Part shown: positions 1 to 41,454 of the stretch, piece by piece
Layout: every line of letters starts with the position of its first letter
How positions within the stretch are numbered: the stretch's first letter is position 1
DNA from: a virus
DNA length: 41,454 nucleotides
Reading direction: 5' to 3' (one strand)
IMG/VR virus record: IMGVR_UViG_3300005289_000009
Location: 1 to 41,454 of that record
Program-made: the position numbers and the translations under genes
Notes under the pieces: model-generated
Databases searched by the model: none
The model's input: only the letters and a program-made list of their open reading frames with translations
Told to the model about the DNA's origin: nothing

Positions 1-118
1 GATCGGCTCGTTCATGATGCACCGCCTTCCGTGCTAGCGGTCGGCGCTGGCACGTAACGCTCGCCGCAGAATGGGCAGAAGGTGTGCGCAAAGAGACGTG
101 GCTTGCGGCTGCGCGTTT
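1..118. repeat. Terminal direct repeat, copy 1 (contig closure)
   Basis: These 118 bases recur without a mismatch at 41337-41454. Genes run across the joint without a break: the gene ending at base 12 overlaps, by ATGA, the gene whose start is at 41351, which is base 15 on the circle. This is what an assembler leaves at the ends of a circular or circularly permuted molecule. A true packaged terminal repeat is less likely, because P2-like phages use cohesive ends. Confidence 0.9.
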
Positions 119-263
119 CGGGCCTGCCGGTGTCCTTCCTGCGGAGGCTGGAATAGGTCCGAGCGACCAGTGAATTGCCGGAAAAGCAAATCGCGGTGTC
201 GAGCGTGTGCTCTTCCAGTCTCGCATCGATCTCTGTGATGCATTCGCATGACGTGTGGGTCAT
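12..263 (-). CDS. Small cysteine-containing hypothetical protein, 83 aa
   Basis: I do not recognise a family. The start is the ATG at 263, preceded by a strong GAGGAG ribosome site; longer in-frame extensions upstream look spurious. The protein has an SCEC pair near the N-terminus and a CPFCGERY knuckle near the C-terminus, so it could bind one zinc ion. The stop overlaps the next start on the circle (41351/15) by ATGA, placing it in the same early operon as the genes on the right end of the window. A role in host takeover or regulation is conceivable, but nothing in the sequence shows it. Confidence 0.7.
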   Translation of the reverse strand: MTHTSCECITEIDARLEEHTLDTAICFSGNSLVARTYSSLRRKDTGRPETRSRKPRLFAHTFCPFCGERYVPAPTASTEGGAS

Positions 264-286
264 TTTCGGGGCTCCTCGATTGAAAG

Positions 287-562
287 TCAGTCGCGCTCGC
301 CGAGCAGGCGTTGCTGATCTGCGAAGGCTTGTTGCGGGGTGATGCGCGGCGCGGTTGGGATCGGGTTGGGTGCATCCCGCATGTGCTCGGCGGCGCGCTT
401 GCACTCGGTTCGCCAAGCGGCCTTCCGTCCGGCACGGTAGTGCTCAACGATGGCGGTGCGGATGTCGCCGGGCAGGGCAGCGAAGCACCGCTCGCAGACG
501 CGCTGCCAACGGCGGCGGGTGTGTTGGCAGCCGGGCACGTCGCACTTATGGGGTCTGGCCAT
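287..562 (-). CDS. Small zinc-finger-like hypothetical protein, 91 aa
   Basis: Function unknown. The N-terminal 25 residues contain CDVPGC followed by VCERCF, a four-cysteine arrangement suited to a zinc knuckle. The rest is basic and helical, with RAGRKAAWRTECKRAAEH. I chose the ATG at 562 because it overlaps the upstream stop as TGATG and has AGGA about nine bases upstream; an ATG two codons earlier (568) is possible. It is part of the early leftward operon of small genes. Confidence 0.7.
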   Translation of the reverse strand: MARPHKCDVPGCQHTRRRWQRVCERCFAALPGDIRTAIVEHYRAGRKAAWRTECKRAAEHMRDAPNPIPTAPRITPQQAFADQQRLLGERD

Positions 563-864
563 CAGCATGGATCCTTTCGCAGGTGGGGGAGTTCATCGCG
601 GCTTGGGGGAGGGCCGCCCAAAGACTGCGGGCGCAGTATTTGCGGTGGGTATTCGTCGATCGGGATCACCGTCAGGACGACGGGCACGCCATTTGTGAAC
701 TTCATCAGCACCCGACCACCGGGGATGCGGACACAGCGGGCGCCGAAGCGGACGGCGAGCTGCACCGCGCCGCCGGACAGAACCGCCACGGCAATATCCT
801 CATCGCCGCCGATCCGTTCGACGTAGCGTTGCACAGCGTGTGCGGTGACGATGAGGGGTTGCAT
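562..864 (-). CDS. Hypothetical early protein, 100 aa
   Basis: It begins MQPLIVTAHAVQRYVERI, a pattern (hydrophobic strand, then AHAVQRYVER) that I associate with short alphaproteobacterial phage proteins of unknown role. The middle region predicts beta strands (RCVRIPGGRVLMKF, PVVLTVIPIDEY), suggesting a small alpha/beta fold, perhaps like small RelE or DUF4258-type proteins; that comparison is only a guess. No catalytic motif is evident. It overlaps the following gene by TGATG. Confidence 0.65.
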   Translation of the reverse strand: MQPLIVTAHAVQRYVERIGGDEDIAVAVLSGGAVQLAVRFGARCVRIPGGRVLMKFTNGVPVVLTVIPIDEYPPQILRPQSLGGPPPSRDELPHLRKDPC

Positions 865-866
865 GT

Positions 867-1091
867 TCAGGCGTGGCTCCTGTTGAGGCTGTCGCGCAGC
901 TGGGCGCGCCAGACGCGCTGGGCGAAGCGGAGGGCGAGATCGTCGTCTTCGGCGCGTTCGGCGGGCGTGAGGGCGCGCCGCATGCGGATCTCGTCCAGCT
1001 CGCGACGTCTGCGGTTCTGATCGGCGAGCGGGATCCGGCGCTGTTTACGGCGGGCGGCTTCTGGCGGGGCAGGGCGAGCGGCAGGCGTCAT
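867..1091 (-). CDS. Basic hypothetical early protein, 74 aa
   Basis: An arginine- and alanine-rich protein with a likely helical segment RRRELDEIRMRRALTPAERAEDDDLALRFAQRVWRAQL. No cysteines and no membrane segment. The start overlaps the stop of the upstream gene (1088) by ATGA, which supports its being real. No family recognised. Confidence 0.55.
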   Translation of the reverse strand: MTPAARPAPPEAARRKQRRIPLADQNRRRRELDEIRMRRALTPAERAEDDDLALRFAQRVWRAQLRDSLNRSHA

Positions 1092-1291
1092 GCAATGCCA
1101 CCGTTCACGACTTGCACGACCGTCACGGCCATCATCCCGATCGCGATCGCTTGCAGGAGAAGTGGCATCGCATGGCGGCGCAAAATGCGGACGGCAGCCG
1201 CGTAGCGCCGCTCCGAGCGGTTCGGCTCATCGGGCCCGTTCCACGCTGCCTCGAGTTGGCGGCATTCCTCGCCGGTGAAGCCGGCGCTCAC
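1088..1291 (-). CDS. Hypothetical protein with C-terminal membrane segment, 67 aa
   Basis: The soluble N-terminal half (FTGEECRQLEAAWNG) is followed by a hydrophobic stretch at about residues 42-63 (MPLLLQAIAIGMMAVTVVQV) that could be a single C-terminal transmembrane helix, giving a tail-anchored topology. It overlaps both neighbours by four bases, as expected in a translationally coupled operon. Function unknown. Confidence 0.6.
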   Translation of the reverse strand: MSAGFTGEECRQLEAAWNGPDEPNRSERRYAAAVRILRRHAMPLLLQAIAIGMMAVTVVQVVNGGIA

Positions 1292-1509
1292 TGGACGCCC
1301 CCTTTCGGCAGATCAATCGCGTCGTCGGGGCAGTAAGCGTAGATGTCTTCGCCGATCTGTTCGATCGCCCAGCCTTCAGGAAGGGTAGGCGTGGGGCGGC
1401 GTTCTACGGCTCCGCACGCCGTGCACTGGAAGGTGAAGGTGATGATTGCCGGGCGCGCAGCACGGGCGGATCGTCGTTGCGTTCGCATTCTGGTTTTCCG
1501 ATCGCTCAT
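1288..1509 (-). CDS. Small zinc-ribbon-like hypothetical protein, 73 aa
   Basis: The basic N-terminus is followed by ITFTFQCTACGAVERR, a CxxC knuckle flanked by beta strands, and later EDIYAYCPDD, with one further cysteine. That is three cysteines in a ribbon-like layout. Such proteins often bind nucleic acid, but no specific role can be assigned. ATGA overlaps connect it to both neighbours. Confidence 0.6.
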   Translation of the reverse strand: MSDRKTRMRTQRRSARAARPAIITFTFQCTACGAVERRPTPTLPEGWAIEQIGEDIYAYCPDDAIDLPKGGVQ

Positions 1510-1694
1510 GGCCAGAGGGCGGCGAGGGCTGCGCCGACGGTCGAGCCCAGCAAGAGGGCAAGGGCCAAGAAGAGGACCGCCACGCGGGCGATGATCGCGC
1601 GCTTGAGCGAGCAGGCGATGGCGGGTTCGCCGGGGCGGCGTGGCATGCAGGCACGACAGCGGCAGTGGGCCGGGTGGATGCGGGTATCAGGCAT
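1506..1694 (-). CDS. Small membrane protein, 62 aa
   Basis: The N-terminal part carries HCRCRACMPRRPGEPAIAC, a cysteine/histidine cluster. It is followed by a hydrophobic helix at about residues 36-60 (RVAVLFLALALLLGSTVGAA) that should span the inner membrane. The start at 1694 overlaps the upstream stop as TGATG. Function unknown. Confidence 0.6.
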   Translation of the reverse strand: MPDTRIHPAHCRCRACMPRRPGEPAIACSLKRAIIARVAVLFLALALLLGSTVGAALAALWP

Positions 1695-2179
1695 CAGGCA
1701 GCACTCCTCAGATTGGCCGCCGTGGCGGCGCGGTTGCGGATTTCACGGGTGAGGCGGGTGAGGCGGATCAGGGCCGGTTCGCGGTCGAGGTCAGCGTGCC
1801 AGCGCAGTGCGATGACGTGCTGAGCCTGCAGAGCGAGTTCGGCAGTGAAGCCGCGCCGATCGCGGGCAATGTCGACGATGGTGTCGAGGCTGGCATCGAT
1901 GACGGCTTGGCGTGCCTGCAGCGTCGAGAAGTGGGCAGGTTCGCCTTCGCCGGTGCAGATCCAGAGCCAATGCGCCGCAATCGCTTCAAAGGATGCGAGT
2001 TCGGTCCTGGCATCGCTTTGGGTGATGCGGCCTTCGCGGATCCAGTCGGGGAAACGGCGGCGGCGTGCCTCGACCATGGATTTTGCCATGGCGGACAAGT
2101 CGGGCCAGTCACCCGCCGCCCATGGCGGATCCTGCGCCTCGATGCCGCGCCAGATGCGGGTCGGGAAGCCGGCGCTCAT
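1694..2179 (-). CDS. Hypothetical protein downstream of the primase-helicase, 161 aa
   Basis: Mostly helical and charged, with no recognisable motif. The start ATG at 2179 overlaps the primase-helicase stop by ATGA, so the two are probably translationally coupled and this protein may act with the replication protein. Residues about 35-70 (ARRRRFPDWIREGRITQSDARTELASFEAIAAHWLWI) and the C-terminal half look like an all-helical fold. No zinc residues or P-loop. A replication accessory role is inferred from position only. Confidence 0.7.
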   Translation of the reverse strand: MSAGFPTRIWRGIEAQDPPWAAGDWPDLSAMAKSMVEARRRRFPDWIREGRITQSDARTELASFEAIAAHWLWICTGEGEPAHFSTLQARQAVIDASLDTIVDIARDRRGFTAELALQAQHVIALRWHADLDREPALIRLTRLTREIRNRAATAANLRSAA

Positions 2180-4821
2180 ATGATGCGCTCCGGCCTGGCA
2201 GGCTGTTCGAAGACCCAGCAGTGGACGGCGCGGCCTTCCGGATTGTTGACGTTGCCGGTGGCGAGCCATTTGCGGGACTTGGAATCGCGCAGCAGGTTGC
2301 GCAGCTTGTCCATGTCTGGCGGCGTGATTCCGGCATTGCGGCAGCGCGCCTCGTAGTCGACCAGGCGGATAGCGATCTTGCCCGCATCGCGGTGCTGGTT
2401 GATCGACTTGCCGGCAGCGTGATCCTCGGGCTTCTCGCGGTCGAGCAGGTATTCGACCTGCTCCCAGAACCGCGCGACCAGGACATGGTCGCCGCCGCAC
2501 GACTTCTGGCGATCGAGCGCCATGGCATCGACCAACTGCAGCGTCTCGTCGATCCACTCGGGCCGGATCTCGCGGGGGAAAAGGGGCTTCAGCGCCTCGA
2601 CGGCAGCGGCGAGCTGCGAGTGCGTCTTGATGGGGCGCGTGTTGACCAGGCCATTGACGCGCTTGGCCATCTGGCCGTCGTGATGACGGAAGCGCTCGAA
2701 GAAGAAGGGGAGGAACTTGGCCTCGTTGCGGACGATGTGGACGATCGTCCCGGAGACGTTCTCCATCGGCCAGTTTTCAAGCCGGATGGCCGCATCCTTG
2801 GTCGCTTCCGACCACCGCGCCTTGTCGATGTTCATCGACATCAGGCGTTCGAGCACCGCCGGGATGGCGTTGATCCGCTCATTCTGCATGAGGTAGATCG
2901 CGCCGAGGAACGGCGGCTCAAGCGTTTCGTAGCCGCCCGACTTCTGGCCGATGCCGCGCGGGGAACGGCCGTTGTAGAGAACGAGCAGCTCGTTGTAGTC
3001 GTATTGGCGGCCGCCACGCTTGTCGTCATCGCCGCGGTTGCCTTCGATCAGGCCGACCGGCAGGTTGGCGACCTTGAGCAAGCTGCGAGCGATGAACGCC
3101 GGGGTGGCCTTGTTCGGATCGAAGCCTTCGTATCCCGCGCGTCCGGCGAGCTTCCAGAGGAACTCGATCAGGGTGGACTTGCCCGAGCCCGGCAGGCCAG
3201 TGATTTCCAGGAAGCCGAGCGACTTGTGCTTGTCGCGGATCTGGACCGCAAAAAAGCTCATCACGAAGAAGGCGAGGGCGACGAAGCCTTTTGGCCCGTA
3301 GGCAGTCCAGAGATCGGCGAGCCATTCGGCATCATGCCGATCGGGGTCATAGGCGATGTCGAGCAGCCGTTCGGGGCTGCGCAGTTTCACTGCCTGCTTG
3401 CCGAAATCGAAATAGTTCTCGGTGTTGATCTTCTCGATCCGGCCGTCGCGAACGGCCATGTCGCCGAAGAGCCAGGCGCGGTGCGGCGCCGAGTAGCCAG
3501 TGAACGGGATCGGCTCGACCACCTTGAGCCGCCGTGTCTGGCCGCGCATCAGTCGGTCCAGTTGCTCGCCGGTTCCGCTCCACATGCCGGCGAAGGCCAT
3601 CAGGCGTTTCTTGAACTCGCCGGAGTTGGCGCAGGCGGCAGCGGAGAAGCGCGCCTTCACAGTGGGCGCGTCGGGGAAATCGACCTGCAGGAAGTAGTTC
3701 GTCTCGTCCGCGATCTCGTCGCGTTCGCGGTAGAGCATGCGGAAGGCGCAGTTGGCGATCTCATCGGTGTAGAGTTCGCGGCCGTCGTCGGTTTCCTTGA
3801 CGCGGGCCCACCACAGGCGGTTGCCGTGGCGGAAGTCGAAGCTCATCAGCGCGGGATTGCGCGCAATGATCAGCTTGGCCTTGTCGCGCGCGGTTTCGGC
3901 GATGGTGATGGCGCCGTTCCAGAGGTATTCATCGATCGCGTCGGGACCGAGAGGCGCCTTCTCCGCCTCGCCCTTCCATTGCTGGTGGCGCAGGAGCAGG
4001 TCGTTCCAGTCGAGCGTCGTGCCTTCGCCGTCAGGGCGAACCTGCGCGGCAGTTGCCGTCCATCCTTCCTCGCGGGCTTGCTTGACGAAACGGCGGGCCC
4101 ATTTGACCCCTGCGGCTCCGGGATCGAAGGCAAAGACCAGACGCGGGCGGGTGGCGCGTTTGATGGCGCGCAAGGCCTCGCGCAGCTGGTCTAGGAAATG
4201 CTCGGGCCAATAATTGCAAGACATGGCCGAGACAGTGAGGAGGTGCGCTCCCTGGTGGAGCGCCTGGGCGTTGAAGATACCCTCGCAAATCCAGACATCA
4301 TCGGCGGAGGCAAAGTCCTCGATCGTGAGGCGAGGCGGCATCCAGCAATGCCCGCCCGGCTTGCCGCCGGCCTGGAAGTGCGCCTTTTTCTCGAAGCGGC
4401 CCGGCTTGTCGATGATGCGTTCCCACCATGTGGGGCCGACTTGGAAACGGACCGTGGCGGCGGATTCGCCGCTAGCGCGGTCGCGGTAGACTTCCTGCGA
4501 ATAGGCGCCGCGCAGAAGCTGCAGGTCCAGCCCGCGCTCGTGCAGTAGATAGGCATCGGCGGCTGCGCTTGGATTTTCGTCGCTGGCGGGGAAGCGTTTC
4601 GACCAGTCCTCGAACAGATCGGGCAGCAGGCTGCGCACCGACCATTCCGAGCCGCACTTTTCGGAGCGGCCGCAACGGACGATCTTGGGATCCTTGGACG
4701 CCGCAAACACAGAGCGTTCGCGGCAATCTGGGCACTTGCCACCCTGCAACCAGTCGCCCGCCGTTTTGCGAAAACCGAACTTGTCCTGCAGACCCTTGAG
4801 AATTTCAGCTTCGAGGTTCAC
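2176..4821 (-). CDS. Bifunctional DNA primase-helicase, 881 aa
   Basis: Likely replication protein that primes and unwinds phage DNA. The N-terminus has a zinc-binding primase region (KCPDC about residue 30, then VRCGRSEKCGSEW). It is followed by a TOPRIM-like core with RLVFAFDPGAAG and DWNDLLLR. The C-terminal half carries an NTPase with Walker A GLPGSGKST and a hydrophobic strand ending in Glu (NLPVGLIEGNRGDD) as probable Walker B. I start it at the GTG at 4821, which overlaps the upstream stop as GTGA; an in-frame extension to 5196 runs antisense-like through another gene. P2 itself uses a rolling-circle initiator, gpA, so this is a different, P4-alpha-like strategy. The TOPRIM and NTPase assignments are from motif reading. 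Confidence 0.88.
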   Translation of the reverse strand: MNLEAEILKGLQDKFGFRKTAGDWLQGGKCPDCRERSVFAASKDPKIVRCGRSEKCGSEWSVRSLLPDLFEDWSKRFPASDENPSAAADAYLLHERGLDLQLLRGAYSQEVYRDRASGESAATVRFQVGPTWWERIIDKPGRFEKKAHFQAGGKPGGHCWMPPRLTIEDFASADDVWICEGIFNAQALHQGAHLLTVSAMSCNYWPEHFLDQLREALRAIKRATRPRLVFAFDPGAAGVKWARRFVKQAREEGWTATAAQVRPDGEGTTLDWNDLLLRHQQWKGEAEKAPLGPDAIDEYLWNGAITIAETARDKAKLIIARNPALMSFDFRHGNRLWWARVKETDDGRELYTDEIANCAFRMLYRERDEIADETNYFLQVDFPDAPTVKARFSAAACANSGEFKKRLMAFAGMWSGTGEQLDRLMRGQTRRLKVVEPIPFTGYSAPHRAWLFGDMAVRDGRIEKINTENYFDFGKQAVKLRSPERLLDIAYDPDRHDAEWLADLWTAYGPKGFVALAFFVMSFFAVQIRDKHKSLGFLEITGLPGSGKSTLIEFLWKLAGRAGYEGFDPNKATPAFIARSLLKVANLPVGLIEGNRGDDDKRGGRQYDYNELLVLYNGRSPRGIGQKSGGYETLEPPFLGAIYLMQNERINAIPAVLERLMSMNIDKARWSEATKDAAIRLENWPMENVSGTIVHIVRNEAKFLPFFFERFRHHDGQMAKRVNGLVNTRPIKTHSQLAAAVEALKPLFPREIRPEWIDETLQLVDAMALDRQKSCGGDHVLVARFWEQVEYLLDREKPEDHAAGKSINQHRDAGKIAIRLVDYEARCRNAGITPPDMDKLRNLLRDSKSRKWLATGNVNNPEGRAVHCWVFEQPARPERII

Positions 4822-5021
4822 CGGCCGGCGTCTCCGTCGACGACGCGCAGAGCAGGTCGCCGCGTGAAGCGGGTGACAGGGTAGGGGCCGGTGTAGGCGC
4901 ACGGCGGGCCGCGATCCGGGTCGAGACAGCCTGCGCAGACCTGCTGCCAGCCCTTGCCGTTGACGAAGGCGTCGAAGAGCTTGCTCCACGGCAGGCCGCA
5001 GCAGTCGCAGCGCTTGGGCAT
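4818..5021 (-). CDS. Zinc-finger-like hypothetical protein upstream of primase, 67 aa
   Basis: CDCC at residues 5-8 and CAGC about 25 residues later give a compact four-cysteine site. It overlaps the primase-helicase start by GTGA, so it is probably co-translated with it. The start is uncertain: ATG 5021 lacks a clear ribosome site, while in-frame TTG codons upstream (up to 5069) sit near a GGGGGGG run that could serve as one. Function unknown; a small DNA-binding replication accessory is one possibility. Confidence 0.6.
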   Translation of the reverse strand: MPKRCDCCGLPWSKLFDAFVNGKGWQQVCAGCLDPDRGPPCAYTGPYPVTRFTRRPALRVVDGDAGR

Positions 5022-5122
5022 CGTTGTAACAGGCAAAGTTTCCCCCCCGGCCGCAGCGCGGCCGTTCAATCAAATTCGGTAGTATGGTTGGTTGAGCCGG
5101 GCCGATCAGGCCGGCGGCACGC

Positions 5123-5506
5123 TCATGACGGGCCTTCGAACATGCTGATCTGGTCCGGATCGGGCGCCGGGCCGTCCGCGCGGGGCGGCACGACATGGGG
5201 CACCTGATCGCGCGGGCAGACCGGCAGATCGAGATCGGGGCGGTCGATCAGGCCGGGGCTGAACGAATGCACGAAGGTCACTTCCGCAAGGAAGGTATGG
5301 CCGCAGCCGGTGTTGGTGCAGTGCGCGGTCAGGTGCTTGACCTTGGGCGTGATGCGCTCGCTGCGCCGGATGAAGCAGGGGGCATCGCACTTCGGGCAGA
5401 GCAGGAACGCCCGGTCGGCATTCACCTGAGCGCCGCCCGAACGCATGCGAAACTGCAACGGCGCCTCGATCAGCGGACGCGGCGAGAGATGGCCTTCGCC
5501 GCTCAT
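5123..5506 (-). CDS. ogr: Ogr/Delta-family late transcription activator, 127 aa
   Basis: The cysteines are spaced Cx2C-x22-Cx4C (CPKC, then CTNTGC), exactly the spacing in P2 Ogr and P4 Delta, and are followed by TFLAEVTFVHSFSPG, also like the family. These zinc proteins activate P2 late promoters by binding upstream and contacting RNA polymerase alpha. It is longer than P2 Ogr (72 aa), with about 36 extra N-terminal and about 35 extra C-terminal residues. Unlike P2, where ogr follows gene D in the late region, here it lies in the early operon just after the CII-like regulators, overlapping the upstream gene by ATGA. That would place late-gene activation directly under early-operon control. 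Confidence 0.85.
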   Translation of the reverse strand: MSGEGHLSPRPLIEAPLQFRMRSGGAQVNADRAFLLCPKCDAPCFIRRSERITPKVKHLTAHCTNTGCGHTFLAEVTFVHSFSPGLIDRPDLDLPVCPRDQVPHVVPPRADGPAPDPDQISMFEGPS

Positions 5507-5964
5507 GACTTTTCCCTCGCTTCCATGCGATCCAGTTCGGCTAGGCCGTTCGTCAGACTGTCGATGGCTTCGTGAAGTTCCTTGCGGGCGTAACGGCGCT
5601 GCCGAGCATCCGGATTTGCGCCAATTTCAAGCAGTGCGGCTACTGCCCTTCCACTCGACAGCGCCATCCGAGACGCCGTCACAGCGGCGGGCGGCAGGTT
5701 TTCGAGGGCTGCACGCTTTGCCGCGGACAAGCGGCAGGCCATGGCGCGGAGGATAGGTGCATGATCGCCACCCGCATCAATAAAAGCCCGATCCAGCTTT
5801 TCCGCATTGGCCATGGAAATGCTTGTCGGATGATCGGCATCGGCCCAATACCGTGCTGTGCGCTCAACCACTCCGCAGACGCTCGATGCCTGTGACCAGC
5901 CTATGCAATCCACGACCGTTTGGATGGCCTGCTCGATCGACATCGGATCGCGCAACTTGGTCAT
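5503..5964 (-). CDS. CII-like phage regulatory protein, paralogue 1, 153 aa
   Basis: Resembles the CII/CP76-type regulators of P2-like phages: an N-terminal DNA-binding-like helical region (IEQAIQTVVDCIGWSQ), then a turn with TSISMANAEKLDRAFIDAGGDHAPIL, and a helical tail. It is a paralogue of the next gene upstream (same length, same SI/SL-x-x-A-x-x-LD-x-A-x-x-x-AGG block). It starts at ATG 5964 after a strong GGAGGA site and overlaps the upstream gene by ATGA. Likely a regulator of early or lysogeny transcription; the family assignment is by pattern, not alignment. Confidence 0.65.
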   Translation of the reverse strand: MTKLRDPMSIEQAIQTVVDCIGWSQASSVCGVVERTARYWADADHPTSISMANAEKLDRAFIDAGGDHAPILRAMACRLSAAKRAALENLPPAAVTASRMALSSGRAVAALLEIGANPDARQRRYARKELHEAIDSLTNGLAELDRMEAREKS

Positions 5965-6422
5965 TTTCTTCCTCCGTGAAACAAAGTCGTGCGAAGCGTT
6001 TGCAATGCTTCGATGCCCTCTTCGACTTCCATAATCGCTCGGCCGCGGGCGGCTTCGTCAGCAATGTCTGTCGCCGCCATGAGAGCCGCTCCAATAGCTT
6101 CGCCGGTTTCCTTTGCGGCAAGTCCGGATGCTTCGAGCAGGGGAGCCGTGTCGGATCCACCTTGTTCAATCATGATTTCGAGACGAGCTGCATAGCACTC
6201 AAATAAAGGAGCGCCTGTCCCTCCGGCACGACGATAGGCAGCGTCCAAGCGTATCGCATCTTGAAGGCTGATTTGGCGGCCAGTGTCAGGATCGCCCAAC
6301 TTTCGGACGGTCCATTCGGACTTTGCTATGACGTCTGCGCAGCCATCATAGCCAATGAGGTCGGCAATCCGGCAAAGCGCACGGTGAGGGGTAAGGGGGC
6401 GTCTCTCTTTCGTCACGGGCAT
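5961..6422 (-). CDS. CII-like phage regulatory protein, paralogue 2, 153 aa
   Basis: Same length and architecture as its downstream neighbour: LTPHRALCRIADLIGYDGCADVI as a putative helix-turn-helix, then QISLQDAIRLDAAYRRAGGTGAPLFECYAARLEI and a long helical C-terminus. The pair looks like an old tandem duplication, since identity is confined to a few blocks. GGGAG lies just upstream of ATG 6422. It probably binds DNA in the lysis-lysogeny region; the exact role is unknown. Confidence 0.65.
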   Translation of the reverse strand: MPVTKERRPLTPHRALCRIADLIGYDGCADVIAKSEWTVRKLGDPDTGRQISLQDAIRLDAAYRRAGGTGAPLFECYAARLEIMIEQGGSDTAPLLEASGLAAKETGEAIGAALMAATDIADEAARGRAIMEVEEGIEALQTLRTTLFHGGRK

Positions 6423-6760
6423 ACTCCCGCTGATTTATCCAAAGACTTCCTTCGATTGCCGTTTCGGCCGGATCGTTCGAAGCATACAGCGCTGGCACCG
6501 GCGCGCCGATCGACGCCGGACCAGCGTGAGGGTGCCTCGGGCATATCGACAGGGTAGATATCGGGGCGAAGGTGATGACGCGATACGCCGGTGGCGGTTT
6601 CGATGCGCAGGACGTACTCCGCCGGCACGCGCTTGGAGCTTTGCAGCCATTTCCAGACGGCAGGTTGTGAGACCTCGCATATGCGCGCCAATTCGCATTG
6701 GGAACCGGCGGCGGCAACGGCTTGCTTTAGCGCTTCGAACGGGGTGGGCGTCGTTGTCAT
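6413..6760 (-). CDS. Cro/YdaS-like helix-turn-helix protein, 115 aa
   Basis: Residues 5-70 form an HTH typical of YdaS/Cro: FEALKQAVAAAGSQCELARI, then SQPAVWKWL and VLRIETATGVSRHHLRPDIYP. It is the first gene of the leftward early operon, divergent from the repressor, the classic position of Cro. I start it at ATG 6760. A TTGACA box on this strand (6790-6795) and a weak -10 near 6767-6774 would give an mRNA with almost no leader, so it may be translated leaderless. The C-terminal 45 residues after the HTH are unlike other Cro proteins. Confidence 0.78.
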   Translation of the reverse strand: MTTTPTPFEALKQAVAAAGSQCELARICEVSQPAVWKWLQSSKRVPAEYVLRIETATGVSRHHLRPDIYPVDMPEAPSRWSGVDRRAGASAVCFERSGRNGNRRKSLDKSAGVCP

Positions 6761-6847
6761 AACATCAGTTATTAGCATTCCTATAGAGATGTCAAGTGGA
6801 ATGCTTCGATGGCATGCTATAACCATTGCTATAGTTAGGGCGATGCA
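6761..6847. promoter_or_regulatory. Divergent lysis-lysogeny operator/promoter region
   Basis: AT-rich gap between cro-like and repressor genes. It contains related half-sites: TAGCAT (6773-6778, inverted), AATGCT (6800-6805), ATGCTAT (6814-6820) and TTGCTATAG (6826-6834). AGCATTCC (6774-6781) and GGAATGCT (6798-6805) form an inverted pair. TTGACA at 6790-6795 (minus strand) is a good -35 for the leftward promoter; TATAGT (6830-6835) or TATAAC (6818-6823) could be the rightward -10. Repressor and Cro binding is inferred. Confidence 0.7.
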
Positions 6848-7513
6848 ATGGTAGGCGACCGCATCTCAAGCCGACTGACTGAGCTGGGGCTGACCCAAAG
6901 TGAGTTGGCGCGCCGGGTTCACGTTTCCCAGGCTACCATCGCGCAACTCGTTACTGGGCGCAGCCGTTCGTCCGCACATCTGCATAAGATCGCGCGGGAG
7001 TTGCAAACCACGCCCGCTTATTTGTCCGGCGAAACTGACGATCCGTCTGCGGGCGCGCTCCCCGTTCCAACACCGGAACTGGTAGCCGAGCAGCTTGGCA
7101 TGACGCTGATCCCTGAGGTCGATCTGTCGTTCGCGCTGGGCGGGGGCAGTTTCGTTGATGGGCCGGTAAAGACCACGTTGGTCCCCTATCGCACCGAATG
7201 GCTCGACCGGATCACGCGCGGGTCGCCGGCGCCGCCTGACGTCTTCCTGACGCGCGGCGACGGTGATTCCATGATGCCGACAATCCTCGACGAGGACGAA
7301 GTAATCGTGAACCGCGCCGATCGCATGATCACCAAGCAGGACCGCATCTGGGCGCTCGGCTACGGCGATCTCGTCTCCATCAAGCGCGTGCGGCGCCTGG
7401 CGAGCGGGGTGTTCCAGCTGCTGAGCGATAACCCGGCCGTCTCCCCGATCGAGGCGATGGAAGACGAGCTGCGCGTGATTGGCCGCGTGATCTGGATCGG
7501 GCGCAAGATGTGA
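6848..7513 (+). CDS. cI: LexA-like (S24) phage repressor, 221 aa
   Basis: The N-terminal HTH (residues 8-60: LTELGLTQSELARRVHVSQA, then LHKIARELQTTPAYLSG) is followed by a C-terminal S24 self-cleavage domain. The serine is in RGDGDSMMPTI and the lysine in GDLVSIKRV. Such repressors hold the prophage silent and self-cleave when RecA is activated by DNA damage. AGGG lies seven bases upstream of ATG 6848. It is the first gene of a plus-strand operon with the following small genes, coupled by TGATG at its stop, so those are probably expressed in the lysogen. Confidence 0.92.
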   Translation: MVGDRISSRLTELGLTQSELARRVHVSQATIAQLVTGRSRSSAHLHKIARELQTTPAYLSGETDDPSAGALPVPTPELVAEQLGMTLIPEVDLSFALGGGSFVDGPVKTTLVPYRTEWLDRITRGSPAPPDVFLTRGDGDSMMPTILDEDEVIVNRADRMITKQDRIWALGYGDLVSIKRVRRLASGVFQLLSDNPAVSPIEAMEDELRVIGRVIWIGRKM

Positions 7514-7602
7514 TGGTGTGGGCGTGGATTTCGGTCGCGGCTGCGGTCGGTCTGGTTGGCTGCGACATCTATCTTTCCCGGCAGGAACGGCGCCGCAAGT
7601 GA
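7513..7602 (+). CDS. 29-aa membrane peptide
   Basis: Starts at the ATG overlapping the repressor stop (TGATG) and ends in a TGA that overlaps the GTG start of the next gene (GTGA). The peptide has one hydrophobic helix (WAWISVAAAVGLVGCDIYL) and a basic tail (SRQERRRK). The perfect coupling at both ends makes it more credible than its length would. Function unknown. Confidence 0.55.
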   Translation: MVWAWISVAAAVGLVGCDIYLSRQERRRK

Positions 7603-8012
7603 ACGCTCTTCCCGACATGTCGCTGGCGGTAGTGGGCGCTCGTCACAAGAATGCGGACGGTTCCTCGCGCGAGGCGGAGATCGAGGTCTGCGAGCCGGGC
7701 GAACCGGTGTTCCTGCTTCCCGAGCCGGATAACGAGTTCGACCGCCATGCCATCGCGGTGTTCTCATGCCGCGATGTGCAGATCGGCTATGTCAGCGCCG
7801 AGCGCGCGCCGCGCATCGGGACGCTGATAGGGGCAAACGATGTTGTGGCGGTGTTCCAGCGGCCGGGCGACGGGTGCGCCTGGATCCGGGTGTCTTTCGA
7901 CGGCCGGACGCCGGTGCTGACCGATGCCATGATCCTTGGACCAGCTGAAGCGGCAGAGAAGATAGGTGCCGAGCCGGATTTTTATCCGGATGAAGTTTGG
8001 CCGGATGATTGA
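7599..8012 (+). CDS. HIRAN-domain protein, 137 aa
   Basis: A HIRAN domain fills residues about 8-75 (SLAVVGARHKN, EVCEPGEPVFLLPEPDNEFD, RHAIAVF, QIGYVSAERAPRI). In Rad5/HLTF, HIRAN recognises 3'-OH ends of single-stranded DNA, and stand-alone HIRAN proteins are common in phages and bacteria. I chose GTG 7599 because it overlaps the preceding stop by GTGA; ATG 7617 is an alternative. Being in the repressor operon, it is likely made in the lysogen. A role in DNA-end sensing or phage competition is only a guess. Confidence 0.75.
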   Translation: MNALPDMSLAVVGARHKNADGSSREAEIEVCEPGEPVFLLPEPDNEFDRHAIAVFSCRDVQIGYVSAERAPRIGTLIGANDVVAVFQRPGDGCAWIRVSFDGRTPVLTDAMILGPAEAAEKIGAEPDFYPDEVWPDD

Positions 8013-8035
8013 AGATTTCAGCATGGGGGTAACGA

Positions 8036-8719
8036 ATGGCGAAGAAGCCTGGGCTTGGCGAACGTGCATGTCCGAAATGCAAAGAGACCATCAAAGTTGA
8101 TGCGGTCATTTGCAAGCACTGTCGCACCGAATTTTCAGATGACGAAGTTGCGGCAGCCAAGAAAGAATCAAGTTCGGACACCAAGGCTGCAGCAATAGGA
8201 TGCCTTGTCCTGACGCTTGCGCTGGGCTTCTGTTCGTATGTGGTGAGCGATGACGCAGAGGAAGTTGCCGACAAGCCGCAGATTTCGGCCAAGGCCGACG
8301 CGATCGCCTTTTACAAGGGCATGATGGCTGCGATGTCGGAATGCGATAGCGCAAGTAAACGTGTGTCTGACGCGGCGAAATCAAACGATGTTATCGCTCT
8401 GTTTCAGGCGGCCAATACGATGGAACTGAAGTGCTTGGGGGCTCCTTCAGATATTCGGGCCGTGAAGGTTCCGACGAGCGTCGGAAAGGAAGCCTACGGA
8501 AAGCTAAGCGAAACGCGCGACGTATGTGAGAACACGTACCTCGCGAAGTGGTCTGCCGCTGGGAAGATGAAAGAGGCGCTGGACAAGGGCGGCCTGGCAA
8601 ACGTAGCCGCGCTGAAGCAGGACATGGAAATGGCGCAGGCGGGCACGATCGGGTGCGCCGCAGGCTTGATCGGCCAGGTTACCGGATTGGGCGCAAAATC
8701 GAGCGATCTCGAAACGTGA
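8036..8719 (+). CDS. Zinc-ribbon membrane protein in the repressor operon, 227 aa
   Basis: The N-terminal zinc ribbon (CPKCKETIKVDAVICKHC) at residues 12-29 is followed by a charged linker and one membrane helix at about 52-70 (AAAIGCLVLTLALGFCSYVV). A roughly 150-residue domain follows, probably periplasmic, with four cysteines that could pair (ECDSA, KCLGA, VCENT, GCAAG). The ribbon would be cytoplasmic. Last gene of the repressor operon, so a lysogenic-conversion or superinfection-exclusion role is plausible but unproven. GC content is lower than its neighbours, suggesting separate acquisition. Confidence 0.7.
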   Translation: MAKKPGLGERACPKCKETIKVDAVICKHCRTEFSDDEVAAAKKESSSDTKAAAIGCLVLTLALGFCSYVVSDDAEEVADKPQISAKADAIAFYKGMMAAMSECDSASKRVSDAAKSNDVIALFQAANTMELKCLGAPSDIRAVKVPTSVGKEAYGKLSETRDVCENTYLAKWSAAGKMKEALDKGGLANVAALKQDMEMAQAGTIGCAAGLIGQVTGLGAKSSDLET

Positions 8720-8737
8720 TCAAATACTACCAATCAA

Positions 8738-8755
8738 TGCCGCTGGCGCGCGGCA
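8738..8755. terminator. Possible hairpin between converging operons
   Basis: TGCCGC and GCGGCA form a 6-bp perfect stem around a 6-base loop, in the short gap where the repressor operon (plus) meets the hicB/late operon (minus). No T-tract follows on either side, so intrinsic termination is uncertain. Confidence 0.35.
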
Positions 8756-8758
8756 GCT

Positions 8759-9064
8759 TCACGCGTTCCTGCTGCCTCCATTTCTAATGCGCGGGACCGC
8801 GACCAGGAAAGCGCCGCCTGCCAGCTCGGCGAGCGCGCCCTCGCGCACCTGATCGAGGCTGGAAGGCTTCACTCCATCCCGATCGTCGAACCACAGGTCG
8901 AGCGCCTCGGCCGCGTTGGGGATGACATCCTCGATCCGGTCGGCCGCCGAAAAGCAGCCTGGCAGATCGGGGAAGGTGACGCCAAAGGCGCGGTGATCGT
9001 CCTTGTGCACGACGGCGAAAAAATAGGTGGTAGCCTTGCGCTTTTCGCCGTTTGAACGCTTCAC
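8759..9064 (-). CDS. hicB: HicB-like antitoxin, orphan, 101 aa
   Basis: The N-terminal HicB fold is clear: YFFAVVHKDDHRAFGVTFPDLPGCFSAAD followed by AAEALDLWFDD. HicB normally neutralises HicA, an mRNA-cleaving toxin encoded just upstream. No HicA-like ORF with the GSHH and VTVPHP motifs is present in the 115 bases between this gene and gene D. The start is a GTG at 9064. It may serve as a stand-alone regulator or neutralise a host HicA. It is the last gene of the late transcription unit, where P2 carries ogr. Confidence 0.75.
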   Translation of the reverse strand: MKRSNGEKRKATTYFFAVVHKDDHRAFGVTFPDLPGCFSAADRIEDVIPNAAEALDLWFDDRDGVKPSSLDQVREGALAELAGGAFLVAVPRIRNGGSRNA

Positions 9065-9179
9065 GTTTCTCTCAACCCGTTGCCACCATCGGACCCCGCC
9101 CCGGCGGTGCCCCGGCGGTGATTATCGCCTTGGCCGCCTGTCCCGCATGGTGTGTCGTCCTCTTTCGATTCTGGCAAGA

Positions 9180-10172
9180 TCAGGCACCTTCAAGAGTGAT
9201 CCGCTGGCGGATGCCACGGCTACCGTGGTACGTCTCGACGCTCTCAACCAGCCACGTGATCGCATCGATCCTTGCTCCCCACCCCGACAGTGTGACCTTG
9301 GCGTTGGGCTGGATGGTACAGTCGGCGACGGCAAGATCGTAGTTGAAGGTGAAGCCGCCGCGTGCGCGCTTTTTGGACTCCGCTTCTGCGGCCTGTTTAG
9401 CATCGTTCTCGCTCGAATACGTGCGCTTCAGGCGCTTGGGGTTCTTACCGCCGGTGGAGTGCTTGCGGCGGCGGCCTGAGGCCTGATCGTGCCATTCGGC
9501 CTCGACGCCATCGTTCTCGTCGCGCTGGGCCTGCGTGAAGTTCCATGTCCAGCCATCACGGCGAGCAAGCGCGAGGGCGGGGATGGGCTTGCCGCTGGCG
9601 GTGGTGGCGCTGCCGACGGGCATGAAGATGAGCTTGCGGTCCTTCCACGTCGCGACGGCGTCGTAGCGGCTGCCGAGATCCTTCACCAAGGCCATGTCGC
9701 TCTTGGAGTGCTGGTCGAGCGCGGCGATCGGCTTGCCGGCAAGGTCTGGATGAACCTGCGCGGTGATGCCGTGGCGGGCTGCGATGTCGTTGAGCACGGC
9801 GCCGAGGGTGGTGTTCTTCCACGTCTGCGTGCGGCGCTTGCGGTACGACCCCGACAGGTCGGCGGAGCGGGCGCGGATGGTGACGATGTCGGGCGGGCCG
9901 GATGCGCCGACCTCGTCCACGGTGAACCGGCCCTTGTCGACCAGGCCGACCGTGACGTCCTCGCCGCTCGCCCAGCCCAGCGACAGAGCGATGACCTTGC
10001 CGGGTTCGGGCAGGGCCAGCGCGCCATCCGCATTGTGCAGCGTGATGCTGAGTTCGTCCGCCTCGCCGCCGCGCTTCTCGGTGAGGGTCAGCTCGATCAG
10101 ACGCGGGTCGATCTTGTCGGCCAGATCCTTGCCATCAAGGGTAAGGCGTACAGCGGTGATGTTTGCAGCCAT
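9180..10172 (-). CDS. D: P2 gpD-like tail/baseplate hub protein, 330 aa
   Basis: Late-control gene D family. It opens with VRLTLDGKDLADKIDPRLIE and contains the ELSITLHNADGALALPEPGK strand region typical of hub proteins, followed by the SDMALVKDLGSRYDAVATWK block. Gene D proteins form the hub between tail tube and spike. It is the last of the T-U-D tail module, in the P2 order. The 115 bases downstream hold only a CCGCCGGGGC direct repeat and no convincing gene. Confidence 0.9.
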   Translation of the reverse strand: MAANITAVRLTLDGKDLADKIDPRLIELTLTEKRGGEADELSITLHNADGALALPEPGKVIALSLGWASGEDVTVGLVDKGRFTVDEVGASGPPDIVTIRARSADLSGSYRKRRTQTWKNTTLGAVLNDIAARHGITAQVHPDLAGKPIAALDQHSKSDMALVKDLGSRYDAVATWKDRKLIFMPVGSATTASGKPIPALALARRDGWTWNFTQAQRDENDGVEAEWHDQASGRRRKHSTGGKNPKRLKRTYSSENDAKQAAEAESKKRARGGFTFNYDLAVADCTIQPNAKVTLSGWGARIDAITWLVESVETYHGSRGIRQRITLEGA

Positions 10173-10174
10173 GG

Positions 10175-10576
10175 TCAGTCCACTCGCCGCAGTTCCATGG
10201 AGAAATCGACAGCGCGCGGCAGACCGCCGGCCATGACGCCGCGATGTGACTGATCTATCGCCTCGATGCGGTAGTGCCCCAGCACGCGACCGAGCCCATC
10301 GATCAGCGGCCAGTTATCGCCGGTGCCGGCCATCTCGATTAGCGTTTCGACCGAGGAATAGGTAGCGCCCATCTCGGGCACGATCAGCCCGGCGATCATG
10401 ATGCTGTCCTCGCCGGGGCCGGCGAACTGGCTGGCGGCACGGGCGCCGAAGCGCTCGCTTTCCTCATGGCGCCACGACATGCGGCGCTGCAGATCCTGAT
10501 AGGGCACGGTCTCCATGCCGAACAGGAACATGCCGAGCGTCATCAGGTGTGCGGGAGAGGCGGGTAGCGACGCCAT
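10175..10576 (-). CDS. U: P2 gpU-like tail protein, 133 aa
   Basis: Matches the GpU pattern: MTLGMFLFGMETVPYQDLQR near the N-terminus, then the MSWRHEESERFGARAASQFAGPGEDSI-type region and RVLGHYRIEAIDQSH. GpU proteins cap or terminate the tail tube in contractile tails. It lies between T and D with minimal spacing, and its start abuts the T stop. Confidence 0.9.
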   Translation of the reverse strand: MASLPASPAHLMTLGMFLFGMETVPYQDLQRRMSWRHEESERFGARAASQFAGPGEDSIMIAGLIVPEMGATYSSVETLIEMAGTGDNWPLIDGLGRVLGHYRIEAIDQSHRGVMAGGLPRAVDFSMELRRVD

Positions 10577-13389
10577 CAGGTTTCGTCCTCATAGATCGAG
10601 CGACGACGCCTCTGCTGGGCGCGTTCCAGCTTGCGCTCGATCTCCTCGACCAGCGCGTCGATATCCATGCCCGGCGCCGCGTAGACGTAGATGGTGATCG
10701 GCGCGGGCGCGGCGGGGATAGGCGGCGCGGGCCGAGTGCTGGCAGTCGCTGGCGCGATCGGTTCAAGCGGTCGCGGCGCCGGCATCACCAGGCGCGGCCG
10801 CGCGGCAACCTCGCGGCGCGGCATGGCAAGAGTCAGCGTTGGCAGGACGGGCGGTGCGACGGAAATGGCGCCGGCGAGCTGGGGTCTGACGGTTTCGGTT
10901 CCCTGCCGCTTCGCGCCCATGGTGCGCACCGCGCGTTGGAGAAGGGCTGCGACCGAATTCAGGGGCGCGTTTGCAGCAGCGTCGCCGCGCAGGCGTGCCG
11001 GGGACACCGGCGCCATGGTACGGGGTACAGGCGGCATGGCGAGCGTGATCGTGGGCAGGCGCCGGGAAACCGGCGGCGGGGCGGCGGCACGCGGCGGCGG
11101 GGTTTCACGCGGTGCCTCGGCGTGCGTGCGGATGGCGCGCTGAAGAAGCGAAGCTGAAACGCCGGGCGCTGCCTGATCGCGGTGCTGATCCGTGCGCGGA
11201 GGGACCGATGCGGGCGTGACTGCGGCAGCCTTCAGAAGCGGCGGAGCGGCTAGCGGGGGCGCTGCTGCCGGGCGGGGTAGCATCACTTTCGGAAGGCTCG
11301 CGGCGGCGAGCGAGACCTGCGGCGCGAGCGCGATGGAACCGGCCGCCATGACGCCCGCCGCCATCTTGCCGACCGCGCGCATGGGACCGCGACTGCCGCC
11401 ATCTATGCCGCGCTCCAGTCCGGTGGTCAGGTGGTCGCCCATGGTCATGAAAACGCGCGACGGACTCTTGATACCGAAATACTTCTTGAAGGCGGTGAGG
11501 CCATTCCGCGCGACGCTGAGCAGACGGTCGGCGAGCGCCATGGGGTTGATCGCCATGAGCAGCCCGGTCATCATCATCTTGCCGATCGACTTGAGCCATT
11601 CGGGCAGGCCGTGGATCGTTTCCTTCACCCATGCGACGCCCTTGGTGAAGGCGGCCCTGATCTTGTCCCAATGGGTGTAGATCAGGTAGGCGGCGACGCC
11701 GAGCGCGACGACGATCCCGGTGATGATCAGGACGATCGGATTGGTCAGCATGAGCGCGCCGGCGCGGAGCACGCCCTGGGCGAGAAGCATTGCCGCGCCG
11801 CGGATCAGGCCGAAGCCGCGCACCGCCAGCGACGCCGCTGTCTTTGCCGCGCCGGCGAACATCTTCAGGTGGGTGCCGAAGCGCGAAATGCCCTCGACCT
11901 TGCGGAAGTAGGGCAGCACCTTGGCGAGGGGACCGAGCAGGCCGCCCAGCGCGAATTGCGCGGCGCCGAGACCAAGACGGAAGGCCACCAGCCCGGAAAC
12001 GAATGTGGCGATGCCTGAGGCGAGCTGCGGGTGCTCGCTGCTCCACTGGCGCAGCGACTGGGTGATGGCGACGATCGAGGTTGCGGCGCGTGTCACGGTG
12101 GGCAGCAGCTGCTTGCCCAGTTCCATGTTGAGCGCCTTGAGTCCGTTCATCGCCAGCCCGGTTGCGCCCTCGGTGGTCGCGATGCGCGCGAGATACTCGT
12201 TGTTCATCGAGCCGGCATAGGCGGACTGGTCTCCGACCAGCCTGAGGTTCGCCTGCAGCTTGTCGAGATTGGTGAGCATCGGCGCGATCGCAGCGATCGA
12301 TTCCGAGCCGAACAGCTGGGTGAGCAGGCCGGACTGCACTGCCTTGGGTAGCCTCGAGATGCGGCGCAGGACGTCAGTGATCGCGCCACCCGCGTCCTGC
12401 TGCATGCGCTCGGCCAGATCCGTGGTGTTGAGGCCGAGCGAGGCGAGGGCGGTCGACTGAGACTTGGTCGCGGCCTCGCCCTTGGTCAGCGCCAGCATCA
12501 TGTTCTTGATGCCGGTAGCGGCCACTTCCTCTTCCACGCCGACGCTGTTCAGAAGCTGCGCCATGGCGCCGACCTGCGATGCGGCAAGGCCGGAGACTTC
12601 GCCCAGAGCGCCGATACGGGTGATGATGCCCGCCACCGCCGTGGCGTTGCCGCCAAAGCGGTTGGTGAGGGCGTTGACCTGGTCGGATAGCCGCACGACG
12701 TCGGTCTGGCCCATGCTGAAGGCGGTGCGCCACTTGGCCATCATCGCGCCGGCTTCGTCGCCGGTCATGTCGAAGGCGACGCCCATCTTCGCCGAATCCT
12801 CGGCAAAGCGCAGCAGCTCCTTGCGCGGGATGTTGGCGCGGCCGGCGGCGGCAACGATCGCGGCGATCTCCTCGGCCGCCATCGGGATCCTCGTGCTGAG
12901 CGTCAGCACATCGTCCGACATCTGGGCGAAGGCGCGCGGGGTGGGGAAATCGACCACCTTGCGGACATCGGCCATGGCGGATTCGAAGGTCATCGCCTGC
13001 TTGGTCGCAAGTACGAGAGGAATGGCCATCGCGGCCCCGCCGATCACGTTGGACTGGCCCCGGTCCTTGAGATCCGCCCCGCGCCGGGCCAGCGCCTGGC
13101 TATCGGCGCCGATCGCGGCCAGGCGCTGCTGCCGCGTGATCTGGCGCTGGACGTCCTCCAGTTCCTGCATCTTGCGCTTCTGGCTGTCCCACAGCGCAGT
13201 GGCGTTGCCGCTGGTGGTCGCGATCAGCCGGTCGTACCTGGCAATCTCGCGCTGAAGGGTTCGCGCCTCGCCAGTGAGTGCGCGGATCGACTTCGAGCCC
13301 TTGCCGCCCAGGCCGACGATGTTGCGCAGCGAGCCCGACATCTTGTCGACGCCGATGAAGTTCACGAGCAGCGAGAGCTTGTTGTTCAC
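10576..13389 (-). CDS. T: Tail tape measure protein, 937 aa
   Basis: Sets tail length and passes through the tube at DNA ejection. The N-terminal coiled-coil region (residues 30-110) is followed by the conserved tape-measure core (FESAMADVRKVVDFPTPRAF and GDEAGAMMAKWRTAFSMGQ) and hydrophobic segments around 480-560. After residue about 690 comes a long Pro/Ala-rich tail with two related blocks (LLQRAIRT...LPTITLAMP and LLQRAVRT...LPTLTLAMP). It ends in ITIYVYAAPGMDIDALVEEI and a basic terminus. The GTG start at 13389 overlaps the E' stop by GTGA. Confidence 0.92.
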   Translation of the reverse strand: MNNKLSLLVNFIGVDKMSGSLRNIVGLGGKGSKSIRALTGEARTLQREIARYDRLIATTSGNATALWDSQKRKMQELEDVQRQITRQQRLAAIGADSQALARRGADLKDRGQSNVIGGAAMAIPLVLATKQAMTFESAMADVRKVVDFPTPRAFAQMSDDVLTLSTRIPMAAEEIAAIVAAAGRANIPRKELLRFAEDSAKMGVAFDMTGDEAGAMMAKWRTAFSMGQTDVVRLSDQVNALTNRFGGNATAVAGIITRIGALGEVSGLAASQVGAMAQLLNSVGVEEEVAATGIKNMMLALTKGEAATKSQSTALASLGLNTTDLAERMQQDAGGAITDVLRRISRLPKAVQSGLLTQLFGSESIAAIAPMLTNLDKLQANLRLVGDQSAYAGSMNNEYLARIATTEGATGLAMNGLKALNMELGKQLLPTVTRAATSIVAITQSLRQWSSEHPQLASGIATFVSGLVAFRLGLGAAQFALGGLLGPLAKVLPYFRKVEGISRFGTHLKMFAGAAKTAASLAVRGFGLIRGAAMLLAQGVLRAGALMLTNPIVLIITGIVVALGVAAYLIYTHWDKIRAAFTKGVAWVKETIHGLPEWLKSIGKMMMTGLLMAINPMALADRLLSVARNGLTAFKKYFGIKSPSRVFMTMGDHLTTGLERGIDGGSRGPMRAVGKMAAGVMAAGSIALAPQVSLAAASLPKVMLPRPAAAPPLAAPPLLKAAAVTPASVPPRTDQHRDQAAPGVSASLLQRAIRTHAEAPRETPPPRAAAPPPVSRRLPTITLAMPPVPRTMAPVSPARLRGDAAANAPLNSVAALLQRAVRTMGAKRQGTETVRPQLAGAISVAPPVLPTLTLAMPRREVAARPRLVMPAPRPLEPIAPATASTRPAPPIPAAPAPITIYVYAAPGMDIDALVEEIERKLERAQQRRRRSIYEDET

Positions 13390-13523
13390 CGGCCACCGTC
13401 CTTGCCGCCGTGCATGTGGTTCCAGCGCTCGATGGCGAGGTCTCGCCAGTCGAGGAGTTCATCGATCGACAGCGCCTGCAGCTCGGACAGCGGCCAGTGG
13501 AAGACGGCTGCGATATCGGCCAT
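13386..13523 (-). CDS. E': P2 GpE-family tail protein (E' region), 45 aa
   Basis: MADIAAVFHWPLSELQALSIDELLDWRDLA is a clear match to the short GpE/E' family (MADIAxVFHWPPSELxALSLxEL). It starts at an ATG overlapping the E stop as TGATG. It also lies in the -1 frame relative to E, with no stop between the slippery site at 13586-13592 and this ATG. It can therefore be made alone or as the C-terminal part of a 164-aa E+E' fusion. It acts as a tail assembly chaperone with the tape measure protein. Confidence 0.88.
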   Translation of the reverse strand: MADIAAVFHWPLSELQALSIDELLDWRDLAIERWNHMHGGKDGGR

Positions 13524-13879
13524 CAGGCCTTCGGCCGATGTTCCGCGATCAGCGCCTCGATCGCCTGGCGCTCCGCCTTCGTGATAAAAAAACCGCGAAT
13601 GGTCCCGCCGATCTCGGCGAGGTCTTCAGGCTCCAGGCCCTCGGCCTCGTCCGGCGTGAGCGGCGGCTCGGTGACACGCGGGATGATCTTGAGCATGGCC
13701 GCGATGTCAGTGGAGAGCACGTCTTGCAGCGAGGTGCCGCGCAGCTCGCCGGCTCGGGGCTTGCGGATATTGAGCTTCTCGATCCTGACTTCGCCGCGCA
13801 CGATGGGTTCGGACAGGGTGACCGTCTCGAAACGGTTCTTGGGTTCGGTGACGGCGGCGATGTCGGACTGGTCGGTCAT
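13523..13879 (-). CDS. E: Tail assembly chaperone gpE, 118 aa
   Basis: Occupies the P2 gene E slot between tail tube FII and tape measure T. Residues 20-60 (VTLSEPIVRGEVRIEKLNIR and GELRGTSLQDVL) and the acidic middle fit the TAC (tail assembly chaperone) families. Codons for GFF near residue 98 coincide with a T7 slippery run used for the E+E' frameshift. Confidence 0.88.
   Translation of the reverse strand: MTDQSDIAAVTEPKNRFETVTLSEPIVRGEVRIEKLNIRKPRAGELRGTSLQDVLSTDIAAMLKIIPRVTEPPLTPDEAEGLEPEDLAEIGGTIRGFFITKAERQAIEALIAEHRPKA
13586..13592 (-). promoter_or_regulatory. Programmed -1 frameshift site for E+E'
   Basis: On the minus strand the sequence reads T TTT TTT in the E frame (codons GGT TTT TTT). 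P2 uses T TTT TTG at the same place. A -1 slip leads into an open frame that joins E' and ends at 13386, giving a fusion of 98 + 66 residues. Confidence 0.82.
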
Positions 13880-14007
13880 GTTCTGGGCTTTCGTTCAAGC
13901 CGGGGCAGGAAGAGCCGGGGAGGATTGGGAGAGGTAAAGTGCCGTCCTCCCCGGCCCGCCCGCCGACCGGCGCCCCGTTTGCCGGCCAGCGGATTATGTT
14001 GAGACTG

Positions 14008-14517
14008 TTATCCCTGCAGGATCGCCATGATCTCGGCGTAGCGGTCGACGCCGCGTACGCTGAAGACGCCGGCCAGCATGTCGATCTCGACTTCTGTGCT
14101 GCCGTCGACGACACGGCGGTAGTAGTTGAGCGCGAAAGTGTATTTGTGCTCGGTGTCGTCGCCGGGCTTGGACTTGCCGAGGTCGATCTCCGAAAAGCGG
14201 CCGCCCATGTAAATCTCGACCGCCTGCGCGGCGCTGCCGTCGTCGGCACGGTAGGCGGCGATCAGGCGGATGCGCGCGCCTTCAATGTCGGTTGTGCCGA
14301 AGCGGCGGATCAGGTCGGCGACGTGGCCCGCCATGGTGATCGTCGCTTCCATAGCTTCCAGGCCCTTGTCGAGCTTGACCGTGCCGACCATGCCGCCGCT
14401 GCGGTGATCCTCGGTATTGAGCGCGAGCTTGGGTTCCTCGAACTCGGCGACCTCGCCGAGATAGGTGCGCCCCTCGACCGAGGCGCTGATATTGATGAGC
14501 TTGCGGGGGAGACCCAT
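14008..14517 (-). CDS. FII: Major tail tube protein FII, 169 aa
   Basis: Begins MGLPRKLINISASVEGRTYLGEVAEFEEPKL, the P2 FII signature (start, then xxxINxSxxVDGxxYxGxxxExxxPKL). It also carries GGMVGTVKLDKGLEAMEATITMAG and the late EIDLGKSKPGDDTEHKYTFALNYYR motif. It forms the inner tube of the contractile tail and sits directly after sheath FI as in P2. Confidence 0.95.
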   Translation of the reverse strand: MGLPRKLINISASVEGRTYLGEVAEFEEPKLALNTEDHRSGGMVGTVKLDKGLEAMEATITMAGHVADLIRRFGTTDIEGARIRLIAAYRADDGSAAQAVEIYMGGRFSEIDLGKSKPGDDTEHKYTFALNYYRRVVDGSTEVEIDMLAGVFSVRGVDRYAEIMAILQG

Positions 14518-14542
14518 GGCCTGTTCCTTTCGTGCCTGCGCG

Positions 14543-15706
14543 TCAGCCGAGCTGGTCGGTGAAGCCTTCGTAGAATTCGGCGGTGTTGATCATCTCGACG
14601 ATGGGGTTCTCCAGCGGCGCGGCCGGGGTGTACTTCATGCTGATCGTCGGGCGGCCGGCGGCGAGCTGGTCGGAGGTGTTCTTTGCCGGGTCGTAATAGA
14701 ACTGGATGCCGACGATGCGGCCCTGCACCACAAGGCGTCGGCCAGCGGCGTTGCACGATTCCAGCAGATCCTTCATCAGGCCGACCGTCATGGGCTGGTC
14801 GAAGAAGGGTTGCAGCACGTCGACGATGATGTCCTGCAGCGCGTAGCTCGTACGCACGGCGCTTTCGAAGCTGAATTCCGGCTGATCGTCACCGGCGCAC
14901 GTGCGGTTGCCCCAGAAGCGGAAGCCGGTGTGGCGGATCAAGGTGGTGACCTGGGCGGCGTTGAGCAGGCCGGCATCGTTGGAGGCATCTTGGACGTCCC
15001 AATGGACGTCGCGGGTGAGCGCCGTGACGCCGCCAACCGTGACGTTGGAGATGGTCTTGTGCCAGCCCTGCTGCTCGTCGATGTAGGCGCGCAGGCCCAA
15101 AGCGCGGGCGACGGCATCACCGGCGAAGTCGGCCGAGCTGTCCGGCCAGATCAGCATCAGCTCGCGATCACCGAAGTTGTCGCGGTAAAGGATCACCTCG
15201 GGGACATCGTCGCCGATCGCGGCGGCATAGACCATGGCGCGCAGCTTCTTTGCCGCCACCACCAGCTCGGCAGTGACTTCCTGCGTATCGAGGCCGGGCG
15301 CGCCGAGGATGCGCGGGCGCACGCCAAGGACAGCCTGCGCCGCCAAAAGTGCCTGGATCCCGGTGTAGAGGTTGCCGGTGGTCTCGCCGATGACCAGCTC
15401 GTCCTGCGTCGGGTCGCCTACGTCTCCGGTTGCGACAGCAACGCGCACGACGACGACGATCGGGCTGGTCTGGTCGCCGATGGCCTCCAGCGCGGCGCGC
15501 AAGGTGCCGCCGGTGCCGGCATTACCCGCCGCCGCGTCCACATCGGTGACCAGCACCGGCGTGTTGAGCGGAAACGCCGCGTCGAGCTTGGTGGTCGGCT
15601 CGCCGGCTGCGGCGGTGGCGGTGGCGATAAGGCCGATGACGGCCATGCTCGCATCCCTGATGGTGCGGGCGCCGGTCGCGGTTTCGATGATGGTGATGCC
15701 GTGCAT
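14543..15706 (-). CDS. FI: Tail sheath protein FI, 387 aa
   Basis: N-terminal MHGITIIETATGARTIRDASMAVIGLIATA and the C-terminal GFRFWGNRTCAGDDQPEFSF, LVVQGRIVGIQFYYDP and PAAPLENPIVEMINTAEFY blocks are characteristic of P2 FI. The protein polymerises around the tube and contracts during infection. Length is close to P2 FI (396 aa). Confidence 0.95.
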   Translation of the reverse strand: MHGITIIETATGARTIRDASMAVIGLIATATAAAGEPTTKLDAAFPLNTPVLVTDVDAAAGNAGTGGTLRAALEAIGDQTSPIVVVVRVAVATGDVGDPTQDELVIGETTGNLYTGIQALLAAQAVLGVRPRILGAPGLDTQEVTAELVVAAKKLRAMVYAAAIGDDVPEVILYRDNFGDRELMLIWPDSSADFAGDAVARALGLRAYIDEQQGWHKTISNVTVGGVTALTRDVHWDVQDASNDAGLLNAAQVTTLIRHTGFRFWGNRTCAGDDQPEFSFESAVRTSYALQDIIVDVLQPFFDQPMTVGLMKDLLESCNAAGRRLVVQGRIVGIQFYYDPAKNTSDQLAAGRPTISMKYTPAAPLENPIVEMINTAEFYEGFTDQLG

Positions 15707-15717
15707 GTTCGGCTCCT

Positions 15718-16080
15718 TCAGGCTGCGAAAGTGGCGGGGAGGGGAATGGAAAGCGTTGTGCGTGCGTTGTGCGCGGGCAGATCGGTGCGGGTTCCGCCGA
15801 CGGTTATCGTCAGCGAACCATCGGCAGGCGTCCCGGAGAGACCGATGCGCGTGACTTTCAGCCGTGGTTCCCAGCGGCGCAGGGCAACAGCGGTGGCGGC
15901 GCGCAGCAGCATCGCGGTGGCGCTGGTAAGGGGCTGGTCGATAAGGTCGAAAAGGAGCGAGCCATAGTCACGCCGCATCGGCCGCGTACCCAGCGGCGTG
16001 CCGAGGATGTCGCCGATCGACTGCACAAGGTGCGCGGTGCCGTCGAGGCTCTGGCCGGTGGTGGCGTTCATCCCTTTCAT
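15718..16080 (-). CDS. W: P2 gpW-like baseplate protein (gp25 family), 120 aa
   Basis: Matches the W/gp25 wedge family: HLVQSIGDILGTPLGTRPMRRDYGS, then AVALRRWEPRLKVTRI. It forms part of the baseplate wedge. It lies right after the thermonuclease gene rather than directly beside V, and before FI. ATG 16080 or 16071 could be the start; neither has a good ribosome site. Confidence 0.9.
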   Translation of the reverse strand: MKGMNATTGQSLDGTAHLVQSIGDILGTPLGTRPMRRDYGSLLFDLIDQPLTSATAMLLRAATAVALRRWEPRLKVTRIGLSGTPADGSLTITVGGTRTDLPAHNARTTLSIPLPATFAA

Positions 16081-16159
16081 GGTCGGGACGAAAGCGCCAA
16101 AGGCGCGCGATACGCCAGAGGGTGGCTAGGTAAGCGGCCTCGTTACCAAGCCGGCTACG

Positions 16160-16519
16160 TTACCAGCGACGCGCGACGCCTTTTGCGATCAGGTATTCGC
16201 CTGCATCCTGTCCCCTGACCGATAGCTTGGCGAGGGTGCGGCCGTAGCGATCCTTGCCGATGCGCTCAATCTGTACAGGGCCGGAGGCGAGAAGGGCGGC
16301 CAGACTGTTGCGGCTGCGTACTGCCAGGTCATAATCGCACCATCCGGCCGAGGCACGGCCTCGCCTGGCGCTGGAGGCGCAGCGCGGACTGCCCGGCAAT
16401 TCGGGCGCGTCGATGTTGGCGATGCGGATCCGCTCGCCTCCACAAGTCCGGATGGTATCGCCATCGTGAACGTTTGCGACACAGAGCGCAGCGGAAGCGA
16501 GAAGGGAGAGCATAGCCAT
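16160..16519 (-). CDS. Thermonuclease-family (SNase) protein, secreted, 119 aa
   Basis: A staphylococcal-nuclease fold with its catalytic residues: HDGDTIR near residue 20, then RIRIANIDAPEL (Arg, Asp and Glu of the active site) and KDRYGRTLAKL (second Arg). Residues 1-15 (MAMLSLLASAALCVA) look like a signal peptide, so it should act outside the cytoplasm. Thermonucleases cut DNA and RNA with calcium. Wedged between baseplate genes V and W, it may be carried in the virion or made late to degrade host or competitor DNA; that role is inferred. Confidence 0.82.
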   Translation of the reverse strand: MAMLSLLASAALCVANVHDGDTIRTCGGERIRIANIDAPELPGSPRCASSARRGRASAGWCDYDLAVRSRNSLAALLASGPVQIERIGKDRYGRTLAKLSVRGQDAGEYLIAKGVARRW

Positions 16520-16538
16520 GGCGACGGCGTAGCTGGCG

Positions 16539-17111
16539 TCAAGCGGGGGTGCCAGTCTGGGAAGAGCCGGACTGGACGTTTCCGTGCCGGTGCGTCTGCA
16601 GGCTGACACTGCCGGCCTTGATGTCACCGGTCGCATCCAACTTCCCGGCCAGAGTGACATCGCCCTCGATCTTCACCGGGCCGCGAAATACCATGCCGCC
16701 CGGAGCGTCGATCAACGCGGTGCCAGCGGCGGGCAGAATGGCCGTGAGCGCGTGGGCGGTAGGGTCGTAGCCGATCACGGCGCCGTCCTCGAACTCGACA
16801 AGCTCAGCCACCGTGCTGCCGGAAGCCGGAAACTCATCCGAATAGATGCCAACAAGTGCCACCGCCCCGGCGAGCTGGCCATCCGGGGCCAGGACCACCG
16901 CCTGTTCGCCCACGCTGGGTGGCGACCAGGCCCGCGTCTTGCCAGCGCGCATCGCAAGCCAGCGAATCGGCGGCGTCGTCGCCCCGCCGCCCTCGTCATC
17001 CGGGTCGCCATAGCGGACCGTGCAAGTGGCGGCCGCAAGATCGACCGTGGCAATGGTGCCGAGGCGGATCAGCTCCGACAGATCGGCGGGGATGTCTTCT
17101 TGTTGGCGCAT
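16539..17111 (-). CDS. V: Baseplate spike gpV, 190 aa
   Basis: Opens with LSELIRLGTIATVDLAAATCTVRYGD, the OB-fold start of gpV/gp5-type spikes, followed by WSPPSVGEQAVVLAPDGQL. The C-terminal third (GPVKIEGDVTLAGKLDATGD) is the repeating beta-helix, ending in THRHGN. That HxH pair matches the iron-binding tip of P2 gpV. It pierces the outer membrane. Confidence 0.93.
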   Translation of the reverse strand: MRQQEDIPADLSELIRLGTIATVDLAAATCTVRYGDPDDEGGGATTPPIRWLAMRAGKTRAWSPPSVGEQAVVLAPDGQLAGAVALVGIYSDEFPASGSTVAELVEFEDGAVIGYDPTAHALTAILPAAGTALIDAPGGMVFRGPVKIEGDVTLAGKLDATGDIKAGSVSLQTHRHGNVQSGSSQTGTPA

Positions 17112-17128
17112 GCGGGCAAAGTCCGACC

Positions 17129-18460
17129 TTATGGCAAGGCAAGCGCGAGCAGCATCGCGACCACGCGCTGTTTAATCCGCTGATAGCCGCGCCAGTTGGC
17201 GTGCAGGCCGTCATTGGTCAGTGCCTTGCCGGTGGAGCCGCCTGTACCGCCGCCTTCTACTTCCCACTTTCCAGAGTTGATACCGTTTTCCATAGCGGCC
17301 GCGATGTCTAGCACGGCGTCGACATCGGGAACCATCCGGGCGCGCAGAAGGTCGTTTACGCCAGTCCGGAGGCTGTTGTTCCCCGAAACTGTTTGGGTGG
17401 AGCCATCGGCTACGTCATATTCTGTTCCCGATGACAATCCCGAACTGGGGCACATCGTCGCCCAGAGGACTTTACGGCCCGAGGGTGCAAGCCATGTTTT
17501 ACCCAGCGCCGCCGCCGCCGTGATATCGGCCGAAAGTTGCGCCACAGTGCGGCTGTCGGCGATGTCGTTGATCGACCAGTTGCCCACCATGTGGCTGAAA
17601 TACGGCATAAGCGCCTGTCGCCGCGTGCTGTTCGGAAGCCACTGATATAGCTTCGCCGAAGGGCAACCGAGATTGAGGTAGGCGAAATGCTCGCCGATGC
17701 CCCGGCACAGTTCGCCCAGATTGCCGGTCGCGTCGAAAGTGTCGCCCACGCCCTGCACGCGACTATCGCCGAACGCGTAGAAGCTGGGGCGACGGGTCTG
17801 GCCCACGATCAGAACCGGATAGAGGTTGTTTGCGCTGGTCCCGCTCGCGATGGCGCCGCCCGTGGTCTTGTCACTGAACGCGGCAGGCGTGGCGCTTGCC
17901 TCGGCGATTTGGTTGATCGCCGCGCTGTTTGATGCCGTGTATTGGAAGAAAGGAATTTGCACCGTCGCTTCGGCGTGCCAGCGAAGCAGGAAGGCCGCGC
18001 CGCGCGGGATCGGCGTCGCCAGTTCCAGCGCGTCGGAAAGCGCACTGGTAACGCCGTTGGCAATCGCTCCAGTGTTGGCGGCGCCGGACCACGTGAAGGT
18101 CTGCCAATTACCGGTCGCTGGAGTGGCGGCAATCGGATACTGGATTGAGGCCGAAACCGTTAACGTACCGCCGCTGCCCTCCTCGTAAGGTGCATCGTTG
18201 CGGTGACGCCAGTTGGCATAGGCCACCTGAAGTTCAGAAATGTCTTCTTGGGCAACGTGGAAGGTCTGCCCGTTGCCGCTCCTGAACCCGGTCGCAATAT
18301 TGTTCGGGATCACAGACCGCGTTGCCACCTGGCCCAGATACTGGGGCAGGATCGGCAGGCTGGTCCCGCGCGCCCAGCGCGCCAGGGCTTCGCCGACAGC
18401 GCCGTCAAAAGCGTTCCGGTCCGCACCGGGCGCGATGTTATCGATCTGAACCTTAGCCAT
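17129..18460 (-). CDS. SGNH/GDSL hydrolase, probable virion esterase, 443 aa
   Basis: The first 200 residues look like a beta-rich virion attachment region. The hydrolase follows: block I FYAFGDSRVQG (catalytic Ser), an Asn-bearing block III near HMVGNWSINDI, and block V DGLHAN (Asp and His). Such enzymes remove acyl groups from surface polysaccharide. The two small genes just upstream encode a GTA-type spike base and a small partner, so I read the three as a receptor or capsule-processing spike. The protein could also attach to the baseplate, since V follows directly. Confidence 0.8.
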   Translation of the reverse strand: MAKVQIDNIAPGADRNAFDGAVGEALARWARGTSLPILPQYLGQVATRSVIPNNIATGFRSGNGQTFHVAQEDISELQVAYANWRHRNDAPYEEGSGGTLTVSASIQYPIAATPATGNWQTFTWSGAANTGAIANGVTSALSDALELATPIPRGAAFLLRWHAEATVQIPFFQYTASNSAAINQIAEASATPAAFSDKTTGGAIASGTSANNLYPVLIVGQTRRPSFYAFGDSRVQGVGDTFDATGNLGELCRGIGEHFAYLNLGCPSAKLYQWLPNSTRRQALMPYFSHMVGNWSINDIADSRTVAQLSADITAAAALGKTWLAPSGRKVLWATMCPSSGLSSGTEYDVADGSTQTVSGNNSLRTGVNDLLRARMVPDVDAVLDIAAAMENGINSGKWEVEGGGTGGSTGKALTNDGLHANWRGYQRIKQRVVAMLLALALP

Positions 18461-18676
18461 TTATCGCACTCCAAGAAAAACGCCCGAAGGCAGTATGAGG
18501 GAGGCGCCGGAAGGCAGGACCAGCGCTCCGTCGGGGACCGTTTCGCGAACAAGGCCCGCTGCAATCAGCGTCGCCAGCACGCCGGAAACTTCGGTAACGT
18601 TGGCCAGCGCAGTAGCGACCGCTTCGTCACTGGGGATGCCCGTGCCGCCGATGGCGCCGGAAAATCGCCGTGCCAT
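18461..18676 (-). CDS. Small hypothetical protein of the spike module, 71 aa
   Basis: Ser/Gly/Ala-rich with a hydrophobic helix-like centre (ATALANVTEVSGVLATLIAAGL) and a strand-rich tail (DGALVLPSGASLILPSGVFLGV). It lies between the spike base protein and the SGNH hydrolase, with gaps of a few bases, so it is presumably a structural partner. No family recognised. Confidence 0.65.
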   Translation of the reverse strand: MARRFSGAIGGTGIPSDEAVATALANVTEVSGVLATLIAAGLVRETVPDGALVLPSGASLILPSGVFLGVR

Positions 18677-18679
18677 GGG

Positions 18680-18946
18680 TCAGGCCTCCGCGATCAGATC
18701 GCTGGCCGTGGTGCCGGTTTCCCGGACAAACCTGGCTCGCACGTTGATATAGCTGGCGTCCGGGAGGTTGCGGTAGGTCACGTCCGCTTCACTATGGATC
18801 CCTCGCAGCGTCACATCACCGCCGGTGCCCACGTAGATGCCCTTGGGGATGATCGGGAGTTCATCGTTGTCGGATGGGACGATCGGGTAGGGCGCCCGCG
18901 ACGGATGGCCGAGGCTATCGGCGGAGGAGGCGAACTTGTCGGACAC
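18680..18946 (-). CDS. Spike base protein, RCAP_Rcc01079-like, 88 aa
   Basis: DSLGHPSRAPYPIVPSDNDE, then KGIYVGTGGDVTLRG and DVTYRNLPDASYINVRARFVRETGTTASDLI match the pattern of the small spike base proteins first seen in the Rhodobacter capsulatus gene transfer agent (Rcc01079), where head spikes bind the polysaccharide capsule. Its presence with an SGNH hydrolase suggests a capsule or O-antigen binding device. The virion location here (head or tail) is unknown. The family call rests on motif memory. Confidence 0.75.
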   Translation of the reverse strand: MSDKFASSADSLGHPSRAPYPIVPSDNDELPIIPKGIYVGTGGDVTLRGIHSEADVTYRNLPDASYINVRARFVRETGTTASDLIAEA

Positions 18947-18958
18947 GGCAGGTTCCTT

Positions 18959-19549
18959 TCAGGGGACGACGGTTGGCGCGGTGGCAGGAATGGCGAGGCC
19001 CCGCGATCTCAGCCCGGCGGCGAAGGCATGGGCGCCGGCGGCGTAGACCCAGGCGGCATCGCAGGCGTCGAGGTCGGATTCGCTTGTCGCCACGAGGGCG
19101 CCGGCGGCGGCGTCCGAAGAAATGGCGGGATCTCGATCGGCGGCGGCGGGGTCGAAAGACAGGATCGGCTGTCCCGCGTCCCGCAGGCGGTGAGCAGAGA
19201 CGTAAGCGCGCAGGCCAGCGTTATCCGATGACATGCGATCGACCAGCGTTTGGGCATCGCGGGAAGTTTCCTTTCCTTTGTCGAGCAATCGTGCGCGTTC
19301 GACCTTTGCCGCGTTGGCCTGACGTTTCCATTCGGCCATGGCGGCCTTGAAGTTGGCCTTTGTTTCACGGTGTGAGGCCTGTTCCAGTTCCGATCGGCGG
19401 TGCCATTGATCCGCGCGGCCTGTCTGCCACCAGGCGAAGGTCAGCGCGGCGGCGAAGGCAACCGGCCATGGATGACGCCCAACGAGTGCGACCGCGCCTG
19501 CCACAAGCTTCCTCGCGCTGCCGAGCAACGTGATGGCCGCCGTGATCAC
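18959..19549 (-). CDS. Rz: Rz-like inner-membrane spanin, 196 aa
   Basis: GTG start at 19549 overlaps the endolysin stop by GTGA. One N-terminal membrane helix (residues about 20-38, HPWPVAFAAALTFAWW) is followed by a long, charged, coiled-coil-like periplasmic region (SELEQASHRETKANFKAAMAEWKRQANAAKVERARLLDKGKE). This is the layout of Rz i-spanins, which fuse inner and outer membranes after wall degradation. An overlapping Rz1 lies inside it in another frame. Confidence 0.82.
   Translation of the reverse strand: MITAAITLLGSARKLVAGAVALVGRHPWPVAFAAALTFAWWQTGRADQWHRRSELEQASHRETKANFKAAMAEWKRQANAAKVERARLLDKGKETSRDAQTLVDRMSSDNAGLRAYVSAHRLRDAGQPILSFDPAAADRDPAISSDAAAGALVATSESDLDACDAAWVYAAGAHAFAAGLRSRGLAIPATAPTVVP
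19009..19257 (-). CDS. Rz1: Rz1-like outer-membrane lipoprotein spanin, 82 aa, embedded in Rz
   Basis: Entirely inside Rz in a different frame. The N-terminus has a short basic region and hydrophobic stretch ending in a lipobox (LACALTSLLTAC), so the mature protein would start at a lipidated cysteine. It is followed by proline-rich sequence (STPPPPIEIPPF, RTPPPAPS), the hallmark of Rz1 proteins. The start at 19257 is the nearest good ATG; others upstream are possible. Confidence 0.75.
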   Translation of the reverse strand: MPKRWSIACHRITLACALTSLLTACGTRDSRSCLSTPPPPIEIPPFLRTPPPAPSWRQANPTSTPAMPPGSTPPAPMPSPPG

Positions 19550-20136
19550 AGGCCGACGAGGCAGACCGCCTCTTCCCCCTTTCGCCGGGCAACCAGTCCA
19601 GGCAGCACCTTGCCGCCGGCCTGATTCCACCAGGTCAGCGCCGCGCATCCGCCAGCATAGTTACCCGCGTTGAAGCGGTTGCGCGCGGTGGAGCTGCAAT
19701 ATCTTCGCGCGCCAATGTTGTAGGCGAGCGAGGTCGCGGCAAAACGTGGCCCCTCGCGGCGCTTCTCGATCTTCGGATCGGCCGAAAGCGCGAGGCCCGG
19801 CGTGCAGGCCATCATTTCCCGGGCGTGCTTCACCAGCTCATCTTCGAGCATCTCCGCGCACTGGCCTTCTGTGAAGCTCTGCCCCGCCCGTAGGGGCTCG
19901 CCCTGATAGGTGGTGATGCCGTCGCAGGCTGTCGCGACGCCGACGACGTCGAGATAGACTTTCAGATACTGGCGACCGGAAATGTGCCGCACGCTCAGCT
20001 CGCCGGTCGGCGAGATAGTTGCCTCTACCTTGCGGCCGCTTTCCTCGGCGGGAATGAACGCGCCGAGCGCGGCTGCCACACTTATGCCGACGACGCTGGC
20101 GAGCGTGACCTTCTTTTTCGTTGCCGGCCTAGCCAT
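19546..20136 (-). CDS. SAR endolysin, GH24-like lysozyme, 196 aa
   Basis: Probable muramidase that lyses the host wall. An N-terminal helix of modest hydrophobicity (VTLASVVGISVAAALGAFIPAEE) suits a signal-arrest-release anchor, as in P21 R. The lysozyme core has YLDVVGVATACDGITT, giving the Asp and Thr of the GH24 triad. The usual catalytic Glu nine residues before the Asp is Gly here (ISGRQYLKVYLD). Six further cysteines may control activity. It overlaps the holin stop (20129) and the Rz start. Confidence 0.85.
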   Translation of the reverse strand: MARPATKKKVTLASVVGISVAAALGAFIPAEESGRKVEATISPTGELSVRHISGRQYLKVYLDVVGVATACDGITTYQGEPLRAGQSFTEGQCAEMLEDELVKHAREMMACTPGLALSADPKIEKRREGPRFAATSLAYNIGARRYCSSTARNRFNAGNYAGGCAALTWWNQAGGKVLPGLVARRKGEEAVCLVGL

Positions 20137-20368
20137 CGTCGCGGCTCCCTTTGCTGGTGATGCGGGCGCTGATAGCCGCCGCTGCGATGACCACGCCGAC
20201 AAGGGGGCGGGTCCAGTCGGGGAGTATGGCCATGACGTTCGTGAAGCCCTGGGGATCGCTGGCGGCCCAGCCACTGACGGCACCTGCAACGACCGCGAGG
20301 CGCACGCTCGACCAGCGCCAGCAGTGGCGCCACTCTGCGACCAGGCGCAGTTTGAGACGGTTCAGCAT
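20129..20368 (-). CDS. Putative holin, 79 aa, two membrane segments
   Basis: Two hydrophobic stretches (about residues 22-37 and 50-68: SVRLAVVAGAVSGWAA and TRPLVGVVIAAAAISARI) with a basic N-terminus and a charged tail, the size and shape of a pinholin or class II holin. GGAA lies upstream of ATG 20368. It is immediately upstream of the SAR endolysin and overlaps it by eight bases, which is the lysis-cassette position. Confidence 0.75.
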   Translation of the reverse strand: MLNRLKLRLVAEWRHCWRWSSVRLAVVAGAVSGWAASDPQGFTNVMAILPDWTRPLVGVVIAAAAISARITSKGSRDDG

Positions 20369-20562
20369 TCGTCCGATTTCCTTCGGTTGATGAACGCCTG
20401 CACGGTGTCGGTTTCGTAGATCCGGATGGCGGTCCAAAGGATGGTGAGTACGGAGGCGACGGCAGGCAGCACGCTGATCAAGCTCCCCAGCAAGGCGGTT
20501 ACGGAGAGTGCGTCGAACAGGTGCTTGATACCGTCCGGCAGGTGGTCGAGCGGCGACTTCAC
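20362..20562 (-). CDS. Small membrane protein of the lysis cassette, 66 aa
   Basis: A long hydrophobic region (residues about 17-48: FDALSVTALLGSLISVLPAVASVLTILWTA) could form two short helices, followed by a charged tail with NRRKSDEC. It overlaps the putative holin by seven bases, so it may be a second holin or an antiholin. No family assigned. Confidence 0.7.
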   Translation of the reverse strand: MKSPLDHLPDGIKHLFDALSVTALLGSLISVLPAVASVLTILWTAIRIYETDTVQAFINRRKSDEC

Positions 20563-20825
20563 GGGGCAGGCTCTTCGCCGGGGGCATCATCGATCGGGTC
20601 TGGCGCGGGCGGCGGGTTGGTGATGACGCCGAGGCCGATCTTGTGGGCGACACCAAGCGCAACCTCATCGACGCGCGCTTTCGTTGCGGTCTTGTCGTAG
20701 CTGCCATCGGTCTTGAGCACGGCGTTCACCGTGCGCTCGTGCGTCACATCCCCGCTGGTGAAGGTGACCGGCACAATGCGAGCGGTGCTGTCGTAGGCAC
20801 CGATCTTGAAGGTAAGGTCGGACAT
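20559..20825 (-). CDS. Hypothetical late protein, 88 aa
   Basis: Starts at ATG 20825 after GAAAGGAA. The sequence LTFKIGAYDSTARIVPVTFTSGDVTHERTVNAVL is strand-rich, and the C-terminus is acidic and proline-rich (PPPAPDPIDDAPGEEPAP). Located between the fibre-assembly gene and the lysis cassette. It is probably a small virion or fibre-related protein; no family recognised. Confidence 0.65.
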   Translation of the reverse strand: MSDLTFKIGAYDSTARIVPVTFTSGDVTHERTVNAVLKTDGSYDKTATKARVDEVALGVAHKIGLGVITNPPPAPDPIDDAPGEEPAP

Positions 20826-20836
20826 GCGAGTTCCTT

Positions 20837-21217
20837 TCAGAGGGGGGCTTGAGGCCAGGTAACGGCGGCCAGATCGGTGATGGTTTCGGGCAGATCGCGC
20901 AGCGCCTGGCGGTAGACACACCATGCTGTGCGCTGCGTGGCCGACATCGGCACGTCCGCCAATTGTGAGAAGTCCGAAGCAGCGAGGCGTCGATCGCGCT
21001 CGGCGCGTAGCAGCGCCAAGCCGTCGTTTCCCGATGGCGCGGGAGGATCGAGCGAGATGGGATTGCCGTTATCGTCCGCCGCAATGCATTGGCCCGCCTC
21101 CTGTGCACAGAGCAAGGCGCGGTAGCGTTCGGTGTCGATCGCCTTGGAATCGGCGGGAAAAGCGGCGTGCAGGTCGCTGTCGTAGAAGGCGACCGTCGTG
21201 GGACTGAAGTAAATCAT
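20837..21217 (-). CDS. G: Probable tail fibre assembly protein, 126 aa
   Basis: The C-terminal half has the WxxYRQALRDLPETI...AVTWPQAP pattern of tail fibre assembly proteins, preceded by LLRAERDRRLAASDFSQL as in the same group. It lies directly after the tail fibre gene, the place of P2 gene G. It is expected to help the fibre trimerise. The N-terminal 50 residues (YFSPTTVAFYDSDLHAAFP) are also typical. Confidence 0.8.
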   Translation of the reverse strand: MIYFSPTTVAFYDSDLHAAFPADSKAIDTERYRALLCAQEAGQCIAADDNGNPISLDPPAPSGNDGLALLRAERDRRLAASDFSQLADVPMSATQRTAWCVYRQALRDLPETITDLAAVTWPQAPL

Positions 21218-21220
21218 GGC

Positions 21221-24200
21221 TCAAACAGGTCCAACGGCGAAATAGCGACAACCAATGCTGGCCTGGTTGCAGCGGGCGGGAAATGAGGCTCCGGTGATGC
21301 CATTGCTCGACCAGGTGGAGATGTCGCTGGCGGTGGTCACGACGGCCATGGTGACGAGAGTGTAAGGCTCCTCCGAGAAGGCGATCGGGAACGTGACCGT
21401 GATCGCCTGGCCGGCTATCGCCGGTGATGTCCAGCGGCCCCATTGCAAGACCAGACCATTCGACAGGCGCATGTATCCGCTGGCTGACTTGCTTTCCGCG
21501 ATGATGCGCAGGTAATCGCTGCCTTGCAGGCCATCGAGCGTGTCAGCGTCCAGGCCGGAGCCAGATCCGTCATTGCCCGCGTCCCACACGACATTGCCCT
21601 GGCGGGAAATTGGCATAGCGATGTTGAACGGGCCGGTCTGGCTACCAACGCTCCACACCGCAGCATCGCCGCTTCCGGCGTTGCGATAGAGCGCGATGTT
21701 GCCATCTGCCTGGGCAGCGAGCCGCGCAATGACCGATGCAGTCGAATTGAGCGTGAAGGTGACGTTGCCGGAATAGTTTACATCGACCGCCCCGGTAATC
21801 GTGCCGCCAGCGCTATTGTAAGGCGTGTATCCCAGGCGCGCAGGAATGTTGGTGTAGAAACTGCCCTGCTGCCCATCGAGCAGATCGGCATCCAGACCCG
21901 ATCCAGCACCGTCATTGCCCGAGTGCCAGAGTTCGTGCGCAACAGCGCCCATCGACCACCCACCCACTTTCCAGCGGTTGTCCGTGTCGATACCGAAGTA
22001 AGCAGCGTAGGCGTTCGGACGTTCGAACGACATGATCGCAGGGCCGGTGCCGTTTCCGATTGCGTGAAGCGCCGAAAGCGAATTCGGGCGGGCCGCGATC
22101 GACGCGCTATCGGTGGTACGAAAATTGATCGTCGCGGTAACCGTGTCACCCGCACGATTGATGGGCGTGTATCCCAGGCGCGCAGGAATGTTGGTGTAGA
22201 AACTGCCCTGCTGCCCATCGAGCAGATCGGCATCCAGACCCGATCCAGCGCCGTCATTGCCCGCGTCCCAGACAGAATTGTTCTGCCGTGTGATTGGCAT
22301 GGAGATTTCGAACGGGCCGGCCTGACTTTTGACGCTCCACACCGCAGCGTCGTCAATCCCGCCGTTGCGATAAAGCACCACATTGCCATCGGCCTGGGCT
22401 ACTAATCGCGCTATAACAGCACCGCTGCTGTTCAACGACAGGCCAACATTGCCGGCATAGTCGAGCGCCAATGGACCTGACATGGTATCGCCGTCGCGTC
22501 TGACAGGCTGATAGCCCAAGCGCCCAACGATGTCGGAATAATAGCTGCCCTGCTGCCCGTCGAGCAGATCGGCATCCAGCCCGGAGCCGGCGCCATCGTT
22601 CCCGGCATGCCAGACCGTACTCGAATTGAATTGCATGGACGTGTCGGAAATCAAGAGCCGGGCGGCGCCGCCGACCATGAATGTGTGGCTGACGATCGCG
22701 CCGTTCGAGGTGCGAAAACCATAGCCCAGGCGTCCCGGCTCGCTGGCGATCCCTACAGCGCCGAACCAGTGATTGCCGTTGGCATCCGCCGCGAGGAAAG
22801 TGCGTGCATTGGTGTTCGTGAAACCGGGTACCGTGACAGGGCCGGTGAACGTGTCGCCAGCCTTGTTGGCCGGCGTGAAGCCGAGACGCGCAGGAATGTT
22901 GGTGTAATAGCTGCCCTGCTGCCCGTCGAGCAAATCGGCGTCCAGCCCGGAGCCGGCACCGTCATTGCCGGAGTGCCAAAGTTCGTGCGCCACAGCGCCC
23001 ATCGACCACCCGCCTACTTTCCAGCGGTTGTCCGTGTCGATGCCGAAGTAAGCAGCGTAGGCGTTCGGACGTTCGAACGACATGATCGCCGGGCCGTTGC
23101 CGTTTGCGATTGCGTGAAGCGCCGCGGGCGAATTCGGGCGGGCCGCGATCGACGCGCTATCGCCGGTACGAAAATTGATCGTCGCGGTAACCGTGTCGCC
23201 GGCGCGGTTGATGGGTGTGTATCCCAGGCGCGCGGGGATGCTCGTATAGTAGCTGCTGTCCTGCCCGTCGAGCAGATCGGCATCGAGGCCGGACCCGGCA
23301 CCGTCATTGCCGGAGTGCCAAAGTTCGTGCGCCACAGCGCCCATCGACCACCCGCCCACTTTCCAGCGGTTGTCCGTGTCGATACCGAAGTAAGCAGCGT
23401 AGGCGTTCGGACGTTCGAACGACATGATCGCCGGGCCGGTGCCGTTTCCGATTGCGTGAAGCGCCGCGAGCGAATTCGCGCGGGCCGCGATCGACGCGCT
23501 ATCGGTGGTGCGAAAAAAGATCGTCGCGGTAACCGTGTCACCCGCGCGGTTGATGGGTGTGTATCCCAGGCGCGCGGGGATATTCGTGTAGTAGCTGCCT
23601 TCCTGGCCGTCGAGCAGATCGGCGTCGAGGCCGGAACCGGCGCCGTCATTGCCCGGATGCCAGATCGCGCTATTGCCGGAGCCAAACCGCGCATCCAGTC
23701 GCGTCGACAAAGCATCAGCGAAGGCGCGAGGCGTCACGGCGCGCTGGGTATCGGTCCCGGTGTTCGTCTCGGCGCTTGTGGCAAGTTCGACCACGCCCTG
23801 TCGCGATACCGTCGCCGGAGGGTTGAGGAAATCCGTACCGCCGAACGTCAGCAGCGCCGCGCTGATGTCCGCAAAGACCGTGTCAACGGCCAGTGCGGCG
23901 AAGGACGTCGCTGTCTTGCTCAGGATGGGATCAGCCTGTCCATAAACGGCAAACAGTGTGCCGTCCTGCAGGTAAAGAGCAAAGGCGCGCAGGGTGTACG
24001 CATCAGCACTCTCATCAAGCACGCTGATGTGGATCATGTCATCGGCGACGACATCGCCGGACACCGCCCCGATTCGTTTAAACTCGTCAGGCAAGGCAGT
24101 CATGCCGACAGCCGGCGCAACAGCCGTTTGGGAGAAGCCGACCTGCGCGATGGTGACCGGAGCGGTTCCCGTGTTCGCGGCATTGACCAGCGCGGCACGG

Positions 24201-24232
24201 CCGGCGGTGGTCACAAGGATGTTCAGAGCCAT
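21221..24232 (-). CDS. H: Tail fibre protein gpH, 1003 aa, repeat-rich
   Basis: The N-terminal 180 residues (MALNILVTTAGRAALVNA onward) are the baseplate-attachment domain of P2 H-like fibres, including VSRQGVVELATSAETNTGTD. The shaft contains seven copies of a GNDGAGSGLDADLLDGQ segment and three nearly identical 114-residue modules ending in NRWKVGGWSMGAVAHELWH. Two further copies of a SGNVxLxLNSxxxVIARL block are present. The C-terminus (GYMRLSNGLVLQWGRW, then FAVGPV) is a typical receptor-binding tip. Start at ATG 24232; longer in-frame starts overlap the upstream gene. Confidence 0.92.
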   Translation of the reverse strand: MALNILVTTAGRAALVNAANTGTAPVTIAQVGFSQTAVAPAVGMTALPDEFKRIGAVSGDVVADDMIHISVLDESADAYTLRAFALYLQDGTLFAVYGQADPILSKTATSFAALAVDTVFADISAALLTFGGTDFLNPPATVSRQGVVELATSAETNTGTDTQRAVTPRAFADALSTRLDARFGSGNSAIWHPGNDGAGSGLDADLLDGQEGSYYTNIPARLGYTPINRAGDTVTATIFFRTTDSASIAARANSLAALHAIGNGTGPAIMSFERPNAYAAYFGIDTDNRWKVGGWSMGAVAHELWHSGNDGAGSGLDADLLDGQDSSYYTSIPARLGYTPINRAGDTVTATINFRTGDSASIAARPNSPAALHAIANGNGPAIMSFERPNAYAAYFGIDTDNRWKVGGWSMGAVAHELWHSGNDGAGSGLDADLLDGQQGSYYTNIPARLGFTPANKAGDTFTGPVTVPGFTNTNARTFLAADANGNHWFGAVGIASEPGRLGYGFRTSNGAIVSHTFMVGGAARLLISDTSMQFNSSTVWHAGNDGAGSGLDADLLDGQQGSYYSDIVGRLGYQPVRRDGDTMSGPLALDYAGNVGLSLNSSGAVIARLVAQADGNVVLYRNGGIDDAAVWSVKSQAGPFEISMPITRQNNSVWDAGNDGAGSGLDADLLDGQQGSFYTNIPARLGYTPINRAGDTVTATINFRTTDSASIAARPNSLSALHAIGNGTGPAIMSFERPNAYAAYFGIDTDNRWKVGGWSMGAVAHELWHSGNDGAGSGLDADLLDGQQGSFYTNIPARLGYTPYNSAGGTITGAVDVNYSGNVTFTLNSTASVIARLAAQADGNIALYRNAGSGDAAVWSVGSQTGPFNIAMPISRQGNVVWDAGNDGSGSGLDADTLDGLQGSDYLRIIAESKSASGYMRLSNGLVLQWGRWTSPAIAGQAITVTFPIAFSEEPYTLVTMAVVTTASDISTWSSNGITGASFPARCNQASIGCRYFAVGPV
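21838..22177. repeat. Fibre module repeat, copy A
   Basis: DNA copy of the 114-codon tail fibre module, highly similar to the segments beginning near 22888 and 23230. The copies are in the same frame. Confidence 0.75.
22888..23229. repeat. Fibre module repeat, copy B
   Basis: Second copy, 342 bp before copy C and 1050 bp after copy A, both multiples of three. GTTCGTGCGC marks equivalent points at 21931, 22981 and 23323. Confidence 0.75.
23230..23571. repeat. Fibre module repeat, copy C
   Basis: Third copy, tandem with copy B. Recombination between copies would shorten or lengthen the fibre by 114 residues without a frameshift. Confidence 0.75.
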
Positions 24233-24254
24233 GCGGCTGTCTCCGGATGGCGGC

Positions 24255-24815
24255 TCACGCGGCAGGAGCCTGAGCAAAAATGCGGGCGAACGTGACGGGC
24301 CGGGCTACGGCACGCAGGCCGATCTGGCCGATGCCGTTGACCGCCACGGTGAAATCGAAATGGTCGCGGGCGGACTTGGTACGGCCGACCTCGGCAATCA
24401 CCGCATCGATGAACTCGGCGCTAGGGGCGCCTTCACTCTGACCGCCCAGCGACACAGTCATGTTGAAGGTATGGGGGATGCCGGCCGGTTCGCGTTCGAA
24501 CCACGCGCGCATCACGACGTTGCCGCCGAAACTGGAAATGACGTCGGTGACGGATTTCGCGGTCCCTTTGATTCGCTGGATGGCGATCGCGGCAGCAACA
24601 CGGGCGCGGCGCACTTCGACCGGCCAGTCTGCCGACCACTGATCGACCGACAGCGCCCAGGCAAGCCAAGGGAGCAGCTCTTCCGGACAGTCCCGAGCCG
24701 ACCAGACAGTTCGCAGCGGCGCCGGGATCGCGTCGATCCGATCGTGCTGCAGCTGGTCCGCTGCCTTCACGAGCGGTACGGCATTCGGCGGTGCAAGAGC
24801 GGCGGGAGCACTCAT
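24255..24815 (-). CDS. I: Tail protein gpI, 186 aa
   Basis: Matches P2 I: LPWLAWALSVDQWSADWPVEVRRARVAAAIAIQRIKGTAKSV is diagnostic of the family, which forms part of the baseplate wedge. It overlaps gene J by ATGA and is followed by the fibre gene, as in P2 (J-I-H). Confidence 0.94.
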   Translation of the reverse strand: MSAPAALAPPNAVPLVKAADQLQHDRIDAIPAPLRTVWSARDCPEELLPWLAWALSVDQWSADWPVEVRRARVAAAIAIQRIKGTAKSVTDVISSFGGNVVMRAWFEREPAGIPHTFNMTVSLGGQSEGAPSAEFIDAVIAEVGRTKSARDHFDFTVAVNGIGQIGLRAVARPVTFARIFAQAPAA

Positions 24816-25816
24816 TCCCCGACACCTGCGTCATTCAGCGTGATGCCGGTGCAGTGCCCGGCCTGCTTGCGGGTGAGAACGATGTCGGCTGCGGGACTGA
24901 CGAGGTTGATGTTCTGAACGCCTTCCGGGTGGAGAGCGGCGATGATCCCAGCACGGGTAACGTCGCGGCCAAGCAGTAGCGTGGCGGCCAGATGAGCATC
25001 GAGACGCGACCGTGCCGCCGCCATCACGACGGCACGGTCGGGGCCTGACAGGAACGTCATGTCTGCCACGATCGCGAAGGGTACGATCTCGGCCGATACG
25101 ACGGTCACGTGATCCGTGAGCGGTCGGACATCGTCGGCGGTGAGCGCGGCCGAGACCGTGGCCAGCAGGCCGGCATCGGCAGAGCCGTCCCCAAGGCGCG
25201 AGAGGACCGTCACTGTCACGTCGCCCGGCCAGCTGGCGGCGGCGAGTGCATCGGACATTGCCGTGACCAGCGCGGGTGCCTCACCGTTCGCCGCAAGCAC
25301 GTTCAGCACGATTTGGCGGATGTCGTCCGGCGCCGGGCTGTGGGCCCCAGCATCGGCGACATTGGCACTGGAGGAGAGCGCGTGGAAGATATAGGCGCCG
25401 GTCGGCCCGGCTACCGAGAAGCCTTCGGGCGCGAGCACCATCCGACGGCGCAGGCTGTCGTCGGTTTCGTAAATGGGCGCGACGTTCTGTTCGGGATTGC
25501 CGGGATCGAGCACGAACCGCTCCACGCCGACGATGGCGGCGACATTGTCGAGATCGGCACCCACTGCGAAGGCGGGCATGACGGCTCGCGCGGCATCGTT
25601 GACGCGCTGGCGCAAAATCAGTTCGCGATAGGCGAACAGCTGGAGCAGCAGCACCAGCGGATCGCTTTCAACGGTCGCGCTGAAATCTGGGAAGTAGGTC
25701 TGGAACTGGGCCAGCGCCTGGGCATAGATCGTCTCGAAATCCAGCGCCTCGATCACGTCGGGCGCGGGAAGGCGGGAGAGGTCTACCCCGGTAAAGCTGT
25801 CCGATGCGATGGCCAT
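24812..25816 (-). CDS. J: Baseplate assembly protein gpJ, 334 aa
   Basis: P2 J family: SRLPAPDVIEALDFETIYAQ, then ESDPLVLLLQLFAYRELILRQRVNDAARAVMPAFA, followed by GADLDNVAAIVGVER. Forms the baseplate wedge with I and W. Unlike P2, it follows S directly; V and W lie 8-9 kb downstream. Sixty bases without a gene separate it from S. Confidence 0.94.
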   Translation of the reverse strand: MAIASDSFTGVDLSRLPAPDVIEALDFETIYAQALAQFQTYFPDFSATVESDPLVLLLQLFAYRELILRQRVNDAARAVMPAFAVGADLDNVAAIVGVERFVLDPGNPEQNVAPIYETDDSLRRRMVLAPEGFSVAGPTGAYIFHALSSSANVADAGAHSPAPDDIRQIVLNVLAANGEAPALVTAMSDALAAASWPGDVTVTVLSRLGDGSADAGLLATVSAALTADDVRPLTDHVTVVSAEIVPFAIVADMTFLSGPDRAVVMAAARSRLDAHLAATLLLGRDVTRAGIIAALHPEGVQNINLVSPAADIVLTRKQAGHCTGITLNDAGVGE

Positions 25817-25877
25817 GAACCGGGCATGGCCCGATCAACCGCGCGCGCGGAAGGGGTCAGCGGGGTATGCCGGGGCG

Positions 25878-26366
25878 TTACCCAGCTTCGCCGCCGAAAC
25901 CCAGCAGCGAGGCGGCTACCTCCAGGGCCTGCGCATTGTCGTCCGCCGAGAATCCGAGCAATCGCCGCTCGGTATACCTTGTGCGGATCACGCGGCCATT
26001 TCCGAGGCGGCCCACGCGGGCAAGCTCTCCGAAGTGGTGGACCGCGGCGATGCGGTCGATCGCCGGGGACGCGGGCATGAGTTCCAGCCCATCGGCATCG
26101 GCGCCGATCTTCCACGAGCGTGTGAGACGCAGGCGGCGGAACATCTTGGCGCCGGCCTTACGCCGGAGGCGGCCACGCTGGCCCATCGAAGCCTTGCGCG
26201 GAGGCATGGCGCTGCCATCCGATTCGATATTGGCGGCAATGCGGGCGAGGTTGGCGCGACGCAGGGCCTGCGCCAGCTTGAGTGCGGCAGCGCGTCGCCG
26301 AGCGGGTTCAAGGCCCTGCATCACGCGCACCATCCAGCGTTCGAATTCGGCAAGGTCTTGCGCCAT
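25878..26366 (-). CDS. S: Tail completion protein gpS, 162 aa
   Basis: Virion morphogenesis family: LAEFERWMVRVMQGLEPARRRAAALKLAQALRRAN, then RKASMGQRGRLRRKAGAKMFRRLR. GpS works with R in tail completion. The start at 26366 overlaps the R stop as TGATG. Confidence 0.9.
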   Translation of the reverse strand: MAQDLAEFERWMVRVMQGLEPARRRAAALKLAQALRRANLARIAANIESDGSAMPPRKASMGQRGRLRRKAGAKMFRRLRLTRSWKIGADADGLELMPASPAIDRIAAVHHFGELARVGRLGNGRVIRTRYTERRLLGFSADDNAQALEVAASLLGFGGEAG

Positions 26367-26854
26367 CAGGTGTTCCAGGGCGGCAGGTCGATATCCCATT
26401 CGACATCGGCTAGCGGCGGGACCGGCGCGGTTCCGCCGAGGCCGAGATCGTCATCGAAGAGCGGGTCAGCTTCTGCGAGGTAATGCATGCTGTAGCCGCC
26501 CTGCGGCTGCTGGGCGACGGTGACGTTTTCGCTAAGCTGGAGCTGCAGCAGGACATCGGCAGAGCCATTGTCGAGTATGTCTGCATCGAAGGCGAAACCT
26601 TCCGCGCCGGGCGCGAGCAATTCGGGCTGGTGGATCCGCAGCCATCTGAACACCGCGTGGCCGAGAACGGCGATATCGCTGGACATTTCCGCGATCAGCA
26701 CATTGGCCTGAAACGCGAAAGCGAAGCTTTCCGTGCGCGTGCCATGGCACCGCCCGGTGCCGCGCTCTATCCAGACGCGCAGCATTTCCGGGCTGCGCGC
26801 CAGTTCGGGGAGGGCGGCAGTGATAGCGGTTCGCAGGCTGTTCAATTTGCGCAT
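26366..26854 (-). CDS. R: Tail completion protein gpR, 162 aa
   Basis: P2 R-like: MRKLNSLRTAITAALPELARSPEMLRVWIERG, then FAFQANVLIAEMSSDIAVLGHAVFRWLRIHQPELL. The ATG at 26854 is the natural start, just after the X stop; an in-frame extension to 26881 runs into X. Confidence 0.9.
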   Translation of the reverse strand: MRKLNSLRTAITAALPELARSPEMLRVWIERGTGRCHGTRTESFAFAFQANVLIAEMSSDIAVLGHAVFRWLRIHQPELLAPGAEGFAFDADILDNGSADVLLQLQLSENVTVAQQPQGGYSMHYLAEADPLFDDDLGLGGTAPVPPLADVEWDIDLPPWNT

Positions 26855-26855
26855 G

Positions 26856-27068
26856 TCAGTCCCACAGATTGACGGTTTCAAGCGCCGCAGGGGCGAGTTC
26901 GGCCAGCTCGGGCAGCTGGACGAGGGTTCCAGCGGGGAGGCGTGCGCCCAGTTCCGCCAGACCGGGGTTCAGCTCCAGGACTTGCTCGGTTATTCCCCGG
27001 GTGCGACCCAGTGTGCGCCAGCACAGTGCATCGACTGTCTCGCCGGCAAGGGCGGTGGCGGTACTCAT
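26856..27068 (-). CDS. X: Tail protein X, LysM-like, 70 aa
   Basis: Short P2 gpX-type protein: ALAGETVDALCWRTLGRTRG, then VLELNPGLAELGARLPAGTLVQLPEL, the compact LysM-like pattern. Essential for P2 tail formation. It starts at ATG 27068, overlapping the previous stop as TGATG. Confidence 0.92.
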   Translation of the reverse strand: MSTATALAGETVDALCWRTLGRTRGITEQVLELNPGLAELGARLPAGTLVQLPELAELAPAALETVNLWD

Positions 27069-27265
27069 CAAAGCAATTTTATGTTGCTGGCCTGGCGCTG
27101 CTCGATCGCAGGCCGCACCATGACAATGCGCTGGAGATCGTGGAGCTTGTGCCGAAACTCGCAGAGTTCGTCCGAATGAACGCGAGGGAGGGCCATAAAG
27201 CCGTTCCAGGCCGAAACGAGACTGTCCAAAATGGCCTGTTCGTCGGGGGTCAGGGGGGCGCTCAT
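27068..27265 (-). CDS. Small helical protein between L and X, 65 aa
   Basis: LTPDEQAILDSLVSAWNGFMALPRVHSDELCEFRHKLHDLQRIVMVRPAIEQRQ predicts two helices, a helical hairpin. It has no P2 counterpart at this position. Its shape recalls short phage hairpin proteins of the Acb2 (anti-CBASS) kind, but I cannot confirm homology; a structural accessory role is equally possible. TGATG overlaps on both sides make it a real gene of the late operon. Confidence 0.65.
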   Translation of the reverse strand: MSAPLTPDEQAILDSLVSAWNGFMALPRVHSDELCEFRHKLHDLQRIVMVRPAIEQRQASNIKLL

Positions 27266-27756
27266 CAGATCAACTCCACAATGTTACGGGGAACCTCCGT
27301 GCCGCCGATGCTGCGCAGATCGGCGATGGCGGCCAGCGCGCGGCGGCGCAGCTCAGCGCTGGTCAGGTCTTTCTCGGCGGCGCGATCAAGCCCCTGGTCG
27401 GTTGCGGAAATATCGCGGTGGTCGGCATTGAGATCGGCGCCCGCGAAGTAGCGGACGACACGCTTCCAGAGAACGACCGCAAGGTTCTCGCCGTTGAGGC
27501 GCTGGGCGGTGACGTCTTCGAGAATGGCCGCGCCTTCGAGGATACGGGCAGTGCGCCAGTCGGCCAGTTCGCGAAAGGCATGGAGCATGGCGCTTTCGAT
27601 CGCCTCGGTCAGCCGGGCCGTGGTGACCGCGCCATCACCGAGGCGCAGCCGGTCGCGCACATCGGCAAGCGCAACTGGCGGGAACCAGTCATCGGCCACG
27701 ACTTCCGCCTCGGCCGGATCGGGCACGGGCACGGGGGAAGAGACGAGGCCGGTCAT
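27265..27756 (-). CDS. L: Head completion protein gpL, 163 aa
   Basis: P2 L-like: WFPPVALADVRDRLRLGDGAVTTARLTEAIESAMLHAFRELADWR, then LWKRVVRYFAGADLNADHRDISATDQG. It connects the packaged head to the tail. Between it and M, 106 bases (27757-27862) carry no gene that I can see. Confidence 0.9.
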   Translation of the reverse strand: MTGLVSSPVPVPDPAEAEVVADDWFPPVALADVRDRLRLGDGAVTTARLTEAIESAMLHAFRELADWRTARILEGAAILEDVTAQRLNGENLAVVLWKRVVRYFAGADLNADHRDISATDQGLDRAAEKDLTSAELRRRALAAIADLRSIGGTEVPRNIVELI

Positions 27757-27862
27757 GTTGGTGGTCCTGGTGTAATCGGGGGGTGGGGACCGGGTTCAGA
27801 CATGCGCACCGGATGGTGGCCGCCTCGCCCGATCCGCCCCCCGAGCGCCGTGGGGCGTCCTG

Positions 27863-28624
27863 TCAAAATTGTTCGTCAGCCGCCTTCTCGATAGCGGAGA
27901 GCTGGCGTTCCAAATTGCGGATATCGGTTTTGACGCCGATGTTGTTGTCGAGGGCGAAGGCGCGGCGGAACTGCTCAAGCGCCTGTTCGGTGTAGGCTGC
28001 CTTCCCGCCAGCGGGGGCGTTATCGGCTGCGGGATCAAAATCGGCCGCCTTACGGGCGAAGCTGCGTCCGATCGCCTTGTGCAGCTTGGCCTTGGCGGCA
28101 TCGGGCATGTCGAAGCCTTCGATCAGGCCGAGAACCTGCAAGAGATGTTCGTGGCTCACCGCGTCCTTCTGCGCGAGCGCGACTTCGGCGATGTCCTCGG
28201 CGATGAAACAGGCGGCGGTGCGGTTGTAGCGTTCGGGAAGGGCGAGGTGAAACTTCAGGACGTGCGCGGCCAAGCGCACCGCATAGTCGAAGTCGCGCGC
28301 ATCGATCGCCCAGATCATCACGGTTACAAGAATTTCATCCTGAGCGGCTTCGCCAGATTCGCCGGCGGCCAGGACGCCGTCTATCCACGGCGCGAAGGCC
28401 TTGGCCATCTCAGCCTTTTTCGGATTGCGCGCCTCTATCGACTGGATGTCGGCCAGGGTGCGCAAATTGTCGTGCAGCAGGGCGCGAAGGGCAGCGTATT
28501 CCTGCCCCGCCGGGGTGTCTGCGGCGGGCTCGGCCGGGGCGGCAGGCGTGTTCGTCTCGATGGCAGCGCCGGACTGGCGAGCAAGGACCATCTGCTGATG
28601 GCGGCGGAAGGGGCTGCGAGACAT
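27863..28624 (-). CDS. M: Terminase small subunit gpM, 253 aa
   Basis: P2 M (terminase endonuclease subunit): MSRSPFRRHQQMVLARQ at the N-terminus, then LRALLHDNLRTLADIQSIEARNPKKAEMAKAFAPWIDGVL, VTVMIWAIDARDFDYAVRLAAHVL and QFRRAFALDNNIGVKTDIRNLER. It helps cut the DNA at cos. AAGGA lies upstream of ATG 28624. Separated from N by an unusual 247-bp gap. Confidence 0.92.
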   Translation of the reverse strand: MSRSPFRRHQQMVLARQSGAAIETNTPAAPAEPAADTPAGQEYAALRALLHDNLRTLADIQSIEARNPKKAEMAKAFAPWIDGVLAAGESGEAAQDEILVTVMIWAIDARDFDYAVRLAAHVLKFHLALPERYNRTAACFIAEDIAEVALAQKDAVSHEHLLQVLGLIEGFDMPDAAKAKLHKAIGRSFARKAADFDPAADNAPAGGKAAYTEQALEQFRRAFALDNNIGVKTDIRNLERQLSAIEKAADEQF

Positions 28625-28751
28625 CGATGTCGTTTCCTTCTCAAGTGCCCGGAGGAATTTCCGGCGGTGGCTATGGGCAGTGGCCAAGGCTGGATCCTTC
28701 CGAAAAATTGGCCCCTCTATCCGGCGGGGGCCGGCCGGCGCTGGCCGGGGT

Positions 28752-28783
28752 CCGACGTCATTGGAACCATGTTCCTACGTCGG
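28752..28783. other. Nested inverted repeat in the N-M intergenic gap
   Basis: CCGACGT (28752-28758) pairs with ACGTCGG (28777-28783), and inside it GGAAC (28763-28767) pairs with GTTCC (28771-28775). It lies in the 247-bp stretch without a gene (28625-28871) between capsid N and terminase M. It could be an attenuator, mRNA processing site or protein-binding site; no T-tract follows. Confidence 0.5.
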
Positions 28784-28871
28784 GGTGCTCCCCGGGCTCC
28801 CGGCTGTGCGTCATGGCTCTGGCGGGCCGACCCGGATGTCAGGTGCCGCCGTCACAGCCTCTCGGTTATTC

Positions 28872-29975
28872 TTACGGGCGGTCGCCGAAGGTGATGTTCT
28901 CGGCCATGACCGCAAAATCGGTGTCCTCGAAGACGTAGCCCTCGTTGACGGAGTTGTAGTCAACCAGGCTGGCCATGTTTTCCGGTTCATCCTTGATGTA
29001 CCGGCGGCGCGAACCTTCCTGATAGTAGAGCGACAGATTGCTGAAGGGGGTGACCAGCATGGTGCCTTCGGGGAAGTAGGGCACGATCGCGGCGGGGCGC
29101 CCGCCGATCTGCTTGGCCGACATCACGATGTCCGACACAACCTGATCGCTGACGGAGCGGCCACCGTCGATCGTGTCCGCCAGCGGACGGTTGACCATCG
29201 GGAAGTACTTCTCGTCGACCAGATCCTGGCTGACGATCACGACATGATCGGTCGAGCCGCGCGCCCAGCTGGGCATGCCGGCAATGAGATCGTAGGCGAG
29301 CGCATCGATGTTCTTGTAGTCGCCGTCCGCTGTGTCGGCGTTCTGGCCGATGTAGATCGGCGCGTCGGCGCCGGTGGCGGTGGTCACGCCGCCTGCGGTT
29401 ACGGTCGCGCGTCCCATGACGTGCTCGGCCTTCTCCAGGCGCAGCTTTTGCAGCCACCCGATGTTGACGTCCTCGCCCAGCGGATTGTCTTCCGGATCGG
29501 TATCGGCGGCAGCGGTTTCGCCGTGCCAGCCCACCATGATGCGGCTTTGGGCTACCGAGATGGCGACGTGACGGGCGTAGCGTTGGGCAAAGTCGGGGAA
29601 ACGCGACCATGCGTCGATCACTTCCCAAGGCAACATGGTGTCGAACTGCGTATCGTGCAGCTCATAACGGCGGTTCTGCAGGCTGCCGACGTACTTGGGC
29701 TTGCGCGGCAGGTTGGCGCGCGAGGTGCGGCTCGCGACCAGGCTATTGGTGGTGAGGCCGATGACGTCGCCGATCATGTCGCGCATCGGCATGACGTTGA
29801 TCCGCTGCAGGAAGCCGACTTCCTCGCGCTGCAGATCCTCAAGCCGCTGCTCGGCGGCGGGATCGACCGCGAACTGGTGGCCTACGCCGCGCGGTGCGCC
29901 GTTGAGCTGGGCGATCGCCGTGAAGAGATTGTCGAGAGCCCGGCGGCCGCGATCGGAAAGATTGTACTTCGCCAT
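28872..29975 (-). CDS. N: Major capsid protein gpN, 367 aa
   Basis: P2 N family: FLQRINVMPMRDMIGDVIGL, then HDTQFDTMLPWEVIDAWSRFPDF, MVGWHGETAAADTDPEDNPLGEDVNIGWLQKLR and the late WARGSTDHVVIVSQDLVDEKYFPMVN block. It forms the HK97-fold capsid after removal of the N-terminus by O. About 70 bases separate it from O. Confidence 0.96.
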   Translation of the reverse strand: MAKYNLSDRGRRALDNLFTAIAQLNGAPRGVGHQFAVDPAAEQRLEDLQREEVGFLQRINVMPMRDMIGDVIGLTTNSLVASRTSRANLPRKPKYVGSLQNRRYELHDTQFDTMLPWEVIDAWSRFPDFAQRYARHVAISVAQSRIMVGWHGETAAADTDPEDNPLGEDVNIGWLQKLRLEKAEHVMGRATVTAGGVTTATGADAPIYIGQNADTADGDYKNIDALAYDLIAGMPSWARGSTDHVVIVSQDLVDEKYFPMVNRPLADTIDGGRSVSDQVVSDIVMSAKQIGGRPAAIVPYFPEGTMLVTPFSNLSLYYQEGSRRRYIKDEPENMASLVDYNSVNEGYVFEDTDFAVMAENITFGDRP

Positions 29976-30046
29976 GTTGAGAAATCCTTGGGTAGCTGGG
30001 CGATGTTGGCGGGAGCGGGGCGGTAGGCGTCGGGGCGGTCAGATGA

Positions 30047-30880
30047 TCAGAAGATGCCGGCGTAGTTGCCGGCGTTGCCGTCAGAGCGTGGGCGCTGGGT
30101 GTAGGATTGCGCCGGCTGCCGTTCGCGCTCGCTTTCCAGCCTGGAGAACTGGACGGCGAGGCCATCGACTTCCGTGCGCAGTTCGGTGCGGAGCGCGGCG
30201 ATCTCCTTGGCGAAGATCTGGCCGACCTGTTCGAACATCGGCGCGAACTCGGCAACGTTGAAACCCGCGGGTTTTTCGGCTTCGGGCTCGACCTTCGGCT
30301 TTTGCTCTTCCTTCGGCGCGAATTTCGCGGCGAAGCCATCGAACATCGACTTCATCGAGGCGAGCAGGCCTTCCTGCGCGGCCTGGCCGCCTTCATCGAC
30401 GAATTCGAGCAGGGCGGAATCGTCGCGGGCGAGGTGGATGGTGCCGGGCATCTGCCGGTTGAACTGCAAACGCTGGGTCGCGATCGAGGCGGGGCTGTCA
30501 GTGAGGGCGCAGCCCATCAGGTAGGCGAAGCCCTTGCCGGCGAAGTTGTCCTCGATCTCGATCGAGGGATAGACCTTCTGGCCGGCATCGTTGAGCGCCT
30601 TGGCATCGTCGGTCACGTCGAACACGCCGAACAGGCCGAGGCGCTTTTCAGCCTTGCCGTTGAAGTTGACATCCACCTCGGCGGTGCTGAGTTCGAGCAC
30701 GTCGCCGTAAGAGCGGAAGGGCTTGTCGCCGGTGATGCCGCGAACATGTTCGATGTTGAGCCGGGCGCCGTAAGTCTTTGGATCGTAGCTGGAGGCCATT
30801 TCCTTCAGCAACTTCTCGTCGATCGTCCGGCCATCGACGGTCGAGCCGGCGGTGGCGAGAAGGAAAGGCTTGGTCTTCAT
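30047..30880 (-). CDS. O: Capsid scaffold/protease gpO, 277 aa
   Basis: N-terminal serine protease of the P2 O type: KPFLLATAGSTVDGRTID (Asp), ARLNIEHVRGI (His) and CALTDSPASI (Ser). The Asp-His-Ser triad is thus visible. The C-terminal part from about residue 185 is the charged, helical scaffold. First gene of the leftward late operon, divergent from terminase P. Confidence 0.94.
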   Translation of the reverse strand: MKTKPFLLATAGSTVDGRTIDEKLLKEMASSYDPKTYGARLNIEHVRGITGDKPFRSYGDVLELSTAEVDVNFNGKAEKRLGLFGVFDVTDDAKALNDAGQKVYPSIEIEDNFAGKGFAYLMGCALTDSPASIATQRLQFNRQMPGTIHLARDDSALLEFVDEGGQAAQEGLLASMKSMFDGFAAKFAPKEEQKPKVEPEAEKPAGFNVAEFAPMFEQVGQIFAKEIAALRTELRTEVDGLAVQFSRLESERERQPAQSYTQRPRSDGNAGNYAGIF

Positions 30881-31028
30881 GGCTTCGGCTCCGGTGTGAC
30901 GGGGCTTCAGCGCGCCCCCGCATCGTCTGGTGGTGCCTTCAGGCCCGAGGCGGCGGCTCCTTGCAACGCGCGGGCAGGGTATGGCGCGGGTTTACCGGGC
31001 CAGCCCTTCGACAAGCGGGCCGGGGCAG

Positions 31029-31051
31029 GGTGCATGGCAAGGCCATGCACC
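31029..31051. promoter_or_regulatory. Inverted repeat over the terminase start codon
   Basis: GGTGCATGGC and GCCATGCACC form a perfect 10-bp stem with a 3-base loop. It contains both candidate starts of P (GTG 31030 and ATG 31045). As RNA it would hide the start; as DNA it could be a binding site in the divergent O-P promoter region (30881-31044), which has no other gene. Confidence 0.6.
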
Positions 31052-32976
31052 GCGCCGAAGCCCATACCGATACCGACGACCGAGCTATCAGCCGGCAGGT
31101 CGGCCGTGCGCAGAGGCGCGAGGCGCGCTCGCTCTATTGGCGAGGCTGGCGGATCACCGACATCGCCGACGAGGTCGGCGTGGCCGAGGGGACGATCAGC
31201 AGCTGGAAGAGCCGTGACCGGTGGGACGACGATCCGCCGGTGAAGATCCTGGCCGACAGGCTGGAAGCGAAAATCGCCACCCTGCTGGACAAGGAGCCGT
31301 TCACCGAAGGCGACATGAAGCGCGTCGATTTCCTGATGCGCCAGATGGAACGCGCTGCGCGGATCGAGAAGTTCGGCCAGACCGGCAAGGAGGGCGATCT
31401 CAACGAGAAGATCGCCGCGCGCAACGACGACAAGGCGAAGGCCAAGCGGGCGGACAAGCGGCGCAACTTCCTGACGCTGGATCAGTGGCAGGCGCTGCTC
31501 GACGACTTCCACGCCAAGAACTTCGACTACCAGGAACTGTGGTGGTCGAAGCGCGGCGAGCGCGTGCGCAAGCTGCGCAAGAGCCGCCAGGTAGGCGCGA
31601 CATGGTATTTCGCCCGCGAGGCGTTGGCGAAGGTCGCCGAAGCGGTGTTGAACGGCCGGGGCCTCGAAGCGCTGGACGAGGACGAGCGGCCCCGCAACCA
31701 GATCTTCCTTTCCGCTTCCGAACGACAGGCGCTGAAGTTCCGCCGTGAAATCACCGGGTGGGTGCGCCGGGTGACTGGGGTGGAGCTGAAGGGCAAGATC
31801 ATCATGCTCGACTTCGTCGGGCAGTATCCCGGTGAAGAGGAGGACGAGCAAGACGGGCCGTCGCTCGATCCGGTCGGGTTCTATTTCCTTTCTACCAACA
31901 GCGCCACCGCGCAAGGCGAAAGCGGCGATTTCTATTTCGACGAATATGCCTGGGTGCATGGCTTCGCCGAGCTGAACCGCGTCGCCAGCGCCATGGCGAC
32001 GCACAAGATCTACAAGAAGACCTATTTCTCGACGCCGTCGACCAAGACGCATCCGAGCTATGCCTTCTGGAGCGGCGAGGAGTGGAACAAGGGCCGCGCG
32101 AAGGGCGAGCAGAAGAGTTTCGACACCAGCCTGAAGACGCTGCGCCACGGCGCGACCATGCCCGACGGATCGTGGCAGCACATCCTGACTATTCACGACG
32201 CGGCAGCGGGCGGCCTGGGCAAGCTGGTCGATGTGGAAGAGCTGCGCCGCGAGTATTCCGAGGAGGAGTTCCGCAACCTCTTCGAATGCGAAGACGTGGA
32301 CGACAGCGAGAGTAGCTTTCCCTACTCGCGCATCGCGCCGGCACGGGTGGACAGCTTCCTCAAGTGGCGGGATTTCAAGCCGGCGCTGGTGGATATCCCC
32401 GGCGCACGGCCGTTCGGCGAGAAACCGGTATGGATCGGGTACGATCCCAACAAGCAGGGCAAGGACGATGCGGCTCTGGTGGTGCTGGCGCCGCCCGATC
32501 TGCCCGGCGGAAAGTTCCGCGTGCTGGAGAAGTACCGTCTGAACGGCCGGGACTTTCAGGGACAAGCGGACTTCATCAAGGACATCGCCGCCCGATACAA
32601 CGTCACCGACGTCGCGATCGACACCACCGGCCACGGCCAGGCGGTGTGGGAGCTGGTGGTGAAGTGGTTCCCGCTCGCCCGGCGGATCGAATACTCGGTC
32701 GCCAGCAAGACGGCGCTCGTCATCAAGGCGCAGAACGTATTCCGCGCTGGCCGCATTGAGTTCGATTCCGGGTGGACCGACCTGATGCAGGCGTTGATGG
32801 CGATCCGTCCGGCGCTGACCGGCAGCAAGAAGGGCGTCACCTATGTCGCCCAGCGCAACGGCACTGTCGGCCATGCCGATATCGCCTGGGCCCTGCTCAA
32901 TGCCCTTTCCAACGAACCGCTAGACGTGGGCAGCGCCAGTGAAGGCGCGGGCGCGGCGGTTGTGTTCTTCGACTGA
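31045..32976 (+). CDS. P: Terminase large subunit gpP, 643 aa
   Basis: Packaging ATPase. The N-terminus has the P2 P HTH (SLYWRGWRITDIADEVGVAE, then ISSWKSRDRWDD). The ATPase motif A is the variant KSRQVGATWYF, with QIFLSASERQALKFRREI following and acidic FYFDEYAWVHGF as the probable Walker B region. The nuclease domain starts near IGYDPNKQGKDDAALVVL. The start is uncertain (ATG 31045 or GTG 31030), since both lie in a hairpin and neither has a strong ribosome site. It precedes portal Q as in P2. Confidence 0.93.
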   Translation: MHRAEAHTDTDDRAISRQVGRAQRREARSLYWRGWRITDIADEVGVAEGTISSWKSRDRWDDDPPVKILADRLEAKIATLLDKEPFTEGDMKRVDFLMRQMERAARIEKFGQTGKEGDLNEKIAARNDDKAKAKRADKRRNFLTLDQWQALLDDFHAKNFDYQELWWSKRGERVRKLRKSRQVGATWYFAREALAKVAEAVLNGRGLEALDEDERPRNQIFLSASERQALKFRREITGWVRRVTGVELKGKIIMLDFVGQYPGEEEDEQDGPSLDPVGFYFLSTNSATAQGESGDFYFDEYAWVHGFAELNRVASAMATHKIYKKTYFSTPSTKTHPSYAFWSGEEWNKGRAKGEQKSFDTSLKTLRHGATMPDGSWQHILTIHDAAAGGLGKLVDVEELRREYSEEEFRNLFECEDVDDSESSFPYSRIAPARVDSFLKWRDFKPALVDIPGARPFGEKPVWIGYDPNKQGKDDAALVVLAPPDLPGGKFRVLEKYRLNGRDFQGQADFIKDIAARYNVTDVAIDTTGHGQAVWELVVKWFPLARRIEYSVASKTALVIKAQNVFRAGRIEFDSGWTDLMQALMAIRPALTGSKKGVTYVAQRNGTVGHADIAWALLNALSNEPLDVGSASEGAGAAVVFFD

Positions 32977-32989
32977 CAGGAGCCCTTTT

Positions 32990-34072
32990 ATGAATGAAGC
33001 CCTTTCCACCGAGGTGGTGCCACAGGTCGAAGCCGATCAAGTGCGCTTTCCGGCCGACGCCTATTCGTTCGGCGATCCGGAGAGCGTGCTCGATCGCCGC
33101 GAGCTGAGCCAGTATTTCGAGGTGTGGCACAACGGACGCTGGTACGAGGCGCCACTGCCGATGTGCAAGCTGGCGCAAGTGTTCAACATGGCGCCGTATC
33201 ACCGCAGCGCGATCGGCCTGAAGGTGAACATGCTGGTGGCGCAGCAGCAGCCAAGCCGCTGGCTTTCCGCAGACGACTTCGAGCGGTTCGCGTTGGATTT
33301 CTGCCAGATGGGCAACGGCTATCTGGAGTGGGTGCCGAACATGGCGGGCAGGCTGGCGCGGGCGGCGCACAGCCCGGCGGTGCATACGCGGGTTGGCGTG
33401 GACCCGGGGGTGTTCTGGTTCATCAACGCGCCGATCGGGCAGCAATACTCCTTCCCGCAGGGCCGGATGTTCCAGCTGCAGCAGCCCGACCCGGCGCAGG
33501 AGATCTATGGTATGCCCGAATGGCTGGCGGCGCTGCAGTCAGCCTTGCTAAGCGAGAATGCCACGCTGTTTCGCCGCCGCTATTTCAAGAACGGCGCGCA
33601 CCTGGGGTTCATCCTGCAGATCAACGATCCGCTGGTCGATACGAAGACGATCGACCTGATCAAAGAGAAGCTGGCGCAGGGCAAAGGGGCGGGCAATTTC
33701 CGCAACATGCTGCTCTATACGCCGGGCGGGAAGAAGGACAGCGTGCAGCTGATCCCGGTGGGCGAAGTGAATGCCAAGGACGACTTCCTCAACATCAAGA
33801 ACATCAGCCGCGATGACATGCTGGCCGCACACCGCACGCCGCCGCTGCTGATCGGCGTGATCCCGCAAAACGCCAGCGGCCTGGGCAAGGTGACCGAGGT
33901 GCGCGACGATTACTATCAGTTCGAGGTGGTGCCGGTGGCCACGCGCATGCTGCGGATGAACGCCTGGTTTGGCGTGCCGGTGCTGTCTTTCGCGGATTAC
34001 GTATGCAGCGACGGGGCGGTGATCCGGCAGGTGGGGGAGGGGTTTCAGAAGGTGGCTGCGGGCGTGCGGTAA
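32990..34072 (+). CDS. Q: Portal protein gpQ, 360 aa
   Basis: P2/PBSX portal family: YSFGDPESVLDRRELSQYFEVWHNGRWYEAP, then GNGYLEWVPNMAGR, EIYGMPEWLAALQSALLSENATLFRRRYFKNGAHLGFIL, AHRTPPLLIGVIPQN and the late VPVATRMLRMNAWFG. AGGAG lies eight bases upstream of ATG 32990. Coupled to P. Confidence 0.95.
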   Translation: MNEALSTEVVPQVEADQVRFPADAYSFGDPESVLDRRELSQYFEVWHNGRWYEAPLPMCKLAQVFNMAPYHRSAIGLKVNMLVAQQQPSRWLSADDFERFALDFCQMGNGYLEWVPNMAGRLARAAHSPAVHTRVGVDPGVFWFINAPIGQQYSFPQGRMFQLQQPDPAQEIYGMPEWLAALQSALLSENATLFRRRYFKNGAHLGFILQINDPLVDTKTIDLIKEKLAQGKGAGNFRNMLLYTPGGKKDSVQLIPVGEVNAKDDFLNIKNISRDDMLAAHRTPPLLIGVIPQNASGLGKVTEVRDDYYQFEVVPVATRMLRMNAWFGVPVLSFADYVCSDGAVIRQVGEGFQKVAAGVR

Positions 34073-34194
34073 GGATTTCCGCCGCCAGAGGGCGGGGGAC
34101 AGGGGCGCGGCAACGCCCAAGTCCGACGAAACGAACTCGTCATGATCCCAATCGGTCCCGCCATGGGGCCATCCCGCCTGCCGACTCGGCGCGG

Positions 34195-34209
34195 GAACAG
34201 TTAGAGAAC
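34195..34209 (+). promoter_or_regulatory. LexA (SOS) box upstream of dam
   Basis: GAAC-AGTTAGA-GAAC: a perfect GAAC-N7-GAAC direct repeat, the alphaproteobacterial LexA operator, ending four bases before the ATG at 34214. Host LexA is expected to repress the gene. The rest of the 34073-34213 gap is GC-rich (CCGCC...GGCGG) and gene-free. Confidence 0.78.
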
Positions 34210-34213
34210 AAAC

Positions 34214-35036
34214 ATGACAGAGTCGAATCTCGTTTCGCCGCTCGATCCGGTCGAGCCCGTCCAGCCATTGGCGCCCTATATCGGCGGCAAGCGGCAAGCG
34301 GCAGCTGGCAAAGCGCCTGATCGCGCTGATCAATTCGATCGAGCACCGAACCTATGCAGAGGTTTTCGTGGGCATGGGCGGTGTGTTCCTGCGCCGTGAT
34401 CATCGGCCGAAGGCGGAGGTGATCAACGACTGGTCGGAGGACGTCTCCACATTCTTCCGGGTAATCCAGCATCACTACGTGGCGTTCCTGGACATGCTGC
34501 GCTGGCAGATTACGAGCCGCGCAGGATTTGAGAAGCTGCTTGCGCTTGAGCCCAGTTCGCTGACCGATCTACAGCGATCGGCGCGGTTCCTCTATCTGCA
34601 GCGCCTGGCGTTTGGCGGGAAGGTGAATGGCAAGACGTTCGGCGTTGTCACCGCTGGGCCAGCCCGTTTCGATGTGACCAAGCTGGGGCCGATGATCGAG
34701 GCGGTGCACGAACGCCTGGCTGGCGTGGTGATCGAGCGATTGCCCTGGTCAGACTTCATCGCGCGATATGACCGGCCGGAGACGCTGTTCTACCTAGATC
34801 CACCGTATTTCGGGAACGAGGGCGACTATGGCCGCGACATGTTCGACCGGGGGCAGTTCGAGCTGATGGCCAAGCAGCTGCGGGGGATCCGGGGGCGGTT
34901 CGTATTGTCACTCAACGATCACCCGGAAGTGCGGCGGATCTTCGCCGGGTTCGAGTTTCGGGAGGAGCGGCTGTCGTACACCGTCGGGGGTATGGATAGG
35001 GCGAAGGCGGTAGGGGAGGTGGTGATTTTGGGGTGA
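34214..35036 (+). pseudogene. dam: D12-class (Dam-like) adenine methyltransferase, frameshifted
   Basis: N-terminal part MTESNLVSPLDPVEPVQPLAPYIGGKRQ matches the start of D12 methyltransferases (PYxGGK), then loses frame at a tandem AAGCGGC duplication. In the next frame the protein resumes as RQLAKRLIALINSIEHRTYAEVFVGMGG (motif I FxGxG) and continues to LDPPYFG (catalytic motif IV) and the end at 35036. Removing one 7-base copy restores one open frame of about 271 codons. A GTG at 34368 could start a truncated protein without most of the SAM-binding motif. If functional it would methylate adenine, perhaps to protect phage DNA. A LexA box sits just upstream. Confidence 0.85.
34289..34302 (+). 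repeat. Heptanucleotide tandem repeat (AAGCGGC)2 that breaks dam
   Basis: AAGCGGC occurs twice in a row and is preceded by GCGGC, so about 2.7 copies. Seven bases shift the frame by one; one or four copies would keep dam in frame. Confidence 0.85.
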
Positions 35037-35062
35037 GCGAACCAAGCCTAGGGAAGATACCT

Positions 35063-35099
35063 ATGACGGTGTATTGTCTATTGAGTAATACACCGTCAT
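35063..35099. terminator. Bidirectional terminator-like stem-loop
   Basis: ATGACGGTGTATT (35063-35075) pairs perfectly with AATACACCGTCAT (35087-35099), loop 11 bases, 27 bases after the methyltransferase stop and between two converging genes. Strong enough to end transcription from both sides. Confidence 0.75.
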
Positions 35100-35144
35100 T
35101 CCAATCAATATTGGAAGCTAAGTCCGTCCATTTTTATGTATATT

Positions 35145-35845
35145 TTATTTTTTTCTTGGAAAGGCGGGGTAAATAAAATTAATATCTTCAATTTTCAAAA
35201 ATTGAACTCGGTAAGTTTCGTCTATTAAAAAAATACGTTCGTTGTTTTGAAATATTGGTATTCCAACAATATCGTTATTTTTTCCGTAATTATAGAGTAA
35301 GCATTTTTCACAATTATTTATAATTTGATCAAGAAATTTTGAATACTCTTTATAAGCATAAACTTCTGCGGTGCTTAAAAGTCCAGATTGAAAAAATGTC
35401 ACCGTCGAGAAAATTGCGCATAATAATCCAAAAATTAAAGCAGATGGAAATGGATAACTCCTGCCTTCAGATTGGGAATCTACACTAAAATTTTCTTTAT
35501 TAACTTTTTCTAAATAGGTGCGATACACTCGCAAACGCAATCTGCGATAGCTTGGTATTAGGTAGGCAATCAGGCATAGCACAGTCAATGCACCTGAGAA
35601 GGCTGCGAGAAACCCTAAACCATCTATCCCTGCTAAGATTCTAGCCCCTTGCGCAACAGTTAATTGGAACGGCTCTTCACTAGGGGGGTGACGAGCCCGT
35701 AAAAGGTTGCCAGCTTCTGGCGATAATGAATGCCGACAAAGTAGCAAATTGTGCCCGTTGCCGCAAAGATTGCCAGCATGGTTGTAACAATTGACTGTAT
35801 CATGGAAATCCAGTTAGCAACGGGCGAATTCAGGTTCCTAGGCAT
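35145..35845 (-). pseudogene. AT-rich three-helix membrane protein, frameshifted at a C6 tract
   Basis: Two overlapping reading frames form one protein if a single C is added to the C6 run (G6 at 35683-35688 on the plus strand). They are 35845-35660, ending YGLVTPLVKSRSN, and a second frame that reads PPSEEPFQLTVAQGARI. The repaired product, with YGLVTPPSEEPF across the joint, is exactly 233 codons. It has three membrane helices (ISMIQSIVTTMLAIFAATGT; LGFLAAFSGALTVLCLIAYL; ALIFGLLCAIFSTVTFFQSG) and a roughly 90-residue soluble tail. GC content is far below the rest of the phage, so it is recently acquired. Phage exclusion or abortive infection is possible; function is not shown. A TTG at 35747 could alternatively start the second part alone. 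Confidence 0.7.
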
Positions 35846-35854
35846 TAATCGCTT

Positions 35855-36862
35855 CTATCTATGTTTAGCCGCATTGGGATTACCACCATTTTTCCATAAT
35901 ACATCAGTGGGGGCGATCTGTATTTGATCTGCCGGAAACGGTCGATCAAACCGGCATGCCTCGGACAGCGGCCTGCACAGCCACGTCTCCCAATGCTCTT
36001 GTTCCAAAATCACCGGCGAGCGATCGTGGATGTGCGCCAGCTCGGGCGCGTTGTCAGTCATGACGCCGGTGTAGCAGGTGCCCCATTCCTCGCTGTCGCG
36101 CCACAGGCCCGCCCAAGCGAAAAGGGGCTGGTCCTTCACCGATAGCCAGGTGGTGGTCATGGACCCGGCCGGACCGACTGCCTCGGCATAGGCGGCGGCG
36201 GGGATCAGGCAGCGGTGCTTGGGGTTCTCCGCCCATCGCTTCCAGAAGCCGCCGAGCTTGTCGAAGCGGGCGTTGTTAACCGGCTTGGGTTTGAGGGGCT
36301 GGCCGGACTTGCCGCGCAGCGTCACTGGGAAGCCCCATGTCATCTGTTCCAGCACACGCTCGCCGTCCTGCAGGCGGACCACCCATCCGGGCTCCTTTGG
36401 GTGCACGATCGCGGGGCCATCATTCGCCTCGCGCAGGACGCGGGCGCTAAAGTGATCCTCGATCCTCTTGCGTTCGCCGGGGCGGTAGCGGTTGCACATG
36501 CAGGGAAGCTGCTGCGTTCCGCTGCCGAAATCAAGTTCTGGCAAGTGGGCGCGGATCAGACGTTTGATCTGCACGGGATCCAGCGGCTCGATCCCCAGCT
36601 TGTAGCTCCAGTTCTCCAGCGCGCCGATGAGGCGGCGCGTCTGGATGTAGCGGGCTTCGTGTTCGAAGACGTGGTGCGTCCACTGTGCCGCCAAATTCTC
36701 CCAGAACGACGCGGCCTGCCATGGTTCCGCCACGCCCTTGGTGACCAGCCACTCCAGCGCGAGGCGGTGGCCCCAATGCCGTTCGACGTCACCGCATTCG
36801 GCCTGGGCGAGGGCATCGTAAAGGGCGCGCATGGCAAGCTGGGAGAGGCGGTCGATTCGCAT
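35855..36862 (-). CDS. SRAP-domain (HMCES/YedK-like) protein with N-terminal extension, 335 aa
   Basis: The C-terminal 214 residues are an SRAP domain: MCNRYRPGE (catalytic Cys), NNARFDKL (Asn), LIPAAAYAEA (Glu) and HDRSPVIL (His). SRAP proteins covalently trap abasic sites in single-stranded DNA through Cys2. Here that Cys is residue 123 of an open frame whose first 121 residues are a separate helical domain (MRIDRLSQLAMRALYDALAQ..., ending GSGTQQLPC). The ATG of MCNRY (36499) may be an internal start, though no ribosome site is clear; otherwise the Cys is not N-terminal. A LexA box lies 12 bases upstream of the 36862 start. Confidence 0.85.
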   Translation of the reverse strand: MRIDRLSQLAMRALYDALAQAECGDVERHWGHRLALEWLVTKGVAEPWQAASFWENLAAQWTHHVFEHEARYIQTRRLIGALENWSYKLGIEPLDPVQIKRLIRAHLPELDFGSGTQQLPCMCNRYRPGERKRIEDHFSARVLREANDGPAIVHPKEPGWVVRLQDGERVLEQMTWGFPVTLRGKSGQPLKPKPVNNARFDKLGGFWKRWAENPKHRCLIPAAAYAEAVGPAGSMTTTWLSVKDQPLFAWAGLWRDSEEWGTCYTGVMTDNAPELAHIHDRSPVILEQEHWETWLCRPLSEACRFDRPFPADQIQIAPTDVLWKNGGNPNAAKHR

Positions 36863-36874
36863 CGAGTCACGTTA

Positions 36875-36889
36875 GAACAAATATGGAAC
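36875..36889 (-). promoter_or_regulatory. LexA (SOS) box upstream of the SRAP gene
   Basis: Reads GAAC-AAATATG-GAAC on the plus strand (GTTC-CATATTT-GTTC on the gene strand), a perfect alphaproteobacterial LexA operator. It would overlay the SRAP promoter and tie it to the SOS response. Confidence 0.82.
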
Positions 36890-37039
36890 ATGGCGCCAGC
36901 CTTGCCAGCGGCGAGGTTGCATCCGCCACTTGCCGCGCCGCGCTCGCCCCCACACCTCGCTTTCGGCTTCTTCATCGATTTTCTTGCATGAGCGAGGCTG
37001 GGCTTGCGGCCTGACGGAGGGGGGTGGTCTTCGCTGAGA

Positions 37040-37282
37040 CCTAATATTCCTAACCACCCCCCGAAAACGCCCCGGAGAGGCGCAGAAATTGGCCGTTTTC
37101 CATGTTAGGTTTGAGACCTAACATGACCTAATATTTTTCAGGCGCAAACCTTATATAACTGATTTTTAAAGATAATTTTAGACCGATATATTATGATGAT
37201 TTGACCTAATCTGATTAGTTCAATGTTAGGAAAATGTTAGGCCGTAAGTATTTGATATTCCATCAATGTTAGGAATGTTAGG
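37040..37282. repeat. Iteron-like cluster of ten TTAGG/CCTAA motifs (candidate origin)
   Basis: TTAGG at 37105, 37226, 37237, 37269 and 37278; CCTAA at 37040, 37049, 37117, 37127 and 37205. Many are part of ATGTTAGG. Members of pairs are 9-11 bases apart, about one helical turn. CATGTTAGGT (37101-37110) and ACCTAACATG (37116-37125) form a perfect palindrome. Between them 37141-37220 is very AT-rich. This is how iteron origins look. The 36890-37663 stretch has no convincing gene. Confidence 0.65.
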
Positions 37283-37435
37283 TGGTTGCGAAGCATACCA
37301 CCCACTTGAGCGACGGTGACGTGAGAGTGCGGCTTTCAGCAATCCATCTCTGCAGTGCTAACCTCGTCGGCCACGAGTGGTTTGGGCTTGCGGAAGCTTG
37401 CGCAGCCGACCTGTGTGGCGGGCTGCTGATTTCGA

Positions 37436-37661
37436 GTTTACAGATGATCGGTGCGGTCGCGGTTTTCTGCGGATCTTGAGGGGTGTGGTTTACAAGAAAG
37501 CCGTTTTAAAACAGCGGCGCACGGGAAATCATAATCCGCGTGTCGGGGGTTCGAGTCCCTCCTCCGCTACCATTCAACTATATGAAAATCCGTGATTTTG
37601 TTTGGCGTGCCGGGCCGCTTTTTATAGGCGCTGCAGGGCAGGTTTACAAAGTGCTGTAAAC
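37436..37661. other. attP: attP region with integrase arm-type sites
   Basis: The core (about 37526-37572) equals the 3' half of a tRNA: anticodon loop ATCATAA with CAT at 37530-37532, stem TCCGC, variable loop GTGTC, T-arm GGGGG-TTCGAGT-CCCTC, acceptor CTCCGCT, A, CCA. The 5' half is absent, so this is not a tRNA gene but the segment that restores the host tRNA after integration. GTTTACA occurs at 37436, 37488 and 37642 and inverted at 37655-37661, flanking the core on both sides, as arm-binding sites would. Confidence 0.85.
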
Positions 37662-37663
37662 TT

Positions 37664-38671
37664 TCAGGCCGACAGGCGGTCTGCCATGGCTATCACCACG
37701 CGCGCTTCGTCCACGTAGCGGGCGCGGATTTCGGCTATGCGTTTTGCCGTCCAGCCTATTACGCGGGCGATTTCTTCGTCGGTCAGGCCCCTAAGTGCCA
37801 GGAAGGTGACAAAGGTGCCGCGCAGGTCGTGAATGGTGCGGTCGAAGCCGGAGGGCTTCTTGCGCTGCCAGACGGTTTCGAGGCCGCTCTCTGTCCAGGG
37901 AAGCTTGCGGCTGTTGAGCAGAACGGTGCCTTGCCTGATCACGCGGCCGTCCAGCCATTGGCGCAATTCTGTGTAAATGGGGATAACCGCCCGGCCGCCG
38001 CGCTTTCGGGTCTTCTCGATGATGATCGCTTTATCGCCCACCTGCGCCCATTCGAGGCGCACTAAATCACCCAAGCGCAGGCCGGTGAGGCTGGCGAGGG
38101 TGAGCGCATCCATGACATGGGGCGGGAACTTCTCGATCGCGCGCACGGCCTTCCAGTGGTGATCCTCCCAGATCTGGTCCGCTTTGTTGACGCTGTGGAG
38201 CTGGCGGATGCCGGCGGCGACGTTGATTTCGATTCGACCGTTCTCGACGGCCCAGCCCAGAAGGGTTGCCATCATGACCGACGCTTTATCAGCGGTGCGC
38301 GGTTGGTGGGCCCATTGGTTGCGCCACTCGATAATGTCGCCGCGCATGCGACGGTCTTCAAATGCGGCGAGAGGTGTGTTGCCGAATCGCTGGGATATCC
38401 GGGTTAACCAGAGGCGATAGTCCTTCTGGGTGCTGGCGCGGCGATCAGTGAATTCCGGGCTTACTTCATAGTCGGCGATCACAGCATCGATGTCGTCGCC
38501 GGCGGCGCCGAAGCTGGATTGCAGGGCGCGTTGCTGCAGGCCGAGGATTTCGGGTGTGATGACGGGCCGGGCGCCGTCCTGTTGGTGAATACAGGGGCCG
38601 CCGCGCCAGGCGTAGACGTACCAGCGCTTGCCGCCCTGGCGTGATTTAGCGACGACGTGAAGGCCGGTCAC
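37664..38671 (-). CDS. int: Tyrosine integrase, 335 aa
   Basis: Catalytic residues visible: Arg in SLTGLRLGDLVRLEW, His-x-x-Arg in IHDLRGTFVTF, and the nucleophile in RARYVDE. The N-terminus (TGLHVVAKSRQGGKRWYVYAWRGGP) is the family's usual start. I therefore choose the GTG at 38671, eight bases after GAAGGA, over an ATG at 38698 that lies deeper in the upstream gene. It recombines attP beside it with the host tRNA gene. Its 3' end faces attP. Confidence 0.93.
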   Translation of the reverse strand: MTGLHVVAKSRQGGKRWYVYAWRGGPCIHQQDGARPVITPEILGLQQRALQSSFGAAGDDIDAVIADYEVSPEFTDRRASTQKDYRLWLTRISQRFGNTPLAAFEDRRMRGDIIEWRNQWAHQPRTADKASVMMATLLGWAVENGRIEINVAAGIRQLHSVNKADQIWEDHHWKAVRAIEKFPPHVMDALTLASLTGLRLGDLVRLEWAQVGDKAIIIEKTRKRGGRAVIPIYTELRQWLDGRVIRQGTVLLNSRKLPWTESGLETVWQRKKPSGFDRTIHDLRGTFVTFLALRGLTDEEIARVIGWTAKRIAEIRARYVDEARVVIAMADRLSA

Positions 38672-38849
38672 TATTCTGGTCCTTCGCCTTCCACGCATCG
38701 TACGCGTTCCCCGCTGTTGCCGCAGGGGGATGGATAGTCACGCCGTCGCTCCTGATGTCAACGGCGCCGATCGGCAGGCCGCACTCTCGAAAGAGTTCGA
38801 GCATTCGGCGTACTTCGCTTTCAGGGACAAGGCGACGGCGGGCTGTCAC
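38646..38849 (-). CDS. Small hypothetical protein upstream of int, 67 aa
   Basis: RLVPESEVRRMLELFRECGLPIGAVDIRSDGVTI combines a helix with a short strand hairpin, a common pattern in small alphaproteobacterial phage proteins near integrases. Too unlike known excisionases to be called one, though its place would suit that. The last 26 bases overlap the integrase start. Confidence 0.6.
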   Translation of the reverse strand: MTARRRLVPESEVRRMLELFRECGLPIGAVDIRSDGVTIHPPAATAGNAYDAWKAKDQNSDRPSRRR

Positions 38850-39580
38850 CTTTCAAGCCAGGCCTTATAGGCGTCCGTGATGCGATCGACGGCGGTGGCG
38901 AAGTGCTTGGCGTTGCGTTCGATACCGGTGAAGACCTTGCCAAGACGGATCGCGGCAACGCCGGTGCTGCCGGTGCCCATGAAGGGATCGATGACGGTGC
39001 GGCCGGAAAGGTTTCGCAGGATCTTGGCCATGACGTCGAGCGGCTTGACGGTCGGGTGGCCGAAGACCTTTGCGGGCATTGTGCCCGAGGAAACCCAGCG
39101 GTGCATGTCGTGATGCTCGCCGACAGGGTGGTAGCCGGGGTTCCATGCGTGAATGTACGGCTCGACATCGGCAAGGTAGTGCTTGTTGCGCATCGGGCTG
39201 GGGTTTCGCTTGATCCAGGCAAGCACGCAGAACCGCTGGTATCGCGGCCTCAGATAGCCAAGCAGCTCGGGTAGTTGATCGTTGTGGCAGAAGACCACCA
39301 CTGAGCCGGCGCGCAGAGGGTTGATAATAGACTGGTCGAAGCCCTGGTCGAGTTCCTCCTGCACGATCATCTCCGCGCCGGTGCGGCTCTTGCGGAAGGC
39401 GCCGCCGCCCCGATTGTCGAAGCGGTACGGCGGATCCATGAATTCCGCGTCGAAGAAGCCGAGCTTCGGGCGCAAGTGGTAGGCGTCGGCGTGGTAGAGG
39501 GTGTGCGGGCCGATCTGGATCACGCTGATGTCGTCGCCGGGCGCGCCGGGGTCGAAGCCGATGAGTTGAGGTTGCATCAC
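38846..39580 (-). CDS. DNA methyltransferase, beta-class (N4/N6), 244 aa
   Basis: Motif IV comes first (EFMDPPYRFDNRGGG) and motif I later (VIDPFMGTGSTGVAAIRLGK), with HPTVKPLDVMAKIL before it: the permuted order of beta-class N6-adenine or N4-cytosine enzymes. Start and stop overlap neighbours by ATGA. It probably modifies phage DNA against restriction or acts on host sites. Target sequence cannot be read. Confidence 0.9.
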   Translation of the reverse strand: MMQPQLIGFDPGAPGDDISVIQIGPHTLYHADAYHLRPKLGFFDAEFMDPPYRFDNRGGGAFRKSRTGAEMIVQEELDQGFDQSIINPLRAGSVVVFCHNDQLPELLGYLRPRYQRFCVLAWIKRNPSPMRNKHYLADVEPYIHAWNPGYHPVGEHHDMHRWVSSGTMPAKVFGHPTVKPLDVMAKILRNLSGRTVIDPFMGTGSTGVAAIRLGKVFTGIERNAKHFATAVDRITDAYKAWLER

Positions 39581-39846
39581 CTGTACCCGCCGCGAGCGTA
39601 GAATGTTTCGAGATCATCGGGATGGGTGATTGCGGTGCCTTCGCGATTGGCGAAGAACATGCCAGGTAACTCGCTGCCATTGGGCTGGCCGCCTTGGATC
39701 CAGCCAAAGCCGCGGCGTTCAAGGGCGCGCGCCGTCCGCCAGTCGGCGCCGCTGCGAAGCTGCACACCGAACCCGTTCCCGTCCTTTGGATCAAAGCCGC
39801 TGAGAATCAACATAGCGCGCTGGCGCGGGGCGAGTTTCGGCGTCAT
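39577..39846 (-). CDS. Hypothetical early protein, 89 aa
   Basis: Begins MTPKLAPRQRAMLILSGFDPKDGNGFGVQLRSGADWRTARALERRGFGWIQGG, helical then with aromatic/Gly-rich turns, and ends in a likely strand-rich part (GMFFANREGTAITHPDDLETF). No family recognised. Coupled to both neighbours by ATGA. Confidence 0.6.
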   Translation of the reverse strand: MTPKLAPRQRAMLILSGFDPKDGNGFGVQLRSGADWRTARALERRGFGWIQGGQPNGSELPGMFFANREGTAITHPDDLETFYARGGYR

Positions 39847-40475
39847 GCCCTTGCTCCATCCATGCGGAATGCGGCTTGATCATTGTCGATCGACAAGGCG
39901 AGAGCCCCCGGTTTTGCCCAAATTTCGCGAGTGCTGAGGAAGAACGATTCTCCCATATCGGCAAGGATCAGCGATTCGCCGATAGTGTTGGCCATGCCGG
40001 TAGCCGCGTCGCCGGGAACCATGTTGCCGATCCATTCGCGCTTAGTGACGTCGCTGCCGTCGATCAGGTCAAACGGGGAGAGGCAGCGCCAGACCTCGCC
40101 TAGGTCGGATGCTTCAGGGAAGAAGATTTCTTCCGGATCGAACAGGGACTGCAGAGCAGCCAGAGCACAGCGGTGCCGATGCCGGCGGCCGTGGGGGAGC
40201 CCGCCTTCAAGCGCCCGGTTGAAGACGGCCTGCGCCTTTTCGGCGGTCAGGCAGGTTTCGGCCCAGGCGAGCTTGATATCTTCAGAACAATTGCGGAAGT
40301 GGCGCATGTGGAAGAGGTTGCCGACCTCTTCCATGTCGATCTTGCGGGCTGCAGCGTGAATGACGATGCGCTGGCCGATCAGCGAGCGCGGAGCGCGCCA
40401 GCCCCGGAACTCGTAGGGCTTGGCGCCGGCAATGATCAGGGAAGCCCATGGCTGCCAGATGGTGAGTGCTTTCAT
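39843..40475 (-). CDS. ASCH-domain protein, 210 aa
   Basis: The N-terminal ASCH (PUA-like) fold is clear: KALTIWQPWASLIIAGAKPYEFRGWRAP, then IGQRIVIHAAARK. ASCH proteins bind RNA and some are ribonucleases. The C-terminal part continues well (LSPFDLIDGSDVTKREWIGNM...IWAKPGALALSID). In the middle, HGRRHRHRCALAALQS breaks the pattern; read one base over it gives AAGIGTAVL, which fits the family, so two compensating indels may have changed this loop. Function in the phage unknown. Confidence 0.8.
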   Translation of the reverse strand: MKALTIWQPWASLIIAGAKPYEFRGWRAPRSLIGQRIVIHAAARKIDMEEVGNLFHMRHFRNCSEDIKLAWAETCLTAEKAQAVFNRALEGGLPHGRRHRHRCALAALQSLFDPEEIFFPEASDLGEVWRCLSPFDLIDGSDVTKREWIGNMVPGDAATGMANTIGESLILADMGESFFLSTREIWAKPGALALSIDNDQAAFRMDGARA

Positions 40476-40831
40476 CGCCAGCCCTCCACATCATCGCCAT
40501 CGTCCAGGACGGCGTCGATCATGCCTTCGTCCACGATCGTGGAGATGAGCAGTCTGGCCAGATGGTTGACGGAAATGTTTCGTCTTGCCGCGTGCGGGCC
40601 GAGCTGGTCCAGGACGTCGATCGGCACCACGACTGTTCGTCCGAGTTTCTCGGAAGGTCGTTCCTTTCTAATTTCGCGTGGCCTGCTACTGCCCAGCTCA
40701 AGGGCAGACACGGTGCTGATCTTAATCCCGACCGCATCCGCAATCTGGCGGGTGGACATGCCGTTGGCGCGAAGTGCGTGGACGGCTTGAGTGCGGCTTG
40801 GATAGCCGAGGCAAGGTTTTGCTGCGCCCAT
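40472..40831 (-). CDS. HTH protein, 119 aa
   Basis: YPSRTQAVHALRANGMSTRQIADAVGIKISTVSALE is a clear helix-turn-helix. The tail (GRTVVVPIDVLDQLGPHAARRNISVNHLARLLISTIVDEGMIDAVLDD) resembles ribbon-helix-helix or CopG-like sequence. The ATG at 40831 overlaps the upstream stop as TGATG. Probably a DNA-binding regulator; target unknown. Confidence 0.72.
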   Translation of the reverse strand: MGAAKPCLGYPSRTQAVHALRANGMSTRQIADAVGIKISTVSALELGSSRPREIRKERPSEKLGRTVVVPIDVLDQLGPHAARRNISVNHLARLLISTIVDEGMIDAVLDDGDDVEGWR

Positions 40832-41106
40832 CAGCCTGCCCACCCATCTATGAACATTGCGCAAGCGGCGCAGAGCTGGCCAATTTCATCGCGATACTCG
40901 CGCATGTGACCGCCGTCGCCGAGATGATCGAGATGGATGCGCCCGGCGTGCAGAAGCGCCTCGGCGAGCTTTTCGACGATATCGCTGTCACCGAAGGCCG
41001 AGTGGGCGTGTGGTCCCTCGGTATGGAAGCGGAGAAGCTCGGCAACGGCTTCGTTGGCTTGGGTTGCGGCGACAAGCGCTGCGCGGTCGTGGAGCAGTTC
41101 GATCAT
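40831..41106 (-). CDS. Hypothetical early protein, 91 aa
   Basis: Helical, Ala/Leu/His-rich (RAALVAATQANEAVAELLRFHTEG; DIVEKLAEALLHAGRIHLDHLGDGGHMREYRDEIGQLCAACAMFIDGW). No membrane helix. It overlaps both neighbours by four or fewer bases. Function unknown. Confidence 0.6.
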   Translation of the reverse strand: MIELLHDRAALVAATQANEAVAELLRFHTEGPHAHSAFGDSDIVEKLAEALLHAGRIHLDHLGDGGHMREYRDEIGQLCAACAMFIDGWAG

Positions 41107-41351
41107 GCCGCACCGCCTTCCGCATAGCGGCCTTCCGACCGCGCAATGAATTCCTTCATCATGGCGATCATATCCTCGCGTCCACCATTGCTGATGTAGT
41201 TGACGCGGCCGTGGTCGATATGGCCGAACTCAGCGAGAAGGATGACGAAGCCTACGGTCTTGGGCTTTCCGGGCGGATTGAACATCTCGTCGACCACCCC
41301 GGCGAGGGCGTTCATCTGGATGCGATGCTGCTGCTGGATCGGCTCGTTCAT
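41103..41351 (-). CDS. Hypothetical early protein, 82 aa
   Basis: MNEPIQQQHRIQMNALAGVVDEMFNPPGKPKTVGFVILLAEFGHIDHGRVNYISNG: a helix followed by a strand and a Gly-containing turn, ending in RSEGRYAEGGAA. The C-terminal EGGA resembles that of the neighbour ending at base 12. Family unknown. The start ATG (41351, also base 15) overlaps the stop of that gene by ATGA. Confidence 0.62.
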   Translation of the reverse strand: MNEPIQQQHRIQMNALAGVVDEMFNPPGKPKTVGFVILLAEFGHIDHGRVNYISNGGREDMIAMMKEFIARSEGRYAEGGAA

Positions 41352-41454
41352 GATGCACCGCCTTCCGTGCTAGCGGTCGGCGCTGGCACGTAACGCTCGC
41401 CGCAGAATGGGCAGAAGGTGTGCGCAAAGAGACGTGGCTTGCGGCTGCGCGTTT
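41337..41454. repeat. Terminal direct repeat, copy 2 (contig closure)
   Basis: Identical to bases 1-118. Confidence 0.9.
41348..41454 (-). CDS. Duplicate 3' part of the cysteine-containing gene at 12-263 (partial)
   Basis: Second copy of the C-terminal 35 codons of the 83-aa gene, cut by the end of the window. It is an assembly overlap, not a second gene. Confidence 0.85.
   Translation of the reverse strand, partial: TRSRKPRLFAHTFCPFCGERYVPAPTASTEGGAS

Follow-up and report, generated by a model that had tools for sequence, protein, structure and literature searches.

Where on its particle would a P2-like phage carry a spike of the kind known from gene transfer agents (GTAs), and what would such a spike do? 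The question is raised by three genes in the window, the 41,454-base virus record that was analysed here in its full length. The original prediction read them as a spike module inside a P2-like tail, with a base protein resembling Rcc01079 of the Rhodobacter GTA (RcGTA), a 71-residue protein of unknown nature and a GDS/SGNH enzyme.

A spike base of the Rcc01079 family in a P2-like phage

The window has a P2-type gene set. Its head and packaging matches comprise the P2-type major capsid protein (28872-29975, minus strand; PF05125, E 2.2e-96), which we propose as the docking surface of the spike, the scaffold protein GPO, GPL and the small terminase; further P2-type matches are to GpR, tail protein S, gpV and gpI, and a Phage_integrase match is also present. 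With a P2-type capsid and scaffold and with completion, V and I genes, the window represents a P2-like phage. The trio lies where the original prediction had placed it: all three ORFs are on the minus strand, tightly packed between a lysis cassette (a lysozyme, PF00959, and a weak match to an Rz-like spanin) and the gene for baseplate protein V, the P2-type spike (gpV; 16539-17111, minus strand; TIGR01644, E 5.7e-37, with PF04717 and PF18946), a neighbour that is not thought to belong to the device. The P2 gene order is V-W-J-I-H-G; the block at 15718-25816 (minus strand) reads J-I-H-G, lysis, spike trio, V, SNase, W, and may be a permuted form of it. The SNase of this order is a staphylococcal-nuclease-like ORF between V and W (16160-16660, minus strand; PF00565, E 3.4e-7), and in one viral contig (L126) an SNase-like gene likewise lies shortly downstream of the spike genes. 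A separate tail fibre ORF of 1018 residues (21221-24277, minus strand) contains many GNDGAGSGLDADLLDGQ-like repeat units and is matched repeatedly by several PHROG tail fibre families.

The 88-residue protein (18680-18946, minus strand, GTG start) belongs to the family of RcGTA head-spike bases, and the resemblance first noticed in the sequence alone is thereby confirmed: it matches the profile NF048002 (spike base protein, RCAP_Rcc01079 family) with E 1.7e-26 and 92.3 bits, the curated cut-off being 28, and phmmer aligns it with Rcc01079 in PDB entry 6TB9 with E 4.3e-6. An AlphaFold model built from 19 aligned sequences (mean pLDDT 94.6) has the jelly-roll fold; its top Foldseek match is 6TB9, the RcGTA capsid base (E 4.6e-6; TM 0.87/0.91; rmsd 1.3 on superposition), and the second is 8CJZ, the capsid spike base of phage Carin1 (E 3.8e-3). 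VIA-align gives Z 13.5 and 11.9 for these two entries, and as a third, weak match the STIV capsid turret protein A223 (Z 4.7). Bases in phages are already known, since Westbye et al., according to the available text of PMC8601537, reported that phage RcapNL has a match to Rcc01079. In a P2-like phage (L142), the base occurs as the domain at residues 93-169 of a 171-residue ORF (7725-8237, plus strand), with about 90 additional N-terminal residues ahead of it.

The enzyme and its candidate anchor

The 443-residue protein (17129-18460, minus strand, ATG start) is the proposed spike head. Its score against Lipase_GDSL_2 is below the Pfam cut-off (25.3 of 32.9 bits); it contains, in order, GDS (231-233), N298 and D417-G-L-H420, which we take to be block I (GDS), block III (Asn) and block V (DxxH), and so follows the motif order of the SGNH/GDSL superfamily. 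Proteins of Mesorhizobium, Rhizobium and Shewanella phages are 30-35% identical to it over 78-89% of its length (Lo5R7ANS gp62, 35%; RHph_N2 EVC05_023, 31%; QDWS gp18, 30%), and most of its phage relatives are annotated as SGNH hydrolase or esterase. Judged by its motifs, which are intact, the protein is predicted to be an SGNH hydrolase, in agreement with the original prediction. A single-sequence AlphaFold model of the protein reached a pLDDT of 35 and was set aside, and an alignment of SGNH-type spikes contained too many gaps for trust.

How such an enzyme might be held on a base is suggested by RcGTA, whose fibre Rcc01080 is held in the base by its N-terminal peptide IALGLGLGL (available text of PMC7296036). 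We surveyed the gene directly 3' of the base at 80 loci for such pegs: the window, four phages (L001-L004), a locus of S. hankookensis (L008) and 74 genome loci drawn from the family and class of genome G001. Places scoring below the cut-off were left out, as were five short or partial ones among the 74 above it (G288 second, G028, G313, G344:C373 and G165 second); two G157 matches were counted as one locus, G001 is represented by L008, its copy L123 being dropped, and phage V10 (L005), which has no qualifying next gene, lies outside the 80.

A strict LGLGL-like N-terminus (hydrophobic-G-hydrophobic-G-hydrophobic within the first 24 residues) was found in 33 of the 80 next genes versus 9 of 1228 background ORFs, that is, the other ORFs of the same loci; a second peg, SG[SA].GG within the first 24 residues, was found in 9 of the 80 versus none of the 1228. 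Another 21 of the 80 fit none of the three peg patterns, and several of these are prophage head genes. LGLGL-type pegs follow the base in phages RcapNL, Pben1, P8625 and ZHS. Two prophage-like loci (L089 and L118) have a peg-type protein upstream of the base (MAMLGIGFGL and MRFGLVGLGLG, respectively) and a small terminase gene directly downstream of it.

Peg type correlates with base clade. A tree of 96 bases places that of the window in a clade of 19 rows (clade B; support 100/95), and the second peg occurs at 9 of the 10 survey loci in this clade and at none of the 70 elsewhere; the viral contigs L124 to L130 and L142 of the clade carry the second peg or a looser form, and it was not found in L103, L131 and L134 of the same clade. 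These counts are descriptive, the strict patterns having been picked after part of the data had been viewed, and they are not independent because the loci are related; for both reasons we give exact p-values no weight.

The 71-residue protein (18461-18676, minus strand, ATG start) begins MARRFSGAIGGTGI and does not have the N-terminal alternating Leu/Ile-Gly peptide of the RcGTA two-gene spike. Its N-terminus, MARRFSGAIGG, contains the second peg type (SGAIGG, preceded by F) and its C-terminal part L-x-L-P-S-G repeats; the presence of this other peg type makes the locus a variant and not an RcGTA two-gene spike. By the strict patterns, it is the only peg-B start in the window, and the one other strict hit there is an A-type match in a 60-residue ORF at 41211 (plus strand). 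Profile and phage searches returned no family match above chance and no phage match for it, and its only relative among viral contigs is in the near-identical contig L007. Because it carries the second peg, and is the sole peg-B start of the window, the 71-residue protein is likely to be the anchor of the spike, separate from the enzyme; far from being simply unknown, as first described, it bears the peg that normally anchors a spike. Peg B is not literally an LGLGL peptide, and we infer its binding to the base from its position and its correlation with base clade.

The same order recurs elsewhere. A search of 101 loci for a short peg protein followed by a long gene returned the window, L068, L076 and L132; a fifth hit, L070, was rejected as an out-of-frame ORF within a longer gene. 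At L068 and L076, the base is followed by a peg protein of 47-50 residues of the LGLGL type, with C-terminal LLLEDG repeats comparable to LVLPSGASLILPSG in the 71-residue protein of the window, and then by an SGNH hydrolase. Fused forms also exist: the 461-residue protein after the S. hankookensis base (L008) joins the peg SGAQGG to an SGNH domain (PF13472, E 1.4e-6, below the cut-off; PF19040, E 4.3e-6), and viral contig L128 encodes a 452-residue peg-B protein with a GDSL domain (PF13472, E 2.7e-11). Among the Pfam domains of the 80 base partners, GDSL-type domains are the commonest (PF13472, 12; PF00657, 8; SASA, 3), followed by DUF1565 (7) and by lectin and beta-helix domains (2 each), in a tally where one protein may count under several domains.

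These loci bear on a different reading, which we consider unlikely, that the 71-residue protein is no anchor, that the SGNH protein, secreted or tail-borne, acts independently and lies near the base by chance, and that another phage protein caps the base. The N-terminus of the 443-residue protein is indeed without a peg, and an NF048002 search detected no base in Lo5R7ANS and QDWS, which encode close relatives of the enzyme. The small genes directly 5' of the SGNH gene in Lo5R7ANS, RHph_N2 and QDWS were considered as candidate spike bases and proved not to be bases. By phmmer, the window enzyme has no likeness to the SGNH spikes at other base loci, and so enzyme and base are not clearly co-inherited. 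Against an independent enzyme stand the strict peg-B start of the 71-residue ORF, unique in the window, the peg-SGNH fusions of L008 and L128, and the short-peg/SGNH order of L068 and L076; RHph_N2 points the same way, with an SGNH relative whose start, MSLTLSLGLSINNQLGGGGGGG, is peg-like and continues into a glycine linker, and with a weak base match next to the terminase gene (23 bits, below the cut-off).

Gene spacing invites a further interpretation, namely that the 71- and 443-residue ORFs are in practice one protein, an ancestral peg-SGNH fusion split by an in-frame TAA that arose by recent nonsense mutation or is leaky. The 71-residue gene starts 3 nt past the stop of the base gene, and the ATG of the 443-residue gene abuts the TAA of the 71-residue gene in the same frame; at L068 and L076, the short peg and SGNH genes are likewise in one frame, with TGA plus 1-2 codons between them. 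Such in-frame, one-stop spacing may reflect a split spike, a leaky stop or chance, and conservation of frame in three cases, two of them related, is too small a sample for a test. TAA usually terminates translation efficiently, L007 has the same stop, and the SGNH gene has a clean ATG with a Shine-Dalgarno-like GGAG 8 nt upstream, all of which speak against a single protein and make it, in our judgement, very unlikely. We retain the reading of a separate anchor and enzyme.

Capsid vertex or tail

The original prediction placed the device in the tail, and here our analysis departs from it. The RcGTA base forms a pentamer, and the spikes stand on capsid pentamers (available text of PMC7296036), and the two family members with solved structures, 6TB9 and 8CJZ, are both capsid-borne. 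Many relatives are encoded among head genes: at 12 of the 74 genome loci, the base directly follows the capsid gene, in GTA-type clusters with a prohead protease match before the capsid or fused to it, and in phages ZHS and V10 and at seven further loci (L089, L106, L110, L111, L115, L118 and L119), it lies amid head or packaging genes. Gene names at these seven loci were partly assigned by eye; the head-gene neighbourhoods are also backed by the Pfam names of six next genes. Since solved relatives sit on capsids and relatives are found among head genes, the trio is probably a capsid-vertex spike rather than a part of the tail.

"GTA-type cluster" is a label given by gene content and does not imply that a GTA is produced. 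At L068 and L076, the trio lies directly 3' of the protease and capsid genes; L076 has the order terminase, portal, protease, capsid (PF05065), base, short peg protein, SGNH, and, further along, a gene whose product contains a distal tail domain of the Rcc01695 family. As a marker we chose DUF2460, because none of the 397 family genomes has GTA_TIM (PF13547) over the cut-off, in a search for which Caulobacter served as the positive control; DUF2460 was found in 252 of the 397 at E<=1e-3, and in 250 over the cut-off. It lies 6-7 kb from the base, on the same contig and strand, in at least 6 of the 12 capsid-linked loci (G051, G072, G183, G186, G229 and G266), and occurs in 57 of 67 base genomes versus 195 of the 330 others (Fisher p 4e-5 over the 397 family genomes, part of which phylogeny may explain), although DUF2460 by itself is no proof of a working GTA. 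In the L076 cluster, a TIM barrel other than GTA_TIM, PF23845, is joined to the DUF2460 domain. The window itself is not a GTA cluster as defined by a PF05065 capsid with a DUF2460 or Rcc01695-family distal tail gene; its capsid belongs to PF05125.

A location on the tail, with a base pentamer and enzyme decorating the P2-like tail beside gpV, has several observations in its favour. The trio sits between the lysis cassette and V; the base likewise lies near tail, fibre or lysis genes in RcapNL, P8625, Pben1 and L121, following tail or fibre genes there; and the PHROGs family of the base, PHROG_12296, is named "tail fiber protein". These points count against a capsid spike, as do the difference between the PF05125 capsid of the window and the PF05065 capsid of the GTA-type cluster, the sub-threshold Pfam score of the SGNH protein and the restriction of the relatives of the 71-residue protein to the near-identical L007. 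The same is true of Glu12, which aids docking of Rcc01079 on the RcGTA capsid (available text of PMC7296036): in the phmmer alignment to 6TB9, it is replaced by Gly in the window base. However, base structures have been solved on capsids only, 12 of the 74 genome loci have the base directly 3' of a capsid gene, and the position near V is not conserved in the two other P2-like phages: in L142, the base lies among head genes, between terminase P and scaffold O and with an 823-residue lectin-type protein, and L124 has it on the opposite strand, with J and S to either side, together with a 767-residue peg protein. The differing place of the base in the window, L124 and L142 is more easily reconciled with a mobile cassette than with a part of the baseplate. 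On this evidence, we regard a tail device as quite unlikely and favour, with reasonable confidence, the view that the trio is a mobile cassette of a P2-like phage, encoding a GTA-type head spike at the capsid vertices.

On a P2-type head, such a spike would be assembled as follows. Each capsid pentamer would bear five copies of the 88-residue base; the 71-residue protein would plug into this base pentamer with its N-terminal SGAIGG peg, as Rcc01080 does with its own N-terminus in RcGTA; and the C-terminal half of the 71-residue protein would hold the SGNH hydrolase. The hydrolase would strip ester groups, most likely O-acyl, from a sphingomonad-type exopolysaccharide or capsule, and removal of these esters would help the particle bind or cross the polysaccharide layer ahead of engagement of the tail fibres. 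The trimming of polysaccharide by the predicted enzyme, as originally proposed, is plausible. The surroundings of the S. hankookensis spike (L008) suggest that the putative substrate bond is an O-acyl ester of exopolysaccharide, because possible acyl-adding genes adjoin a possibly acyl-removing spike: upstream of the spike are two Acyl_transf_3 genes together with genes for two glycosyltransferases, one WecG-type and one of family 2, and downstream of it are GH16 and GH10 genes.

Origin, significance and comparison with known systems

The window base is 68-73% identical to chromosomal bases that adjoin polysaccharide genes and to bases of several viral contigs, whereas its identity is 28-34% to those of isolated phages and does not exceed 42% to copies on plasmids in the collections. 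Genes upstream of bases outside the clusters include Wzy_C and glycosyltransferases, in a tally of 71 of 108 prepared proteins that leaves out capsid-linked loci and apparent shadow-frame ORFs. In R. capsulatus, rcc01079-01080 adjoin capsule genes (available text of PMC10218006). From the relatives of its base, we infer a sphingomonad-type host for the window phage.

The earlier suggestion of a device common to GTAs and contractile phages is borne out by the sphingomonad GTA-type clusters, in which base, short peg and SGNH follow the capsid, and by the two other P2-like phages with a related base (L124 and L142). We propose, tentatively and at slightly less than even odds, a wider view: P2-like sphingomonad phages would possess a swappable enzymatic head-spike cassette exchanged with host GTA spike loci; a peg code (LGLGL or SG-A/S-x-GG) matched to base clade would set which enzyme or lectin is placed on the capsid vertices; and one vertex socket would be common to GTAs and phages across unrelated capsids.

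At the corners of its capsid, and not on its tail, the phage of the window probably presents an enzyme that trims polysaccharide. If so, the vertex socket of RcGTA, shared with one podophage capsid according to the title of a PDB entry, would also work on P2-type heads, and would carry enzymes beyond binding fibres; passage of particles through thick exopolysaccharide would be explained, and the evolution of phages and GTAs would be linked through a shared, exchangeable surface part. A peg peptide after a base gene would, in addition, serve as a sequence rule for finding capsid-borne enzymes that are annotated as tail fibre or hypothetical proteins. In the literature searched, which included few subscription journals, we found no description of an SGNH head spike or of bases in P2-like phages; within the same scope, none was found of the split three-gene form, the second peg type or its tie to one base clade.

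Compared with the RcGTA head spike, the window has a base homologous to Rcc01079 (GhsA) with the same fold, a base gene followed by a spike gene (Rcc01080, GhsB, in RcGTA), and a family whose spike genes often adjoin polysaccharide genes, as rcc01079-01080 adjoin those for capsule. The two systems differ in four respects: the window has three genes, with the peg on a separate 71-residue protein; its peg is SGAIGG rather than IALGLGLGL; its spike head is a predicted SGNH enzyme, whereas that of RcGTA is a binding fibre; and it belongs to a P2-like phage with a P2-type capsid. The base of Carin1, a podophage of Cobetia marina (8CJZ, on the mature capsid by its entry title), resembles the window base in fold (Z 11.9) and profile (E 8e-5), although the two are 18-19% identical. 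Closest in layout are the sphingomonad GTA-type clusters L068 (G140) and L076 (G072), which share base, short peg and SGNH in the same order and frame spacing, with LL-x-DG repeats in the short peg protein, but have an LGLGL-type peg (RFGFGFALAL), a base in another clade and an enzyme not detectably like that of the window by phmmer. Alike in base (68% identity) is the spike of the S. hankookensis exopolysaccharide locus (L008), with its SGAQGG peg and SGNH domain; there, peg and enzyme are fused in 461 residues, among polysaccharide genes and outside a phage. Closest in enzyme are Lo5R7ANS gp62 and RHph_N2 EVC05_023, the nearest SGNH relatives (35% and 31% identity, N-terminal region included), which belong to other phage types and differ in their N-terminal anchor, Lo5R7ANS being without a base by NF048002.

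What the first reader, a model, noticed from the sequence alone, without database searches (positions are those of the whole stretch)
34214..35036. Dam-like methyltransferase broken by a 7-bp tandem duplication, a possible slippage switch
The gene has every expected motif (PYIGGK, FVGMGG, DPPY), but AAGCGGC is present twice at 34289-34302 and puts the two halves out of frame. Deleting one copy restores a normal protein exactly. A short tandem repeat in the 5' coding region of a methyltransferase is the classic design of a phase-variable gene. This could mark an ON/OFF switch of phage DNA methylation, or a single disabling mutation.
Basis: partly seen in the sequence, partly recalled or inferred. 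Interest (0 to 1): 0.68.

Follow-up and report, generated by a model that had tools for sequence, protein, structure and literature searches.

The report
Phage methyltransferase broken by small duplication
A phage gene for a DNA-methylating enzyme carries a real seven-letter duplication that breaks its reading frame; every sign points to one recent accident, as seen in any genome, and not to an evolved on/off switch.

Summary
AAGCGGC stands twice at 34289-34302, inside a 20-bp exact period-7 array (GCGGCAA x 2.86, 34284-34303). It breaks a D12-class N6-adenine methyltransferase gene of a P2-like prophage after about 27 codons. The first frame ends at 34399; the second stays open to 35036.

The switch interpretation is not supported. 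Of 190 related loci (overlapping sets), none carries the array; all but three keep one open frame here, and two of those three are broken by other small indels. The nearest relative has only the 13-bp seed GCGGCAAGCGGCA, given by the codons for GGKRQ. The triple array was found in no other methyltransferase in IMG/VR and not at all in 399 family-level genomes. Known phase-variable tracts with longer units are called at five or more copies.

The rear half is under normal constraint (dN/dS 0.07 to the nearest relative; 55 synonymous and 17 amino-acid changes on its own branch; no second lesion), so the break is recent. A restart product would lack the invariant GGK of motif X.

Best reading: one recent slippage duplication that disabled the enzyme in this lineage, in principle revertible, not an evolved contingency locus. 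An assembly artefact cannot be excluded without reads.

The parts
34214..34399 (+). 5' reading frame of the broken D12-class methyltransferase: true N-terminus up to PYIGGKRQ, then out of frame to a stop (61 aa)
   Evidence: Residues up to the repeat align to intact relatives (81% over 27 aa to the L002 protein).
34274..34291 (+). PYIGGK motif (motif X region); G23, G24 and K25 invariant in 33 relatives
   Evidence: aligned to GGKRQL of DpnM (2dpm).
34284..34303 (+). Tandem array GCGGCAA x 2.86 (20 bp, exact). The relative L002 has 1.86 units (13 bp). The extra 7 bp cause the frameshift.
34368..35036 (+). Rear reading frame of the methyltransferase (222 aa from a GTG; frame open from 34218), Pfam MethyltransfD12
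   Evidence: dN/dS 0.07 against L002.
34365..34382 (+). FVGMGG, motif I (S-adenosylmethionine binding)
34797..34808 (+). DPPY, motif IV (catalytic)
32939..34072 (+). Phage portal gene (P2 gpQ-like), upstream neighbour, intact
34073..34213 (+). Conserved non-coding segment between portal gene and methyltransferase, probably the cos region (inference)
   Evidence: Aligned in 22 relatives.

Best explanation
The locus is a phage D12-class (Dam-fold) N6-adenine methyltransferase gene that was recently inactivated in this one lineage by a single 7-bp tandem duplication. The codons for the conserved GGKRQ, as spelled here, contain a 13-bp direct repeat (GCGGCAAGCGGCA). Misalignment during replication of that seed added one unit. 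The reading frame shifts after GGK, and translation ends about 32 codons later. The product is a 61-residue stub without motif I or the catalytic DPPY. A restart at the GTG/ATG inside FVGMGG would give a 222-residue protein without the motif X segment, which is expected to be inactive. Shown: duplication, frames, intact relatives, constraint on the rear half. Inferred: slippage as the cause, loss of activity, recency. The three-unit array could lose a unit again, but nothing indicates that this reversibility was selected.
For: Array and frames. Nearest relative L002 has the 13-bp seed and an open frame. Of 160 loci from two collections only L026, L058 and L126 lack GGK in frame, none through this array; L026 and L126 show different small indels, and L058 has unrelated upstream sequence. 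All 30 loci from a genus-level search are intact. The triple array is absent from 399 family-level genomes at up to 2 mismatches, and the 12 IMG/VR contigs with the exact 20-mer do not match the methyltransferase. The rear half shows dN/dS 0.07 against L002 (33 nonsynonymous, 96 synonymous differences), one departure at 119 conserved columns, no stop and no indel. Changes on its own branch are 55 synonymous and 17 amino-acid, a ratio no higher than in intact lineages (32 and 13 for L002). It is the only sense gene split across frames in a comparison with seven relatives. Motif X is invariant. The intact relative folds like EcoDam, DpnM and T4Dam. In T4Dam, K11 of motif X positions the catalytic Asp (PMC3814359).
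Against: No reads were available, so a mixed population of one- and two-copy molecules cannot be excluded, nor can an assembly error. A perfectly preserved rear half is also what a switch caught in the OFF state would show.
Confidence: 0.8

Rival explanations
1. An evolved phase-variable (contingency) gene: the GCGGCAA array gains and loses units by slippage and switches phage DNA methylation ON and OFF.
For: Exact tandem array in the 5' coding region, out-of-frame unit length, rear half perfectly preserved. Slippage switching exists in phages (poly-G in Campylobacter phage receptor-binding proteins, as cited in PMC11868660) and in bacterial methyltransferases.
Against: The array is not conserved or length-variable in any of 190 related loci. 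Only 2.86 units, against cut-offs of 5 or more for longer units (PMC6321876). The seed is explained by codons of an invariant motif.
Confidence: 0.05
2. Sequencing or assembly artefact: the real phage has the shorter array and an intact gene.
For: Only record of this phage; no near-identical contig for comparison. The gene is otherwise under normal constraint.
Against: No other sense gene in the window is split relative to seven relatives. A precise 7-bp duplication without a homopolymer is not a usual sequencing error (general knowledge).
Confidence: 0.11
3. The frameshift is bypassed by recoding or by an internal start, so that a working enzyme is still made.
For: The rear frame is open through the overlap (34218-34399). 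A Shine-Dalgarno-like AGAGG lies 5 nt before the GTG at 34368.
Against: No relative has this arrangement. A restart at 34368 loses the invariant GGK. Recoding near the stop would leave FVGMGG out of frame.
Confidence: 0.03
4. An old pseudogene that has been decaying in this lineage.
For: Two other relatives (L026, L126) carry different small frameshifts in the same 5' region, so loss is tolerated at times.
Against: No second lesion in about 730 bp, dN/dS 0.07, no excess of amino-acid changes on the branch.
Confidence: 0.01

Closest known systems
Phage D12-class adenine methyltransferases of Alphaproteobacteria (PHROG 56; Sinorhizobium phage phi2LM21_p66)
   Same: 63% protein identity to phi2LM21_p66; PHROG 56 at 1.8e-57.
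   Different: phi2LM21_p66 and nearly all relatives are intact. phi2LM21_p66 gave no detectable protection in E. coli (PMC5537653), so the target sequence of this group is unknown.
Dam family (EcoDam, DpnM, T4Dam; TIGR00571)
   Same: Same fold by AlphaFold and Foldseek (2g1p, 2dpm, 1yf3); motifs X, I and IV.
   Different: The intact relative scores 62.8 against the TIGR00571 cut-off of 114.85; GATC specificity not shown.
Phase-variable methyltransferases with simple sequence repeats (modA, modM, modS phasevarions)
   Same: Tandem repeat in the 5' coding region with a unit length not divisible by three.
   Different: Those have many units that vary between strains (general knowledge). Here 2.86 units occur once, with no variation among relatives.
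Frameshift indels and frameshift scars in Mycobacterium tuberculosis (PMC8339072)
   Same: Sporadic small frameshifting indels that silence a gene and could later be reversed.
   Different: Here one allele in one phage record; no restored allele or scar has been seen.

Membership tests
D12-class N6-adenine DNA methyltransferase (PF02086) | Pfam profile match above the curated cut-off | tested here: met
   Rear frame 30.1 bits against cut-off 22.
D12-class N6-adenine DNA methyltransferase (PF02086) | Motif X (GGK), motif I (FxGxG) and motif IV (DPPY) in one open reading frame | tested here: not met
   All three motifs present but split over two frames. Met in relatives. The window copy is therefore a broken member of the family.
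Dam (GATC) methyltransferase, TIGR00571 | Score above the curated cut-off | tested here: not met
   62.8 bits (intact relative) and 40 bits (window rear frame) against 114.85.
Dam (GATC) methyltransferase, TIGR00571 | Methylation of GATC | not testable with these tools
   No methylome. The tested homologue phi2LM21_p66 gave no detectable activity (PMC5537653).
Repeat-driven phase-variable gene | Tandem repeat in coding region or promoter with a frame-changing unit | tested here: met
   GCGGCAA array at 34284-34303.
Repeat-driven phase-variable gene | Repeat number above published cut-offs (5 or more for longer units) | tested here: not met
   2.86 units against the PhasomeIt cut-off (PMC6321876).
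Repeat-driven phase-variable gene | Length variation of the tract between related genomes | tested here: not met
   No related locus has more than the 13-bp seed of this array.
Repeat-driven phase-variable gene | High-rate reversible switching | not testable with these tools
   Needs reads or cultures.

The most novel reading that the evidence does not exclude
The three-unit array is a young, revertible slippage switch that turns phage DNA methylation ON and OFF within the population of this one prophage, arising from the codons of the invariant GGK motif and its neighbours.
Probability: 0.06. Interest if true: 0.5.

Novelty: new member of a known kind. Interest (0 to 1): 0.17.

Why it matters
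As it stands it matters little: it is a fresh loss-of-function allele of an accessory phage methyltransferase. It shows that this gene can be lost at least briefly without other visible damage to the prophage, and it warns that a short tandem repeat in a methyltransferase is not by itself evidence of phase variation. If a mixed population were found, it would be a phage example of switched DNA methylation.

Tried and rejected
Phase variation tested through relatives: no length variation found. A search for the triple array in IMG/VR gave 12 contigs, none of which matched the methyltransferase by tblastn. A degenerate pattern for the frame-shifted spelling gave three unrelated genes. Exact-flank searches for near-identical copies of this phage gave none. 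Old decay rejected on substitution counts. A general sequencing-quality problem was looked for by a whole-window frame comparison; the other splits it listed are in antisense or overlapping non-coding frames. In one search a too-narrow regular expression flagged loci with PWLGGK or PYQGGK as lacking the motif; one search corrected this.

Full report
What was checked. The window is a 41,454-base virus record. It carries a P2-like late gene block: portal (phrog_68), terminase, scaffold and capsid, with similarity to P2-type phages of other hosts. It also carries an integrase and a tRNA-Phe gene. The methyltransferase lies directly downstream of the portal gene. AAGCGGC is present twice at 34289-34302 as stated. 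The full array is 34284-34303, GCGGCAA x 2.86, exact. Such a run is expected 0 to 0.005 times per window, so the tandem duplication is real as sequence and not a chance pattern.

The break. The ATG frame from 34214 runs through PYIGGKRQ, then shifts and stops at 34399 (61 aa). The frame with FVGMGG and DPPY is open from 34218 to 35036. Pfam places the rear frame in MethyltransfD12. The closest relative, L002, reads GGCGGCAAGCGGCAGCTGGCC at this point: 7 bp shorter, open, and already holding the 13-bp seed GCGGCAAGCGGCA. The seed is a by-product of the codons for GGKRQ. Most relatives spell the motif differently and lack even the seed.

Relatives. The 160 loci from IMG/VR and GTDB genomes and 30 from a genus-level search overlap in part. 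None contains the array. Frames were read in all. Three lack GGK in frame: L026 and L126 have different small indels in the same 5' region, and L058 has unrelated sequence upstream. So inactivation of this gene occurs now and then, through different lesions, which is the pattern of sporadic loss. The ranking of hits by the rear half does not bias the 5' comparison, but it does hide relatives broken in the rear half. Across 399 genomes of the family no triple array was found at up to two mismatches. The 12 IMG/VR contigs with the exact 20-mer do not encode a methyltransferase there.

Age of the break. Between the window and L002 the rear part shows 96 synonymous and 33 nonsynonymous differences (dN/dS 0.07), no stop, no indel, and one departure at 119 conserved columns. 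Polarised with 15 outgroups, the window branch has 55 synonymous and 17 amino-acid changes, against 32 and 13 for L002 and 13 to 24 amino-acid changes in other intact lineages. A gene free of constraint for a substantial part of that branch would show an excess of amino-acid changes; there is none. The duplication therefore occupies only a small fraction of the branch (inference; no date can be given).

Function of the intact enzyme. An AlphaFold model of the L002 protein (pLDDT 86.6) matches EcoDam, DpnM, T4Dam and 7m6b. The curated Dam score is not reached, so GATC specificity is not claimed. The closest tested homologue, phi2LM21_p66 (63% identity), gave no detectable protection when expressed in E. 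coli (PMC5537653); the target of this group is unknown. Motif X (GGK) is invariant in 33 relatives. In T4Dam, a motif X lysine positions the catalytic Asp (PMC3814359). Neither the 61-residue stub nor a 222-residue restart product would have all three motifs, so the allele is most likely inactive (inference).

Switch or accident. For a switch: an array with a frame-changing unit in the 5' coding region, and a preserved rear half. Against: 2.86 units, where a survey of phase variation used five or more for longer units (PMC6321876); no length variation or conservation in relatives; a seed explained by codon choice. A review stresses that spontaneous reversion at a sufficient rate is needed to call a locus phase-variable (PMC11868660). 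Reversion by loss of one unit is plausible in principle, but it would be ordinary mutation. Without reads, a mixed population or an assembly error cannot be excluded.

Verdict. Observation confirmed. Interest is low.

Noticed in passing
window 34073-34213: Non-coding segment between portal gene and methyltransferase is strongly conserved in 22 relatives (GGCGGGGGAC...GGGGCG, CCGACGA...TCGTCATG, GGTCCCGCC...CCATCCCGCCTGCCGACTCGG). By position (after the portal gene of a P2-like phage) it is probably the cos region; not tested further.
   Followed up: partly
whole window: GANTC occurs 38 times against about 156 expected from a second-order Markov model, while GATC is not depleted (398 against 357). 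This fits avoidance of the alphaproteobacterial CcrM site.
   Followed up: no
window 38846-39580 (-): Second methyltransferase gene, N6_N4_Mtase family (PF01555), weak similarity to CcrM, intact.
   Followed up: no
window 35145-35845 (-): A+T-richer stretch with two overlapping reading frames (200 aa and 61 aa) without a PHROG match and, for the longer one, without a Pfam match or a relative in IMG/VR; it may be one gene with another frameshift or a late acquisition.
   Followed up: partly
window 35855-36862 (-): SRAP (SOS-response-associated peptidase) gene close to the methyltransferase; phi2LM21 also carries both an SRAP gene and a related methyltransferase.
   Followed up: no
window 22887-23662: Long tandem repeat, period 342 bp x 2.3, 91% match, inside the 1018-aa reading frame 21221-24277 (-), in the tail region.
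   Followed up: no
L026 and L126, just upstream of position 3001: Two other relatives carry small frameshifting indels in the same 5' part of the methyltransferase.
   Followed up: partly
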